A stretch of 64,000 nucleotides of DNA, taken from positions 62,001 to 126,000 of the forward strand of contig JAGNKY010000005.1 in NCBI GenBank assembly GCA_017999895.1, in the 5' to 3' direction. This DNA is from Bacteroidales bacterium. GTDB lineage: Bacteria > Bacteroidota > Bacteroidia > Bacteroidales > VadinHA17. Positions 1 through 64,000 of the stretch are shown piece after piece. The notes beneath the pieces are model-generated. The model saw only the letters and a program-made list of their open reading frames with translations, searched no databases and was not told the origin of the DNA. The first letter of the stretch is position 1; each line of letters opens with the position of its first letter. The position numbers were made by a program, and so were the translations under genes.

Positions 1-426
1 AAAAACCTGAATGTGAAAAGAATTATAGGCAGAGCTATAAACCAGATACATTATGACATCCTGAAGCAAATTGGAATTGAAGAAGTTATTTTACCGCTCG
101 AAGAAGCGGCATTGCATGTTTCGTCGATGCTGCAACTCAGGAATATATTGAAACTGACAGAGATAAATCATGATTTTGTTATCGTTGAAGTGAATATTCC
201 TTCCAAATATGCCGGTCATTGCCTTGATGCTATAAACATTGAAAAGAGATTCGACCTTAAGCTGATTGCAGTTAAAATACCTCCGGAAAAAAATATTTTG
301 AGTTCGATTTTCAGGAGAAATTACAAGGTTTTTCCCGACTATGATGTCAATAAGCCTTTGAATGAGAATGATATACTTGTTATTGCGGGAAAAATAGCGG
401 ATATTAAAAGATTTATAGAAAGTTAG
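1..426 (+). CDS. TrkA/KtrA-type K+ uptake regulatory subunit (5' truncated)
   Basis: This is the C-terminal part of a cytoplasmic RCK protein that gates a Trk/Ktr potassium transporter by binding nucleotide. The frame is open to base 1 (in-frame codons precede the GTG at 13), so the GTG is an internal valine and the true start lies outside the window. The first ~45 residues match the end of the Rossmann-like TrkA-N domain (the segment around KRIIGRAINQIHYDILKQIG). Residues ~50-137 match a TrkA-C (RCK-C) domain ending in the usual 'ENDILVIAGK' type strand. The membrane subunit would be expected upstream or downstream but is not seen here; the following DNA holds only a pseudogene. Family assignment is firm; which Trk/Ktr subtype it serves is unknown. 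Confidence 0.85.
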   Translation, partial: KNLNVKRIIGRAINQIHYDILKQIGIEEVILPLEEAALHVSSMLQLRNILKLTEINHDFVIVEVNIPSKYAGHCLDAINIEKRFDLKLIAVKIPPEKNILSSIFRRNYKVFPDYDVNKPLNENDILVIAGKIADIKRFIES

Positions 427-683
427 CCGAAGAGTTCAATAAATTCTGCCAACAAATCAGAGTGGGCATTTTTTATTCTTATTTGTTGTTACTTTTCTTT
501 TCTATATAAGAACGATGGGCAGTGAAAGTGTTTATTTAAAAAAGCAAATTAATGATAGATTATTATCTAACCTTTGAAATTAGGTTGAAAATGATGATTT
601 TTAATCTTTATTCCGGCACCGGCATCATATTGTTTTAAAATAATCTTGATTATGGATAAGATAAAAAATTGGTTTATTGCTGA

Positions 684-1047
684 ACTGCAAAGGGATAAAA
701 TACGATACGATAGATTTAAAAATGCCTCAATGGACTCCTGGATATTATCAGATAACGGATTATTATAAAGAGGTAAAAAATCTATCGGCCGGAAGCAAAA
801 GGGAATCAGAACTAACCTTTTATGGTTCAGTGAAGGAATAACGGTCTATTATGAATATCTTATGGTAAGGAGAGCGGGAATTATAAGTACCGATGAGCTA
901 CTCGCAAGAATAGAAAATAACATAAATACGATTGAAAACGATCCTGGACGTAAGTTTCAATCTTTATCCCAGTCGAGTTATAATACATGGAGTGAAGGCC
1001 CTTTCGGCAGAAGCATTGGAGCCGGCAATTATTTAGGGGGCAAATAA
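684..1047 (+). pseudogene. Relic of an M61-family (glycyl aminopeptidase-like) peptidase
   Basis: Two pieces of an M61 peptidase survive in different frames. Around 690-800 the frame reads KYDTIDLKMPQWTPGYYQ, the conserved N-terminal strand of M61 enzymes. From about 810 another frame reads NLLWFSEGITVYYEYLMVRR and continues to GPFGR, the region carrying the third zinc ligand (Glu in FSEG). The HExxH catalytic segment and several hundred residues that belong between them are gone, and the C-terminal PDZ part is also missing after ~1040. The first frame ends at a TAA (839-841). This is a gene reduced by a large internal deletion plus a frame change. The preceding stretch 427-683 shows no gene. 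The family call rests on motif recognition only. Confidence 0.75.
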
Positions 1048-1117
1048 AGGATAGATGGATTATATTCCTGCAATATGAGTTAATAAAAAGTAGTATGAGT
1101 GTGAGAGTGAGAGCGAG

Positions 1118-1165
1118 AAAAAAGAGCGATCGTGCTCGCTCTCGCTCCCACTCTCGCTCTTTTTT
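1118..1165. terminator. Bidirectional hairpin terminator between the M61 relic and tRNA-Phe
   Basis: Perfect 12-base inverted arms (AAAAAAGAGCGA at 1118-1129 and TCGCTCTTTTTT at 1154-1165) give a T-run on either strand. A longer imperfect GAGAG/CTCTC stem extends outwards to about 1100. It sits just downstream of tRNA-Phe on the minus strand and can end transcripts from both sides. Confidence 0.7.
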
Positions 1166-1168
1166 ATG

Positions 1169-1241
<73 letters not shown>

Positions 1242-1253
1242 ATTTTCGAGTTT

Positions 1254-1284
1254 GCAAATATAAGATGCAAATTGTGTTTAACAA
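1254..1284 (-). promoter_or_regulatory. Bacteroidota-type promoter of tRNA-Phe
   Basis: On the minus strand a TATATTTGC box (1254-1262) matches TAnnTTTGC, with TTG (1282-1284) 19 bases upstream. The predicted start falls a few bases before the mature tRNA 5' end at 1241. Confidence 0.75.
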
Positions 1285-1358
1285 GTGGTTTTGAATGAAA
1301 TTTTTCATTTTGAATCATTTTTACGATGTAATACCTTTATATCCTTAAAATTTAATTA

Positions 1359-2579
1359 ATGGATATTATTTCTTATACCCTGCGTAATGGGATACGTGTT
1401 ATACATTATCCGGTAAAAAATATGGTGACTTATTGCGGGTTAGTTATAGGAGCTGGCTCTAAAAACGAATCCGATTCGGAACAAGGCTTAGCTCATCTTA
1501 CTGAGCACATGCTTTTTAAAGGCACGTCTACGAGAAAGGCATACCATATTTTAAGCAGACTTGAAGACGTAGGAGGCGAATTGAATGCCTATACAACTAA
1601 AGAGGAAACAGTAATACATGCATCGGTACTTAACTGTTATTTTGAAAGAGCAGTCGAATTGATTTGTGATATTGCATTCAACTCGGTTTTCCCGCCTAAA
1701 GAAATTGAAAAAGAAAAAGATGTAATTATAGAGGAGATAAATTCATGTAGAGATAATCCGTCAGAACTTATTTTTGATGATTTTGAGGATATCATATTTA
1801 AAAATCAGCCTTTGGGGCGCAACATACTTGGTACGAAAGAAACTGTCAGGTCGTTCGAAAGGAAAGATATCCAATCATTCGTAAATAAGAATTATTGCAC
1901 CGATAAAATGGTATTCTGCTCAGTGGGAAACATTAGTGCAAAAGAAGTAATAAGACTTACGGAAAAATATCTTGGAGAAATTCAGGAACGAACATATGGA
2001 GATCATAAATATAATTTGCCGGATTATACACCGGTTAATATACAACGTAATATTGATACATGGCAAACCCACTGTATTATAGGCAATATTGCTTATAATA
2101 TATTCGATAAAAGGAGAATCGGCATGTATATGCTGAACAATATTTTGGGAGGTCAGGGATTGAATTCACGGTTAAACATTTCTCTTCGCGAAAAAAACGG
2201 TTTTGCCTATAATATTGAATCGACATATAATCCATACTATGAAGCAGGAGTATTTTCGATTTACTTTGGAACCGACAATGGACATCTCGATAAAAGTATT
2301 GCAATAGCGCACAAGGAGCTCAACAAACTCAGGTCGGTAAGATTGGGCTCTCTTCAATTAAGCAAAGCAAAAAAACAGATAAAAGGTTATCTGGCCCGAG
2401 GATATGAGAACTATGAAGGTCTCATGTTGAGTCTCGGCAAAAGCATGCTTGTTTTTAACAGAATTGAAATGCCTGATGAAATATACGAAAAAGTTGATGC
2501 AGTGACTGCGGATGAGCTACTTGAAATTGCCTGCGAAATGTTTGACGAAAATAGTCTTTCAACTTTAATTTATAAATAA
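1359..2579 (+). CDS. M16 family zinc peptidase (single-length, processing-peptidase type)
   Basis: A 406-residue pitrilysin-family peptidase. The inverted zinc motif HLTEH is at residues 46-50 and the downstream glutamate ligand at ~125 in a DVIIEEI stretch, so the catalytic site looks complete. The C-terminal half holds the usual inactive M16C-like domain. There is no signal peptide, suggesting cytoplasmic action, as for the short M16B peptidases. The ATG at 1359 is chosen because homology starts at once (IISYTLRNGIRV). The stop is 2 bases from the O-methyltransferase start, so the two are co-transcribed. The natural substrate cannot be read from sequence. Confidence 0.9.
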   Translation: MDIISYTLRNGIRVIHYPVKNMVTYCGLVIGAGSKNESDSEQGLAHLTEHMLFKGTSTRKAYHILSRLEDVGGELNAYTTKEETVIHASVLNCYFERAVELICDIAFNSVFPPKEIEKEKDVIIEEINSCRDNPSELIFDDFEDIIFKNQPLGRNILGTKETVRSFERKDIQSFVNKNYCTDKMVFCSVGNISAKEVIRLTEKYLGEIQERTYGDHKYNLPDYTPVNIQRNIDTWQTHCIIGNIAYNIFDKRRIGMYMLNNILGGQGLNSRLNISLREKNGFAYNIESTYNPYYEAGVFSIYFGTDNGHLDKSIAIAHKELNKLRSVRLGSLQLSKAKKQIKGYLARGYENYEGLMLSLGKSMLVFNRIEMPDEIYEKVDAVTADELLEIACEMFDENSLSTLIYK

Positions 2580-2581
2580 TA

Positions 2582-3211
2582 ATGGACAATGATATACTAA
2601 AATATATTTACGACCATATCACACCTGAAGATCCTATACTGGAAGAGCTTTTCCGTCAGACCCATATACGTTTTGTCAATCCGAACATGGTTTCAGGGCA
2701 TATCCAGGGGCGGGTACTTGAAATAATATCAAAGATGATTTCACCAAACAAAATATTAGAGATAGGAACTTTTACCGGATATTCTGCTATCTGCCTTGCA
2801 AAAGGTTTGAAACCAGGTGGAAAACTAATTACTATAGAGCTTAATGATGAATTATATGATTTCAGCAGAGAGTATTTCGAAAAAAGTGGTTTATCCAATA
2901 GAATAGAACAAATGACAGGTAAGGCCCAGGATATCGTACCTTATCTCGACGGCTTATTCGACCTTGTTTACATTGACGGAGACAAGAGAGAATATTGTGA
3001 TTATTTCAAAATGGTGAAGGATAAAGTGAAAAAATATGGATATATTTTGGCCGATAATGTCTTATGGGGAGGAAAAGTAATGAATGAGAAGAACGGAGAT
3101 GCTCAAACACGCGGGATAATGGAGTTCAATAATATGATAATCAGGGAATCAGATTTTGAAAATGCAATTCTTCCGATAAGAGACGGGCTTATGATTATAA
3201 GGAAATTATGA
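2582..3211 (+). CDS. O-methyltransferase family 3 (SAM-dependent, COMT-like)
   Basis: A 209-residue class I methyltransferase of the small bacterial catechol/caffeoyl-CoA O-methyltransferase group. The SAM-binding motif I (LEIGTFTGYSA) is at ~59-69, the acidic motif ITIELND follows, and the metal/catalytic DLVYIDGDK stretch and DNVLWGG motif are intact. Length is normal for the family. It begins 2 bases after the M16 peptidase stop. The substrate is unknown; these enzymes act on catechol-like hydroxyls with Mg2+. Family assignment is firm. Confidence 0.9.
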   Translation: MDNDILKYIYDHITPEDPILEELFRQTHIRFVNPNMVSGHIQGRVLEIISKMISPNKILEIGTFTGYSAICLAKGLKPGGKLITIELNDELYDFSREYFEKSGLSNRIEQMTGKAQDIVPYLDGLFDLVYIDGDKREYCDYFKMVKDKVKKYGYILADNVLWGGKVMNEKNGDAQTRGIMEFNNMIIRESDFENAILPIRDGLMIIRKL

Positions 3212-3298
3212 CAATAAGAAAAACAATTATTATTCTACCATTTGAAGCTAAAAAGGTTTTACGGTATAGTTTTTGTTCACACCCATAAAAACCCTGAG

Positions 3299-3919
3299 AT
3301 GAAGAAGAGGATTTTCTTTTTAATTACATTTTTTGTTGCATTGAATATCTGCGCACAGTCAGATAAGATTGAAGTTCTGAAAATACTTGAAAATGAAAGC
3401 TATTCAGATCAGGATAAGGTGATCACTGCAACATTGAAGCAAGCTAGCAGACTTTTTGCTTCCAAAGATGACCTTACTTCAGTTATTATGGTTTTACCTG
3501 CAGGAACAAGAGTAACTATAACAGGAAGTGATAGTGCATATTATAAAGTTGTTTATAACGGCGATGAAGGGTACATTTATAAACGTCATGCAGATATAGA
3601 ATTGACCGGCGTGCAAGAAGAAGCGAGAAAGAAAGAAAGTGAAGATGTTGTTGGGAAAGGCATTGAAAAGCCAGAAAGAGAGATGACGAGATTTGAGTAT
3701 CTTGAAAAGAAGTATGGAACAAATATCGCCACACAGATAAATGCAGGCAAGATATGGAAAGGTATGACTGCCCAGATGGTTCGTGATAGTTGGGGTGACC
3801 CGCAGAAAATAAACAGGTCGATTACCGGAAATAACGTTAAGGAAGAATGGATTTACAGGAATACATGGCTTCTTATTGAAAATAATACTCTTGTTGACTG
3901 GGGGCCGATTAAGAGATAA
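3299..3919 (+). CDS. Exported bacterial SH3 (SH3b) domain protein
   Basis: The true start is taken as the ATG at 3299: it opens a clean signal peptide (MKKRIFFLITFFVALNICAQ), whereas the frame upstream to 3242 adds an unlikely leader from a TTG. The mature protein (~186 residues) has an SH3b domain at about 45-100 (AGTRVTITGS...YYKVVYNGDEGYIYK), a charged linker, and a C-terminal ~55-residue unit (KIWKGMTAQMVRDSWGDP...) that resembles the repeated SmpA/OmlA-like strand-helix fold. Such proteins usually bind envelope partners or peptidoglycan peptides. It follows the methyltransferase by 87 bases and may be in the same transcript. No specific function is known. Confidence 0.75.
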   Translation: MKKRIFFLITFFVALNICAQSDKIEVLKILENESYSDQDKVITATLKQASRLFASKDDLTSVIMVLPAGTRVTITGSDSAYYKVVYNGDEGYIYKRHADIELTGVQEEARKKESEDVVGKGIEKPEREMTRFEYLEKKYGTNIATQINAGKIWKGMTAQMVRDSWGDPQKINRSITGNNVKEEWIYRNTWLLIENNTLVDWGPIKR

Positions 3920-3920
3920 T

Positions 3921-3960
3921 AAAAAACCCGCCTTTCCTTCATATGGCGGATTAGGCGGGT
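3921..3960 (-). terminator. Intrinsic terminator of tRNA-Gly
   Basis: On the minus strand ACCCGCC (3954-3960) pairs with GGCGGGT (3926-3932), followed by a run of T (the A-run 3921-3926 on the plus strand). It lies directly 3' of tRNA-Gly and also sits between convergent transcripts. Confidence 0.75.
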
Positions 3961-3963
3961 GAG

Positions 3964-4036
3964 AGCGGGAAACGGGACTCGAACCCGCGACCCTAACCTT
4001 GGCAAGGTTATGCTCTACCAACTGAGCTATTCCCGC
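3964..4036 (-). tRNA. tRNA-Gly (GCC)
   Basis: A 73-nt minus-strand cloverleaf: acceptor GCGGGAA/TTCCCGC, D-stem GCTC/GAGC, anticodon stem TAACC/GGTTA with loop TTGCCAA (anticodon GCC), T-arm GCGGG-TTCGAGT-CCCGT, and discriminator T, as is usual for tRNA-Gly. CCA is not encoded. Confidence 0.97.
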
Positions 4037-4045
4037 AAATACATT

Positions 4046-4076
4046 GCAAAAATAAGAATTTTTTTTATCTGCAAAA
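4046..4076 (-). promoter_or_regulatory. Bacteroidota-type promoter of tRNA-Gly
   Basis: Minus strand: TTTTG (4072-4076), 17-base spacer, TATTTTTGC (4046-4054). The match to the TTTG/TAnnTTTGC consensus is exact, and the box ends 9 bases before the tRNA 5' end. Confidence 0.8.
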
Positions 4077-4080
4077 GAGT

Positions 4081-4100
4081 GTTTCCTAAAGTTAGGAAAC
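4081..4100. repeat. Perfect 9-bp-arm palindrome between divergent tRNA-Gly and M16 genes
   Basis: GTTTCCTAA-AG-TTAGGAAAC is an exact inverted repeat just upstream of the tRNA-Gly promoter and about 100 bases before the M16 lipoprotein start. It could be a dimeric-regulator operator, but no cognate regulator is identified. Confidence 0.4.
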
Positions 4101-4197
4101 CAAAAAGGAAAATATTGAAGAATAAAAAACAAATTATTGACAGTTTTTATTATAAATTTACAAATAAAATTATTTCTTAACCAAAATCTTTGATTGT

Positions 4198-7002
4198 ATG
4201 AACCGTTTTTTATCATTTACATTAATTCTTGTTACCCTGTCACTTTTTGCGTGTAAAAAGCAGGCTCCCGATACATCGTTAAAAATACCTGTTGAGAAAT
4301 ACACTATGCCTAATGGACTCACAGTAGTGCTTCATCAGGATAAATCAGACCCTATTGTTTCGGTTGCTATCTATTATCATGTAGGTTCAAGTCGTGAAAC
4401 TGAAGGCAAAACGGGTTTTGCTCATCTTTTTGAACACATGATGTTTCAGAAATCCGAGAACGTTGGAGAAGATGAATTTTTCCGTAAAGTTCAGGAAGTA
4501 GGGGGTACGCTAAATGGAAGCACCAGCCAGGACAGAACAAATTATTATGAGGTGATACCGAAAAACGCGCTTGAAATGGTATTATGGTTGGAATCGGACA
4601 GAATGGGTTATTTGGAAAATACTGTAACACGGAAATCACTGGCAAATCAGCAAAATGTTGTTCAGAATGAAAAACGAGAAAGTGTTGATAATGCTCCTTA
4701 TGGTTTTAACAATGAACTTATACTGAAATATCTCTATCCAAAAGGGCATCCTTATAGTTGGTCTGTTATTGGTAAAATGGAAGATCTTACTAATGCCACA
4801 GTTGAGGATGTCATTGCTTTCCACCGGAAATATTATGTACCTAACAATGCTTTTATGGCAATATCGGGAGATTTTGACCCCGTGCAGGTAAAAGAGCTGG
4901 TAGAGAAATATTTCGGTGAGATACCGGCCGGTGCTCCTGTTGAAAAAAGAGGGCCAATGAATGTGTCTCTTGATTCTACCGTCAAACTTTATCATGAGGA
5001 CAACTTTGCAAAAGCTCCCAGGCTCACGATGGTTTTTCCAACCGTCGAACGATATTCAAAAGATTCGTATGCTCTTAACTTCCTCGGAGAAATTCTTTCA
5101 GGCAGTCGCAAATCGCCAATGTATAAAGTACTTGTGAAGGATAAAAAGCTCACATCCTCGGTTATGGCAAGAAACAGTTCTCAGGAACTTGCAGGCAGTT
5201 TCACTATTTCAATAACGGCAAATCCAGGAGTTAACCTGACTGAAGTTGAAAAAGCAATATTTGAGAGTTTTGACAAATTTGAAAAAGAGGGCTTTACTGA
5301 AGATGATCTTACAAGAATTAAAGCGAGAAATGAAACAAACTTTGTTTCAAGGTTTTCGAGTGTACTGGGTAAGTCTTTCGCATTAGCTGAATATGTGATG
5401 AATACAGGAGATCCTGAGTTTTATAAGAAAGACCTTGAAAATATTCTGGCCGTTAATATGGACGACATAAAAAGAGTTTACGAAAAATATCTTAAAGGCA
5501 AAAACTTTGTTGAGACAAGCTTTGTGCCCAAAGGACAGGTAAATCTAATTGCAGAAGGATCGGTGAGTGCAGGCATAATAGAAGAAGATGTGACAAAAGC
5601 GGCAGAAGTAAAAATTGACGAAATCAAGGAAGAACCTGTTGCTAAAACACCAACCAGAATTGACCGCAGTAAAATGCCTCCAATCGGACCTGATCCTGAA
5701 GTTACAATTCCCGAACCATGGACAGATAGTTTATCTAATGGTATAAAAATATGGGGGATTAAACATAGTGAACTTCCCCTTGTTCAATATACTCTTGTAA
5801 TTGAGGGTGGACGTTTGCTCGATACTCCGGAAAAGGCAGGATTGGCGAATATGGTGGCGGTAATGATGAATGAAGGGACAAGAAACAAAACTCCTGAAGA
5901 ACTTGAAGACGCCATAGGATTTATAGGTGCTTCAATATACGTAAGAGCGAGTAATGAGGATATTTCAATAAGTGCCAACGCACTCACTAAAAATTTTGAG
6001 AAATCAATAAGCCTTGTTGAGGAGATGCTTCTTGAACCCAGGTGGGATAAAGAGCAATTCGAGCTTGCTAAAAGCCGAATAATAAACAATCTGAAACGCA
6101 ATGCCGCGAATCCTGATTATCTGGCGTCGCTCACCCTTAATAAGCTTATTTACGGGAACAGCATTCTATCTTATGACCTTACAGGAACAGAGGAATCAGT
6201 AGCCTCGATAACTATTGATGATTTAAAAAATTTCTATAATGATTATTTTTCTCCTTCTTTAGCAAGATTTATTGTGGTGGGTGATGTTGACCAGGAGAGA
6301 GTTGAAAAGGCACTGACGACTATTAATACAAAATGGCAGCCAAAAGAGGTTTCCCTGCCTGAAATTAAGTTACCCGGACAACCGGAAAAATCCATTATTT
6401 ACCTGGTTGATGTCCCTGGCGCAAAGCAATCGGTTATTTCAATCGGCGCACCTGCAATACCGAGGAGCAATCCTGATTTCTACCCTGCAACGGTTGCCAA
6501 TTATAAACTTGGAGGTTCATTTAATGGCATTTTTAACCTGATACTTAGAGAAGAAAAAGGCTTTACTTATGGGGCTCGCTCATCATTCTCGGGTGGGAAA
6601 AATTATGGTGCTTTTATTGCATCATCACGAGTGCGGACAAATGCAACACTCGAGTCGGTGACAATTTTCAAGAACGAAATGGAGAAATACAGGCAGTATA
6701 TTCCACAGGAATATGTTGATTTCACTAAATCGTCTCTTATGAGAGGTAATGCTCTAAGATTTGAAACACTTGGTAGTCTGGCCGACATGTTGAACACAAT
6801 GAGCGCATATAACCTGCCTAAGAATTATATAAAACTGGAGGAAGCCTTTGTCAAAGACCTGACATCAGATAAGATATTAGAATATGCAAGGAAATATATC
6901 GATCCTTCACGGATGTATTATGTTGTTGTGGGAGATGCAAAAACGCAGGCTAAGGAACTAGAGAAAGTAGGCTTCGGCAAACCGGTACTTTTTAAATATT
7001 AA
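4198..7002 (+). CDS. M16 family two-module zinc peptidase, lipoprotein
   Basis: A 934-residue periplasmic or outer-membrane insulinase-type peptidase. The N-terminus MNRFLSFTLILVTLSLFAC is a lipoprotein signal with the lipidated Cys at 19. The first M16 module (~30-450) carries the active HLFEH motif at 76-80. The second module (~495-934) aligns as another M16 pair but has no HxxEH at the equivalent place (it reads MVAVMMNEGTRN), so it is the structural, inactive half. A Lys/Glu-rich linker of about 40 residues joins them. The gene stands alone between two tRNA genes. Homologues degrade peptides in the envelope; the substrate is not known here. Confidence 0.92.
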   Translation: MNRFLSFTLILVTLSLFACKKQAPDTSLKIPVEKYTMPNGLTVVLHQDKSDPIVSVAIYYHVGSSRETEGKTGFAHLFEHMMFQKSENVGEDEFFRKVQEVGGTLNGSTSQDRTNYYEVIPKNALEMVLWLESDRMGYLENTVTRKSLANQQNVVQNEKRESVDNAPYGFNNELILKYLYPKGHPYSWSVIGKMEDLTNATVEDVIAFHRKYYVPNNAFMAISGDFDPVQVKELVEKYFGEIPAGAPVEKRGPMNVSLDSTVKLYHEDNFAKAPRLTMVFPTVERYSKDSYALNFLGEILSGSRKSPMYKVLVKDKKLTSSVMARNSSQELAGSFTISITANPGVNLTEVEKAIFESFDKFEKEGFTEDDLTRIKARNETNFVSRFSSVLGKSFALAEYVMNTGDPEFYKKDLENILAVNMDDIKRVYEKYLKGKNFVETSFVPKGQVNLIAEGSVSAGIIEEDVTKAAEVKIDEIKEEPVAKTPTRIDRSKMPPIGPDPEVTIPEPWTDSLSNGIKIWGIKHSELPLVQYTLVIEGGRLLDTPEKAGLANMVAVMMNEGTRNKTPEELEDAIGFIGASIYVRASNEDISISANALTKNFEKSISLVEEMLLEPRWDKEQFELAKSRIINNLKRNAANPDYLASLTLNKLIYGNSILSYDLTGTEESVASITIDDLKNFYNDYFSPSLARFIVVGDVDQERVEKALTTINTKWQPKEVSLPEIKLPGQPEKSIIYLVDVPGAKQSVISIGAPAIPRSNPDFYPATVANYKLGGSFNGIFNLILREEKGFTYGARSSFSGGKNYGAFIASSRVRTNATLESVTIFKNEMEKYRQYIPQEYVDFTKSSLMRGNALRFETLGSLADMLNTMSAYNLPKNYIKLEEAFVKDLTSDKILEYARKYIDPSRMYYVVVGDAKTQAKELEKVGFGKPVLFKY

Positions 7003-7023
7003 AATGTTTTTCGGGATTTTGAC

Positions 7024-7032
7024 TATTTTTGC
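7024..7032 (+). promoter_or_regulatory. -7 box of the tRNA-Leu promoter
   Basis: TATTTTTGC matches the Bacteroidota TAnnTTTGC box, 28 bases before the tRNA. No perfect TTG is seen at -33; the nearest is TGTTTT around 7005. Confidence 0.65.
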
Positions 7033-7060
7033 GTGGTCTCATTGTTGAAAAACATTTTTA

Positions 7061-7145
7061 GCCCGGATGGTGGAATGGTAGACACGCAGGACTTAAAATC
7101 CTGTGGGCAGTAATGCCTGTACGGGTTCAAGTCCCGTTCCGGGTA
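7061..7145 (+). tRNA. tRNA-Leu (TAA)
   Basis: An 85-nt class II tRNA with a long variable arm (TGGGCAGTAATGCCTGT). Acceptor GCCCGGA pairs with TCCGGGT (one G-T pair), anticodon stem CAGGA/TCCTG with loop CTTAAAA gives anticodon TAA, T-arm ACGGG-TTCAAGT-CCCGT, discriminator A. Confidence 0.96.
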
Positions 7146-7597
7146 CTAATATGATACGGGTTCCCTGCCCGAACGACCGAAGTCATTCGGGTAGGCGGGA
7201 AGGCACGTTATGGGCACTGAAGCAGAACTGGTTGGACATTGGCCGAACATTGCTCAGTTTTCTAACACTCGCATCTACCTCCTGCGTTGCCCCGCTTTGC
7301 TGGACTATATCAGACGAAGTCTGAAGTCTTGGCAAAGGAGGTCTACCACACTCAAACTTACTTCATCGTTCTTTCATTATTTTGTAACTACATCAAAATG
7401 TACATATACCCGCTTAATCATCATCCGGATAAACGGCATCAGTTTTTTCCCTGAGCCTGAGGAAATTTCTTGTTATAAAAATAATTTTTCAGGCATCTAT
7501 TGTGATTTTTGGGAAAATTGTAACATCCAAAGGAATAAAACTATCTTAAGATTGTCAATATTTTAAGTTGTATCTTAAAATTTAATAATATAATCAA
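7146..7597 (+). other. Non-coding stretch with GC-richer structured island (7150-7345)
   Basis: No convincing gene. An imperfect hairpin (TTCCCTGCCCGAA near 7159 against TTCGGGTAGGCGGGAA ending ~7202) follows the tRNA and may end its transcript, although there is no T-run. A second nested fold at 7277-7342 has outer arms ACCTCC...GGAGGT with TTGCC/GGCAA inside and a perfect TCAGAC-GAA-GTCTGA tip. The open frames across the region have unfamiliar composition and no recognisable domain. From ~7370 to the next gene the DNA returns to AT-rich spacer. Confidence 0.45.
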
Positions 7598-10012
7598 ATG
7601 AAAAGACATTTCTCACTGATTTTTTTGTTTTTTGTCACATTAAACTCATTTGCCCAGTCAACCATCTCAGGAAGAGTGCTTTCGATGGAAGACAGGCAAC
7701 CTTTGATAAGTTCTACTATAACAGTACTTAAAGCGGGTTCGACAGAACTTTTAACCGGTACAATTACAGATGAGGACGGGAGATTTTCGGTTTTCAACCT
7801 GCCATCGGGTGAATACGACTTCCTTATATCGTATATTGGTTTTGAATCTGAGAAACACAGGGTAATTGTTGGCTCACTTAACAAAGTGCTCGATCTGGGT
7901 AACATTTACCTTAAGACATCAAATGTAGAACTAGGTGAAATTAGTGTGGTCGGTCAGAAACAGGCTGTTTCCGCAGCTCTCGACAGAAAAAGCTACTCGG
8001 CCGACAGCTTCATTTCCGGATACACGGGATCTGCCCTCGACATCATAAAAACATTACCCGGCGTGGTCATAGACCAGGAAAGCAAAATAATTCTGCGTGG
8101 AAGCGACAAAGTAGTAATTTTAATTGACGGAAAGCAATCAAGTCTGACCGGTTTCGGCAGTCAGAAAGGTCTTGAGAATATTCCCGCATCCCAGATCGAA
8201 AGCATTGAGATAATAAACAATCCCTCTGCAAAATATGATGCAGCTGGCATGGCAGGAATTGTAAACATTAAATTTAAAAAATCAGCTGTCAAAGGATTTA
8301 CAGGAGACATAGGACTGGCTCCGGGAATAGGAATGATTACCAAAAGAAAGGCCGACCTTCCGACCGGAATGGCAAGCTATTCTAATAACTGGAAACTTAC
8401 TCCTTCATTCAACCTGAATTATAAAACAGAAAAGATAAATCTATACTGGCAATCGTATCTTATACATCAGCGCAGGCTTCCGAATAACGAATTCACAACC
8501 CGTTTTTATGATAACGGAGATATAACTGAAAGCCAGGTGGCTGAAAACCGTTCTCAAAATCACTATAATTTAAAGCTTGGCATCGACTGGAATCTGACTC
8601 CGAATCAGACGATAACTTTGTTCGGCCTTTACGACTATGAATGGCATATCGATACCACGAGAGTATGGTATTTCGGGAATCAGGACTATCAGGAACCGTT
8701 AAGAAAATGGGGGTTCCACGAAAGTGAGGGTACAGGCTTTACCAATATAACCCTTCAGCATAAATTCCGGTTCCGGCAGGCCGGACACGAACTCAATTCC
8801 CAGTTCCTTTTCACAAAAGGATGGGAGGACGAAACATATGATCTTAGCCAGGATGGCCCGTCGCCATACCCGGTAATCAATACTGACAGAACCAGAGTAC
8901 TGGCACCTGAGTATGTTTACTTTTTAACATCCGACTATATACGGCCTCTTTCGTTCGGTCGCCTGGAAGCAGGGTTTTCAGGCAAATTGCGTCACATGCC
9001 CATTTCCTATACTATGACAAAAGATCCGGCGAATACTGCCCTGATATTTAATTTCGGAGACTGGTCAGAATGGGATGAGGATATTGCAGGAGGCTATGTT
9101 AACCTTATTGCAGAGTTTTTAAAGGCAGACATAGAGGCAGGATTACGTGGAGAATACACAAATGTGAAATACAAATTCGCACCCAACATCTATTTTACTG
9201 AGGACCAATATAATTACTTCAAACTTTTCCCTAATGTGCGATTCACACTTAAGGCCAATAAATCAAACAGGATATCCTTGTTTTACAATCGTCGTATTGA
9301 TCGACCAGGGGAAGATATCCTCAGGATATTCCCAAAATATGACGATCCCGAACTTCTGAAGATCGGTAATCCTTTACTCAGACCTCAGTTCACCCAAAAC
9401 TTTGAACTGGCACATAAATACATTTGGCAAACCGGATCATTCTATACATCGGTATATCATAAGATAATTGACGACTATTATACCAGGATCTACATCCAGG
9501 ATCCATTACATAGTGAGATAACCATCAAGGCATATGACAACCTAGGGAAAGCCACTAATTCTGGGGTAGAACTAACCTTTGACCAGAAGATATCCAAAGC
9601 ATGGAAGCTTTCTGTAAGTACGAATGTTTACAGAAACAAGATCTTTAGGCACAGCGGCGTGATCAACTTCCCAGTACCACAGTCTTATTCAATCAGTGAG
9701 AAGACAGACATACCCTTCTTTGCAAAAATGATAAATCAGTTCACTCTGTCCAACGGCTTACAGATAGAAGCAACTGCCCAGTATTTCAGTTCGAAGAACA
9801 TTGGGCAGGGAAAAGAACTTTCACGGGGAGGAATTGACCTGGGCATCAAGAAATCCCTGGCTGGGAATAAGCTGGAAGTTAATCTGTCTGCCACCGACAT
9901 ATTCAATACAATGGGTATCCGTCAGAAATTAGATGGAGATGGTTTTGATGTTGAATACCAAAACTATTATGAGACTCAGATTTTTACATTTGCATGCAAA
10001 TATAAATTCTGA
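7598..10012 (+). CDS. TonB-dependent-receptor-like outer-membrane beta-barrel protein
   Basis: An 804-residue exported protein. Residues 1-20 are a signal peptide ending in FAQ. Residues ~22-105 form a carboxypeptidase-regulatory-like Ig fold (TISGRVLSMEDRQPL..., GTITDEDGRFSVFNLPSGEYDF). Residues ~115-225 are a plug domain (DIIKTLPGVVIDQESKIILRG..., INNPSAKYDAAGMAGIVNI). The remainder is an outer-membrane beta-barrel of the type annotated as OMP_b-brl_3, ending in the aromatic terminal strand TFACKYKF. No SusD partner follows, so this is not a polysaccharide-utilisation locus; the ligand is unknown. It is preceded by an AT-rich spacer. Confidence 0.88.
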   Translation: MKRHFSLIFLFFVTLNSFAQSTISGRVLSMEDRQPLISSTITVLKAGSTELLTGTITDEDGRFSVFNLPSGEYDFLISYIGFESEKHRVIVGSLNKVLDLGNIYLKTSNVELGEISVVGQKQAVSAALDRKSYSADSFISGYTGSALDIIKTLPGVVIDQESKIILRGSDKVVILIDGKQSSLTGFGSQKGLENIPASQIESIEIINNPSAKYDAAGMAGIVNIKFKKSAVKGFTGDIGLAPGIGMITKRKADLPTGMASYSNNWKLTPSFNLNYKTEKINLYWQSYLIHQRRLPNNEFTTRFYDNGDITESQVAENRSQNHYNLKLGIDWNLTPNQTITLFGLYDYEWHIDTTRVWYFGNQDYQEPLRKWGFHESEGTGFTNITLQHKFRFRQAGHELNSQFLFTKGWEDETYDLSQDGPSPYPVINTDRTRVLAPEYVYFLTSDYIRPLSFGRLEAGFSGKLRHMPISYTMTKDPANTALIFNFGDWSEWDEDIAGGYVNLIAEFLKADIEAGLRGEYTNVKYKFAPNIYFTEDQYNYFKLFPNVRFTLKANKSNRISLFYNRRIDRPGEDILRIFPKYDDPELLKIGNPLLRPQFTQNFELAHKYIWQTGSFYTSVYHKIIDDYYTRIYIQDPLHSEITIKAYDNLGKATNSGVELTFDQKISKAWKLSVSTNVYRNKIFRHSGVINFPVPQSYSISEKTDIPFFAKMINQFTLSNGLQIEATAQYFSSKNIGQGKELSRGGIDLGIKKSLAGNKLEVNLSATDIFNTMGIRQKLDGDGFDVEYQNYYETQIFTFACKYKF

Positions 10013-10096
10013 ATAAGATATTCAACTTCTTATCGGGATCCTGTAAATTTCAATTCAATTATATACTACTATTTCAGTTAAAGAATAATATACTTT

Positions 10097-10683
10097 TTAA
10101 CATTTTCCAATCAATTGTATATAATACATAATAAGCTCTAAGCAGTTATCCAATCCTATTTTCGCCGTATCAATCGTTATGTTATACTGTGTCATATCCA
10201 TCCAGTCTTTTCCAGTAAATTTACGGTAATAAAGAGCCCTTTCTTTATCACATTTTTCGATCATTTTTCTGCGGTTTTTTCCGAGACATTATATATTTTC
10301 TGAATACGTTCTTTCCGGAAGTTTTTATCACTATGTAAGAATATGCTTATATGATTTGGATGTTCGCGTAGAACATATGAGCCGCATCGTCCGATAATAA
10401 CAGATGAACGTTCTTTTGCGATACGCTTTATTATCTCTGATTCGGTTTTAAATAATTCGAGATCGGTAGGGGCAAAAGTTTTAGGCGGAATGTATACATC
10501 GGGTTCTACAAAAGCGAATGACTGGAAGAATGATTTCCAGAATGAACTTATTTTTTCATCTCTCGTTTCCAGGTCTTCTTCGAGTAATGAAAGTTAGTTT
10601 GCAGCTTCCCTGATGATTTCACGATCTGCATAAAAAATGTCCAATCGTTGAGCAAGTTGTTGACCAACAGACGAATCGGCACT
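10097..10683 (-). pseudogene. Relic of a cytidylate-kinase-like (AAK_33 type) gene
   Basis: Reading the minus strand from ~10683, the frame gives SVGQQLAQRLDIFYADREII, then a stop (TAA, complement of 10594-10596), then continues in the same frame (LEEDLETRDEKISSFW..., VIIGRCGSYVLREHPN...) to a TGA (complement of 10261-10263). The correct reading resumes in the next frame as MIEKCDKERALYYRKFTGKDW and ends at 10097. The frame change lies in a run of five A that would need six. The N-terminal P-loop residues are missing. So the gene has lost its 5' end and carries one nonsense and one frameshift lesion. Homologues are predicted nucleoside-phosphate kinases of unknown role. Confidence 0.8.
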
Positions 10684-11307
10684 TATTCTCACCATACCAA
10701 GCATACCTAATGCAGAAATGAATAGCCCTATTGAACTGAGTTCTCTCGAACCAAATCTATCTGAAAGCCTTCCGCTTATAGGAGCCATAATCATCATTGA
10801 AAGGGCAAAGGGAGCAAGCAGAATACCTGATGTAACCGGATTGATACCCTTAATACCCTGAAAATAAAATACGAACAGAAACACTACGGCTCCACGTGCA
10901 ATTCCATTGAGTAGATTGCTGCAGTAAGCAAATGCAAGAATCCTTGTCCTGAAAAGTTCAAGATCGAGCATCGGTTGATCAGTTCTGTTTTCGATTAATA
11001 GAAATGAGCCCAGCAACAAAAAAGCGGATATAAATAACACTATTACACGTATATTAGTCCATCCATGAAAACCTCCAAATGTCAGGGCCAATAATAAAGC
11101 TATCATTCCTGAAGTAAATATTATTGCTCCTTTCCAGTCGAATTTTTGTTTTTCGGGAAGTACATTCAATTCCTTTAATTGAAGTGCTGCCCATATTGTA
11201 CCGATTAATCCGATAGGAATGTTAAAGTAGAAAATAAATCTCCATCCAACCCGTACTAATGCACCTCCCAGAATAGGGCCAATTACACTTGCAACACTGA
11301 TTATCAA
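10684..11307 (-). pseudogene. Fragment of an MFS drug exporter (DHA2/EmrB type)
   Basis: About 208 residues of a 14-helix major facilitator: it starts within the helix-5 region (SVIGPILGGALVRVGWRFIF, motif C-like) and runs through the central helices to GRLSDRFGSRELSSIG, after which the frame passes directly into the cytidylate-kinase-like relic. The first four helices and the last four or so are absent. The apparent TTG start at 11307 is not real because the same frame is open for several codons upstream. This is a deletion remnant, not a functional transporter. Confidence 0.8.
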
Positions 11308-11771
11308 TGAGTTAAAATAATTTACCGAAGAAAAAATTGTGATGCAAAAAACAAAAAAGACTCATTATGCAAAATTCTGAGATTCCATCGGTTTGATATT
11401 TATTGCTACAATTTGATGCAGAATTTGAGGAGTGACTTTACAGCTGATTCTTAGTTTTATTATTTTTGTAAGCTGAAATTCCGGAATATAATATGCTTCC
11501 AAAGTCTTTGTGTTATTCGTGATTATTCACTTTTTTTCTTTTTTATGCACGATATTCTTTAATAAAGAAATTATTCAGGTAATATTGTTTTTCATATTTT
11601 AAAATGCACATTCATATTTTATTATGAAATTTATCTCAGTAATATCTGTTTTATATTTAAAATTGAATTGTAAACTATTTCTTTTACAATCAATAAATAA
11701 TTAATTGTCAGATAATTTATTGAAATTTAAGATAACATTAAATATATATAAATATACATATATGTATATAT
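11308..11771. other. AT-rich spacer with palindromes before the ABC permease
   Basis: No gene seen in these 464 bases. It contains TTCTTTA-A-TAAAGAA (11555-11569), a perfect palindrome, and the 18-bp palindrome ATATACATATATGTATAT (11752-11769), which ends only two bases before the ATG of the permease. The latter could affect translation start or be a regulator site. The region marks the edge between decayed DNA and an intact gene series. Confidence 0.5.
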
Positions 11772-12962
11772 ATGAAATATGTTTTTAAAGAATTATCCAG
11801 ACATTTCTGGAGGACTATCTTCGCTATTACTGGATATGCCGTCGCAACGACGTTTATTCTTGTAATATTTTGTATTGCAGGTTCGAATAAGAAAGAATCC
11901 TATGGGATACTGCAGAGCACCGGAACTCATTTCATAGTTTACATACCCACGGATACTAATTGTTGTACAAGTGGAATTGGGAATGGTTCCCTAGTTGCCG
12001 AAGGAGTTAAAACATTAATGCTGGAAAGTAAGCTGATGCAGACTATAAAGAATGTCAAAGGTGTAAGAGATGCTGCTCCATGCATATTGTATAAGGTGTA
12101 CGATAATCGTTTTAAATCAGATATATCAATAAGCGGGATAGACACTACAAGTATAGCCACAAAAACAAATGTATGTGACCGCACAAATCTTATTGCAGGT
12201 AAATTTTTATCGGATAATCCAGATGAACTTATTGCAGAACAATCGTTTGCTGCTGCACATAATCTTTCACCTGGTGATACATTGAAAATCTTTGGCGGTA
12301 ATATGGTTTTGGCTGGAATTGTAAATTCCGGAATAAAACCTGTCAAAGCTGATTTTTATGCTCCAATCGAGTCTGTAAGGACTATTCTTAAAGATAAGCT
12401 TCATTGCAGTGCACCCTATTTCGATATGAATATAATTCTTGTCGAAGTGAATGATTCCCGTGTGCAGGATGATGTAATGAAACGTATTCAAAATATTATG
12501 AATAAATTCACTGTTTCAAGCTATAATTGTTATCAGCCTGCCAGTAAAGTGATGTCTATTATTGATAAGTTTTCCATAGGGCTGACTTTAATGATTTTTA
12601 TTTTTCTTGTCATCTTTTCAGCTAAAACTCAGTTATCTTATCTTATTGAAAGATTTAGAGAAATAGGTATCTTAAAGTCACTCGGGTGGACAGATTTCGA
12701 TCTTAGTATAAATATACTTATGGCTTCTTTCATAAACTCAATTGTTGGGGTAACATTTGGCATTCTAATCGGTGTCGTTTTGATTGAGATATTAAATGGT
12801 ATTGAAATTCCACTATTTCAATCTTTAGAATTCGAATTTCATTTTTCCAACATTCTCCTCTTATACTGTCTTTCTTTAGCCGGAGCATTCATTGCCAGCA
12901 TTTTCCCCATTATAAAAATATATCATTCAAAGGCAGGTGATATTATGAAGAATTATTTGTGA
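11772..12962 (+). CDS. FtsX-like ABC transporter permease
   Basis: A 396-residue inner-membrane permease of the MacB/LolE (type VII ABC) class. One transmembrane helix is at ~15-37, followed by a periplasmic MacB-PCD-like domain (~40-265) and three C-terminal helices (~270-290, ~318-345, ~365-385) with the coupling-helix region RFREIGILKSLGWTD. The periplasmic part has an unusual adjacent cysteine pair (TNCCTSG, ~59-65) and further cysteines. It is followed 19 bases later by its ATPase. No membrane-fusion protein or outer-membrane channel is adjacent, so it may be a lipoprotein or signalling-type transporter rather than a tripartite pump. The substrate is unknown. Confidence 0.85.
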   Translation: MKYVFKELSRHFWRTIFAITGYAVATTFILVIFCIAGSNKKESYGILQSTGTHFIVYIPTDTNCCTSGIGNGSLVAEGVKTLMLESKLMQTIKNVKGVRDAAPCILYKVYDNRFKSDISISGIDTTSIATKTNVCDRTNLIAGKFLSDNPDELIAEQSFAAAHNLSPGDTLKIFGGNMVLAGIVNSGIKPVKADFYAPIESVRTILKDKLHCSAPYFDMNIILVEVNDSRVQDDVMKRIQNIMNKFTVSSYNCYQPASKVMSIIDKFSIGLTLMIFIFLVIFSAKTQLSYLIERFREIGILKSLGWTDFDLSINILMASFINSIVGVTFGILIGVVLIEILNGIEIPLFQSLEFEFHFSNILLLYCLSLAGAFIASIFPIIKIYHSKAGDIMKNYL

Positions 12963-12981
12963 GCAGTTAAAAAAGTCAGTT

Positions 12982-13659
12982 ATGAGTAAACCTGTTATAG
13001 AGTGTGTTTCCCTTAGCAAGCAGTATAAAAGTAGAGGCCGGATTATCGAAGCTCTCAAAAATATAAATCTGAAGGTGGAGAAAGCTGAGTTTATCCTTAT
13101 TAAAGGCCGTTCAGGTGCCGGGAAATCGACATTGTTGTATCTTATTGCCGGGTTAATTGTACCAACATCGGGTACAGTAAGAGTTGATGAGCAGATAATA
13201 AATAAACTTAACAATAAATCTCTGAGCTACCTGTTATTAAACAAAATAGGGATAATTTTCCAGAATTATAATCTGCTTCCTACTTACAATGTTTATGAGA
13301 ATATAGAAATAGCGCTGGCGCCTAAAAATCTTTCGAAAAAAGAAATTCAAAAATTGGTTATGCCATATTTTGAACAATTTCACTTATCAGACAAAATAGA
13401 TCTCCTGCCTGAAGAATTAAGTATTGGGCAGCAGCAGAAAGTCGCAATTATCAGAACACTGGTCAAGCAACCGTCAATCATTCTTGCAGATGAACCGACT
13501 GCCTCGGTGGATTATGAAACCGCTGAAGAAATTTTAAAATGCCTGAGTAATATGAGGAATGAAAAAGGAATAACAGTTCTTTTAGCAACACATGGCATTG
13601 TTCCGGATAATATTGCCGATAAAATGGTTATGCTGGAAGAAGGATTATTAATTAACTAA
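12982..13659 (+). CDS. ABC transporter ATPase, MacB/LolD type
   Basis: A 225-residue nucleotide-binding subunit pairing with the permease just upstream. The Walker A motif GRSGAGKS is at 42-49, the Q-loop at FQNYN (~93), the signature is LSIGQ (146-150, the canonical second Gly replaced by Ile), Walker B is IILADE at 166-171, and the switch His is in LLATHG. The missing signature glycine is a natural variant and does not by itself argue for loss of function. There is no membrane segment. Confidence 0.9.
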   Translation: MSKPVIECVSLSKQYKSRGRIIEALKNINLKVEKAEFILIKGRSGAGKSTLLYLIAGLIVPTSGTVRVDEQIINKLNNKSLSYLLLNKIGIIFQNYNLLPTYNVYENIEIALAPKNLSKKEIQKLVMPYFEQFHLSDKIDLLPEELSIGQQQKVAIIRTLVKQPSIILADEPTASVDYETAEEILKCLSNMRNEKGITVLLATHGIVPDNIADKMVMLEEGLLIN

Positions 13660-13728
13660 AATAGATGAGAAAACAATTGAGAACTATAACAATAATTAAT
13701 ATTAATAAATTTTTAAAAAGTAATAAAA

Positions 13729-15003
13729 ATGAAAAAAGGTAAATTGTGTATTCCAATAATTGTCTTGTTAGTCAGCATTGCGAATGTCTGTGCACAGGAA
13801 TGGCAGCAGTACCTTGGGCCGAAAAGAAACAGTACTTCTCCTGAAAAAGGTATATTACGTTCATGGCCTGAGAAAGGTCCGGATGTACTATGGACGGTTG
13901 AAGTAGGCATAGGTTTTGGCGGGCCTGTCATCAAGGACGGTAAAGTTTATTTACTCGACAGAGATGGCGATGTCAGCGATATAATGCGGTGTTTCGATTT
14001 TTCCAGCGGCAAAGAATTATGGAGGTTTAGTTATGATGCTCCAGGCTCTGTCCGGTATCCTGGTTCGCGAAGTGTGCCGGCTGTGGACGGCAATTATGTT
14101 TATTCTTGCGGTCATAACGGCGACTTATATTGTTTCGACATCAACACACACAAGCCTGTATGGAATAAGAATGTTTGGACTGATTTCGGTGGTGGACAGA
14201 TTCCGACCTGGGCAATTACACAGTGCCCCCTTATTTACGGTGATTTACTGATTATCGCATCACAGGCTCCTCAGGCGGGTGTTGTTGCCTATAATAAGTT
14301 AACCGGAAATATGATATGGAAAACTCCTTCTATTGGTGCTGCCGGTTATGTGAGTCCTGCAGTAGTAAAAATTAGCGGTGAAGACCATGTTGTTATGATT
14401 ACCGCAGCAGCTGGTCGCGGACAAAGCGCCAGTGGAGGCAAAGTTGTTGGAATTAACCCCCTTACCGGTAAAATTCTTTGGGAATATACGAATTGGCAAT
14501 GTATTATTCCTGTACCCAGTGCAGTTGATGCCGGAGAAGGCAGAGTTTTAATTACAGGCGGATATGAAGCAGGTGCTGCATTGATAAAAGTAACGAAGAA
14601 AGCCGACGGTACTTACGGTGTTGCGGAACTTTATAAAAATATAGATTTTGGCGACCATACAAAACCGCCAATATTACATAACGGCTACTTCTATGCTCAG
14701 TATTCGACTAACGAAAGAAGAGACGGCCTTGCATGTATGAATATGGATGGCAAGGTGATGTGGAAGACAATGCGTTCACCCTTATTCGATAAAGGAAGTA
14801 TGATCCTTGTTGATGGCGTTATATTGGCTACCGATGGCAATCGCACTCTATATGTAATAGAACCTGATCCATCAGGCTTTAAACCTCTTGCCTCAGCGGC
14901 AATTCTTAATGCCGGACAGAACTGGGGGCCAATTGCACTTTCTAACGGCAAGCTACTTATAAGAGATCAAAGACAGTTAATGTGTGTCAGGGTTGCCAGA
15001 TGA
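13729..15003 (+). CDS. Exported PQQ-type beta-propeller protein (copy 1)
   Basis: A 424-residue protein with signal peptide (MKKGKLCIPIIVLLVSIANVCAQ) followed by a beta-propeller of outer-membrane-assembly/PQQ-like blades. The blade motifs (VYLLDRDGD, GKELWRF, VYSCGHNGDLYCFD, GKILWEY, GKVMWKT) recur at about 50-residue spacing. It lacks the residues of a true quinoprotein dehydrogenase, so a scaffolding or ligand-binding role in the periplasm is more likely than catalysis. It is a tandem duplicate of the next gene; most of the length is near-identical. The copies differ most at the N-terminus and around 195-220. Confidence 0.85.
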   Translation: MKKGKLCIPIIVLLVSIANVCAQEWQQYLGPKRNSTSPEKGILRSWPEKGPDVLWTVEVGIGFGGPVIKDGKVYLLDRDGDVSDIMRCFDFSSGKELWRFSYDAPGSVRYPGSRSVPAVDGNYVYSCGHNGDLYCFDINTHKPVWNKNVWTDFGGGQIPTWAITQCPLIYGDLLIIASQAPQAGVVAYNKLTGNMIWKTPSIGAAGYVSPAVVKISGEDHVVMITAAAGRGQSASGGKVVGINPLTGKILWEYTNWQCIIPVPSAVDAGEGRVLITGGYEAGAALIKVTKKADGTYGVAELYKNIDFGDHTKPPILHNGYFYAQYSTNERRDGLACMNMDGKVMWKTMRSPLFDKGSMILVDGVILATDGNRTLYVIEPDPSGFKPLASAAILNAGQNWGPIALSNGKLLIRDQRQLMCVRVAR

Positions 15004-15028
15004 TTCATTATTAAGTATCATAAGAAAA

Positions 15029-16330
15029 ATGAAAAATAAAGTATTTATTCCGGTCATAGTCTTTTTATTTTGCGCTTTAAACAGCTGCACGCAAGGTAAG
15101 AAAGACATAAAGAACTGGCCTCAGTATCTCGGGCCTTACAGGAACAGTACATCTGACCAGAAAGGTATATTGCGTTCGTGGCCTGAGAAAGGGCCGGAAG
15201 TTCTCTGGACAGTCGATGTTGGCATTGGTTTTGGCGGACCTGTCATCAAAGACGGCAAAGTTTATTTGCTCGACAGGGATGGCGATATTGCTGATGTAAT
15301 GCGATGCTTCGATTTTTCCAGCGGCAAGGAATTATGGGATTACAGTTATGATGCTCCAGGACGTGTTCAGTTTCCCGGTTCACGAAGCGTTCCTGCTGTG
15401 GATGGTAATTATGTTTATTCGTGCGGTCACAACGGTGATTTGTATTGTTTCGATCTCAACACTCACAAACCCGTATGGCATAAGAATATCTGGACTGATT
15501 TTGGTGGCGACAAACTTCCGATATGGGCTATAACCCAGTGTCCTCTGGTTTACGGCGACTTACTTATTGTGTTATCCCAGGCACCCGATGCCGGTGCTGT
15601 TGCCTATAATAAGCTTACAGGTGATGTTGTATGGAAAACACGAAATCTTGTAAATGAATCGTATGCCAGTCCTTCAGTTGTAAAAATTGACGGTAAAGAC
15701 CATATTGTAGTTGTTATTTCATCTACTAACCCTATTGGGCATAAGGAGTTGCCATATACTCCGGGTAATATAGTTGGAATAGAACCGCTTACAGGGAAAA
15801 TTTTATGGGAGTATAATGACTGGGAGTGTCATATTTCAGTGCCGAGCGCTGTCGATGCCGGTAATAATAGAGTGCTGGTTGCAGGCGGATATGAGCATGG
15901 AGTGGTTATGCTAAAGGTTGAAAAAAAGCCGGACGGAAACTATGGTGTTACGGAACTTTTCAAACATAACGATTTTGGTGATCATACAAAACCACCAATA
16001 TTATATAACGGCTATTTCTATGCTCAGTTCTCGACCAACAGTAAACGTGACGGACTGGTATGTATGAATATGGATGGCAAGGTTATGTGGAAGACAATGC
16101 GTTCGCCTTTATTTGATAAAGGAAGTATGATCCTTGTTGATGGTGTCATACTGGCTACAGACGGCAATCGCTCTTTATATGTGATAGAGCCCGATCCAAC
16201 TGCCTTTAAGCCAATAGCTTCTGCCGCTATTCTTGAAGCCGGTCAAAACTGGGCTCCAATAGCACTTGCAGACGGAAAGCTTCTTATAAGAGATCAAAAA
16301 CGGCTAATGTGTATTAGAGTTGCCAGATGA
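15029..16330 (+). CDS. PQQ-type beta-propeller lipoprotein (copy 2)
   Basis: The start is placed at the ATG at 15029 because it opens a lipoprotein signal (MKNKVFIPVIVFLFCALNSC, lipidated Cys about residue 20); the frame upstream to 14984 overlaps the previous gene and has no other support. The 433-residue product has the same propeller blades as copy 1 and is membrane-anchored rather than soluble. The duplication extends past the stop: both genes end in GTTGCCAGATGATTCATT. Upstream of the next gene no obvious terminator is visible. Function unknown. Confidence 0.85.
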   Translation: MKNKVFIPVIVFLFCALNSCTQGKKDIKNWPQYLGPYRNSTSDQKGILRSWPEKGPEVLWTVDVGIGFGGPVIKDGKVYLLDRDGDIADVMRCFDFSSGKELWDYSYDAPGRVQFPGSRSVPAVDGNYVYSCGHNGDLYCFDLNTHKPVWHKNIWTDFGGDKLPIWAITQCPLVYGDLLIVLSQAPDAGAVAYNKLTGDVVWKTRNLVNESYASPSVVKIDGKDHIVVVISSTNPIGHKELPYTPGNIVGIEPLTGKILWEYNDWECHISVPSAVDAGNNRVLVAGGYEHGVVMLKVEKKPDGNYGVTELFKHNDFGDHTKPPILYNGYFYAQFSTNSKRDGLVCMNMDGKVMWKTMRSPLFDKGSMILVDGVILATDGNRSLYVIEPDPTAFKPIASAAILEAGQNWAPIALADGKLLIRDQKRLMCIRVAR

Positions 16331-16499
16331 TTCATTTTATGGCCTGATGCTAAATGTGGAAAGTGAGATTTTTTATTTCTTCCGTTTCATTAGAAATTAT
16401 AGAATCTGTCAGCTCAGAAGGCTTAAAAATTAACAATATTATCATTCATAATTCTATTATTAAAAATGGGGAACGGATATATATCTTTATACAATTACA

Positions 16500-17591
16500 T
16501 TGAAAACAAATAATCTAATAAACAGCAACAAACAGGGGGGAGCAACGGTAAAAGAAGATACCTTGAAAAAATATTCTACAACAAAGCTATTGATTATCAG
16601 TCTAATCAGTGGAGTTGTCGTTATTTATCCGAACATTTCTCTTTTCTTGATGGAACGCAGCTTTTTAGGAGAGTCAAAACATACTGCACATTTATTGTTT
16701 TTCATTTTCAGGTATCTTTACTTCTCTGCGTTAATATTTGTATTGTTAATATACAACTTTCGTAAAATCAAGACGCCAGAAGTCAAAAAACGGTTTATCA
16801 ATTCATTTTTGATAACTTTAACTTTTTATTTTTTATATATAGGTTTTTCACTTACCTTGAATCCGAAAAATGAATGGTTCTCAGGTGTATTACTTTTTCA
16901 ATTTTTTGTTACTTATGTTTTATCTACGCTTATAGGATATCTTTCCTTTCTACACTCGGAACAGAGAAGAAAAGAGCAGGAGATCGAGCAGTTGAAAATT
17001 GAGAGTCTGCAAAGCCGATATGATGCGCTGACTAATCAGATTAATCCTCATTTATTCTTCAATTCTCTTAACGGCCTTAGTTCATTGATTCGTAAAAAGA
17101 ATGAAGAAGTTACTCTTGAATATGTAAATAAGCTTTCCGATGTTTTTCGTTATATTCTGAAAAGTGATAAAAAAGTACTGGTAACGCTGGAAGAGGAACT
17201 GGAATTTGTACAGGCATTCCGCTATATGCTGGAAGTGCGTTTTGCAAATAAGCTTATTTTCAATATTGAAGTTGACAAAAGCAAAATGGATTTTAAAATC
17301 CCGGTGCTATCACTCCTCCCGTTAATTGACAACATAGTCGTACATAATACTATTGACAGTGAGCATAAAATGGAGGTAAAAATATGGCTTAACGATAAGG
17401 ATGAACTTGTTATATCCAATCCTATCTATCCGAAATTATCACCGCCTGAGACAAACGGTACCGGTCTCAAAAACCTTGAGCATCGTTTTTTGTTATTATT
17501 GAATAAACAGATAAGAGTTGAAAATGATGGCAAAGTATTCAATGTTTACCTGCCTTTGAAAAAAGATGATGATGAGAATACTGATTGTTGA
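16500..17591 (+). CDS. LytS-like sensor histidine kinase (His_kinase family)
   Basis: A 363-residue membrane kinase. Four transmembrane helices span ~29-50, ~64-86, ~98-120 and ~128-150, followed by a short coiled coil, the His_kinase motif with phospho-accepting His184 (NQINPHLFFNSL), and an ATPase domain ending NGTGLKNLEHRF. No separate sensor domain is present, so the signal is probably sensed in the membrane. The start is uncertain: no in-frame ATG precedes the helices, so the TTG at 16500 is used (another TTG is at 16563). A 15-residue ORF with ATG (16466-16513) overlaps this start in another frame and could couple translation. It overlaps the regulator gene. Confidence 0.85.
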   Translation: MKTNNLINSNKQGGATVKEDTLKKYSTTKLLIISLISGVVVIYPNISLFLMERSFLGESKHTAHLLFFIFRYLYFSALIFVLLIYNFRKIKTPEVKKRFINSFLITLTFYFLYIGFSLTLNPKNEWFSGVLLFQFFVTYVLSTLIGYLSFLHSEQRRKEQEIEQLKIESLQSRYDALTNQINPHLFFNSLNGLSSLIRKKNEEVTLEYVNKLSDVFRYILKSDKKVLVTLEEELEFVQAFRYMLEVRFANKLIFNIEVDKSKMDFKIPVLSLLPLIDNIVVHNTIDSEHKMEVKIWLNDKDELVISNPIYPKLSPPETNGTGLKNLEHRFLLLLNKQIRVENDGKVFNVYLPLKKDDDENTDC

Positions 17592-18342
17592 AGACGAGAC
17601 TGCGGCTTATGAAAACCTGGTACAGATTCTTGCAGGGATAGATCCTTCAATTGAGATTGCAGGATGTACCGAAAGCGTAAAGCAAACTATCCGATGGCTT
17701 AACACCTGTGAACCACCTGATTTGATTTTAATGGATATTCACTTATCCGACGGATCGGCATTTTCAATATTTGATAAAGTAAATGTCGAAACGCCTATAA
17801 TATTTACAACTGCTTATGATGAATATGCCCTTGAGGCATTCAGGGTTAACAGTATTGATTATCTTCTTAAGCCTATTAAAGAAGAAGATTTGAAGCGAGC
17901 TCTGGATAAGTTCAAAAAACTGACACATAATGAAATTTTAAAATATCTGTCACAGCTTACTCATCTTTCCCCACTTACAAAGTATAGCGACAAAATATTA
18001 GTGCCTGTCAGGGATAAGTTGCTGCCTGTAAATCTTAATGAAGTATCATTCTTTTATTCGACCAATAAGAACACACGGATTTTTCTGAAAAACGGGCAGG
18101 TCTATCCTTATTCGAAGTCGTTGGAGCAAATAGAGGAATCATTGAATCCGTCAGATTTTATACGTGCCAACAAACAATTTATTATTGCCCGGAGCAGTGT
18201 AAAGAATATTACTATCTGGTTCGACAACCGGTTGCTGATTACACCCGATATTGAACCTCCTGAGCGTATATATATCAGTAAGAACAGAGCTGCAGAGTTT
18301 AAAGCATGGATGGTTAATGATATTAAGAAAAGTACGTTTTAA
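17572..18342 (+). CDS. LytR-type response regulator (REC + LytTR)
   Basis: A REC domain (~1-120; phosphorylated Asp in LILMDIHL) is followed by a LytTR DNA-binding domain (~140-235, IRANKQFIIARSSV). Three consecutive ATG codons (17566, 17569, 17572) overlap the kinase's last codons; the third is preferred because family members begin MRILIVEDE. The kinase-regulator overlap shows one operon and a cognate pair. Targets may include the terpenoid operon that starts 270 bases downstream or the ABC/propeller genes upstream; this is inference from position. Confidence 0.9.
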   Translation: MRILIVEDETAAYENLVQILAGIDPSIEIAGCTESVKQTIRWLNTCEPPDLILMDIHLSDGSAFSIFDKVNVETPIIFTTAYDEYALEAFRVNSIDYLLKPIKEEDLKRALDKFKKLTHNEILKYLSQLTHLSPLTKYSDKILVPVRDKLLPVNLNEVSFFYSTNKNTRIFLKNGQVYPYSKSLEQIEESLNPSDFIRANKQFIIARSSVKNITIWFDNRLLITPDIEPPERIYISKNRAAEFKAWMVNDIKKSTF

Positions 18343-18543
18343 TAGTTCAAACCCGACAGATTGATCATATTCATTTATATTCGATATTTATTTATATTCT
18401 ATTCGTTATAATTGCTGGTTTTTCTATTTTGCGCCTGACACATTTTTTTCTGCGGGATTTTTTAAGTAATTTTATCTCTGATTTTTATATACATTTTTTG
18501 ATAAAAATGAAATATTAAATAATAGGCTTTTGTATTCATAATA

Positions 18544-18575
18544 TTGGAATATTCATTATTAAAAACTGCGTTTGC
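18544..18575 (+). promoter_or_regulatory. Candidate promoter of the terpenoid operon
   Basis: TTG (18544-18546), 20-base spacer, TGCGTTTGC (18567-18575): one mismatch to TAnnTTTGC. It would start transcription near 18582, 28 bases before the first gene. The rest of the 267-base gap 18343-18609 is AT-rich with no gene. Confidence 0.5.
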
Positions 18576-18609
18576 CGATTAATGGGATAAAAAATAATAT
18601 TGTGAAAAA

Positions 18610-19419
18610 ATGAGTGAACAGAGGGAACTGTTTAAATCAAAACATATACTTTTCTGCAATTGCAAAGGCGAAAGTATTGATTCTTATCTGCTTCAGACAA
18701 TCGGTAAGTATCTGGAAAAACTGAATGTTGACGTTACAATTTTAACCGATCTGTGCGGTGTGGCAGCATGTAATAAGAATCTGCTTACCAACTTGTTTAT
18801 TAACAATACGGAATATCTGGTTATCGGCTGTTACAGGCGTACTATGAAACTGTTATTCGAACAGATTAATAATGATTTTTTCGCGCAGACAGATTTTGAA
18901 CATATCAATTTGCTTCAGGCAACATCTAAAGAAGAAGTTATTGACACGATAAACCGGTTTTGTGGTAGTTATAAAGGCAGTTCCGTTCATCGTGAGATCA
19001 GGGAAGATTCAGGGTGGCCGTCGTGGTACCCGATAATAGATTACACCCGCTGCACTGGATGCGGGCAATGCGCCGATTTTTGTCTTTTCGGAGTATATGA
19101 AAAGAACAGTAACAGTGTAAAGGTAGTAAATCCAAAGGGATGCAAGAACAACTGCCCTGCCTGCGCACGTATTTGTCCTGCTACAGCCATTATTTTCCCA
19201 AAATATACTCAGGGAGGTGCTATAGGAGGCTCCGATGAAATTGACGAACAAATTGAGCAGCAACATCAGGCTAAAGATATAAAGAGTTTACTTGGAGATG
19301 ATCTTTACACTGCTCTGGAGAAGCGGAAAGCTCAACGGCAATCAATTATCAGGGAGGAAGCCATGAAAAGAGCTATTCAGGAAAAAAACATTGCTATCCA
19401 AAAAGATACAAAAAAGTAA
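18610..19419 (+). CDS. Two-[4Fe-4S] ferredoxin-domain protein of the terpenoid operon
   Basis: A 269-residue cytoplasmic iron-sulfur protein. An N-terminal ~115-residue domain begins HILFCNCKG and has cysteines at 16, 18, 49 and 54, reminiscent of redox domains of HdrA-like proteins, but no firm family is recognised. Residues 148-158 hold CTGCGQCADFC and 178-189 CKNNCPACARIC, giving two cluster sites; the second has CxxxCxxCxxxC spacing. The tail (200-269) is Glu/Gln/Lys-rich and helical. It is first in a five-gene operon, 8 bases before the radical SAM gene, so the likely role is electron delivery to that enzyme. The partner is inferred from position. Confidence 0.8.
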   Translation: MSEQRELFKSKHILFCNCKGESIDSYLLQTIGKYLEKLNVDVTILTDLCGVAACNKNLLTNLFINNTEYLVIGCYRRTMKLLFEQINNDFFAQTDFEHINLLQATSKEEVIDTINRFCGSYKGSSVHREIREDSGWPSWYPIIDYTRCTGCGQCADFCLFGVYEKNSNSVKVVNPKGCKNNCPACARICPATAIIFPKYTQGGAIGGSDEIDEQIEQQHQAKDIKSLLGDDLYTALEKRKAQRQSIIREEAMKRAIQEKNIAIQKDTKK

Positions 19420-19427
19420 GATAAATA

Positions 19428-20606
19428 ATGTCGGTTCTTAGTAATTTCATAAAGGTAGATAGAAAATGTCGCAGGAAGTTTCTGATTAACATGGGATGGA
19501 AAGGATTTCTTGGCATCAGGAAATTCCGGAAAAGAAGCCGAAGCGGTGGACATTTTCCGGCATTCCAGTTCATTTCCATCACAAACGACTGTAATCTTAG
19601 ATGCCAGGGCTGCTGGGTTTCATCTAACGGCAAAAAGGAATACATGTCGCTCGAAAAGATAAATAACATCATAGAAGCCGGCAAAAAACAAGGCTCGTAT
19701 TTTTTTGGCATACTTGGAGGAGAGCCGCTTATGCATAAGGACCTGATAAAAATTTTCAAAAATCATAGTGATTGTTATTTCCAGTTATTTACCAACGGCA
19801 TCCTTTTTAACAAATCTATCGCATCTCAACTACGCGAGGCGGGCAATGTTACTCCTTTAATAAGTCTCGAGGGAGACGAAACTATAGCCGATATACGACG
19901 AGGAGGCAGCAATGTGTACTTGAGGACGTTGAATGCTATTTCCACAGCCACCAGTGAAGGTTTGATAACCGGAGTGGCTATCAGTGTCTGTAAATCAAAT
20001 ATTGAAATGGCTCTTTCGGAGGAGTTTATACGGATGCTTCATTCCATGGGTGTGCTTTATGTATGGTATTATATTTATCGACCGGCAGGCAATAATCCCA
20101 ATTATGAGCTGGCTCTTGACAGTGATGACATATTAAGTCTTCGAAAGTTCCTCGTTGAAGGCAGGACGAAATTGCCTGTCGTACTGATTGATTCATACTG
20201 GGATGCCATGGGCGAGCCTTTTTGCCCTGCTGCTGAGGGCCTGAGCCATCATATTAATTCTGCAGGTTATATTGAACCTTGTCCTGTAGTGCAGTTTGCC
20301 TGTGAAAATATTTCTGACGGTCGACTGGAAAACATATATGAAAACTCAGAGTTTCTGAAGGGATTCAAAAATGAGATTCAGCATAAAACAAACGGGTGTA
20401 TTTTCATGGAAGACCCGAGGTGGTTAAAGGAACTGGCATCGAAATATTATGCTTTAAATACATCGAACCGTGCGGGTTATATAACCGACCTTGAGCATGC
20501 ACCTGAGGTGACAAGTCATGGATCATGCCCTGTGATTCCGGAAAAGAACCTGATATACAGGCTGGCAAAAAAAACAGCTTTTTTTGGTATGGGTGCTTAT
20601 GGTTGA
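19428..20606 (+). CDS. Radical SAM protein with SPASM-like C-terminus
   Basis: A 392-residue enzyme. The cluster motif CNLRCQGC is at 55-62 (CxxxCxxC), followed by the GGEP SAM-binding motif (LGGEPLMHK), LFTNG and SLEGD strands of the partial TIM barrel. The C-terminal third has extra cysteines (FCPAAEG, EPCPVVQFAC, NGCIFMED, GSCPVIPEK) in the place where SPASM domains bind auxiliary clusters. It should cleave SAM to a 5'-deoxyadenosyl radical. It is not HpnH (no B-series hopanoid signature CNLACAGC), and no precursor peptide gene is seen. The position next to polyprenyl synthase and cyclase genes suggests modification of an isoprenoid, but the substrate is inferred. Confidence 0.85.
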   Translation: MSVLSNFIKVDRKCRRKFLINMGWKGFLGIRKFRKRSRSGGHFPAFQFISITNDCNLRCQGCWVSSNGKKEYMSLEKINNIIEAGKKQGSYFFGILGGEPLMHKDLIKIFKNHSDCYFQLFTNGILFNKSIASQLREAGNVTPLISLEGDETIADIRRGGSNVYLRTLNAISTATSEGLITGVAISVCKSNIEMALSEEFIRMLHSMGVLYVWYYIYRPAGNNPNYELALDSDDILSLRKFLVEGRTKLPVVLIDSYWDAMGEPFCPAAEGLSHHINSAGYIEPCPVVQFACENISDGRLENIYENSEFLKGFKNEIQHKTNGCIFMEDPRWLKELASKYYALNTSNRAGYITDLEHAPEVTSHGSCPVIPEKNLIYRLAKKTAFFGMGAYG

Positions 20607-20622
20607 ATGAAATTAGTGAATA

Positions 20623-22209
20623 ATGCTGGCAGCTATAAATAATTTATCATTAATTGTGCCTTTTGACCGGCTGGTACGCAGTAACATCCGGAAAAGTGTG
20701 AAACATTTTTTTTCATCCCATAAAAGTGAACCACCTGTTTCTCTGGATACTCTCGATGAACTTGCAGGTTCTTTAATAGAAAAGTACGGGTGGGATAAAA
20801 GTTACAAGGCTTTTGTTATGGTTTGCTGCGGTAATGAGATATGGCGTCCTGTTGTTGCTTCAGTTTCATATAATCGCCGGATGCTTTTGCTTCCACAGTG
20901 TTTGAGAAATAGTCTTTTATGCAAAGCACATTATGACGAGCTTGGCCTTTTATGCAGCGATTGTGGAAACTGCAATATATCAGAATTTCTCAGGGAAGCT
21001 GAAAACCTTGGATACATGACAATTGTAGCGGAAGGAACTACGATAGCTTCGCAATTGACTGAAGGCGGAAATGTGGATGCAATTATTGGGGTGAGCTGCC
21101 TCGAAGTTTTACAGAAAATGTTCAGCACTGTAAATAAGTTCGGCATACCTGCAATTGGAATCCCACTACTTACATGCGGATGTAAGGATACTACAGCGGA
21201 TGAAGAATGGATAATGGAAGAGATTCATAATTTTGATCAACATACTGAATTCAAGTTACTGAATCTCAATAATGTAAGTAATAAAGTTACCTCAATATTT
21301 AAAGAGGAGAAGCTTATTAAATTATTGAACCTGTCGGGTTCATCCACCGACAGGCTTGTTCTGGAGACGATGCTCGCAGGCGGCAAAAGAATAAGACCGT
21401 TACTGACGGTTTTAGCGTATGAAGCATTCAGCAAGCAGCCTGATGAGGAAACTCTGGAGCATCTGGCCCTTTCTGTCGAATGTTTTCATAAAGCTTCATT
21501 AATCCACGACGATATTGAGGACAATGATTTATCGAGATATGGAAAAGAGACTGTGCACATCCGTTATGGCATACCCGTTGCAATAAACCTTGGCGATCTC
21601 TTGATAGGTGAGGGCTACAGACTTATTGCTTGTTGTAACCTCGAACCGCATGTTATCAGAGAGTGTCTGAAAGTTGTATCGCTTGGTCATAAAGCTCTTT
21701 CTACAGGGCAGGGAACGGAGCTCATGAGCCGTATTAATAATGAAACACTTTCATTAAAAGATATTTTAACTGTTTTTGAGAACAAGACCGCCGCTGCTTT
21801 CAGAGTATCTCTTCTTCTTGGAGCTATTGCAGGAGGCGCAGACGAACAGACACTCGGAGTTCTGGATCAGTTCAGCTATCTGATAGGACTTGCATATCAG
21901 ATAAAAGATGACCTTGAGGATTTTACAGTCGAAAACCGCATTATTTCTTTCGAAAATCCATCTATATGGATTTCTTTGCTGGCTGAAAAAGTTAACGGCG
22001 ATATAAAGCAAATGAGGAAGGCATTGCTTCAGCACGATGCGTCAGAGTTGCAAAATCTTATGGAAAAGTACATGATACCAGATTCTTTAACAAACCTTCT
22101 CAAAGAATACCTGCATAGAATTGATTTATGCCTGAGCAACCTTCATAACATAGGTCTAAAACTGGCTTTGCATGAGATTGTGGGAAAAACCTTCAATGAA
22201 TATATCTAA
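20623..22209 (+). CDS. DUF116-polyprenyl diphosphate synthase fusion
   Basis: A 528-residue two-part protein. Residues ~40-205 look like DUF116: LLPQCLRNSLLC, then CSDCGNC (Cys 111, 114, 117) and IIGVSCLEVL, with five or more cysteines able to hold a metal cluster. Residues ~235-528 are an all-helical trans-prenyl diphosphate synthase: GGKRIRP (253-259), first Asp-rich motif DDIED (296-300), second motif DDLED (429-433), so both Mg-binding sites are complete. It should condense IPP with an allylic diphosphate; product length cannot be read. The fusion joins a metal-binding module to chain elongation. It overlaps the next gene by 14 bases. Confidence 0.85.
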   Translation: MLAAINNLSLIVPFDRLVRSNIRKSVKHFFSSHKSEPPVSLDTLDELAGSLIEKYGWDKSYKAFVMVCCGNEIWRPVVASVSYNRRMLLLPQCLRNSLLCKAHYDELGLLCSDCGNCNISEFLREAENLGYMTIVAEGTTIASQLTEGGNVDAIIGVSCLEVLQKMFSTVNKFGIPAIGIPLLTCGCKDTTADEEWIMEEIHNFDQHTEFKLLNLNNVSNKVTSIFKEEKLIKLLNLSGSSTDRLVLETMLAGGKRIRPLLTVLAYEAFSKQPDEETLEHLALSVECFHKASLIHDDIEDNDLSRYGKETVHIRYGIPVAINLGDLLIGEGYRLIACCNLEPHVIRECLKVVSLGHKALSTGQGTELMSRINNETLSLKDILTVFENKTAAAFRVSLLLGAIAGGADEQTLGVLDQFSYLIGLAYQIKDDLEDFTVENRIISFENPSIWISLLAEKVNGDIKQMRKALLQHDASELQNLMEKYMIPDSLTNLLKEYLHRIDLCLSNLHNIGLKLALHEIVGKTFNEYI

Positions 22210-23050
22210 GCTACTTAATTTGCCACAAATGCAGACTTTCAAAGAAAGAAGTCTGGAAAGAACATTGAAGAAATCTTTGAACATAATGGAACCTAATGCT
22301 GTGGAAAGCCTGAAAAGGTATATAAGAAGTTCCCAGTCTCCATCGGGTGGATTTATTGACAAAGCAGGTAAGGCCGATATTTATTATACATTATTTGGTT
22401 ATTTTCTCGCTGAGGCTCTTGAATTGAAAGAAATTTTATCTTCAGTTGCAGGATTTATTGAAGTAGAAATCGAACAATCCATTCCTTCAGGAGTAAATTT
22501 ATATTGTGAAGCTATTTTAGCTGCCAAATCAGGTAAAAAAAAGTTATTAAGTAAATCTTTAAGAAAAGAGATTAAGGCTGCACAGGATATAAAATTGAGT
22601 AAACTGCCTGTTTATGAAATGTTTATGAACCTTTTAACTTGCTATTATCTGAATGATTACAAAGGACTTTATCGGTTTAAAAAACAATTACCGGAGTTGG
22701 ACGAAGACGTTTCTCTTACATGTCCGGTAATTTCGGCTATGCTGGTTATCCGACAATGCTTTAATTTACCGGTAGATAGGTTACAAAAAAATGTGATGTC
22801 ATATTATAATAATCATGGTGGTTTTTTTGCCGGTCGTGGAACAGCATTGCCGGATTTATTGTCGACGGCTGTGGCATTATATGCGTTGCGGTTTTCAGGC
22901 GCCGATATAAACATGATTAAGCCTGATTGTTTGAGTTTTATTGATTCAATGTATTGCAAAGGAGGTTTTTATGGGAATGAGCTTGACATGGAACCTGACA
23001 TTGAATATACATTTTATGGATTACTTGCCCTTGGAGCATTAGCTGAATGA
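22196..23050 (+). CDS. Terpene cyclase/protein-prenyltransferase-fold protein without DXDD
   Basis: The start is set at the ATG at 22196, inside the end of the previous gene; the upstream extension to 22172 is unlikely. The 284-residue product has repeated helical units with GGF cores (PSGGFIDKAGKADIYYT, NHGGFFAGRGTALPDLLST, CKGGFYGNELDMEPDIEYT), the pattern of one alpha-alpha barrel as in prenyltransferase beta subunits or one domain of squalene cyclases. It has no DXDD acid motif, so it may be a partner or binding subunit of the cyclase encoded one base downstream. Family membership is moderate; function is unknown. Confidence 0.7.
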   Translation: MNISKLLNLPQMQTFKERSLERTLKKSLNIMEPNAVESLKRYIRSSQSPSGGFIDKAGKADIYYTLFGYFLAEALELKEILSSVAGFIEVEIEQSIPSGVNLYCEAILAAKSGKKKLLSKSLRKEIKAAQDIKLSKLPVYEMFMNLLTCYYLNDYKGLYRFKKQLPELDEDVSLTCPVISAMLVIRQCFNLPVDRLQKNVMSYYNNHGGFFAGRGTALPDLLSTAVALYALRFSGADINMIKPDCLSFIDSMYCKGGFYGNELDMEPDIEYTFYGLLALGALAE

Positions 23051-23051
23051 G

Positions 23052-24848
23052 ATGGACAACCACGAAGCAATATTCAATAGATATATTTCTTTACGCGATC
23101 GCCTTCTAGCAGAAAGGAATAAGGAAGGATTCTGGAGTGGCAGACTGGCTACAAGTGCTTTAGCGACGGCTGTGGCGATAGTTAGCCTTAAAGTTGCAGG
23201 CAAAGAAATTGACCGGGAGCGTATTGCTTTGGGATTTAACTGGTTATGCAGGAATATCAATACTGACGGAGGATATGGCGATACGCTGGGTTCGGTAAGC
23301 AACGTAAGTACAACACTACTTTGCTATGGCGCGATACGCTATTGTCAGACAGGTGATAATGGATTACCGGTAATTCAGCGTATTGAAGCCTGGCTTGGCG
23401 AAAAGGGGATAACTTTCAATAAGGAGACTATTACCGGTTCGATTTTGAATTTCTATGGGAAAGATTATACATTTTCGATACCAATTCTTTCGATGCTCAT
23501 TATATGTGGTATAATTCCGCCATCATCAGCACAGAAGATTCCAAAACTACCATTTGAACTTGCACTTTTACCGCCCTCTTTTTATCGTTTCTTCAATCTG
23601 CATGTTGTCAGTTATGCGCTGCCCGCACTGATAGCAGTGGGTATTTATCAGTTTACATTACGCAAAAGGGGTGGTTTGCATAATATATCCTTCAAGAAGT
23701 TGTTTGTTAAATCGGCTATTAATAAGTTAAACACTCTTGTTCCTCCGAGCGGCGGTTTTCTGGAAGCCTCACCTCTTACGGGATTTGTTTCCATGTGTCT
23801 TATTGCCGCTGGCGTGACTGAAAATGAAACTATAAGTAAAGGAATTGAGTTTTTGCGAAACCAGCAACGTGAAGATGGCGGATGGCCTATCGACACTGAT
23901 CTGTCAACATGGGTTACAACCCTTTCAATTAAGGCACTTGGGAGTGATATTTACGAGGTATTAAATGAAGATGAGATCAATATTTTAAGAAATCATTTAC
24001 TCAGGCTTCAATTCAGGGAAAAGCATCCATTTAACGGAGCTAAACCCGGCGGCTGGGGGTGGACAAGCTATTCGGGTTCAGTACCTGATGCGGATGACAC
24101 ATCAGGCGCAATACTGGCTCTGCTTGAAATCTATTCTGGAAGCAAAGAAGAGATAACAGCTTTACAAAACGGATGCAGATGGCTGATAGATATCCAGAAC
24201 AAAGACGGCGGGTTTCCAACCTTTTGTAAAGGATTCGGTAAGCTACCGTTCGACAGTAGCTGCGCCGATATTACCGGACATTCAATTTTAGCATTGTTAA
24301 AAACGGCTGAACAGCTTAATAGCAAGTTGTCGCCTGAATTATTGAAGAAAATAGACAAAAGTGTGTTAAGGGCAAAAGAGTATCTGGTAGAAAATCAAAG
24401 GGCAGACGGTTCATGGGTGCCATTATGGTTCGGTAATCAGTTGACTGACGACAAGACGAATCCTGTTTACGGTACTGCAAAAGTATGTACTTATCTTAGT
24501 GATTGTATAGCTTTCAAGCGACCTGAACCCGATTTTTTGCATGAGATAGCACAACTTATTACAAAAGCACAAGGTTTTCTGATTTCGCAACAGAATGGCG
24601 ATGGAAGCTGGGGTGGGAGTAAAGGCATTCCAGGGTCAATAGAAGAAACATCACTTGCCTTAAGCGCTTTGACGCCCGGTAATGAAGAAATATGTACAAA
24701 GGGACTTCAATGGCTCGAAAGATGGGAAAAGCTTACTCCTGTACCTATAGGCCTCTATTTTGCAATGTTATGGTACGACGAATATCTTTACCCGTTAATA
24801 TTTTATACAGAGGCAATAAGAAGATATTTGACTTTGCAGTCAGTTTAA
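23052..24848 (+). CDS. Class II terpene cyclase, squalene-hopene-cyclase-like
   Basis: A 598-residue two-barrel cyclase, a little short of bacterial squalene-hopene cyclases (~630). The catalytic acid motif is DADD (346-349) in the context PGGWGWTSYSGSVPDADDTS, matching the DXDDT(A/S) motif of class II enzymes. QW-like repeats occur at QQREDGGW, QNKDGGF, NQRADGSW and QNGDGSW. The stretch VPLWFGNQ...NPVYGTAKV corresponds to the conserved WFGRWG...YGT segment. It should protonate a terminal alkene or epoxide of a polyprene. No squalene-synthase genes are in the window, so the substrate may be a polyprenyl diphosphate or its product. Last gene of the operon. Confidence 0.85.
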   Translation: MDNHEAIFNRYISLRDRLLAERNKEGFWSGRLATSALATAVAIVSLKVAGKEIDRERIALGFNWLCRNINTDGGYGDTLGSVSNVSTTLLCYGAIRYCQTGDNGLPVIQRIEAWLGEKGITFNKETITGSILNFYGKDYTFSIPILSMLIICGIIPPSSAQKIPKLPFELALLPPSFYRFFNLHVVSYALPALIAVGIYQFTLRKRGGLHNISFKKLFVKSAINKLNTLVPPSGGFLEASPLTGFVSMCLIAAGVTENETISKGIEFLRNQQREDGGWPIDTDLSTWVTTLSIKALGSDIYEVLNEDEINILRNHLLRLQFREKHPFNGAKPGGWGWTSYSGSVPDADDTSGAILALLEIYSGSKEEITALQNGCRWLIDIQNKDGGFPTFCKGFGKLPFDSSCADITGHSILALLKTAEQLNSKLSPELLKKIDKSVLRAKEYLVENQRADGSWVPLWFGNQLTDDKTNPVYGTAKVCTYLSDCIAFKRPEPDFLHEIAQLITKAQGFLISQQNGDGSWGGSKGIPGSIEETSLALSALTPGNEEICTKGLQWLERWEKLTPVPIGLYFAMLWYDEYLYPLIFYTEAIRRYLTLQSV

Positions 24849-24881
24849 GGAAACATGGTAAAGAAGAAAAATGTATGACTG

Positions 24882-26147
24882 TTATAAATTATTATTTTCC
24901 TGAGTTTCTTCGGAAATAGCAGTAGTTGTTTCTATATCCAGCTTAGTGATTTCATTTTCAAATATTGCTTTATCTTTTGGAGGATTGTAGAACATATTTC
25001 CGATCATCAGCAGAATTATGGTCATAAAGATTACAAGAGTGATTACTTCTTCGTTGACAAAGGGTATTCTTGATTCTTCAGGAATACTCATAAAAAGGAG
25101 GATTGTGATAAGTCCGCGTGGTGCAAAAAACACGAGAGTATTGCCTGATACTCTCAATACCTTATCAAAGAATAACCAGCGCAACATAAAAACAATAAGT
25201 ACAATTGCAAGGCTTATGATTATGTTTTCCTTATTCAGTAATCCTTCTATTTTCACATAGAAACCAAACATGATGAAAAAAAATGATCTTACAAGGAAGG
25301 TAAGTTCTCCCAGTATTTTTTTAAAAGATTCAAGGTCATTTCTGAATTTTTCAAAATCAATGTAGCGATTGACAAAAGGTTTATTTTCAACAAACCGGTT
25401 ATTAGCCATTACCACACCAAAAATCATTACCATCAGTAGAGATGGTAGATGAACTATTTCTCCAAGAACATACACGGCAATGACTGAGGTTAATATTATT
25501 ACATAATTTACATGGTATTTGACTTTATGCATCAATAAGGCCAAACCTAAAGTAAGGATAATAGATATTATTACGGTAATAATTCCGCCAGACACGAAGT
25601 ATTTTATTAAACCGTGAGCCACAGAACCTTCATTATATAGAATAAAATCGAATGCAAGGATGCCTATTATGTCGGAAAAGGAACTTTCGTAAATAATGAA
25701 TTCCCTAAGATTTTGGGAAAGGTTTGTTGCTGACGGTATTGCCACTGCACTGCTTATGATTGCAAGAGGAATAACATTCAGTATTGAAACCCTAAGTGGT
25801 TGGTGCAATAATTTTACCAATACAAAAGCCATAAGTGAAACAAATAATGCAAACAGAACTATTGCTGAAGAGATGGCTTTTATGATGGTGAGTGTTTTTT
25901 CCTTTTCAAATTTAAGGTCGAGGCTGGCTTCCATTACAATAAGGATCAGCCCAAGTGTTCCCATTACGGGGAGAAAAGGTTTTAAATTGGGAATTTGTAG
26001 CCCTGTAGCATTGGCAATGATCTGGATTATTATGCCGAGTCCTATGAGTAGAATAACGCCAGGTATCCTTGTATATCTTCCGCTTATGTCGAATATATAT
26101 GAAAGAAAAACTATCAGGCAGAGTGCAAGGATGATGTAATTTGTCAT
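24882..26147 (-). CDS. Cation:proton antiporter (CPA1/Kef-like)
   Basis: A 421-residue membrane protein with about 11-12 helices and no C-terminal RCK domain, ending in a short acidic tail. The N-terminus (IFDISGRYTRIPGVILLIGLG) and the central PLAIISSAVAIPSATNL and SSFSDIIGILAFDF segments match Na+(K+)/H+ antiporters; the Asp in the latter is the expected ion site. Convergent with the terpene cyclase gene (33 bases apart). A stand-alone gene: the next gene on this strand is 120 bases away. The transported ion cannot be told from sequence. Confidence 0.88.
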   Translation of the reverse strand: MTNYIILALCLIVFLSYIFDISGRYTRIPGVILLIGLGIIIQIIANATGLQIPNLKPFLPVMGTLGLILIVMEASLDLKFEKEKTLTIIKAISSAIVLFALFVSLMAFVLVKLLHQPLRVSILNVIPLAIISSAVAIPSATNLSQNLREFIIYESSFSDIIGILAFDFILYNEGSVAHGLIKYFVSGGIITVIISIILTLGLALLMHKVKYHVNYVIILTSVIAVYVLGEIVHLPSLLMVMIFGVVMANNRFVENKPFVNRYIDFEKFRNDLESFKKILGELTFLVRSFFFIMFGFYVKIEGLLNKENIIISLAIVLIVFMLRWLFFDKVLRVSGNTLVFFAPRGLITILLFMSIPEESRIPFVNEEVITLVIFMTIILLMIGNMFYNPPKDKAIFENEITKLDIETTTAISEETQENNNL

Positions 26148-26267
26148 GCTGATTAAAATTAACCGTCAGGAGATATAATTAAACATACAAAATATAAATT
26201 CATTCAGCTTTGATGGTATTTTAATAGTAAATTTCTTAGAAAATATTCTCATAACAACATAAAGATT

Positions 26268-27641
26268 TCAATAGGCTATTTCCAGTATTTTACTGAAGCT
26301 TTTTTCCGATATAATTATATCCGCAACAAGGTTAAGGTAATTATTTCCTGAGCAAAATGATACTCCTACTCCGCTGTGGCGTACAAGACATATATCATTT
26401 TCACTGTCGCCTACTGAAATAATATTTTTTATATCAATTGAATATTCTTTTGCAAGATGTAAAAGAACATTCGATTTGCAAATATCGTGATGGCAAATAC
26501 TCTCCTTAGTTCTGAAAAAATAAGAAGGCACTTTTACCTCTCCTGTTGCAACACTTTTGGAAAATTCAAGTTCGTTTGCAATACTGAAATCCATATCGAG
26601 CTTATTCTTTATATGATTTGTAACTACATCATAGCTGTCGCTGATTATTCCGCAGATATAACCACGGCTTTTAAGTTGGCTTATTACAGTTGCAGCATCG
26701 CTAACAATATTTATACTATCGGCGACTTTAAGTATTTCATCAATTGATTTTCCTTTCATCAATTTTGCAATAAGTTTTGTTCTTGTATAGGGATTGCCGT
26801 TTTCTATCACAATGTTGATGAGTTCGTCAGTGAAATTGAATTCACTTGCCGCTGTTGTTATAAAACTTCCTTCAAGAATAGTATTGTCCATATCAAAAAT
26901 TATCATTTTTTTCAGACCTTTAAGGCTTTCCCTTATTGCATATTCCATTTGTGTACGAATTACACTTATATTTTCAAGTGTTTCGAGGTTATTCAATTCA
27001 ATTCCTTTTGCTCTCTTTAAAATTGCTCTTGAAACTTCTCTGGCCATTTTTCCAAGCTGCTCCCATGTTTGCATTCGATTTTCTATATATCCGATATTTA
27101 CTTCGACTATTCTTGCACCGAGTGCATACATATCGAGTAGCAGACCTATATCCACGCCGTAATCATTTTCAAAATCAATTTTTTTGAGAAAGCTTTTTTT
27201 TGCGGCAATCATGCCGCTTAAAGGTTGTGAGAAATGAGCTACCTGGGGGAAAAGAAAGCTTAACAGGGGTTTTGCAACCAGTTCGGTTACTCTTCCGGCC
27301 TGACGTGAGAAGCATGATTTGACAAAATCTGCTTCATCTCTGATAATTGGTCCGGCAAGGATGTCAATGGTATTTTCAGGGTAAGTCTGGATATCTGCAT
27401 CGAGATAAACTATTATTTCATTTTGTGCCAGAAGCATACCCTCTCTCATTGACGTACCTTTGCCGAGTTTTGTGCTGGTATAAACTCTGGTTTTACCAGC
27501 CTTTGCTTCACGGATAGTTTCATCAAGCGATTTGTCGTCTATAACAAGAATCTCACTTACGAGTGATGATTTTCCCGCCAGTTCGATAACCTGCCGGATT
27601 GTCTTCTCTTCATTAAGAGCAGGAATTATTACTGAAATCAT
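26268..27641 (-). CDS. GpgS-like glycosyltransferase fused to HAD-IB phosphatase
   Basis: A 457-residue fusion. Residues 1-~215 are a GT-A glycosyltransferase with DAD at 81-83 and the block GRVTELVAKPLLSFLFP...GYGVDIGLL, which resembles glucosyl-3-phosphoglycerate synthases (GT81). Residues ~245-457 are a HAD-IB phosphatase: motif I DMDNT (250-254), a helical cap, and motif III GDSENDICLVR. Together the halves could make glucosyl-phosphoglycerate and remove its phosphate, giving the compatible solute glucosylglycerate in one polypeptide. Substrates are inferred from homology to GpgS. An antiporter gene lies downstream, consistent with an osmotic-stress context, but co-transcription is not shown. 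Confidence 0.8.
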   Translation of the reverse strand: MISVIIPALNEEKTIRQVIELAGKSSLVSEILVIDDKSLDETIREAKAGKTRVYTSTKLGKGTSMREGMLLAQNEIIVYLDADIQTYPENTIDILAGPIIRDEADFVKSCFSRQAGRVTELVAKPLLSFLFPQVAHFSQPLSGMIAAKKSFLKKIDFENDYGVDIGLLLDMYALGARIVEVNIGYIENRMQTWEQLGKMAREVSRAILKRAKGIELNNLETLENISVIRTQMEYAIRESLKGLKKMIIFDMDNTILEGSFITTAASEFNFTDELINIVIENGNPYTRTKLIAKLMKGKSIDEILKVADSINIVSDAATVISQLKSRGYICGIISDSYDVVTNHIKNKLDMDFSIANELEFSKSVATGEVKVPSYFFRTKESICHHDICKSNVLLHLAKEYSIDIKNIISVGDSENDICLVRHSGVGVSFCSGNNYLNLVADIIISEKSFSKILEIAY

Positions 27642-27762
27642 AATTTTATTTATCGTTGAATAATTTAATATTGAAAATTTCTTATAAAGACATTATTCCG
27701 CTGGTGCATCTTTGTTTGGAGTAGGTATAATATTTTAGCATGATGTTATAATTTATATTCAA

Positions 27763-27792
27763 AAGCCCTGGCACTCTCTAATGTCAGGGCTT
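27763..27792 (-). terminator. Hairpin terminator downstream of the sensor kinase
   Basis: AAGCCCTGGCA (27763-27773) pairs with TGTCAGGGCTT (27782-27792) over 11 bp with one G-T pair; on the minus strand it is followed by TTGAATAT, a weak T-tract. It lies 200 bases after the kinase gene. The rest of the spacer 27642-27996 is very AT-rich and shows nothing else. Confidence 0.5.
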
Positions 27793-27996
27793 CCAAACAA
27801 AGTAAAAAGGCCAGAAAAATTATTTAAAAGAAAAATCTTTAAAATAACTCATGTGTTTATTCAAGATGCAATTAATTTATTTATTATTAAAGTAAAATTA
27901 AAAACTAATTAAAATAATATTAAAATTATAGTTTATTCTTAAAAATATTTAGTCAATTATCTATCAGATTAATGCTTTGTTCTAATTTTTATAATA

Positions 27997-29376
27997 TTAT
28001 TTATTTTTTGGAGCTACAGGAAGAATAATTGTAACAGTAGTTCCTTTACCTGGTATAGAAGAAATTTTAAGAGTTCCTTTATGGGCTTTTATAATCTGGT
28101 TAGTAAGGGGCAGACCTATACCATGTCCGGAAGCAAACTTAACATTGCTTCCTCTGAAAAATGGTTCGTAAATTTTATTCAATTCATCCTGGGGTATGCC
28201 TATACCATTATCTTCGAATGTAAGGGCTATTGATTCATTCGAGGAATTAAGAGAGATATCGACTCTTTTGTCGCCGGAATATTTGCATGCATTGTCAATG
28301 ACATTTACAAATGCAGTTTTAAGGAGTGATTCATCGCCTGCAACTGCCATCTGTTCGATTTCCGTAACGGTTTCGTCAAGATTTATATTTATAATATAGT
28401 CGTTATGTAATTTTTTCATTTCATCCTGAACCTGCCATAGGATTTCGTCTATTCTAACTTTTGCATTTAAATCGGCAGGGTTTATCGATGAGGTACGAGC
28501 TATAAGCAGAAGTCTGTTAGCAAGTTCCGACAGGGATTTAATATCTTCGAGTATTGAAGCAAGGGCTTTTTTATATTCTTCGGTCGAGCGGTCCTTCATA
28601 AGGAGTACCTCTATCTGTCCGTTAAGTGAGGTAAGAGGCGTTCGGAGTTCATGCGATGCATTGGCAATAAAGCTTTTCTGGACCATGAATGAAGTTTCAA
28701 TCCGTTCGAGCATTTTATTAAATGTTTTTGCAAGCCGGGCGAGTTCGTCTGTGCCGTTGCCTTCATTAAGTCTAAGGTTAAGGCTGGTTATGGATATTTC
28801 TTCGACCCGTTTCACCACATCCGATATAGGTTTAAGTGCTCTATGGGAATAGAACCAGCCTGCAATGAAAAAAACCAGAAGGCTTATAAGGCATACAGCG
28901 ATAAGTGTTATCCTGAGATTTTTAAGCCGGAGCATTCTTGTTGTGTCTATTGCTGCAGCTAATACGGCAAACCTGTTAGTACTTTCGGCATAAAGAAGCC
29001 CTACTACCTCAAACGGATCCTGACGGTATGTAATTCGTCCCAGAGTCCATAGTCTTTCAAGGACATCTTCGGTGATTTTTATTTCACCCTCTTCATCGGA
29101 AGTATATAAAGTATCCTTATCATAATTGAGAATTATGATTTTTTCATTAGGAAGATTTGCCGGATTATCTTTTTCGATCCGTTTTAGCAAGTCTGCATTA
29201 ATTTCTTCCACCTCGAGTAAAAGTTTAGCAGTATTTCGGGCCTTATTCTCAAGGCGATTGTAGAAATCCTCACGGAGATAATTTTCCGATAAATAATAAA
29301 TTGCTACAGAAGCGGTTATCATTATTATACCGCCAATGAGAAGAAATTGTAATGTCAGACGTGTCCTGATCTGCAT
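27997..29376 (-). CDS. Sensor histidine kinase (HAMP-HisKA-HATPase)
   Basis: A 459-residue inner-membrane kinase. Helices at ~10-30 and ~154-176 enclose a ~120-residue periplasmic sensor; HAMP ~177-230; HisKA with phospho-accepting His242 (ASHELRTPLTS); HATPase with N-box (NVIDNACKYSG), DNGIGIP and GHGIGLPL. Partner of the OmpR-type regulator that ends 3 bases upstream of its start. The sensed signal is unknown; the sensor domain has no recognised fold. Confidence 0.92.
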   Translation of the reverse strand: MQIRTRLTLQFLLIGGIIMITASVAIYYLSENYLREDFYNRLENKARNTAKLLLEVEEINADLLKRIEKDNPANLPNEKIIILNYDKDTLYTSDEEGEIKITEDVLERLWTLGRITYRQDPFEVVGLLYAESTNRFAVLAAAIDTTRMLRLKNLRITLIAVCLISLLVFFIAGWFYSHRALKPISDVVKRVEEISITSLNLRLNEGNGTDELARLAKTFNKMLERIETSFMVQKSFIANASHELRTPLTSLNGQIEVLLMKDRSTEEYKKALASILEDIKSLSELANRLLLIARTSSINPADLNAKVRIDEILWQVQDEMKKLHNDYIININLDETVTEIEQMAVAGDESLLKTAFVNVIDNACKYSGDKRVDISLNSSNESIALTFEDNGIGIPQDELNKIYEPFFRGSNVKFASGHGIGLPLTNQIIKAHKGTLKISSIPGKGTTVTIILPVAPKNK

Positions 29377-29379
29377 GCT

Positions 29380-30060
29380 TTATTTTGTTTCGTCAAAAAC
29401 ATAACCGAGGCCGACTCTTGTGTGGATAAGTTTATTCTCAAATCCCTTATCAATCTTTTTCCGAAGGAAATTAACATATACGTCAACAACATTAGTGTTG
29501 AATGAATAATTCGATGCCCATACTTTTGCCGCAATATCGTTACGCGAAAGAACTCTTCCACGGTTTCGCATAAAGTATTCGAGGAGCATGAACTCTTTGG
29601 CCGTTAGTTCTATATCTTTACCGCCCCTTCTTGCCTTTTTCTTGTCAAGATCAAGTTCGAGGTCAGAAAAGATAAGTTTTCCTGTAGTCTCATAATCGTC
29701 CGACTGTCTTTTCAGCAGAGCTTTAACTCTGGCAAGTAACTCCTTGAATTCGAAAGGCTTAACTAAATAGTCGTCAGCACCTGCTTCAAATCCCGACAAT
29801 TTGTCATCAGTTGTTCCAAGTGCAGTAAGCATAAGTACTGGAATATGAGGGTTTATCGATTTAAACTTACGACATAATTCGAGGCCGTTCATTCCTGGTA
29901 AGATTATATCAATTATAATCAAGTTATATTCGTATTGTTCAGCAAGTTTAAGGGCTATCTCCCCATCATAAGCTATATCGGCTTCATAGCTATTTTCTTC
30001 CAATCCTCTTTTCAGGAAAGATGCAACTTTCTGCTCATCTTCAACTATAAGTATTCTCAT
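29380..30060 (-). CDS. OmpR-family response regulator
   Basis: 226 residues: REC domain (1-~115) with acidic pocket EDE (8-10), phospho-Asp51 (LIIIDIILPG) and Lys in LVKPF; winged-helix Trans_reg_C domain (~128-224) with AKEFMLLEYFMRN and RKKIDKGFENKLIHTRVGLGYVF. First gene of a two-gene unit with the kinase downstream; mutS begins (in transcription order) upstream of it and ends 6 bases before, so read-through from mutS is likely. Confidence 0.94.
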   Translation of the reverse strand: MRILIVEDEQKVASFLKRGLEENSYEADIAYDGEIALKLAEQYEYNLIIIDIILPGMNGLELCRKFKSINPHIPVLMLTALGTTDDKLSGFEAGADDYLVKPFEFKELLARVKALLKRQSDDYETTGKLIFSDLELDLDKKKARRGGKDIELTAKEFMLLEYFMRNRGRVLSRNDIAAKVWASNYSFNTNVVDVYVNFLRKKIDKGFENKLIHTRVGLGYVFDETK

Positions 30061-30066
30061 TTATAA

Positions 30067-32679
30067 TTATTTTCTAAAAAGCTTTTGTATATTGTATAAT
30101 TTATTAAGTGCTTCTACAGGCGTGAGATTGTTAATATCTGTTCCCATTATTTCATCACGTATCTGACTTAGAACCGGGTCGTCGAGCTGAAAGAAGCTAA
30201 GCTGCAATCCTTCCCTTTTGTTTATTATATCGTCTATTGGTTTTCCGAGTCCCTGCTTATTGTGCGTATGTTCGAGCTCACTCAGAATTTCCGAAGCTCT
30301 TTTAATTATGCTGCCGGGTATTCCTGCCATGCGTGCCACATGAATGCCGAAGCTGTGCTCGCTTCCTCCTCTTTTAAGTTTCCTCAGGAAAATAACCTTG
30401 TTATCAAGTTCTTTTACAGATAAATTATAGTTTTTTACCCGTGGAAATGAATTTTCCATTTCATTTAGCTCGTGATAATGGGTTGCAAAGAGTGTTTTTG
30501 CTCTCATCCTGTTTTCGTGCAGATATTCCACAATTGCCCAGGCAATAGATATTCCATCATAAGTACTTGTTCCTCTTCCGATTTCATCGAGGATGACCAG
30601 ACTTCGTTCTGATAGATTGTTAAGGATACTGGCAGTCTCATTCATCTCGACCATGAATGTCGATTCACCGAGGCTTATATTGTCTGATGCTCCTACTCTG
30701 GTAAAAATTTTATCTACTATTCCGATATTTGCTTCACTGGCAGGAACATAGCAACCTGTCTGAGCCATGAGTACTATAAGAGCAGTCTGACGCAGGAGCG
30801 CCGATTTGCCCGACATGTTGGGGCCGGTAAGGATTATTATCTGCTGTTCTTCATCGTCAAGGAAAATATCATTTGGGATATATGACTCACCTGCCGATAA
30901 TTGTTTTTCAATTACAGGATGACGGCCGTTTTTAATATCTATTCGTTTTGAGTCGTCGAGAACCGGACGTGTATAATTATTCTCGCAAGAAACGGTTGCA
31001 AATGACTGAAGGCAGTCGAGTTTTGCAGTTAAAGATGCATTTAATTGAATTACAGGTATATAGTCGTAAATCGAAAGTATAAGGTCGTTGAAAAGTTTTG
31101 TCTCGAGCTCGACTATTTTTTCTTCAGCTCCAAGAATCTTTTGTTCATATTCTTTAAGTTCTTCTGTAATATATCTTTCAGCGTTGACAAGCGTTTGTTT
31201 TCTTACCCATTCCGGAGGAACCTTATCCTTATGTGTATTCCTGACTTCGATATAATATCCGAAGATATTGTTGAATCCGACCTTAAGTGATGGAATTCCT
31301 GTTTTTTTGCTTTCTCTCTCCTGGAGCTCTGCAAGGTAGTCTTTTCCGCTGTAGAGCAATTTTCTTAGCTCGTCGAGTTCGGTGTTCACTCCCTGTGCTA
31401 TGACATTCCCTCTGTTGATCTGAACAGGCGGGTCGTCATTAAGTTCCCTTGCTATACGGTCCGAAACCTGTTTACAGGGATTTATCTGACCTGCAAGCAT
31501 TGCAAGCGGGGGCGAGCCGTATTTTTCGCATTTCTCTTTAAGGTGCGAAAGGGTCTCAAGCGCATATCTTAACTGTCCCATCTCTCGAGGGCTTATCCTG
31601 TTTACGGCGACTTTCGAAACAAGCCTTTCAAGATCCCCTATTCGTTTTAAACATGTTGTGATTTCTGTCTTCAGCTCACTGTCTGAAATAAGGTTGGTTA
31701 CTATATCGAGCCTTTCATTAATTAGTTTGATGTCCTTCAGGGGGAGAGAGATCCATCTCTTCAGCAGGCGTCCTCCCATCGGAGAAATTGTTTTATCGAG
31801 CACATCTACAACTGTTTTTGCACCTTCGAAGAGAGGCTGGAAGAGTTCGAGGTTTCTGATTGTAAACTTATCGAGCCATACATATCTGTCGCCATCAATT
31901 CTTGAAATGCCGGTTATATGACTTAATTGTGTGTGCTGAGTTATATCGAGGTAGTAAAGAATTGCACCTGCAGCAATTATTCCGTACTGAAGAGTCTCGA
32001 TCCCGAAGCCTTTCAGTGATGTTGTTGCAAATTGTTTGATAAGTCTGTCGTAAGCAGCATCGGAAGTAAAAATCCAGTCATCGAGTTTGTAGGTATAGAA
32101 TTTCTGGCTGAAATTCTCTTCGAAAATATCTTTCTTTCTCTTTTCGAATAGCACTTCTTTCGGAAGGAAGTTATTCAAAAGCTGATCGACATATTCGAAA
32201 GTGCCTTCCGAAGCCAGAAATTCGCCTGTCGAAATATCGAGGAAAGCCACGCCGGCCATTTTCTTGTCGACATGCACTGCAGCGAGAAAATTGTTTTCCT
32301 TATGCGAAAGCACGTTATCGTTAAGGCTGACGCCCGGAGTCACAAGTTCGGTGATGCCGCGTTTGACTATTTTCTTGGCAAGTTTTGGGTCTTCGAGCTG
32401 TTCGCATATTGCAACTCTTTGGCCTGCTCTTACCAGCCGGGGCAGGTAAATATCGAGTGCATGATAAGGGAACCCGGCAAGCTCGACAAAAGATGCCGCT
32501 CCGTTAGCGCGCCGGGTTAAGGTAATTCCAAGTATTTCCGAAGCTTTGATTGCATCTTCCCCGAACGTCTCGTAAAAATCGCCTACTCTGAACAGCAGAA
32601 GGGCGTCGGGGTGTTTAGCCTTGACACTGTAATACTGCTTCATGAGCGGCGTTTCGACATATTTCTGAGAATCATCCAC
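30067..32679 (-). CDS. mutS: DNA mismatch repair protein MutS
   Basis: An 870-residue MutS of normal length. The mismatch-reading domain I motif FYETFGEDA ([10 protein letters not shown]) is present near residue 33-41; the ATPase carries Walker [14 protein letters not shown], signature-like STFMVEM, Walker [17 protein letters not shown] and H-loop ATHYHEL. The C-terminal helix-turn-helix dimerisation tail is present. It recognises mispairs and recruits MutL. The start is a GTG at 32677-32679; the next in-frame Met is 13 codons inside, just before the conserved PLMKQY, so GTG is preferred. A -7 box lies 20 bases upstream. Confidence 0.97.
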
Positions 32680-32698
32680 CGGTTAACTTCATTTATAA

Positions 32699-32706
32699 CA
32701 AAGATA
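32699..32706 (-). promoter_or_regulatory. -7 box of mutS promoter
   Basis: Minus strand TATCTTTG, matching TAnnTTTG, predicts a start near 32691 and a very short leader before the GTG start codon. Confidence 0.45.
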
Positions 32707-32817
32707 CAATCGGCAGACTATTTAACGAATATCTTTTTAAAAGAATGTTGATAATAATATATCATGTCAGGGATAAAAAGCCTTTATAACCCTGAATAAT
32801 AAGAGTAACGGGAAAGA

Positions 32818-33531
32818 TCAGAATTTCAAATAAAACTCCTTTGTTGCCTCGATGTATTCATTCGAAAAACCGGAACCTTCTCCGGAATATATGGTAAAGA
32901 CGCTATCTCTCAATGGTTTTTTATTTTTTTCAAATTGCAGTATCACTCTCTTTGGATTTCCCGAAGGAGTTGTTTTGATTCTTATTATCTTATCGCAATA
33001 CAGCAATCTTTCGGCGGCTTTCGAGATGAAGTCCGAACCTTCGGCGTAGGGCAGTATAACCTGCAGTGATCCATTATCGGTGAGCAGGATTGATGAACCG
33101 GCAAGCAGTTCATCACGAGTTAAGGAATCAGCATGTCGTGCAACTGATTTTGCCTTTTCCGGATTTTTAAGAGAGTTGCGGAAGTAAGGCGGGTTTGAAA
33201 GTATCGAGTCGAATTTCTCTTCCGTACGGGAAAAGTACTTGGCAAAAGTGCATTCAAAGACTTTGATTCTGTCGGCCCATTTGCTTTGAGAGATATTTTC
33301 GCGTGCCTGAATGAAAGAATCATGCTCGGGTTCCAGCGCAACGATATCGCAGGCGGTTCTCTGTGCGGCCATTAAGGCGATGAGTCCTGTCCCGGTGCCG
33401 ACATCAAGAATCCGGCCGTCGGAAGGGAGGTCGGTCAGAGCTCCAAGCAGAACGCCGTCGGTGCCGACTTTAAAAGCAGCATTTTGCTGGTTGATATTGA
33501 ATTGTTTGAATCTGAAAGAGCTATGGGGCAT
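32818..33531 (-). CDS. tRNA1(Val) (adenine37-N6)-methyltransferase, YfiC/TrmN6 type
   Basis: 237 residues. SAM motif I LDVGTGTGLIALM (~42-54), acidic residue ALEPEHDS, and the N6-adenine methyltransferase motif NPPY (113-116). The N-terminal FKQFNINQQNAAFKVGTDGVLLG is the hallmark of the TrmN6 subgroup, which methylates A37 of tRNA-Val. Single gene, divergent from the TIGR02757 gene across a 266-base spacer. No symbol is assigned because the tRNA target is taken from homologues. Confidence 0.88.
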   Translation of the reverse strand: MPHSSFRFKQFNINQQNAAFKVGTDGVLLGALTDLPSDGRILDVGTGTGLIALMAAQRTACDIVALEPEHDSFIQARENISQSKWADRIKVFECTFAKYFSRTEEKFDSILSNPPYFRNSLKNPEKAKSVARHADSLTRDELLAGSSILLTDNGSLQVILPYAEGSDFISKAAERLLYCDKIIRIKTTPSGNPKRVILQFEKNKKPLRDSVFTIYSGEGSGFSNEYIEATKEFYLKF

Positions 33532-33589
33532 TTGATTTAATTATATTTTAAATTATAAAATGAGTTATTAGCTCATTTACTTTCTATTA

Positions 33590-33669
33590 ATAGCACACGG
33601 ATGACACAGATGCAACGGATATTCACAGATTAGTGAAAATCTGTATTATCCGTTTTATCTGTGTGCTAT
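33590..33669. repeat. 80-bp long imperfect hairpin repeat
   Basis: Outer arms ATAGCACA/TGTGCTAT (33590-33597, 33662-33669) enclose matching ACAGAT/ATCTGT, ACGGAT/ATCCGT and ACAGATT/AATCTGT blocks around an ~8-base loop. Such ACAGATTACACGGAT-like words recur as dispersed repeats in Bacteroidota genomes (from general knowledge). It lies between divergent genes and shows no coding potential. Confidence 0.6.
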
Positions 33670-33761
33670 CAGATTTTGTTAATAGCTAAAAATAACCTGA
33701 AATTAAAGCAATTCTCGTTTCTATGAAACTTCAATAATTTTAATAAATCACAGAATTCGAA

Positions 33762-33783
33762 AATCACATTTAATTTTGTGATT
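33762..33783 (+). promoter_or_regulatory. Promoter of the TIGR02757 gene overlapped by an inverted repeat
   Basis: TAATTTTG (33771-33778) fits the -7 box and predicts a start just upstream of the ATG at 33798. The box lies inside the inverted repeat AATCACA-N8-TGTGATT (33762-33783), which would suit a repressor that occludes the promoter. No clear -33 TTG. Confidence 0.4.
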
Positions 33784-33797
33784 CCAAAGTTATTGAG

Positions 33798-34583
33798 ATG
33801 CGATTAAAAAAAGAAGAGTTGAAAGAATTTCTGGATGAGAAGGTTGACCTATACAATCGGCCTGAATTCATTGACCATGATCCCATAAGCATTCCGCATC
33901 TTTTTACAAAAAAGGAAGATATCGAAATATCAGGCTTTCTGACTGCAACAATTGCATGGGGAAACCGCACTGCAATAATTCACAATGCCGGACGAATGAT
34001 GGCATATCTTGATAATTCGCCTTATGAATTCATAATACAGAGCAGCGGGAGAGACCTTGAAAGAATCAAAGGAGTAATACACCGCACATTCGATTCTTCT
34101 GATTTTGTTTATTTCATTAAGGCATTAAGGCATATTTACAATACTTATAACGGGCTGGAAGGCATCTTTATGAAGTACAGGACAGATGATTCACTTCAGC
34201 CTGCAATTCACATGTTAAAAAGGCATTTTTTCGAATTGCCGCATGATGCCAGGACAGAAAAGCACATTTCGGATCCCTGCAGAGGTTCGGCGGCAAAGAA
34301 AATCAATATGTTCCTGCGATGGATGGTAAGAAATGATAACAGAGGAGTGGATTTTGGGTTGTGGAAGTCAATCCCTCCTTCAATTCTTTCATGCCCGCTG
34401 GATGTGCATTCAGGCAATGTTGCCAGGGGACTCGGATTATTGAAAAGAAAGCAGAATGATGCAAAAGCTGTTTCAGAACTCGATTCAGCCTTGCGAAGTC
34501 TGGATAAGAAAGATCCTGTAAAGTACGATTTTGCTTTGTTTGGACTGGGGGCTTCGGGAGAATTTGAAAATTTGAAAATTTGA
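33798..34583 (+). CDS. TIGR02757 (DUF2400) family protein
   Basis: 261 residues, a conserved bacterial family of unknown function that is entirely helical with features recalling DNA-glycosylase-like folds. Recognisable blocks: FIDHDPISIPHLFTKKEDIEISGFLTATIAWGNR near the start and MFLRWMVRNDNRGVDFGLWKSI...CPLDVHSGNVAR (~172-210). Family members normally end shortly after DFALFGLG. Here the last codons (ENLKI) and the stop come from a 16-base repeat, so the original C-terminus has been replaced by the invading cassette, probably with little effect. Confidence 0.85.
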   Translation: MRLKKEELKEFLDEKVDLYNRPEFIDHDPISIPHLFTKKEDIEISGFLTATIAWGNRTAIIHNAGRMMAYLDNSPYEFIIQSSGRDLERIKGVIHRTFDSSDFVYFIKALRHIYNTYNGLEGIFMKYRTDDSLQPAIHMLKRHFFELPHDARTEKHISDPCRGSAAKKINMFLRWMVRNDNRGVDFGLWKSIPPSILSCPLDVHSGNVARGLGLLKRKQNDAKAVSELDSALRSLDKKDPVKYDFALFGLGASGEFENLKI

Positions 34584-34621
34584 GAATTTGAAAATCAAGG
34601 GATATGATAATTTGAAAATTA
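34558..34621 (+). repeat. Left repeat cluster of the four-helix-bundle cassette
   Basis: Three copies of a 16-base unit GA(G/T)AATTTGAAAAT(T/C)A (about 34558-34573, 34582-34597, 34606-34621). They are inverted relative to the array at 34985-35097. Both the TIGR02757 stop and the stop codon of the four-helix-bundle gene fall inside this block. Confidence 0.75.
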
Positions 34622-34969
34622 AGAGAATTTTGAGGAGCTTATTATTTTTGAGAGGATTTTTATCAATTCCCTTACTATAATCAATAACTGTTCATCGAAC
34701 GGATATGAGGGTGTATTTTTACAGATTAATAACCAATATTCTGTTTCATCTGCTTCCTTAGCAGCAAGTTTTATTTTGTGGATAAAATCAGATTTACTTT
34801 CAGCATTTTGTGCTTCACGGATATTTGCACCGATTGAAGTCCCCGACCTTAATAATTGATGCGATATAACATATTTTTTGCTCTCTTCAAGCATTTCACA
34901 GTATAATACTACTTTAAGTGCAAACTGGAACGATTTCTCAATAATAACATTTTCTTTATCATTTCTCAT
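34619..34969 (-). CDS. Four-helix bundle protein (23S rRNA IVS/S23 family)
   Basis: 116 residues of the small four-helix-bundle family that also occurs inside 23S rRNA intervening sequences and as the Avd protein of diversity-generating retroelements. Hallmarks: FQFALKVVLYCEMLEE, QLLRSGTSIGANIREAQNAESKSDFIHKIKLAAKEADETEYWL. Length is normal and the frame is intact. It probably forms a ring-like oligomer that binds nucleic acid; function unproven. It is bracketed by inverted clusters of one 16-base repeat, has its stop inside the left cluster and starts 15 bases from the right one, so it looks like a self-contained inserted unit. Confidence 0.88.
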   Translation of the reverse strand: MRNDKENVIIEKSFQFALKVVLYCEMLEESKKYVISHQLLRSGTSIGANIREAQNAESKSDFIHKIKLAAKEADETEYWLLICKNTPSYPFDEQLLIIVRELIKILSKIISSSKFS

Positions 34970-34984
34970 TTTCAGAAAGTTTAT

Positions 34985-35097
34985 TTTATTTCAAATTGTC
35001 TCATTTTCAAATTATCTCATTTTCAAATTATCTCATTTTCAAATTGTCTCATTTTCAAATTGTCTCATTTTCAAATTGTCTCATTATCAAATTGTCT
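34985..35097 (-). repeat. Tandem array of seven 16-base repeats
   Basis: Seven adjoining copies of TCATTTTCAAATTGTC, with single-base variants (ATC in two, TCATTATC in the last, a worn first copy). There are no spacers between units. It is the reverse complement of the cluster at 34558-34621 and lies just 5' of the four-helix-bundle gene. Confidence 0.9.
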
Positions 35098-35160
35098 GTA
35101 CAAAAGTGAAATGTTGTCCGATATTGTATAAAAAAGCTGGAAGTAATTCCTTGATTAATA

Positions 35161-35838
35161 TTATTCACTGACAATGATTCCATCTTTCAAATGGATTACT
35201 CTGTCGGAAAGTGAAGCAAGAGTAGGATCGTGTGTGACAATAATGAATGTCTGACCGAAAGCATTGCGCAATGAGAGAAAAAGCTTATGCAGGCCGGTTT
35301 TGTTTTCCGTATCGAGGTTTCCCGATGGTTCGTCGGCAAGGATTACAGAAGGATTGTTTATAAGGGCTCGGGCGACAGCCACTCTCTGCTGTTCTCCACC
35401 ACTCAGTTCGGAAGGTTTATGTTCGGCCCTGTCGGACATGTTCATGAACCTTAGTAATTCTTTTGCTCTCTTTTCGGCTTCCGGTTTGCTTTTCCCGGCA
35501 ATAAAGGCAGGGATGCAGATATTTTCAAGTGCGGTGAATTCAGGAAGAAGCTGATGAAACTGAAAAACAAACCCGATTTTCCGATTCCGGAATGCAGCCA
35601 GTTGTTTTCCTTTCAGCTTACCGACTTCAATATTGTCATAAATAATGATGCCCTCATCAGGCCTGTCAAGTGTTCCAAGTATCTGTAAAAGTGTTGTTTT
35701 TCCTGCGCCGCTTGGCCCGACAATTGTTACAATCTCACTATCCTTTACTTCGAGGTCGATTCCCTTTAAGACTTCAAGGCTACCGAATGATTTCTTTATG
35801 CCTATAGCTCGCATCATAAATGCTTCTGAAGAGTTCAA
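35161..35838 (-). CDS. LolD/MacB-type ABC transporter ATPase
   Basis: 225 residues: Walker [10 protein letters not shown] (41-49), Q-loop [15 protein letters not shown], signature LSGGEQQR, Walker [13 protein letters not shown] and switch VTHD. The close match to LolD points to lipoprotein release or a MacB-type transporter. No permease is adjacent, so its partner lies elsewhere; it could even serve the ATPase-less MacB-type permease at 41152-42531. The family usually starts at M-R-A-I-G-I, so 35814 is an alternative start to the ATG at 35838. Confidence 0.88.
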
Positions 35839-35949
35839 AAATAATAAAATAATCGATCGAGCATTAAAGACTATAAATATAGAATAAGAATTTCAGGAAT
35901 GTGGAATTAGAAAGATATATAAAAAGATATTTAAATATATATGTATATT

Positions 35950-36288
35950 TCAGTCTGTGTTGTGGTTAATATCATCAATCTGATCCTGGATTGAATTAAC
36001 GGCATCATTAAAATCTTTTTTTATCTCACTTGTTGATTCTTCAATATCTCTGGTAATATTTTCTGAAATATCATTTATATCGCTTTGTACTGTATTTTGA
36101 ATTTCAGATATTTCACTACGTATATCTTTTGTATTCTCATTAAATTCTCTTTTTATATCTTCTGTTGCTTTTTTGAAATTTCGCATTCCTTTTCCAAGGC
36201 CTCTGGCAATTTCAGGTAATTTATCAGCACCGAATAGAAGTAAAACTACTATCAGAATTATGAATATTTCCTGTCCGCTTATCCCCAT
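35950..36288 (-). CDS. tatA: Sec-independent protein translocase subunit TatA
   Basis: 112 residues. N-terminal transmembrane helix GQEIFIILIVVLLLFGADKLPEIARGLG with the FGxxKLP hinge, then an amphipathic helix (KGMRNFKKATEDIKREF). The C-terminal half is a long charged heptad region with repeated (S/D)xI(x)2(D/E)I units, longer than in simple TatA proteins. TatA pores carry folded proteins across the inner membrane. No TatC gene is adjacent. Confidence 0.92.
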   Translation of the reverse strand: MGISGQEIFIILIVVLLLFGADKLPEIARGLGKGMRNFKKATEDIKREFNENTKDIRSEISEIQNTVQSDINDISENITRDIEESTSEIKKDFNDAVNSIQDQIDDINHNTD

Positions 36289-36413
36289 CTTTAAAAAATG
36301 AGTTTCAATACAAAATTAATAAGTTTATTTAAATTTTTTTACTAAAAATTTTATAATTTTTTTTATTCCTTGAACAATTTCAAAGTTCAGAAAGTTTCTT
36401 TTCATTATTCTTA

Positions 36414-39398
36414 TTAAGGATGAGTTTGCTTTTGTTTTGCAGTAGATGTGTCGTACAAAAGTGTAGAAGCAACAAAAACGGATGAATATGTTCCGATGAA
36501 TATACCTATCATAAGAGCGAATATGAAGCCTCTGATTACGGCTCCCCCGAAAATGAATATAGCTATAACAGTTAGAAGAGTTGTGAGTGAAGTATTTATT
36601 GTTCGGCTGAGTGTAGAATTTATTGCCATGTTTATAACGTCCTTGAAAGGTCTTTTACGATAAATAGGCAGGTATTCTCTTATCCGGTCGAAGACGATAA
36701 CAGTATCATTAACAGAATAGCCTATTACGGTAAGAATTGCGGCAATAAATGACTGGTCTATTTCCATACTGAACGGCATGATACCCCATAGTAAGGAGTA
36801 AAGTCCGATGACGAACAATGAGTTGTGGAATAGTGAAGCAACTGCTCCGAATCCGTATCGCCAGTTTCGGAATCGCAGAAAGATATAAAGGAACATGATA
36901 ACAAGAGCTATTCCCACCGCATACACTGCTCTTATTCTAATGTCGCTTGCCACAGTGGGACCGATAGTTTCCGAACTCTCTCTGTATTTTGCAAGCCATT
37001 CATCTTTTGAAAGCTCTCCCCCGGTAATATTTTTAAGTCCTTCATAAAGTTTAGTCTCTACTTCATCTTCGGCGCCGACTTCATTTATTTTATATTTAGT
37101 TGTTATTTTTACTTGGTTTACACTACCGAAAGTAACAACCCGAGGAAGTTCGCCAAAAACTTCTTTTAGGCTGTTTGCCACGTCAGCAGTTTTAATGGGT
37201 TCATCAAATCTGACAACAAAAGTTCTTCCTCCGGTAAAATCAATTCCAAGGCTTAATCCTCTTACAAAAAGAGAACCTATGCCAAGGATTGTAATTGCAA
37301 TTGAGAATGCATAAAAATATTTTCTCATTCCGATAAAGTCGATTTTCGTATTCTTGAGAATGTTTGCTGTTGCCGGAATGGAGAAAGAAATGCGGTCAGT
37401 ACGTTTAAGTTTTGCTTCAAAAATAAGCCTTGAAATAAAGATTGAAGTGAATAATGAAGTAAGGATACCTATTACGAGTGTTGTTGCGAATCCTCTTATA
37501 GGACCGGTGCCGAAAACATAAAGTACAATTCCTGTAAGTATTGTTGTAACGTTAGAGTCGATTATTGCAGAGTATGCACGTCGGTAGCCTTCGGCTATTG
37601 CCAATTTAAGTCCTTTACCAGCGCGAAGTTCCTCCCTTATGCGCTCATAGATGAGCACATTAGCGTCAATTGCCATGCCCATAGTAAGAACGATACCGGC
37701 AATACCAGAAAGGGTAAGCACTGCATTTAGTGAAGCAAGCACGCCGAAAAGAAGCAATACGTTTACAAGTAGGGCAATGTCGGCTGCAAGTCCGGCATCT
37801 TTGCTGTAATAAATAAACATATATACCAGCACGAGTAAAAAGGCTATTGCGAATGAAGTAAAACCTGCATTGATAGCTTCTTTACCAAGAGTAGGGCCGA
37901 CAACTGTGTCGGAAACAATTCTTGCAGGGGCAGGAAGTTTACCCGACATAAGTATATTTGCAAGGTCCTGTGCCTCTTCAAGAGTAAAATCGCCGGTAAT
38001 TTCCGAATTGCCTCCGGTGATTTCTGTAACAACACGTGGATATGACCTTACATAACCATCGAGTACGATTGCAATACATCGGCCGATATTTTCACGTGTA
38101 AGTCTGGCCCACGTCTTTGCACCTTCAGCATTCATTGACATGGTTACCTGAATATCGGAAGTAACAACACCCGATGAAGGCCGGGCTGATGTGATAACAC
38201 TTCCGTCGAGCGGAGCGCGTCCATCACGGGTTGTTATTTTCAGAGCGTGAAGTTCATAAAATGTCTTTGATTCGTCATATTTATAAGGTTCCTGGCTCCA
38301 GCAGAACTTTATATCTCTTGGGAATAATGCCCGTATCTGCGGCATTTTAAGATATTCGTTCACTTTTGCCGTATCTCTGAAGCTTGCAAGCCCAATGACA
38401 CATCCGGGCAAAGGTTGGCCCTGCTGGTCTACATGAGGACGTAGAACTGAGAAAAGGGGATTTTGTAAAGCAAATTGTTCAAGATTTTTTGCTTCAGCAG
38501 ATGTGGTAGAAGTATCTTTTTTTATAAGTTCAAGAAGTGATTCTTCTCCTTTTGTAGTGTCTTTTTGGGCGGTGAGAGTTTCCGAAGTTCTTTTAAGCGA
38601 ATCGGCATTTTTCTGCATATTAGCCTGAATCTCACGTAAAAGTTCATTAGCCTGGACCAGATAATTTATTATCTCGCTGTTTTCGTAAGTTTCCCAGAAT
38701 TCGAGGCTGGCTGTACCGGAAAGAAGCTCACGGACACGCTGAGGGTTGTTTACTCCAGGCAGTTCGATAAGAATTCGGCCTTTTGTTGATAATCTTGTAA
38801 TATTCGGCTGTGACACGCCGAACCTGTCTATTCTAGTTCGGAGTATGTTAAATGCATTGTTTATTGCATTATCAATTTCTTTTTCCAGTACTCTTATAAC
38901 TTCATCGTTGGTCGAGTTGAAGTTAATTTTGTCTTTAAGTTCAACTGTGCCGAAGATAGATGCGAGGCGAGCCTGAGGGTCAAGTTCATTGAATGCCTGG
39001 GCGAATAGATTCAGGAAATCGCCATTAGTCTGTAATTGACGCTGTCGGGCAATAGCAAGTGCTTCATTAAATGTCTTGTCAGGATTATAGTTTGATAATG
39101 CTCTGAGTATATCCTCGACAGAAACCTCGAGTATTACATTCATGCCACCTTTAAGATCAAGGCCCATGTTCAATTCTTTTTTCAGGCAATCCTTGAATGA
39201 ATATCCAAGAAAACTCCACTGATCTTTTGAAAGAGTTGACATTGAATCGATGTAGGCAATTTCCTTCTCAAGATTTCCGTTGGCATATTTTTTGGCATCT
39301 CTTTTTACCTTATAAGTTGCAGCAGTAAATGAAAGCTGGTAGATTGATACCAGTATTAGAGTTACTGCAAGGAAAATTATGGCACCTTTGTTCTGCAT
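36414..39398 (-). CDS. secDF: Fused protein-export protein SecDF
   Basis: 994 residues joining SecD and SecF, the normal form in Bacteroidota. SecD half: helix at ~5-25, periplasmic domain with DLKGGMNVILEV, GVSQPNI and IELPGV motifs, helices ending in MAIDANVLIYERIREEL (the proton-relay Asp region). SecF half starts near 690 with GIDFTGGRTF and ends with VNDTVIVFDRIRE and STLSRTINTS. It uses the proton gradient to pull exported proteins. An excellent promoter lies 50 bases upstream. Confidence 0.97.
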   Translation of the reverse strand: MQNKGAIIFLAVTLILVSIYQLSFTAATYKVKRDAKKYANGNLEKEIAYIDSMSTLSKDQWSFLGYSFKDCLKKELNMGLDLKGGMNVILEVSVEDILRALSNYNPDKTFNEALAIARQRQLQTNGDFLNLFAQAFNELDPQARLASIFGTVELKDKINFNSTNDEVIRVLEKEIDNAINNAFNILRTRIDRFGVSQPNITRLSTKGRILIELPGVNNPQRVRELLSGTASLEFWETYENSEIINYLVQANELLREIQANMQKNADSLKRTSETLTAQKDTTKGEESLLELIKKDTSTTSAEAKNLEQFALQNPLFSVLRPHVDQQGQPLPGCVIGLASFRDTAKVNEYLKMPQIRALFPRDIKFCWSQEPYKYDESKTFYELHALKITTRDGRAPLDGSVITSARPSSGVVTSDIQVTMSMNAEGAKTWARLTRENIGRCIAIVLDGYVRSYPRVVTEITGGNSEITGDFTLEEAQDLANILMSGKLPAPARIVSDTVVGPTLGKEAINAGFTSFAIAFLLVLVYMFIYYSKDAGLAADIALLVNVLLLFGVLASLNAVLTLSGIAGIVLTMGMAIDANVLIYERIREELRAGKGLKLAIAEGYRRAYSAIIDSNVTTILTGIVLYVFGTGPIRGFATTLVIGILTSLFTSIFISRLIFEAKLKRTDRISFSIPATANILKNTKIDFIGMRKYFYAFSIAITILGIGSLFVRGLSLGIDFTGGRTFVVRFDEPIKTADVANSLKEVFGELPRVVTFGSVNQVKITTKYKINEVGAEDEVETKLYEGLKNITGGELSKDEWLAKYRESSETIGPTVASDIRIRAVYAVGIALVIMFLYIFLRFRNWRYGFGAVASLFHNSLFVIGLYSLLWGIMPFSMEIDQSFIAAILTVIGYSVNDTVIVFDRIREYLPIYRKRPFKDVINMAINSTLSRTINTSLTTLLTVIAIFIFGGAVIRGFIFALMIGIFIGTYSSVFVASTLLYDTSTAKQKQTHP

Positions 39399-39446
39399 CT
39401 GATTGTATTTTTGAATTTTTCTATTTTTTTTCTATATCAATGAGGC

Positions 39447-39478
39447 GCAAATTTAAATAATTTTAAATAAACACTCAA
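39447..39478 (-). promoter_or_regulatory. Promoter of secDF
   Basis: Minus strand TTG (39476-39478), 20-base spacer, TAAATTTGC (39447-39455): a full match to the Bacteroidota consensus; predicted start about 40 bases before the ATG. Confidence 0.75.
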
Positions 39479-39494
39479 CTTACAATATTTTAAT

Positions 39495-39525
39495 AAAAAA
39501 AAGGGTGATAACTATATATTCACCC
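39495..39525 (-). terminator. Intrinsic terminator of the efflux operon
   Basis: Minus strand GGGTGA (39520-39525) pairs with TCACCC (39503-39508), followed by eight T (A-run 39495-39502). It ends transcription from the TolC-type gene and lies just upstream of the secDF promoter. Confidence 0.8.
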
Positions 39526-39652
39526 CTCTTCTTCTTTTTCTTCTTTTCTCTCGTTCTCCTTCTCCCATCCTTGAAGAAAGTAACCAGGGAGAAATAAAAT
39601 TATTAGAATAAAGAAAAGAACTCAATAAATATTATGTAATTCAATGAAAGTT

Positions 39653-41140
39653 TTAGAATAGTACTTTTTCAAAATCAGTTTCTATTGGTTTGCGATTAAT
39701 AAAATCATATAGAGTAATAGCTCTTATATTATAGAAATATGTCCAGTATGATTGTAGTGACTGGATATAAGCTCTACGGTTGGTATCTTTTCTTGAGTCG
39801 GCATCATTCAGGTCGAGAACGGATATTTTACCGATAAGGAAACGAGCTTTTGTTACTTCATATCTTCTCATAGCCACGGTATCGGATTGAGCTGCAACAG
39901 AGACCTGATCTTTCTGGAGGTTGAACTGGGCCACATCGAGGAAAAGATTTTGCTGGAAATCTGACATTGCCTGCTTTTCCTGGACTTCAGCAAGTTCAAG
40001 ACTTGATTTTGCCATCTGATACTTTCCTTTTGCCTGTCCCCAGTCAAGGATTGGCAAAGTTAGACCTACTCTTACTCTCTGGGAATTACTCAGATTCTGG
40101 TAAGCCTGTGAGAAATCTGTGCTTTGCTGCTTATAACCTATAGATGCGATCAAAGTAGCATTCAGTCCTCGTGAAACTCTTGCCTGAGCAAGATTACTCT
40201 GTGCATTAAGTGTATTAATGCGTTGGTACATCAAATCGGGGTTATTGGCAAGTGCAAGGTTCATAACTTCCTGAACGTCTAATTGTAATTCCGGGATTTG
40301 GCTTGGGATTATTAATTCTATTTCCACGTTTTCATTGTAGCCGAGGAATGAGGCAAGTCGTATTTGTCTGTCTCTTAGATTCATATTTGCCTGTTTTCTT
40401 GCCGTTTCGGCATTGAGAAATGAAAGTTTCATCTGCAGAAGGTCGTCTTCGGCGATTGTTCCGAGCTGATATCTTCCTTCGGCTATACGATATAAAGTAT
40501 CTGCGTTGGAGTAATTCATCTCGGCAATTTGTTTATTTATTTGAGCAAGTGCAAGCATAAAGAAGTTCTGAACAGTATTCATGTGGACCTCCTCTATAGA
40601 ATTAAGAAAATCCTTTTTTGCCATTTCATATCGAAGAGGTTCGATTTTTGCCTGCCATTTCAGTGTATTATATCTTCTTATAGGTTGGTTTATATTAATA
40701 GAAACGGGGTTGGTGATATAATTGACGGGCAATTTTTTCTCAATATCTTTATATAATGTAAGGTCGGAACTTAGTGAAATCACGGTACCAAGAGGTCCAA
40801 TAGCCTGTGATAAAGATAAAGTTCCGGTACCGCTTATAGTATTTGTAGCCACATATTTCCACTCATCTGTCTGGGAATTCCAAACTTTTTCCAGACCGTT
40901 AAAAAATTCCGGAGTTGTTCCTGTTAGTGTGAGGGAAGGAAGATATTGGGCTTTAAAAGACCTGTATTGCCAGTAACTGGCGCGAAATCTGTGTTTTGCC
41001 ATCAAGGCGGAAGGTGAGTTTTCTTCAGCAAGCTTCATTACTTCATCGAAAGTGAGGATTTTTTTTTCTGTCTGTGCTTCTGTATTTTGAAAAAAAGAAG
41101 CAAGAATAATTGTGACAATTATTGCTAAATTTTTCTTCAT
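39653..41140 (-). CDS. TolC-family outer-membrane efflux protein
   Basis: 495 residues with signal peptide (ending NTEAQ) and the long heptad-rich helical pairs of TolC proteins. The first half has LTLTGTTPEFFNGLEKV...TLSLSQAIGPLGTVISLSSDLTLY, and both halves repeat the EVMNLALANNPDL-type motif that opens each OEP repeat. It should form the trimeric exit duct for the adaptor and permease encoded directly upstream. It starts 11 bases after the permease stop. Confidence 0.9.
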   Translation of the reverse strand: MKKNLAIIVTIILASFFQNTEAQTEKKILTFDEVMKLAEENSPSALMAKHRFRASYWQYRSFKAQYLPSLTLTGTTPEFFNGLEKVWNSQTDEWKYVATNTISGTGTLSLSQAIGPLGTVISLSSDLTLYKDIEKKLPVNYITNPVSININQPIRRYNTLKWQAKIEPLRYEMAKKDFLNSIEEVHMNTVQNFFMLALAQINKQIAEMNYSNADTLYRIAEGRYQLGTIAEDDLLQMKLSFLNAETARKQANMNLRDRQIRLASFLGYNENVEIELIIPSQIPELQLDVQEVMNLALANNPDLMYQRINTLNAQSNLAQARVSRGLNATLIASIGYKQQSTDFSQAYQNLSNSQRVRVGLTLPILDWGQAKGKYQMAKSSLELAEVQEKQAMSDFQQNLFLDVAQFNLQKDQVSVAAQSDTVAMRRYEVTKARFLIGKISVLDLNDADSRKDTNRRAYIQSLQSYWTYFYNIRAITLYDFINRKPIETDFEKVLF

Positions 41141-41151
41141 GGTGTTGTATT

Positions 41152-42531
41152 TTATTCGTATCTGAGTGATTCAATAGGATCTCTTTCCGATGCTCGTTTG
41201 GCCGGTGAATATCCGAAAATAATTCCGACAGCAGCCGACACGCCGAAGGCTATTAATACTGAGAAGAATGATACAATTGTCATAATTCCGGCAATTTTTT
41301 CAATAAGTTTAGCCATTATAATTCCAAGGAAGATGCCTATAAAACCGCCGGAGACGCTTATTAATACTGCTTCCGAAAGGAACTGAACAACTATATCCAT
41401 TTTCTTTGCCCCGATAGCCATACGAGTACCAATTTCTTTTATTCGTTCCATAACCGATGCGAACATAATATTCATAATACCTATTCCTCCCACTACGAGC
41501 GAAATGCTCGCTATGGCGCCAAGAACAATATTGAAGATATCCTTTGTTCTCTGTTGTTGTTTCAGAAGAAGTTCGGGAACGGTAATTTCGAAGTCTTTTA
41601 CATTAGAATGTCTTCTTGTAAGCATACGGCTAAGTACTTCAGTTGTAGTGTTGAGTTGTTCCGTTTCGTAAACCTGTACAACTATTCTGTCGAGCTGGTT
41701 ATAATTTGTTTCCTGCTGGGTGTTTGCATCTGAAGAGCTGACAACCACTCTTGACATTGATCCAGGGCCGAAGAAATTTAATGCTGTGGAAGCTTCAGAT
41801 GCCAGTTTTGTATTTACAAGGGCTCTGTTCTGGAACCGTAAGAGCATTGTCTGTATAGGGATATATATATTGTCGTTATAAACATTAACCCCTTTTTCTT
41901 CGAAGCCTGTAAGGGAAACATTGGTTTTCTGAAGAACGCCTATAACTTTCAGCCATATTCCGTTAAATTTTATGTACTGGCCGATAGGATCGATTTTATT
42001 GAAGAATTTTGAACGTATGTTTGAGCCTATTATACAAACCTGTAATCCATTTTCATCCTGGTATTTGTTGAAAACTGTACCTGCAACTAGTGGGAGGTTA
42101 TACAAATTGAAATAGTCATTTGAAACACCAACGAGCTTTGCAGAATGTTTTACACCGTTAAGTATTGCAGTTCCATTGAAGGATATCTCGGGGCTTATTC
42201 TTTTCACAGAAGGAATATTCGACTGTATTGCCTCAACGTCAAGCATGCAAAGGCCGCGCGAAAACTTATTTTGTTGTTTTTCGCCTTCCTCGTTTGATGC
42301 GCTTGTTTTTTCCTGAACAATAGGGTTAATCAGTATATTATTAACGCCAACCATTTTCATCTGTTCGAGTATTTCTTGCTTTGCTCCTCTTCCAATGGCA
42401 AGCATGGCAATTACCGCTGCTACACCGAAAATTATCCCAAGGGCTGTGAGAATGGATTTAAGTTTGTTGGATATAATTGATTCGACGGCAATTTCAATAT
42501 CATGAAAATATCGTAATATGAACTTGAACAT
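41152..42531 (-). CDS. MacB-type ABC permease lacking its own ATPase domain
   Basis: 459 residues: N-terminal helix (SILTALGIIFGVAAVIAMLAIGRG), MacB-PCD periplasmic domain, and three C-terminal helices (IVLGAIASISLVVGGIGIMNIMF, then FLSEAVLISVSGGFIGIFLGII and a last one near 425-445) with the coupling loop MERIKEIGTRMAIGAK. Classical MacB has an N-terminal ATPase that is absent here, so ATP hydrolysis must come from a separate subunit. It sits between adaptor and TolC genes, an arrangement of a tripartite efflux pump for antibiotics, peptides or lipids. Confidence 0.9.
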   Translation of the reverse strand: MFKFILRYFHDIEIAVESIISNKLKSILTALGIIFGVAAVIAMLAIGRGAKQEILEQMKMVGVNNILINPIVQEKTSASNEEGEKQQNKFSRGLCMLDVEAIQSNIPSVKRISPEISFNGTAILNGVKHSAKLVGVSNDYFNLYNLPLVAGTVFNKYQDENGLQVCIIGSNIRSKFFNKIDPIGQYIKFNGIWLKVIGVLQKTNVSLTGFEEKGVNVYNDNIYIPIQTMLLRFQNRALVNTKLASEASTALNFFGPGSMSRVVVSSSDANTQQETNYNQLDRIVVQVYETEQLNTTTEVLSRMLTRRHSNVKDFEITVPELLLKQQQRTKDIFNIVLGAIASISLVVGGIGIMNIMFASVMERIKEIGTRMAIGAKKMDIVVQFLSEAVLISVSGGFIGIFLGIIMAKLIEKIAGIMTIVSFFSVLIAFGVSAAVGIIFGYSPAKRASERDPIESLRYE

Positions 42532-42576
42532 TATTTTTCTTTTTTAAACAATTACAAAAAGTACAGATAATAAATG

Positions 42577-44136
42577 TTATAAGTTTCCACCTTGCTCAGT
42601 TTGAGTGTTTATTCTACTCCTTGCAGAAGTATCGCGTCCAGAGGTACTTCCTTGCTGGGAGCTTCTAAATTGTTGCATTCTTTGTCTCATAGCTGCCGTA
42701 TCCTGTACTTGACCTGGCACTCTTGTTCTGCCAGGGAAGTTGTCAGGATTAAAATTCTGCGACTGGCCTCGCATACCGCCGCCGGGGCCCATCATACCCT
42801 GTTTTTTTTCGGCTGCTTTGGTTGCCTCCTCTCTTAGACGCTTTTCTTCTTCCAGTTTCTGACGTTGACGTTCCTTAATAATTGGTATAAGATCTTCTCC
42901 AGCGATGGAAAATTTTTCAGGTTTTTCAGGAATATTCAGGTATATCTCCGTTCCTGGTTCTAATCCTTTTTCAACCACAACATCGTTCTCGTTCGACTCG
43001 CCGAGCAGAATAATCTGTTTTTTGCCATTTTTTGTATAAACAAAAGGTATGCTGTCGGATCCTGTCTGAACACATTCAAGAGGTATATAGACGACATCAT
43101 TGAGTGTTTTTGTGATGATTTTGTTTCCAGTTGTCATAGCCGGTCGGAGAATAGGATCAGAACCATCAAGTTTGACAATTACCTCAAAAACTTTTGCATC
43201 GGTATTAGGCAGTTGTTCACCGATGTTGGCAACACTAGTTACAATGCCGGTATAAGATCTGTCGGGGAATGCATCAACGGTAATTTCAACTTTTTGCCCG
43301 GGTTTAACCTTGCTTACATCTATTTCGTTGACATAAGTTTTGGAAATCATTGACGACATATCGGGCAAAGTTGCAATAACATTATCGAACGGACTGATTG
43401 TTGAGCCTGCCTTCCTTTTTGCTCCGGTTCTGTCCCTTTTATATATAACCATGCCATCTGCTGGAGCTCTGACAACAAATTGCGAAAGAATATTCTGAAG
43501 GTCGGCAACCTTTTGTCTCTGTTCATTGACCTGACGTCTTAAATTGAGTATATTAGTCTTGGCCTGTTCGACTCTGAGTGTATAACTCCGTTTCGCCTGT
43601 TCAAGAGCTCGTTCTGCCTTATCGAGGTTGATTTCAGCCTGTCTTATTATAGCAGGCGGTTCGTATTTCGACTGCTCAAGAGTTATTTTTGCTTCCTCAA
43701 CATTGTATTCTAAATTTTTAATGTTATCACGAAGATTTGTCAGAGTTACGGCAGTATCGAGCATTGCCGTTTCCAGATTTGTTTCATAAGTATTAAGCCT
43801 TTCAATTTCATCTTTTAGTGTGTTTTCAAAAGATGTCCTGTCAAGTGTGGCAATATAATCTCCTGCTTTGACTTCAGTGCCTTCCGGAACTATATCCAGA
43901 ATTTTTATATCAGCCACCCTTATATTTCTTGATTGTGCTATTTCAGGGCCTCTTATATCTATCGAGTTTTCAGCCTGAAGTTCTCCAGTTGTGTAAACTA
44001 TGATATTGAACTGTCCCTTTTTGGCAACAGCAAATAAAGTACTTGCATTCTCTTTTTTACTTATTTTGTTGATAAAAATTATTGCAATAATTACTACTGC
44101 CACAACAATTCCTGAGATAATTAAATTTTTCTTCAT
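42577..44136 (-). CDS. HlyD/MacA-type periplasmic adaptor
   Basis: 519 residues. One N-terminal membrane helix (8-24), biotinyl-lipoyl half-motif (DYIATLDRTSFENTL and VVRAPADGMVIYKR), a helical hairpin at ~105-215, beta-barrel (KPGQKVEITVDAFPDRSYTGIVTSV) and membrane-proximal domains, and an unusual ~85-residue C-terminal tail rich in Gln, Arg, Gly and Ser (MMGPGGGMRG..., SSQQGSTSGRD). It links the MacB-type permease to the TolC channel. First gene of the three-gene operon (gaps 45 and 11 bases). Confidence 0.9.
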   Translation of the reverse strand: MKKNLIISGIVVAVVIIAIIFINKISKKENASTLFAVAKKGQFNIIVYTTGELQAENSIDIRGPEIAQSRNIRVADIKILDIVPEGTEVKAGDYIATLDRTSFENTLKDEIERLNTYETNLETAMLDTAVTLTNLRDNIKNLEYNVEEAKITLEQSKYEPPAIIRQAEINLDKAERALEQAKRSYTLRVEQAKTNILNLRRQVNEQRQKVADLQNILSQFVVRAPADGMVIYKRDRTGAKRKAGSTISPFDNVIATLPDMSSMISKTYVNEIDVSKVKPGQKVEITVDAFPDRSYTGIVTSVANIGEQLPNTDAKVFEVIVKLDGSDPILRPAMTTGNKIITKTLNDVVYIPLECVQTGSDSIPFVYTKNGKKQIILLGESNENDVVVEKGLEPGTEIYLNIPEKPEKFSIAGEDLIPIIKERQRQKLEEEKRLREEATKAAEKKQGMMGPGGGMRGQSQNFNPDNFPGRTRVPGQVQDTAAMRQRMQQFRSSQQGSTSGRDTSARSRINTQTEQGGNL

Positions 44137-44322
44137 ATTATTTTTTAACTTAATTTAATTTCATGTCATTTTTAAAATTTTCAGGCACAAAAGTATTAAA
44201 AATCTATAAGCTTAAATTAATGTTTAACAATTATTAACAGCATATCATTATTCGCCTGTCAGATAATAAGACAGTTATTTTATCGCTTTTATTCCAACGA
44301 AATGAAAAAAAGGGAGGGAAAT

Positions 44323-45705
44323 TTAAAGATTTTTAACAATTGAAATAATAAGTTCAGTTAGTTCATCGGCCTTTTCAGGTGTACTGGCCTCGGCATAAAT
44401 TCTTATAATAGGTTCTGTGTTTGAAACTCTTGTATGAATCCACCAATCTTCGCATTCCACACGTATTCCATCACGTTCATCAATAGATGCATCAGAGAAT
44501 TCTTTTTTCAAATGCTCCTTCACCTTTTTGAAATCTATCCTTTTGTCATATTCTATTTTCTTCTTTGAAATAAAGTAATTGGGATATTCTTTTCTTAATT
44601 CCTTGCAACTCAAACCCCGCTTTGCCAGATAAGAGAGAAAAAGTGCAATTCCTATCAGTGCATCGCGTCCATAATGAACCGCAGGGAAAATTACGCCTCC
44701 ATTCCCCTCCCCACCTATTACGGCATTTCTTTTCTTCATTTCCTCAACAACATTTATTTCTCCTACAGGAGCCGTAAAATATTGCCCGCCTCGTTTAATT
44801 GTAATATCTCTAAGGGCACGGGATGATGACATATTCGATACAGTATTGCCAGGTAAATATTGGAGAACATAGTCGGCGACGGAAACGAGAGTATATTCTT
44901 CACCGAAAATTGTGCCGTCGTCGCATATAATAGCCAATCTGTCAACGTCGGGGTCGACAGCGAATCCAAGGCTGGCATTTTCGCTTATAACTCTGGAAGA
45001 TAATTCTGTAAGGTTTTCAGGCAAAGGTTCAGGATTACGCGCAAAATTTCCGTCGGGTGTATCGTTTATAAGTACAATTTTTTCAACTCCAAGTTTCTTC
45101 AATAATTCAGGAATTATAAGTGCGCCCACAGAATTGATACAATCAACCACAATCTTAAAATCGGCCTTTTTTATTGCATCTTTGTCGGTTAATTCCATTC
45201 CTGTAATCATTTCGATATGTTTTTCGATCCACGAACTGTCATTGATAGCGTAGCCTATATTTCTATGGGATGCATAAATAAAATAACAGGAATCGGCCAT
45301 TTTTAAAATTTCTTCACCATCAGCAGCAGATAGAAATTCTCCGTTTTCATTAAGCAGTTTGAGAGCATTCCATTCTGCCGGATTATGGCTTGCCGTAATT
45401 ATTATTCCTCCAGCCGAATGTGTGCCTATCACTGCCACTTCAACGGTCGGAGTGGCGACCATTCCTATGTCAACTACATCTATTCCCAAAGACAAAAGTG
45501 AGTTATTTACCAGGTCGGCAATCATTTTGCCCGAAGCGCGGCTGTCGCGGCCTGTTACAACAGATAATTTTTTATTATGGTTATGTTTTTTAATCCACAC
45601 TCCAAAAGCTGAGGCAAATTTCACAATGTCGAGAGGAGTCAGATTTTCGCCGGGTTTTCCGCCAATAGTACCCCTGATTCCAGAGATTGATTTAATTAAT
45701 GTCAT
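44323..45705 (-). CDS. glmM: Phosphoglucosamine mutase
   Basis: 460 residues of the alpha-D-phosphohexomutase superfamily. Phosphoserine loop TASHNPAEWNALK (Ser106), metal site DPDVDRLAI, sugar-binding GEGNGGVIFP, and the phosphate-binding RVSNTEPIIRIYAEA. It interconverts glucosamine-6- and glucosamine-1-phosphate for UDP-GlcNAc. The GEGNGG sugar loop and lone-gene context favour GlmM over phosphomannomutase, though some Bacteroidota enzymes are broad. Confidence 0.87.
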   Translation of the reverse strand: MTLIKSISGIRGTIGGKPGENLTPLDIVKFASAFGVWIKKHNHNKKLSVVTGRDSRASGKMIADLVNNSLLSLGIDVVDIGMVATPTVEVAVIGTHSAGGIIITASHNPAEWNALKLLNENGEFLSAADGEEILKMADSCYFIYASHRNIGYAINDSSWIEKHIEMITGMELTDKDAIKKADFKIVVDCINSVGALIIPELLKKLGVEKIVLINDTPDGNFARNPEPLPENLTELSSRVISENASLGFAVDPDVDRLAIICDDGTIFGEEYTLVSVADYVLQYLPGNTVSNMSSSRALRDITIKRGGQYFTAPVGEINVVEEMKKRNAVIGGEGNGGVIFPAVHYGRDALIGIALFLSYLAKRGLSCKELRKEYPNYFISKKKIEYDKRIDFKKVKEHLKKEFSDASIDERDGIRVECEDWWIHTRVSNTEPIIRIYAEASTPEKADELTELIISIVKNL

Positions 45706-46116
45706 AGGTCAATAATTCTAAAAGTACAAATTTGCAAAAAACAATCGAGTTTTATCTTATTTTTTCATGAAGAGAGCCTCTTAATTCATCCAGTAAATCG
45801 CTCTACTCAAGTCACTAACTACCTGTTTGATGATAGATAATAAATAAATTTTTTTCCTCATTTCCTCTCCTTAAGAGGAGATGTCCCCCCACCCTTTCTT
45901 TTCGTTATGCTCAGGGTACTACCCAGCAGTAGCGGGACAGGCTATTATCCCACGTGAGGAGGAGAAATGTAGATAAATATATTTAGGGATTGATGAAAAA
46001 CCAAATCATATCCGGATTATGGAAGAAATTTCAATTTTTTGATTTGATAAAAACTGAAAAGGCAAAAATGTTATCTCATTAATTAATTGTAAATTTGCAG
46101 CCCGATAATTACGAAT
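45706..46116. other. Divergent intergenic region with hairpin-rich block
   Basis: No gene in 411 bases. Around 45856-45969 a block opens with CCTCATTTCCTCTCC and closes with TGAGGAGGAGAAAT, giving imperfect complementary ends, with a small perfect GGGTACTACCC inside. It might be a worn miniature repeat. The rest is AT-rich spacer carrying the promoter at 46090. Confidence 0.35.
46090..46098 (+). promoter_or_regulatory. -7 box of the rluB-like/era/der operon
   Basis: TAAATTTGC, exact TAnnTTTGC match; predicted start ~46105, leaving a ~12-base leader before the ATG at 46117. No clear -33 TTG. Confidence 0.65.
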
Positions 46117-46914
46117 ATGCAAACGGGGAACGGCATAAAAAATAAAAAAAATATTAAGTGTGATATAGACACTTATTCTAAGATTAAGAAAACAGAAGGA
46201 ACATTAAGGCTCAACAGGTTTATAGCGAACAGTGGAGTTTGTTCGCGTCGGAAAGCTGATGAACTGATAAAAAAGGGATTGATTACAGTTAATGGTAATG
46301 TGGTCAGGGAACTTGGAAGTAAAGTAAAGATAGATGATGATGTAAGATATAGAAATAGAAAGTTATCGCCTGAAAAGAAAGTATATATTCTTTTGAATAA
46401 ACCTAAGGGTTATGTGACTACAACTTCCGATCCTCATGCCGAACGAACGGTGATGCAATTAGTCGGGAGCAAGCCGGGCGTAAGGCTCTGGCCAGCAGGA
46501 AGACTGGATAAAAACACAACTGGAGTCATGCTGCTTACGAATGATGGCGAACTGGCAAAAAAACTGACCCACCCTTCTTTTGAAAAGAAAAAGATTTATC
46601 ATGTTTACCTTAATAAGGATGTGACAAAAGGCGATATGGAAGCTATAGTTAATGGCATTGATATAGGAGGTAAAATTGTTTCTGCCGATGCCATTGCTTA
46701 TGCTGATAATAATGATAAAAGTCAGGTTGGCATTGAAATACATTCAGGTGAAAACAGAATTATAAAAAGGATGTTCGAGAGACTCGGTTACAAAGTCTTG
46801 AAGCTCGACAGAGTATATTTTGCCGGACTTACAAAGAAGAATCTGCCAAGAGGGGAGTGGAGGTATCTTACACAGAAAGAAATAATAATGCTGAAAAGAG
46901 GAGCTTATAATTAA
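46117..46914 (+). CDS. RsuA/RluB-family rRNA pseudouridine synthase
   Basis: 265 residues: a ~30-residue basic leader, S4 RNA-binding domain (~31-80, LNRFIANSGVCSRRKADELIKKGLITVNG), then the synthase core with catalytic Asp131 in AGRLDKNTTG and the C-terminal GIEIHSGENRIIKRMFERLGYKV. Probably makes a pseudouridine in 23S rRNA (RluB type), but the site cannot be fixed from sequence. First gene of a run with era and der (gaps 12 and 10 bases), all ribosome-maturation factors. Confidence 0.9.
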   Translation: MQTGNGIKNKKNIKCDIDTYSKIKKTEGTLRLNRFIANSGVCSRRKADELIKKGLITVNGNVVRELGSKVKIDDDVRYRNRKLSPEKKVYILLNKPKGYVTTTSDPHAERTVMQLVGSKPGVRLWPAGRLDKNTTGVMLLTNDGELAKKLTHPSFEKKKIYHVYLNKDVTKGDMEAIVNGIDIGGKIVSADAIAYADNNDKSQVGIEIHSGENRIIKRMFERLGYKVLKLDRVYFAGLTKKNLPRGEWRYLTQKEIIMLKRGAYN

Positions 46915-46926
46915 TTATTCAAATAA

Positions 46927-47799
46927 ATGCATAAATCGGGTTTTGTAAATATTCTGGGCAATCCGAATGTAGGAAAGTCAACCCTTATGAATTCTATGGT
47001 TGGCAGGAAACTTTCGATAGTATCACCAAAAGTTCAGACAACACGACATCGAATTATGGGGATTCTAAATGGCGAGGATTATCAGATAGTTTACTCCGAC
47101 ACTCCCGGAATAATAAAGCCAAGATATAAACTTCACGAGGCAATGATGAAAAGTGTCAGAAGTGCTCTAACCGATGCTGACATAATAATGTTTGTTACTG
47201 ATGTTGTTGAGAGAGTTGATGGAGAGAATGAAATAATTAAGAGGATAAAAGAATCAGATATCCCTGTAATAATTGTTATAAACAAAATTGATCTTTCTTC
47301 ACAACCTGAGGTTGAAGTACTTTCAATCAAATGGAAAGAATGGTTCCCTGATTCGCCGGTTGTCCCTGTATCGGCAATCACTGGATTCAATCTTGATACT
47401 CTTCTGAATACAATACTTGACCTTCTGCCAGAAGGGCCGCCATATTTTCCAAAGGACCAGGTTACAAACAGAATAGAAAGGTTTTTTGCTTCGGAAATAA
47501 TAAGAGAAAAAATATTTCTTAACTACAGGAATGAAATACCTTATTCCACAGAAGTTGAAATCGAAAGCTTTAATGATCTCGAAAACCTGAGTAAAATAAA
47601 AGCAGTGATACATGTTACAAGGGAAAGTCAGAAGGGAATAATTATTGGTCATCAGGGTAAGATGCTGAAGAAAATAGGCACTGAAGCAAGAAAAGAGATG
47701 GAGGAGTTTTTCGGTCGGAAAATATATCTCGAGCTTTATGTTAAAGTTTCTAAAGAATGGAGGGATAACCCGGCCATGCTGAAAAGATTCGGGTATTAA
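46927..47799 (+). CDS. era: GTPase Era
   Basis: 290 residues. G1 GNPNVGKST (11-19), G3 DTPGI, G4 NKID, then a KH RNA-binding domain with [16 protein letters not shown]. It binds the 3' end of 16S rRNA during 30S assembly. Length is normal. Confidence 0.96.
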
Positions 47800-47809
47800 G
47801 CTATTAACT

Positions 47810-49114
47810 ATGAGCAGGATTGTAGCAATAGTTGGACGACCGAATGTGGGCAAATCAACTCTTTTCAACAGACTTACCCGCACAAGAGAAGCAATAGTAA
47901 GTGAGATGAGCGGAGTGACCCGCGATCGTAATTACGCTAAAGCCGAATGGAACGGCATTTCTTTTTCAGTTGTTGACACAGGCGGATATGTGGAGGAGTC
48001 GGAAAATATTTTCGAGGAAGAAATCAACCGTCAGGTGTTGATAGCAATTGAAGAGGCAGACGCCATTATTTTTATGACCGATGTAACAAGTGGAATACAT
48101 GAGCTCGATAAATCTGTGGCTTCACTTCTACGAAAATCAGACAAGAAAATTCTTCTTGCCGTAAACAAGGTTGATAATTATGAACGTATCGGCGGTATAT
48201 ATGAATTTTACAATCTGGGGCTTGGAGATCCTTTTCCAGTGAGTTCTATTAATGGCAGCGGGACTGGAGAATTGCTTGATGAATTGGTAAAATCACTCCC
48301 TCAGGGAGGAGAAGAAGAAGAATCGGACATTCCAAGAGTGGCAATTGTAGGCAGGCCAAATGTGGGGAAATCATCCCTTTTGAATTCTCTTCTTGGAGAA
48401 GAGAGAAATATTGTGACGCCTGTGGCAGGGACAACAAGGGATTCAATCTATACGCTCTATAACAAGTTTAATTCGAAATTTCTGCTTGTAGATACTGCCG
48501 GATTAAGAAAAAAAAGCAAAATATCCGATGATGTGGAATTTTATTCGGTAATGAGAGCGATAAAGGCAATCGAAAATTCCGATATCTGCCTTCTTATTGT
48601 TGACGCAACACGCGGAATAGAATCGCAGGATATAAATATTTTTTCTGTTATTCAGAAAAACAATAAAGGAATTATTGTTCTCGTTAATAAATGGGATCTT
48701 ATAGATAAGGATTCGGGTACGGCAAAAAGAATTGAAAAAGAAATAAGAAGCAGAACGGCGCCTTTTACGGATTATGATATTTTGTTTATTTCGGCTATTA
48801 ATAAACAGCGTATTCACCGGATACTTGACCTTGTTATGAGGGTTAATGATAATCGAAGGAGGAAAATCCCGACCTCACAACTTAACGATATAATGCTCGA
48901 GGCCATAAAAGATTATCCTCCACCCTCAGTTAAAGGTAAGAACATTAAGATTAAATATGTGGTACAACTTCCTTCCTATTCTCCTGCTTTTGCTTTTTTT
49001 TGTAATCTGCCGCAATATATCAGAGAACCTTATAAAAGGTATCTAGAAAACCGTATCAGGGAAAATTTCGATTTCAGAGGAGTACCTATTAAAATATTTT
49101 TTAGAAAAAAATAA
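47810..49114 (+). CDS. der: Ribosome-assembly GTPase Der (EngA)
   Basis: 434 residues with two G domains in tandem, each with its own G1 (GRPNVGKST at 9-17 and GRPNVGKSS near 179-187), DTGGY/DTAGL and NKVD/NKWD motifs, and a C-terminal KH-like domain. It acts in 50S subunit assembly. Ten bases after era. Confidence 0.97.
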
Positions 49115-49160
49115 TTTATTTTGGTTTAATTTTTGCTAATTTAAATAAAAATTATTATTA

Positions 49161-49679
49161 ATGTCAATAAAGTATATACCGGTTGTTTTTATTGTTCTTC
49201 TTCTTCCATTCTCATGCGAGAAGATTGAGAAGCTTCCACCCGAACCGGCAATATCATTTATAAGTTTTGAAATATTCGATACGGTTGATATTCTTGGAAA
49301 CACTTCGAAAGGCGGTAGATTATTATTCGATTTTGAAGATGGTGACGGCGATCTCGGTCTGTGGCCGCAGGATTATTTTATGGAAGGTGATACAATAAAT
49401 CTTTTTCTAAATTTGCTTAGAAAATCTGGTGATGATATAATACCTGCACCTTCAGATGATCCTCTTAAGCCTTCAGGATATAGAATTCCATATATGGAAA
49501 ACAGCGGACAAAACAAAATTCAGAAAGGAACAATAAAAATTACATTTATTTATTTATTTTATTCTAAGTCGGATACAATTTATTATGAGTTTTATATAAA
49601 AGACAGAGCCGGTCATAAAAGCAATATTGAGTGGACATGTCAGATTCCGGTCGCTTCAAATGGTATATACAAAAAATAG
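49161..49679 (+). CDS. Small lipoprotein of unknown function
   Basis: 172 residues. Lipoprotein signal MSIKYIPVVFIVLLLPFSC with lipidated Cys at 19, then a mostly beta-strand domain with FDFEDGDGDLGL (an acidic, possibly Ca2+-binding loop), TIKITFIYLFYSKSDTIYYEF and DRAGHKSN. I do not recognise a named family, though similar lipoproteins with a DGDGDLG motif are common in Bacteroidota. It follows der by 46 bases and is convergent with the phosphatase gene. Confidence 0.75.
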   Translation: MSIKYIPVVFIVLLLPFSCEKIEKLPPEPAISFISFEIFDTVDILGNTSKGGRLLFDFEDGDGDLGLWPQDYFMEGDTINLFLNLLRKSGDDIIPAPSDDPLKPSGYRIPYMENSGQNKIQKGTIKITFIYLFYSKSDTIYYEFYIKDRAGHKSNIEWTCQIPVASNGIYKK

Positions 49680-49685
49680 TAAGAT

Positions 49686-52600
49686 TCAAAACCTGATGCC
49701 AATCATCAATACGTCGTCAACCTGCTCGTAGCTTCCTTTCCAATCGTAGTAGAATTTTGTAATTATTTCTTTCTGTTCCTCCATCGGTAGTTGATGAACA
49801 CTTTCGATAAGAGATTTAAGCCTTGATATCTTCATTTTTTTACCTTCAGTTCCTCCAAACTGATCGGGGAAACCATCCGAGAACATATAAATACTGTCGC
49901 CTTTACCAAGGTAATACTCCTGGTCATCGAAGTATTTTTCGGTTACGGATTCTCCTCCAACCGAGCATCTGTTACCTTTGATATAATACGATTCGCCTCC
50001 CATCATTATAATTACAGGGCGCATTGCAGATGCAAACCTTATATGTCGTTCCGGTATATTTATTTCACATACAACCATATCCATACCGTCGTTTGAAACG
50101 CCTATATCTACATTCTGGTTAACGGTCGTAAAAATTTGTTTATCAAGAAGCGTCAGAATTTGCGAAGGTTTTGTGATTTTTTTACCTGAAATTATATCCT
50201 GAAGCAGGGTTGCTCCAATCATTGACATAAATGCTCCGGGGATACCGTGGCCCGTTGAGTCTGCACACACTACAATAAACCTTTTGTCATCAATTCTCTC
50301 GAACCAGTAAAAATCTCCACTGACAATATCTCTTGGTTGAAAGATTATGAAGGCATCGGAAAATGCCTCTTTGAGTTTGTTCGGATCAGGGAGGATACTG
50401 GCCTGTATTCTTCTGGCATAATTAATGCTATCGGTGATTTCATTATTCTTGAGTTCAATTACTTCCTTTTGTTTAACTACTTCACTGGTTCTTACAGCAA
50501 GCTCATCCTCGAGATATTTTTTTATTTTAACCTGAGCTCTTTCTCGCTGCTTGATAATAATTATTATTACTGACGATATAAATGTCACAGCTAATAACAT
50601 AAACCACCATGTTCTCCAGAAAGGGACTTTTATGTAAAAGTCAATTATAACAGGTTTATTATCCGATAGGCCTTCATTGTTGAATGAAATCAGGTTAAAG
50701 CGATAATGACCGTCAGAAAGAGTATATAATACTTCTCTGTCAGTTTTCATTCCCGACCATTGATCGTCCCAGTTATCCATTTTTGTTATGTAATAAACAT
50801 CCTGCGGATTACCGAGATTAATTCCAACATAATGAATTTTTATTGAGTATTTTCCATACGGAAGAACATATTCTCTACGTAAAGGGTATATTATATTGTT
50901 TATGGTTATTGAAACGATATTTGTTTTCGGAATGACTCTTTCGGTTCTTTCTTTTGATCTGTCGTAAATCATCAATCCTTCGTTTGTTCCGATTGCCACT
51001 ATGCCTTTTTTATCCTCTATGATTGCATTGGGATTGCAGTTTACATTTCCGATAAAATCGGCAGGGAAGATCTTTACAGTTCCTGTTTTTGTATCAAACC
51101 TTGAAAACCCACGTTCATGACCTATCCATACCATTCCGTTACTATCTGCAAGTAAACTGTAGCAAAAATTTGAAAGTAATTTATTGGCTGTAGTTATCTG
51201 AATAAGAGAATCGCCTGTAAACCAGAAGATACCGTTTCCTGCGGTTCCTGCCCATATATCGCCGTTTTTACTTTGGGTATAACAAAGAACTTTATTTCTG
51301 ATATAGCCGGTCATAATTCTCCTGTCGGGTGTAACTCCTTCTTTAAGAGTTACCTTGTAAAGCCTGTCGCATTCGGTTGCAGCCAGAGCCTCTCCGGTAT
51401 TCAGGATAAACACCTGGTTAATACTATTATGTGGCAAACGATTGTTAATGTTGAATGTTGCAATTTGTTTTCCATCTTTCTTATTAATCACCACTATTCC
51501 TTCGAGTGTTGAAAGCCAGAGATTCTCTCCGTCAGAATTAATATGTCGTATATAGTTCCTGCCTGAATTTTCTGAATAATAAAACTCTTTTGCCTGTCCG
51601 TTCCTGCTAATTCTAAAGAGTCCCTTTCCTTTTGTTCCGGCCCATAAACTTGAAAGACTCTCGAAATAATATGCAGATATATCAGTATTGATTTGTGTTC
51701 TTAGCTCAAAGTATTTACCGCTAACCTCCTTTTCAGGGTTGAATGTATAAAATCCTGATGGAGTTCCAAGAAAATAATCGGCATCATTTTCTGCAACATA
51801 AATGATGTTGTTTTTCTCCGGAGTTTCGCCTGGAATATAAAAGCAAAAGGCTTGAGAAGAGAGCATTGAAAGACCCTCACCGTAAAGGCCAGTCCATATA
51901 TTTCCCTCAAAATCTTCAAATACACATTTTACATCATTACTTTGTAAACCTTTGGACGTGTCAAAAATAAGCACTGATTCAATTTCGAATGTTTCTCTAT
52001 TGATTTTTGCATTTAAAAGGCCTGAACCGAATGTTGATATCCATAATGTTCCGTCGCGAGCCTCAAAAACCGACCGTATATCGAGATTATTAGGTATCAG
52101 CTTATTATCAGGACGTTTTACGATTGGTTTGTCGTTATTGAGTGAAATGACATATAATCCTGAACCTTCAGTGCCCGCAATGAAAATGTCGGATTGTTTC
52201 AAACGCAAAAGTGATTGAACTTTAGTATATTCGATACCTTCAATAGTGCTTACAACGGACAGGGAATCATTTACAATTTTACATTGAAGCAGGCTTTCCG
52301 GAGTACCCAGGATCACTGTTCCATTTTCCAAAAATAAACCTGAAGTCATTGTTATATAAGGCGGTACATAATACTTAGTTATAAGTTCAGGATTTTTTAT
52401 GTTTATTTTGATTATTGATTTTTCCTGAGGAATAACTACAATGCAGCCGTCATCACTCTCAAATATCTGGTTTATGCTTTGAAGGCCAAGGTCCTTGTAT
52501 TTTACAAGCTCATCGTTTTCTGTATAAAAAAGCGAGCCGTCGTTGCAGCCGAACCAGAGTCTGCCGGTACTGTCTTTGAATATTACTGTCGAGTATCTTG

Positions 52601-52871
52601 AAAAGACACTGTCGGGGAAAACAATCTCATAAAAATTAAATCCGTCGAACCTGGCAATACCGCTTCCTGTTGATACCCAAAGGAATCCGTTATCTTGCTG
52701 GTTAACGGCATAAATATAAGTATCGGGAATATTGCTTGCAGTGGAAAAATTTTTAAAGTTATAAATCTGTGCTTTAAGTATGCAGGGTTGGGGAAAAAAA
52801 CTTACCGATAAACATGCAATACACACATATTTCAGAAAAGATATTTTGATGTTGAAAAAAACAGACTTCAT
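49686..52871 (-). CDS. Transmembrane propeller sensor with SpoIIE/PP2C phosphatase
   Basis: 1061 residues. Signal region (~1-35), then two seven-bladed Reg_prop propellers (~36-640; blades read like DSTGRLWFGCNDGSLF, ARDGTLWISTFGSGLL, SKNGDIWAGTAGNGIF, DSNGMVWIGHERGFSRFD), a Y_Y_Y domain (~650-750), one membrane helix (~757-778), a coiled coil with NSINYARRIQASILPD, and a SpoIIE phosphatase (~840-1061) with DFYWFERID, CADSTGHGIPGAFMSM and YMFSDGFPDQFGG. It has the hybrid-sensor input but a Ser/Thr phosphatase instead of a kinase, so the output is probably partner switching. Last gene of the surface operon; it overlaps the previous gene by 4 bases. Confidence 0.9.
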   Translation of the reverse strand: MKSVFFNIKISFLKYVCIACLSVSFFPQPCILKAQIYNFKNFSTASNIPDTYIYAVNQQDNGFLWVSTGSGIARFDGFNFYEIVFPDSVFSRYSTVIFKDSTGRLWFGCNDGSLFYTENDELVKYKDLGLQSINQIFESDDGCIVVIPQEKSIIKINIKNPELITKYYVPPYITMTSGLFLENGTVILGTPESLLQCKIVNDSLSVVSTIEGIEYTKVQSLLRLKQSDIFIAGTEGSGLYVISLNNDKPIVKRPDNKLIPNNLDIRSVFEARDGTLWISTFGSGLLNAKINRETFEIESVLIFDTSKGLQSNDVKCVFEDFEGNIWTGLYGEGLSMLSSQAFCFYIPGETPEKNNIIYVAENDADYFLGTPSGFYTFNPEKEVSGKYFELRTQINTDISAYYFESLSSLWAGTKGKGLFRISRNGQAKEFYYSENSGRNYIRHINSDGENLWLSTLEGIVVINKKDGKQIATFNINNRLPHNSINQVFILNTGEALAATECDRLYKVTLKEGVTPDRRIMTGYIRNKVLCYTQSKNGDIWAGTAGNGIFWFTGDSLIQITTANKLLSNFCYSLLADSNGMVWIGHERGFSRFDTKTGTVKIFPADFIGNVNCNPNAIIEDKKGIVAIGTNEGLMIYDRSKERTERVIPKTNIVSITINNIIYPLRREYVLPYGKYSIKIHYVGINLGNPQDVYYITKMDNWDDQWSGMKTDREVLYTLSDGHYRFNLISFNNEGLSDNKPVIIDFYIKVPFWRTWWFMLLAVTFISSVIIIIIKQRERAQVKIKKYLEDELAVRTSEVVKQKEVIELKNNEITDSINYARRIQASILPDPNKLKEAFSDAFIIFQPRDIVSGDFYWFERIDDKRFIVVCADSTGHGIPGAFMSMIGATLLQDIISGKKITKPSQILTLLDKQIFTTVNQNVDIGVSNDGMDMVVCEINIPERHIRFASAMRPVIIMMGGESYYIKGNRCSVGGESVTEKYFDDQEYYLGKGDSIYMFSDGFPDQFGGTEGKKMKISRLKSLIESVHQLPMEEQKEIITKFYYDWKGSYEQVDDVLMIGIRF

Positions 52872-53863
52872 GGGAGAATTTTACGTGCGCTGATTTTTGG
52901 ATTGTAAACAGGCACTCCTCCTATAGGAGCACTGAAGAATTTAAGATTGTCTCCTCTTTGGTTTTCAAGGGAAATAACAACGTTGTTATTTCTCACAAGG
53001 AATTCCTTTTTCTTGTGAAACTGGAAATCAAGTGAAGAATTTACCTCTTCAGGTTCCACCCCAATTCTTGATTCAACCCAGTTGTCTTCACCTGAAATCG
53101 GGACAGTTATTCCCTTTCTGACCCTTGAAACTACGAGTATTGTACCATCATCGTCCCAGTCAAAATTTTTCTGTTTTACATAAATCACGCCTTCATCGAT
53201 GTAAGGGTATATATGGGAAACGCTTTCAGTATTATTCCACATCCTGAAGGTATATTCGTATGTAAATGCATTAGCGCCTTCTATAGGAACGTCGCTGTTT
53301 TTATCCTGAGAAAGGAAATATTTGTAAAGATTACCGTCATCGCCGCTTACACCGTCGGCGATTACTTTGAAAATGTATCCCCATTTTTCGCTGTAATCTC
53401 CTTCGCTGGAATTAAACGGTCCGAAAGTATAATATTTGCTGTCGAATTGTGTATCGTTCGCGAAAGTTCTGGAAGCCAGTAGGGTTCCGCTTTTATAGTT
53501 ACCAGTGGGTTGAATTCCTCTCGATTCGTCATTTATTTCAGGGTCAACTCCTTTGCCTCCGTAGATGGAGAAAAGAGTTCTCGTATCCCATTCACCTTTT
53601 TGTTCATCGTATTCACCACCGGTATCAGGATCAAAAACTCTTATATAAAAACGACCTTTATAATCTTTTGGGATGGCAAAAAACCATGTCTGAGAAAAAT
53701 CATCGTCCCCCCATGAAGTTTCTCCCTGTTTTCCAAAAGTAACCAGGAACTGAATATTTTCATCCTGACCAGGCACAGGTTGCCCACTGATCTCATGTAT
53801 TCCGGCCGCCAACAACAGGATGAATGAACCAAAAAAGTATATTATTTTCTTATAAAAAATCAT
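52868..53863 (-). CDS. Unknown secreted protein of the surface operon
   Basis: 331 residues with a signal peptide (cleavage near ISGQ). The mature part is predicted mostly beta-strand, with several Asp/Gly-rich loops (FDPDTGGEYDEQKGEWD, FDWDDDGTILVV) and no cysteines in conserved pattern. No family recognised. It is translationally coupled to the phosphatase gene (ATGA overlap) and preceded by the PD40/PKD gene by 22 bases, so it may be a ligand or accessory part of that sensor or surface complex. Confidence 0.75.
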   Translation of the reverse strand: MIFYKKIIYFFGSFILLLAAGIHEISGQPVPGQDENIQFLVTFGKQGETSWGDDDFSQTWFFAIPKDYKGRFYIRVFDPDTGGEYDEQKGEWDTRTLFSIYGGKGVDPEINDESRGIQPTGNYKSGTLLASRTFANDTQFDSKYYTFGPFNSSEGDYSEKWGYIFKVIADGVSGDDGNLYKYFLSQDKNSDVPIEGANAFTYEYTFRMWNNTESVSHIYPYIDEGVIYVKQKNFDWDDDGTILVVSRVRKGITVPISGEDNWVESRIGVEPEEVNSSLDFQFHKKKEFLVRNNNVVISLENQRGDNLKFFSAPIGGVPVYNPKISARKILP

Positions 53864-53885
53864 CGGTTTAAATATAACTCTTTTT

Positions 53886-55334
53886 TCAAGGTTTTCGGGT
53901 TACCGTTATCTTTTTTGAAACGCATGTTTCCATTATTTTGCCATCTGTTCCAGGCGCAGAAGTAATGATAAGCTGAACATTGTAATTTCCAGGCTTCATA
54001 AAAACTTTTTCGACTTTAGAACCGATAGCAATGGTTTCATCGTCAAAATTCCAGTAATATCGGCTGACCGACCATCCGGGGAGATAAGAACTGTCGGCGT
54101 CAAAAACTACTTTTTCTCCTTCGAAACATCTGTCAGGACTGGATATATAAGCCTGTTCGGTTCTTGTTATTTCGAGTTCGTAAGTTTTTTCATTAAGTTC
54201 AACCTCATTAGTTAACATGTTTATTATATCGAGCTTTATAGTGTAATTTCCGGGTTCTTTGTAACAGTGTTGTACTTTTATTCCTTCTGCAGTCTGTCCA
54301 TCGCCGAAGTCCCATTGAAATTTGAATGGAACGGGCATAGTATCAAATCTTATTGCATTTTCATCCAGAAATTCATAACAATAACTATCGGGTTGTGAAG
54401 GAGGGCAATCGGCTTTCCTTAAAATTTCCGAAGTGAATTTCCAAATATCGTCATCTATGCCTGTTTTTCTTGTAAAAAAGCCTTCCTGTCGGTCGTCCGT
54501 AGCCACAAGTGCAAAATCGTCGAAATGTGAATTAATTGGTTCAGGCATGGGAACAGGTTTATCCCATTCACCATCAGTCGAAACGGTATAATAAACATCC
54601 ATGCCTCCCAGATAACGTGCAGTATCAGGCCGGTCGGACGAGAAATAAAGGCGCCCTGAAGGATGAAGAAAAGGATAATTTTCCTTTGAAGGTGAATTCA
54701 CATTGGATCCGAGATTTTTTGGAGTACTCCATTTATTGTTTATTAGTTCACAATAATAGATATCCGATTGTCCTTGTCCACCAGGCATGTCCGAAGCAAA
54801 GAAAAGAAATTTTCCGTCGCGGCTGATGTTTGGATGTGCTACATTATATTCCATGCTGTTATATTCAAACTGAGTCACATTACTTATAATATTTTCTGAC
54901 AGCTCTCCTGTGAAAATTCCAAGTCGGTTTATAATGTTTTTCTTTCTCGCGGCTTTACCTGAAATTATGCTACTTGTAAAATACACTGTCTGGCCATCAG
55001 AGGCAATGGAAACCGGACCGTAATACAAAAGAGACGAACCTGAAACCTTGAGTTTTATCGGCGTTTTCCATTTAGTAGAATCTATTTTTTCCACAAAATA
55101 CAGATTATAAAGCCTTTCGCCATTGAAAGTTGTTATGTTTGTTGAACTATTTATGCGTCGGTCGGAACAGAAAATAACACCATTCTTAACAATTACAGGA
55201 GCGATATCGTTAAAATAAGGCTTGCTAAATGGCATTTTTTCGGTTTTAAAGGCTGAAGACTGTGAAAATAAAATCAACTGGTTAGATATAAAGCAGATTG
55301 AAAACAGAGTAATATATTTTATTCTTAATCTCAT
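53886..55334 (-). CDS. PD40-propeller and PKD-domain exported protein
   Basis: 482 residues. Signal region up to ~25, then WD40-like PD40 blades (~100-290: SRDGKFLFFASDMPGGQGQSD, HPSGRLYFSSDRPDT), followed by two PKD domains (~310-395 and ~400-480; FQWDFGDGQTAEG and YYWNFDDETIAIG). Such proteins accompany PorP/SprF and gliding adhesins in T9SS loci and are thought to be outer-membrane or surface parts. It begins 2 bases after the PorP/SprF stop. Confidence 0.87.
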   Translation of the reverse strand: MRLRIKYITLFSICFISNQLILFSQSSAFKTEKMPFSKPYFNDIAPVIVKNGVIFCSDRRINSSTNITTFNGERLYNLYFVEKIDSTKWKTPIKLKVSGSSLLYYGPVSIASDGQTVYFTSSIISGKAARKKNIINRLGIFTGELSENIISNVTQFEYNSMEYNVAHPNISRDGKFLFFASDMPGGQGQSDIYYCELINNKWSTPKNLGSNVNSPSKENYPFLHPSGRLYFSSDRPDTARYLGGMDVYYTVSTDGEWDKPVPMPEPINSHFDDFALVATDDRQEGFFTRKTGIDDDIWKFTSEILRKADCPPSQPDSYCYEFLDENAIRFDTMPVPFKFQWDFGDGQTAEGIKVQHCYKEPGNYTIKLDIINMLTNEVELNEKTYELEITRTEQAYISSPDRCFEGEKVVFDADSSYLPGWSVSRYYWNFDDETIAIGSKVEKVFMKPGNYNVQLIITSAPGTDGKIMETCVSKKITVTRKP

Positions 55335-55336
55335 GT

Positions 55337-56296
55337 TCAGAAGTATCTTGGGTTTGCAGCTGAAACTTTATAGCCAAATTCATACCTGAATATTATCTCA
55401 TGAGAGCCTTTTGAGTAAGTGTTCATTTTCCCTATCGGATAATCGTAAGAATATCCGAACATTATTTGCGGCGTTACTTGAAGCTGAAGAATACCGACGG
55501 CGACTTCCTCATAAGTACGCCATGAGGCGCCAAGCCATAGAAAATCGAATAAAATAAAATTACAGTTCATATCGAATCTCACATCTCCGCTTTCCTGAAT
55601 TGGATAGTCAATAAAAAGCGAAGGTTTAATTCGGAAATCGGGAGAGAATGATATTAGTGCTCCGGCAGTTAATAGCATATCGAAACTTTTGAAAGTATCG
55701 AAGCTTATTTCTCCCGAGCTGCTTTTTAAGTAGCTAAGGAAAGCCGGTACTGCGGCGCCAATGAAGAAATTCTTCGAAGAAAAATAGATTCCTGTGCCGA
55801 CATTTGGGAGAAAGTATGGTTTATCGTTCGAAATAAAAACCGGGTCATTGGGATTAATCAGGACGATTCCTGAATAATCGGTATTTGACTTGTCGAAGCC
55901 TGTTCTCAGACCCATTGAAAGTCTGCTTTTTCCCAGCATGATGTGATAGGCATAATCAGCATAAACGCTTGTTGCACGAGTGAATCCGTATTTAAAAAAC
56001 TGGCCTGAAAATCCAAGTCCAACATGGTTATTTTTAAGAAGAGTGTGTAATGATACTGTCTGGGAAACGGGGGCCCCATCTATGCCAGCCCATTGCATAC
56101 GGCCGGATGCGAAGAAACTAAGAGCTTCACGTGTTCCGGCATAGGCAGGATTAATAAGCAGGCCGTTATGCAGGTACTGACTATAAACCGGATAAACGAG
56201 ACTGATTCTCGTAAGTTCGGAAGTTTCTTCCTGTCCGGTAAGCCTTGTAGCCGAGGCAATTATTAAAAGTAACAATATCAGTTTCCTTCTTGCCAT
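55337..56296 (-). CDS. PorP/SprF-family type IX secretion outer-membrane protein
   Basis: 319 residues, signal peptide to ~22 and a beta-barrel of the PorP/SprF type (INPAYAGTREALSFFASGRMQW is the diagnostic N-terminal block; QIMFGYSYDYPIGKM...HEIIFRYEFGY the C-terminal one). Such proteins hold the type B CTD adhesin at the surface. It follows the giant adhesin gene by 38 bases, the classical adhesin-PorP pairing. Confidence 0.92.
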   Translation of the reverse strand: MARRKLILLLLIIASATRLTGQEETSELTRISLVYPVYSQYLHNGLLINPAYAGTREALSFFASGRMQWAGIDGAPVSQTVSLHTLLKNNHVGLGFSGQFFKYGFTRATSVYADYAYHIMLGKSRLSMGLRTGFDKSNTDYSGIVLINPNDPVFISNDKPYFLPNVGTGIYFSSKNFFIGAAVPAFLSYLKSSSGEISFDTFKSFDMLLTAGALISFSPDFRIKPSLFIDYPIQESGDVRFDMNCNFILFDFLWLGASWRTYEEVAVGILQLQVTPQIMFGYSYDYPIGKMNTYSKGSHEIIFRYEFGYKVSAANPRYF

Positions 56297-56334
56297 GTAT
56301 TAATACAATACTATATGATTTTTTTCTTGAATAA

Positions 56335-59300
56335 TTATTGTGAATTATATCTTTTAAGTATGATAAATCCGCCCTTCCGGTACACAGTATCATTTCTTTT
56401 TGATTTGACCGTAAGCAGGTAATAGTATGTGCCTTCGGGCAGTGGTCCGTTGCCATTTTCTCCGTTCCAGTTCTTCCATGTTTTTCCATTCTCATTTGAA
56501 GTGAAAAATACTTCTGTGCCGGCACTATTAATAATTCTCAGAGTGCAATCACTGTAATTAAGGTCGAGCCCCTGAATTTCAAATTCGTCATTAATGCCGT
56601 CGAAGTTGGGTGAGAAGCCTTCAGGTATCTTAAGTTCATGAACATTAATAACCATTTGATCTGTTGACTGGCATAAACCATTTACAACCTTCCATTCGAA
56701 TATATTCTGACCGAGGGAAAGGCTGGTTGCTATCGAATCACTGATAATAACTGCACCTCCTGAAATTACACTCCATGTGCCTGTTCCCACTATAGGTTTT
56801 AAGGCATGAAGGGTATCGACAAGGTCGAATGTGTAAAGATCTTTATCGGGGCCTGCGTCTGCAATGCTTGTCCTTTTATAGAATGTAATTTCCACAGAAT
56901 CTGTTGAGGAGCAAGTCCAGTTTGTCTCTGTCCAGTAAAATTTCTTCTTCACCACATCCGAAGCATTCAGTGAATCAATTATTGCAACAGTCACTTTGTG
57001 TGATGGTGTCGTTATAAGTTCAATATCCGGAGGGAAAGTCCAGACGCCTGTTCCCACACTCGGTATAGCTGTAAGTGTATATTTCATACCGCATATCGAA
57101 GCATCTTCTCCGGCATTTGCAACCGGCACTCTGTAAACCTCTATCTTCCTAGAACCTGTTAGTGATGTTGCTACGCATCCGTTGTTGTCGGTTACTTTAT
57201 AAAGTTCGTAGTTATAAATTTGTGATGCGCCTGCAGGTAAATTATTAATTACCAAAGTAGTATCAGGATTAGAAACTCCGGATAATGTTTTTTGTGTCCC
57301 ATTTTCAGTGTAAATGACATTCCATTTTGGAGAACCTGTCAGATGAATCTTAAGCTGAACCGGTGAGCCACTGCACACTGTTGTATCTGTAACTGTTGTA
57401 ATCTGTCCTGTCGGCAAGGGGTTTATATCTATGCTCACAATATTCGATGTATCAATACAACAGTTTGCAAATCCCGACATAATTACCCGGCGGTATTTTA
57501 AAGGGTTTGTCAGCGGGGGAGGAGTATAGTTTTGTTGATTATTAACACCTGCAGCTGGTGTGTAAGGTTCAAGGCCGTCGGGACTTTGGATCCAGAGCCA
57601 AGTCGGGATGCCGTCGCCGCCGGTGAGAGACGTGCCTGAAATGATCGGTGAGGAATTGTAGCATACCGCCGTTTTATCGGGTGTAATTATATTATTTGAA
57701 ATAGAAGGAAGTACGGTAACTTTAATTATCGTGTTGCCCGGCGAACTGCATGTTCCGGATGTCACCATACGACGAAAGTAATGAGTTACAGGTGAAGCTA
57801 TTGAATTTATTATTGCACCATGCTGGTAGTCTTTTCCTGTTGCTCCGGCAATTGGGGTATATCCTGTGGTTTCCATAAGTGACGATTCCCATTGATACGC
57901 ATAATCGTCGGGGATATCGGTGCCGCCTGTCGGGACACTTCCTGTGAAAAGCTTTGGAACGGCACCGCTACATATCGTGGTATCGGTAAGGCCTGACTGC
58001 AATTGGATATCGTTTCCATTTATAGGCTTATGGACATTAATAACGATTGTATTGCTTATGTCGGTGCATGCCGACGATGTTACGACTCTTCTGAACCAGG
58101 CAGTATCGGTAAGGGCTGGTGGAGAATAATTTATCTGGTCAATCGGTTCAGGGCCTGGAGCATCATTCCATAAAGTGGACTTCGTCTTCATCTGCCAGAG
58201 GTAAGAATATGTTCCGTTGCCGTTTATCGGAACACTTCCGGTAAGTTGTGCAGGTATGCTTCCCGAACAGATTGTTTGATCATCGGAAATTGTGTTATTT
58301 GCTATAACAGGCCATGACGTTAGAGATACTGGTTTACTTCGGTTCTCACATACATCATTGTTGCCTGAACGGACAACTCTTCTGAAATATACGGTTCCGG
58401 GGAAAAGGGAAATCGTTTCATCCGGATCGTATCCTGCGCCTGTATTCGTGCCAGTAGCATCAGTCCAGATGGTTGCGTCTGCACTGTATTCCCATTTGTA
58501 TCTGTATGTTCCGTCGCCGCCCTGAAGCGTCGGTGGAGTTGTGGCAGTAAGGTCTGTAAATGTCATTCCGTAACAAATCTCTTCGGCGGGTGAAATAATG
58601 TTATTGTTTTTGATTGTATCGAGAACGGTGATTTTTGCAATCGCTGAAGAATCAATACATCTTCCTGAAATAACGGTGCGTCTGTACCATGAAGTTACTT
58701 TAAGTGCAGGGGGAGGCGTATATTTTTCAGTAGTATAATCATTTGTCGGTAAGAAATAATTAATGTCGTCGGTACTTACATGCCATTTGAAGGAATATAT
58801 TCCATTGCCGTCCTGAAGAGTTTCCTGCGGAACAAGTGTTGGAGGGTCTTGTGCGAAACAGATGATATCGGATGGTCCGACAATATTATTTTTGATGAAT
58901 GGCTGTACTATTATTTGCACTGGTTTGCTTACGTCAATAAGGTTTATCGGAAATGAAGAATCGGTGATTATTCTTCTGAAATATACTGTATTTGTTTCCA
59001 CTTCTGTGGGAGTATAATCTTTTGTACCTGTTGCAACAACATCCCATGTCGAAAGGTCATAGCTTTTTTCCCATGTGTAAGTATATGGTTCGTTGCCGCC
59101 AACGGGAATAGTTCCTGAAATCAGAGGTGGCAGCATGTTGGAGCATACCGAGTCAATCTGGTTACCTGTAACGGACGAACGGATAGAGTTGAACAAAAAT
59201 CCGTTGAGGTTAGCTTTGAATTCCAGTTTTTTGTCACCCTCGTTACCTGCTCCTGCCATGGCGCTATAAGAATAGCCTGCTTCTCCGCCGGCGTAATTGA

Positions 59301-60537
59301 CCGTCACATTGGGTGTAATATCGCTTTTTACCCACAGCAATCCGCCTCCGCCTCCGCCGCCTTCTCCTCCTGTCTGGTCGTTTCTGTCGCCGCCTTTTCC
59401 GCCGTTGATGTATAATGCAATAGGTTTAATTCCGTAGCTACTTACCGAGATGGCGATTGAGCCTCCTGCTCCACCGCCTCCTGCTCCGGCATCTCCTGTT
59501 GCATCGGCTCCGGTGCCTCCTGAAGCGCGGATACATCCTCCGTCACCGATAATAGAATCAGCAACTATAATAACTATACCGCCGCCGTTACCGCCAGGGC
59601 CTGTCGTTCCTCCGGAAGCAGCTTTTGTTGAGGCTCCGCCTCCTCCACCCATAAAGAGTCGATTCATTATAGAAACATGTTCGCCCTTGAAACCTCCGGT
59701 TCCTCCTCCCAGTGGAGCAAAACATGATGCGTCTTCATTACCACCGTCTCCTCCTTCGCCACGATGTGAGCCACCGCCTCCTCCGGAATATCTGCCGTTA
59801 GCTCCGCCGCCGCCCGTGAAAGCAGGGCCGTAGCCCTTCGTATAACCAGGGACAATTGAATTACCATATTCAGTATAGTTTGCAATACCTTCTCCTTTAA
59901 AACCTGCATTAGTAAAATCCGATGAATAATAACTCTTACCATATTCTGTCGTATTAGTACTCCTGCAAATTCCGTCGCCTTCATCCTTGTTACCACCTCT
60001 GAAGCCTTTCCCTGTAAGGTCAATATCAGCTGAAAGCTTTAATGTCCGGCCTATTATCAGAGCAAGAACACCTCCGGTTTTCTTTTCGGGGTCCCATCCG
60101 TCAACTGTAAGTGTATTTGTTACACTTGCGCTGTTATAAAACGGTACCTTTACAATCTGAATACTTCCTTTTGTATCATAAGTATTAAAAAGTTCGTTTC
60201 TGAAAATAATTTCTTTTGTTAGAAGGTTGACCGACTGTGTAATCAAAAATTCCCATAAGCCCGGTTCTCCGTATTTATCCTGCATACTTCCGAACGGGTC
60301 AAGCAGAACTTTTACTCCCTGCATCTGGATAAGAAGGATGGTATCACCTCCGGCAGTATTAAAGCCAGTGACATCATCTACAGTAACTCTATCAGTACCG
60401 ATGGTTATTACACGTGCTGTCGGCATTGCAAGGTTGCCTGAGAGGCTTTTCTGGGCATAACCATTACCACCACAAACCAATATAAGATTTAGTGAGAAAA
60501 AAAAGATTATAATTCCCGATGCCCTTCCTGTCATCAA
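56335..60537 (-). CDS. Giant T9SS adhesin with gliding-motility C-terminal (type B) domain
   Basis: 1400 residues. Signal peptide to ~28. The N-terminal ~450 residues contain a glycine-rich stretch (GGGGGANGRYSGGGGG, GGGGGASTKAASGGTTGPGGNGGG) interleaved with strand-forming parts. Then about six repeats of 85-95 residues follow, each opening like TICSGSIPAQLTGSVP and ending YFRRVVxSG. A divergent module with ASICGMKYTLTA and a C-terminal type B sorting domain (FSPNFDGINDEFEIQGL...GTYYYLL...GGFIILKR) complete it. It should be exported by the Sec and type IX systems and attached via the PorP/SprF protein encoded next. Ligand unknown. Confidence 0.92.
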   Translation of the reverse strand: MMTGRASGIIIFFFSLNLILVCGGNGYAQKSLSGNLAMPTARVITIGTDRVTVDDVTGFNTAGGDTILLIQMQGVKVLLDPFGSMQDKYGEPGLWEFLITQSVNLLTKEIIFRNELFNTYDTKGSIQIVKVPFYNSASVTNTLTVDGWDPEKKTGGVLALIIGRTLKLSADIDLTGKGFRGGNKDEGDGICRSTNTTEYGKSYYSSDFTNAGFKGEGIANYTEYGNSIVPGYTKGYGPAFTGGGGANGRYSGGGGGSHRGEGGDGGNEDASCFAPLGGGTGGFKGEHVSIMNRLFMGGGGGASTKAASGGTTGPGGNGGGIVIIVADSIIGDGGCIRASGGTGADATGDAGAGGGGAGGSIAISVSSYGIKPIALYINGGKGGDRNDQTGGEGGGGGGGLLWVKSDITPNVTVNYAGGEAGYSYSAMAGAGNEGDKKLEFKANLNGFLFNSIRSSVTGNQIDSVCSNMLPPLISGTIPVGGNEPYTYTWEKSYDLSTWDVVATGTKDYTPTEVETNTVYFRRIITDSSFPINLIDVSKPVQIIVQPFIKNNIVGPSDIICFAQDPPTLVPQETLQDGNGIYSFKWHVSTDDINYFLPTNDYTTEKYTPPPALKVTSWYRRTVISGRCIDSSAIAKITVLDTIKNNNIISPAEEICYGMTFTDLTATTPPTLQGGDGTYRYKWEYSADATIWTDATGTNTGAGYDPDETISLFPGTVYFRRVVRSGNNDVCENRSKPVSLTSWPVIANNTISDDQTICSGSIPAQLTGSVPINGNGTYSYLWQMKTKSTLWNDAPGPEPIDQINYSPPALTDTAWFRRVVTSSACTDISNTIVINVHKPINGNDIQLQSGLTDTTICSGAVPKLFTGSVPTGGTDIPDDYAYQWESSLMETTGYTPIAGATGKDYQHGAIINSIASPVTHYFRRMVTSGTCSSPGNTIIKVTVLPSISNNIITPDKTAVCYNSSPIISGTSLTGGDGIPTWLWIQSPDGLEPYTPAAGVNNQQNYTPPPLTNPLKYRRVIMSGFANCCIDTSNIVSIDINPLPTGQITTVTDTTVCSGSPVQLKIHLTGSPKWNVIYTENGTQKTLSGVSNPDTTLVINNLPAGASQIYNYELYKVTDNNGCVATSLTGSRKIEVYRVPVANAGEDASICGMKYTLTAIPSVGTGVWTFPPDIELITTPSHKVTVAIIDSLNASDVVKKKFYWTETNWTCSSTDSVEITFYKRTSIADAGPDKDLYTFDLVDTLHALKPIVGTGTWSVISGGAVIISDSIATSLSLGQNIFEWKVVNGLCQSTDQMVINVHELKIPEGFSPNFDGINDEFEIQGLDLNYSDCTLRIINSAGTEVFFTSNENGKTWKNWNGENGNGPLPEGTYYYLLTVKSKRNDTVYRKGGFIILKRYNSQ

Positions 60538-60612
60538 AAAATTTTATGAAACGCTAATATAATTATAATTTATTTATTTAAGCTTTAAAAATTATATTGG
60601 TTGTTTTTAAGT

Positions 60613-63600
60613 TTATTTAATCCTTTCTACGGTAAAATTTACAGGAAGTTCCACAAAAAATACGGAACCTTTATCTTTTTCCGACTCAAACCACACTCTA
60701 CCGCCAGCCGTTTCGACATAGCGCTTCACAATTGACAATCCCATTCCCATACCCGATGACTTTGTGGTAAAATTAAGTGTAAACATTTTTCCTTTAAGTT
60801 CATCGGGTATTCCAACGCCGTTGTCGGCAACAGAAACCACTGCCGAGTCGCCTTTAACATCTACGCTTATTTTTATTATTCCTTCTCTACCCTGAGGTAT
60901 AGACTGGATTGCATTTTTGATAAGATTTGAAAATATTCCATTGATGTGTTCTTTATCGGCGTGTACAATAATCTGTTTATCAACAGGCCAGTTTGTTCTG
61001 AAGAAAATATTTTCGGTATCTTTAAAAAGTTCAAGTGTTGTTTTTATTTGTTCAACAAGGTCAAAATCGACAGGTCTGGCAGAAGGGAGTTTTGCGAATG
61101 ATGAAAAGGCCGATGCTATTGTAGACAGGTTCTCTATATATTCTATCTGGTTTTTTGTAAATTTTTCGAGTTGTTTTTCAAAACCCGGTTTGCCGTCTTT
61201 CCATGTTTTGTAAAGTTGTTGGATATTGAGTTTCATAGGAGTCAGGGGGTTTTTAATTTCATGTGCAACCTGCTTTGCCATTTCTCTCCAGGCGTATTCC
61301 CTTTCTGAGTCGGCAAGTCGGTGTGCGCTTTCCTGTAGTTCATCAACCATTTTATTATACTGGTTTACAAGTTCTCCTATTTCATCGTGACCATTATAAA
61401 CAAGATGCTCGCTTTTCTTCCCAAGTTCCACTGAAGCAAGTCCCTGGCTCAACATATTCAACGGTGCTGTAAGCCTTCTGCTTATTATGACCCCAAATGC
61501 CATGGTAATAAGGATAATAAGAAGCGTAAAATTGGCTATAGTTACGATAACATTAGATATTTCCCTTGTCAACACGCTTTGCATCCTGAAATATGGCAAA
61601 TTAAGATAAGCCAGAAGCTGTCCGTTATTGTTATAGAAAGGCACATAGGCTGAAAGATATTCAAGCGAGGCAATCTTCTCCCATTGTATATATTCGCTTT
61701 TTGTAAGTGTTTCGAGGTTGATGAACGCATCCATATTCAGTCGCCGGCTGGTCAGGTTACGATAAAAAACCTCAGGCCGTGACGTGGCTATCAGGTAACC
61801 GTTATTATCGTACAGGTTAATATCGGTATTAAATACATTTGAAAGATTTACAAGAAATTCCTCCAGAGACGGGTACAAAGGTTCGCGCCAGCCGGGCAAC
61901 GACAGTTCGGGCTCTAATGCCAGACGAGCCTCTATTTCAGTATAAATAGAATTAATCTTCTCTTTTATATTTTCAAGATGCCGTGCCTTATACTGATTAA
62001 TTGTAAAAATAGCAACTATTATGCCCATAGAAATAAACGAGAGTAGAAGAACAGATATGAAGGAAATCTGAAGTTTTTGCCTGAAATTGAAATACTTGAA
62101 CTTTTTAACATCTGGTTTTTTTATAAACAGCAAAATAATGCTGCCGGAAAGAAGCGTAAATATGAATAAATAAGCAAATGAAATAATCACATCGGTAAAT
62201 GAGATTTCTTTATCGCTAATAAGCACTGTAACATTGCCGTTACGGTAAAGTACATGCTGATAGCCTTCTCTGTTGAATACTGTGTAATCATATTCCCTGT
62301 CAACATACGCTTCATCGGTCTTGTCGTAAGGGAAGTCGCCGGTATGCAGGACGAGATTTCCATTAATGTATTTGGCAAATGAGTAGTACTTTAGATGAGA
62401 ATAACCCTGGTATTTACGGTCGAGAAGCAGTTCCGAATAACCTTCCTGGAAAAAATCTATCTCGCTGAAAAGTTCGATAAACAAGCCTCTGGTTCGATTA
62501 TTGTCGAGCTTATAAAAAATTTGCCCCAGGTAATACGACCTGCCTCCCTGGCCTTCAAGGAAATAAAATCCGGTGCCAGTTATCTGATGGCCAAATTTTT
62601 CGATTCGTTCACTGAAAAAATTAAAACAATTATCGAGCATTTTTTCCTCTGATGCAATCCGCAACGGTGAATCATCACTGCATGAAACCACGCTAAGACT
62701 ATAATTTCCCCAATATCCGTTGAAATAAGTGTTATGGAGGTAATATGTTATCGAATCAATTTCATCCTGGGTTTTAAATTCTCTGCAAGCCATGCTTCTC
62801 AAAAGTGAGTCGGAAGAAATTGCGGGCCATATATTTATAAGAAGATGCTCTGCCTCCGGATCGTGTTCGGTGGAATAGGTTACCGCCATTACTTTTTTCT
62901 TCGCAATTGATTTCTCTTCCGATAACGTAATTACAAAATATAATGTATAAACGGTGAAAAAGAGTGAGATTAAAAGCATAAGATTGAATCCTGTAATTTT
63001 TTTATCGAGTGCAAAATGAATGGTGGAAACAAAAATCAAATAATAAATTACCATAATTATTATGCCGCTGTTGCGCACGACGGCGGGAAGGAATAAAATA
63101 ACAGAGAGGGCAAGCGAGAGGAAAAATTCTTTCTCACTGACGTTCCCTTTTACAGCCTGAAGGATTTTTACCGTATATAAAATTATGACTCCAGCCAGAA
63201 TAATTATTGAAATATATCCTGCAAGAGTAAACAGAGAGAGTTCAAGAATCCGGTAAGGTTCAAAAGTAATATTCGAATCGAAAATAAGTTTTGTTAATAT
63301 AAAATGAAAGCCTGAAAGAACAATTAAAGACGAAATCAATAGCAGGGAGGTTACTAAAACTCTTTTTGTGCCGCTTTTAATTTCGGGTAGTTCAATCGGA
63401 AGTTTCTTGAAAAAAAATAGTATTAATGCAAACAACAGAGTAGAAAGTAAAAGAAGATGGCCGAGCGATGGTAAAAAATTTCCCAGTGTAAAATGGTAAC
63501 CTGAGAAAAGATCTGTAGATTTAAAAATTGAAGGTTTGCCAGTTATCAGGAAAAGTAAGTAAATAAGCGAAAAAACTGAAAACAGGAAAATAAAAGAGAA

Positions 63601-64000
63601 AAGATGATTCCCTTTTTTAGAAATTAATCCTGCAATACAAAGTGAAAAATCAATCAGCAATAATAGTGACAATATCCAGAATAGAGTCGGAATCAGGGAA
63701 AACAATGAAAACTTTCTTACTTCCGGGAAGCGGATTGAGAAAAGCTTTATTCCTTCATGATTATATATTTTATATGGTGTATCATCGGCACCAGTAATAA
63801 TTTCTGTTCCAGCCGACATTTTATAATCGGGCAAGAATCCGTTTCTCACAAGTTTATTTTCAAAGCCATATTCGTTTCTTACTCTTAAAAGGGCAATCCA
63901 TATTTCGTGTTCCGACTGAACCTTTTTTGTGATAAACCATCCGTTATGGATAAAAACAAAAGGTTTTGAGAAAAGCGTATCGTTATAAACCGCAGGTACT
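60613..64000 (-). CDS. NtrY-like multi-helix sensor histidine kinase (5' truncated at window edge)
   Basis: At least 1129 residues. The GTG at 63847-63849 looks like a start, but the frame stays open with plausible protein (NEYGFENKLVRN, SEHEIWIALLRV) to base 64000, so the true start is outside the window. The protein has a long run of transmembrane helices (~9), a periplasmic/extracytoplasmic sensor (between ~330 and 550 of the visible part), another helix pair around 570-600 and 755-790, HAMP, a HisKA with His in AKQVAHEIKNPLTPM, and HATPase with DNGVGIP and SGMGMGLSIVKRY. The order resembles NtrY. It may be co-transcribed with the adhesin operon that follows after 75 bases. Confidence 0.88.
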   Translation of the reverse strand, partial: VPAVYNDTLFSKPFVFIHNGWFITKKVQSEHEIWIALLRVRNEYGFENKLVRNGFLPDYKMSAGTEIITGADDTPYKIYNHEGIKLFSIRFPEVRKFSLFSLIPTLFWILSLLLLIDFSLCIAGLISKKGNHLFSFIFLFSVFSLIYLLFLITGKPSIFKSTDLFSGYHFTLGNFLPSLGHLLLLSTLLFALILFFFKKLPIELPEIKSGTKRVLVTSLLLISSLIVLSGFHFILTKLIFDSNITFEPYRILELSLFTLAGYISIIILAGVIILYTVKILQAVKGNVSEKEFFLSLALSVILFLPAVVRNSGIIIMVIYYLIFVSTIHFALDKKITGFNLMLLISLFFTVYTLYFVITLSEEKSIAKKKVMAVTYSTEHDPEAEHLLINIWPAISSDSLLRSMACREFKTQDEIDSITYYLHNTYFNGYWGNYSLSVVSCSDDSPLRIASEEKMLDNCFNFFSERIEKFGHQITGTGFYFLEGQGGRSYYLGQIFYKLDNNRTRGLFIELFSEIDFFQEGYSELLLDRKYQGYSHLKYYSFAKYINGNLVLHTGDFPYDKTDEAYVDREYDYTVFNREGYQHVLYRNGNVTVLISDKEISFTDVIISFAYLFIFTLLSGSIILLFIKKPDVKKFKYFNFRQKLQISFISVLLLSFISMGIIVAIFTINQYKARHLENIKEKINSIYTEIEARLALEPELSLPGWREPLYPSLEEFLVNLSNVFNTDINLYDNNGYLIATSRPEVFYRNLTSRRLNMDAFINLETLTKSEYIQWEKIASLEYLSAYVPFYNNNGQLLAYLNLPYFRMQSVLTREISNVIVTIANFTLLIILITMAFGVIISRRLTAPLNMLSQGLASVELGKKSEHLVYNGHDEIGELVNQYNKMVDELQESAHRLADSEREYAWREMAKQVAHEIKNPLTPMKLNIQQLYKTWKDGKPGFEKQLEKFTKNQIEYIENLSTIASAFSSFAKLPSARPVDFDLVEQIKTTLELFKDTENIFFRTNWPVDKQIIVHADKEHINGIFSNLIKNAIQSIPQGREGIIKISVDVKGDSAVVSVADNGVGIPDELKGKMFTLNFTTKSSGMGMGLSIVKRYVETAGGRVWFESEKDKGSVFFVELPVNFTVERIK

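Follow-up and report, generated by a model that had tools for sequence, protein, structure and literature searches.

The window, a 64,000-nucleotide stretch of DNA from a Bacteroidales genome, carries on its plus strand a group of five genes that encode, in order, a 4Fe-4S protein, a radical SAM enzyme, a fusion of a DUF116 domain with a prenyl synthase (IDS) domain, a single α-toroid protein and a class II (DxDD) cyclase. The fusion gene (20623..22209, +) starts with ATG and encodes a protein of 528 aa. A sequence-only reading had described it as DUF116 joined to a polyprenyl diphosphate synthase, and Pfam profile searches bear this out for both parts: DUF116 (PF01976; residues 52-200, 20776..21222, +) scored 110 bits against a cut-off of 25 (E 9e-32), and polyprenyl_synt (PF00348; residues 247-437, 21361..21933, +) scored 144 bits against a cut-off of 27 (E 5e-42). 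The latter match stops at position 194 of the 251 in the profile, a first hint of an unusual C-terminal part, and the NCBIfam matches to many prenyl synthase families were all below threshold. The AF2 model of the full protein is good (pLDDT 89, pTM 0.88) and has a trans-IDS fold in its C-terminal part that continues to about residue 523 and for which Foldseek returned, among others, 1wy0 as the best match (E 2e-12, TM 0.81 by target).

Conservation of the fusion

When GTDB genomes were scanned, 317 encoded relatives were returned, and the best 80 of the 317 were used here; the carriers among them belong to the Bacteroidota, the Verrucomicrobiota, the Planctomycetota and smaller phyla. Because both domains lie in a single ORF in 78 of these 80 relatives, the merging of two genes by an assembly error, which the sequence-only reading had raised against itself, is ruled out. 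The relatives examined have no stop or start between the two domains, and no split DUF116/IDS gene pair was found among them. One exception to the single ORF (L035) has an IDS part that runs on in a second ORF in a frameshift-like manner.

Shorter DUF116 frames checked in genomes of the Verrucomicrobiota group had no adjoining IDS domain, and one in the window's own order (L124) is cut by the contig end. With frame length as a proxy for fusion, DUF116 occurred in 37 of 195 sampled genomes of a verrucomicrobial centre's phylum, with about 31 matches in frames of at least 500 aa, and in the window's order (247 genomes) about 9 of 25 DUF116 matches lay in frames of at least 480 aa. In the window's phylum, where 11 of 396 genomes had DUF116, the frames longer than 500 aa were the window's own and L126, and L126, when checked, had neither a fusion-type DUF116 nor an IDS domain. 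The fusion of a MAG named Akkermansiaceae (L023) groups inside Bacteroidota sequences, as expected of transfer or of a wrongly binned contig.

A conserved five-gene operon

Neighbours were counted in testable loci, that is, those with enough sequence for the gene in question. The first gene of the group encodes a 4Fe-4S dicluster protein of 269 aa (18610..19419, +; Pfam Fer4 families) and lies upstream in 48 of 54 testable loci. The radical SAM gene (19428..20606, +; PF04055, E 1e-18), whose 392-aa product has SPASM-like C-terminal cysteines, is found directly upstream of the fusion in 52 of 62, so that the suggested link to this adjacent gene holds well beyond the window. Downstream, the single α-toroid (prenyltransferase/SHC-repeat) protein (22196..23050, +; PF00432, E 2e-7) is present in 47 of 59 testable loci; its longest ORF begins at 22172, ATG 22196 is the likelier start, and the gene overlaps the end of the fusion gene.

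The last gene (23052..24848, +; 598 aa) encodes a class II terpene-cyclase-like protein of the squalene-hopene cyclase family, with SHC-type α-toroid domains above cut-off (PF13243, E 8e-31; PF13249, E 6e-22) and a DxDD acid motif in the form PDADDT. The VPDxDDT motif is kept at a level of at least 95% in 46 cyclase sequences, and the gene is present in 32 of 44 testable loci. This cyclase-like gene, which lies two genes downstream of the fusion and is not mentioned in the sequence-only finding, is the neighbour that characterises the pathway best. Cys-rich proteins are encoded by three of the five genes, and pairwise identities of the operon partners track those of the fusion (r 0.91-0.95), a correlation to which shared ancestry contributes. 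No described gene cluster or operon of such make-up was found in the open literature, to which the search was confined.

Further genes accompany the operon in other phyla. In verrucomicrobial and planctomycetal loci, genes for three more proteins occur: one is GcvH-like, one is a CobW-type GTPase, and one belongs to aminotransferase class V and resembles cysteine desulfurases. The CobW-type GTPase is a frequent sixth operon gene in different phyla (L051:6179-7279, L018:14260-15543, L004:14437-15531), placed upstream of the 4Fe-4S gene in some loci and behind the cyclase in others, including directly behind it in eight Bacteroidota loci; one protein query did not find it in the window's genome. 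The GcvH-like gene precedes the operon in loci of verrucomicrobial, planctomycetal and related origin (L052:5512-6054, L058:5990-6445), its product in L052 contains EGFKA, a possible lipoylation motif, and a class V aminotransferase/cysteine-desulfurase-like gene lies near it in several loci. Upstream of the operon in the window is a LytTR-type two-component pair (16500-18342, +), which may travel with the operon, since close homologues occur downstream of the cyclase elsewhere: those of both members in L003 (68-72% identity), and that of the kinase also in L006 (66%).

Several other genes in the window were observed in passing. Two overlapping and closely similar PQQ_2 β-propeller proteins are encoded at 13729-16330 (+), and about 19 loci, most of them in Bacteroidota, have related propellers close to the fusion operon, often arranged in tandem. 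One ORF at 26268-27641 (-) combines a family 2 glycosyltransferase (residues 3-111) with a HAD-type phosphatase (residues 245-421), both above the Pfam cut-off, and a 994-aa ORF at 36414-39398 (-) appears by eye to be SecD and SecF joined in one gene.

The DUF116 domain

The cysteines 93, 100, 111, 114 and 117 noticed in the sequence-only reading are real, and an alignment extends the set: all five, together with Cys159 and Cys187, are invariant in 79 homologues. They form a Cys-rich stretch, C93-C117 (20899..20973, +), with a CxxCxxC motif (C111, C114, C117), followed by C159 and C187. DUF116 has been described as a domain with at least six conserved cysteines including CxxCxxC and, from an HHpred prediction, a probably flavodoxin-like fold (Makarova, Galperin and Koonin 2015, PMC5898192), and the seven found here agree with this count. 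The AF2 model of the domain shows an α/β core at fair confidence (pLDDT 85.7). Compared with the PDB, no chain was related to DUF116 by sequence, and by fold the model gave just weak Rossmann, B12-binding or receiver-type matches, none at E<=0.001; such matches would be in line with the published prediction. Metal binding by the seven conserved cysteines is plausible, and they probably hold an Fe-S cluster. Eight loci with stand-alone DUF116 genes in the Bacteroidota were read for neighbours and had no consistent context.

Residues kept and lost in the synthase domain

The IDS domains of 79 fusions were aligned with canonical synthases of the window's order. As the sequence-only reading had stated, both DDxxD motifs are present and conserved: the first, DDIED (residues 296-300; 21508..21522, +), is invariant in the 79 sequences, and in the second, DDLED (residues 429-433; 21907..21921, +), D429 and D430 are invariant while position 433 is Asp in 70 and Glu in 9. 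The Mg2+- and allylic-diphosphate-binding residues D296, D297, D300, R305, K388, T389, Q426, D429, D430 and D433 (as Asp or Glu) are thus kept in 79 of 79.

The description of a full synthase is not borne out, however, in view of the truncated Pfam match and of residues of the IPP half-site that are missing across the family. The Arg-Arg pair found in 30 of 30 canonical synthases is R305-Y306 here (21535..21540, +), the second Arg having become Tyr in 77 fusions and Asn in 2. The GKxxGxD loop that normally follows the second Asp-rich motif is deleted in 78 of 79 fusions, a count that rests on the alignment because the motif pattern was too narrow and recovered 11 of 30 canonical synthases. The C-terminal Arg of ordinary synthases is replaced by Asp or Glu or is missing, and the Lys of GGKR (K255) is kept in 51 of 79. 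Other IPP contacts are retained, namely G254, R258, H289, T389 and Q426. The fusions therefore do not have a complete IPP site, consisting of the GGKR Lys, the Arg-Arg pair, the C-terminal Arg and the GKxxGxD loop, and the alignment shows that this half-site is partly lost family-wide and that the allylic site is intact. The assignment of residues to the IPP or the allylic side follows established FPP synthase structures. Just before the first Asp-rich motif, C287 and K290 occur in every fusion but in none of the aligned canonical synthases.

Isoprenoid supply in the genome

The window's genome (98.97% complete) encodes two canonical prenyl synthases and one SHC-like gene. It gave no squalene/phytoene synthase (SQS_PSY) match, and thus no HpnC or HpnD, so the cyclase is unlikely to use home-made squalene and a hopanoid pathway was rejected for this genome. 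The other genomes with the fusion are mixed: SQS/PSY genes are present in 21 of 28, where they may belong to hopanoid or carotenoid synthesis.

Discussion

The partial loss of the IPP pocket, together with a conserved gene group that includes a cyclase, indicates that the fusion probably helps to build a cyclic lipid. We tentatively propose, with a probability of about 0.48, that it works independently of IPP as the class I enzyme of a dedicated cyclic-isoprenoid pathway that also uses the class II cyclase. How such a pathway would run, in its reaction type, substrate, cluster, electron flow and product, we infer as follows. The IDS domain would bind a preformed prenyl diphosphate through Mg2+ and the two DDxxD motifs and ionise it without adding IPP, and the resulting cation would be cyclised or otherwise re-routed. 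The chain would be supplied by the two ordinary synthases encoded elsewhere in the genome, and its other end would be protonated and cyclised by the DxDD protein downstream. The DUF116 domain with its seven cysteines most likely carries an Fe-S cluster and would exchange electrons with the 4Fe-4S protein of the operon; modification of the skeleton or the product is the probable task of the radical SAM enzyme.

The proposal of an IPP-independent step is favoured by what the family has kept and what it has lost: every Mg2+ and allylic residue remains, but the second Arg of the pair, the loop after the second Asp-rich motif and the C-terminal Arg do not. This pattern recalls the substituted IPP-binding motifs by which IDS-derived terpene synthases are marked in insects (PMC10962984). 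The proposal is also consistent with the class II cyclase and its conserved VPDxDDT in the same operon, with a genome that has two canonical synthases for chains and neither squalene nor phytoene synthase, with the parallel divergence of the operon genes and with the high cysteine content of three of the five. Several observations count against it, however. Five IPP contacts remain, as does K255 in a majority of the fusions, which makes the loss much less complete than in the insect terpene synthases, where 3-4 of 15 are kept; the deleted GK loop also helps to bind the allylic diphosphate; the fold is nearest to elongating synthases; SQS/PSY genes occur in most of the other fusion genomes; and the cyclase is not nearby in 12 of the 44 testable loci.

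The same remaining contacts would suit a chain-elongating prenyl diphosphate synthase that makes a dedicated chain for the operon's cyclase and is switched by DUF116 through redox state or metal. Conservation of both DDxxD motifs, R305, K388 and Q426 would be expected of such an enzyme, GGPP and polyprenyl synthases match it best in both fold and sequence, and the loss of the IPP site is only partial. We nevertheless consider this unlikely, since the second Arg of the pair, the loop and the C-terminal Arg are lost across the family and the genome already has two canonical synthases. On this evidence, a class I step without IPP and with Fe-S partners is more probable than a regulated elongase. 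The suggestion of regulated prenyl synthesis in the sequence-only reading accordingly survives in part: the joining of the two domains, the Cys-rich nature of DUF116 and the radical SAM link stand, but the family-wide partial loss of the IPP-binding half makes redox or metal control of elongation less credible.

An altered IPP side could also mean that the domain is a trans-IDS-like prenyltransferase whose acceptor is not IPP but, for example, an amino acid, a peptide or an aromatic compound, as in Ord1, ComQ, PalQ and the P domain of ChrPC. Structures of Ord1, a Trp farnesyltransferase, are among the top fold matches, and enzymes of this type put the IPP side to use for a different acceptor (PMC13290415). 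By sequence, however, ordinary synthases outscore Ord1 (96 bits for 1wy0 against 72 for 9v4g), and the conserved operon contains neither a recognisable precursor peptide nor an amino-acid gene; we regard such an acceptor as rather doubtful.

The cysteines could possibly take part in the reaction itself. In a redox-coupled terpenoid synthase, electrons from an Fe-S centre of DUF116 would reach the IDS pocket, pass there to an allylic cation or a diphosphate and bring about reductive cleavage or coupling, a chemistry as in IspH and IspG but on a long prenyl chain. A single cluster may be held by the seven cysteines and have its open site close to the invariant E137-G138. We think this improbable. 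A protein devoted mainly to electron transfer, with the IDS fold as a lipid- or diphosphate-binding anchor of a redox complex and not as a terpenoid enzyme, would agree with the role predicted for DUF116 from genomic context (PMC5898192) and with the 4Fe-4S and radical SAM partners, but seems very improbable, because the Mg2+/diphosphate ligands and the cyclase's DxDD acid are strictly conserved, more than simple binding would lead one to expect.

The five-gene group is kept across at least the Bacteroidota, the Verrucomicrobiota and the Planctomycetota, and no assigned product was found for it, which suggests that common environmental bacteria make a cyclic isoprenoid lipid not yet described. 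DUF116, long unassigned, gains a concrete biochemical setting for its putative cluster and role. If the enzyme were redox-coupled, electron transfer would be added to a fold known for cation chemistry, and the IDS fold would then catalyse a class of reaction new to it.

The fusion itself is not new. One paper that mentions DUF116 turned up in the open literature. A DUF116-polyprenyl synthetase fusion in some bacteria was named in one sentence by PMC5898192 in support of a role in electron transfer, and its example, Psta_0175 of Pirellula staleyi, has the same two Pfam domains in one protein and planctomycetal relatives in the present set of loci. The operon, the class II cyclase partner and the altered IPP site are not described in that report, and we found no description of the five-gene operon in the open literature.

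Among characterised enzymes, the insect terpene synthases LlTPS and PsTPS1 share with the fusion an IDS fold and retained DDxxD motifs, and have IPP-binding motifs that are substituted (PMC10962984), as they are in part in the fusion. The fusion differs from them in that its loss of IPP motifs is partial, in its attached Cys-rich domain and in its bacterial origin. Ord1, ComQ, PalQ and ChrPC likewise have an IDS fold, but no acceptor-peptide or amino-acid pathway was recognised near the fusion gene. The hopanoid pathway (HpnCDE, SHC, HpnH) resembles the operon in combining an SHC-type cyclase with a radical SAM enzyme; the absence of squalene synthase genes sets the window's genome apart, and the operon's radical SAM protein scored 48.6 bits against the HpnH profile, far below the cut-off of 225. 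The closest known logic is that of the C35 sesquarterpene pathway of Bacillus subtilis (HepS/HepT, YtpB, SqhC), in which heptaprenyl diphosphate is the substrate of YtpB (class I) and SqhC (SHC-type) (PMC7839719). There, as proposed here, a class I enzyme and an SHC-type class II cyclase would act on one long prenyl diphosphate without squalene; YtpB, however, is not an IDS/DUF116 fusion, and the radical SAM and Fe-S partner genes set the present operon apart from the Bacillus pathway.
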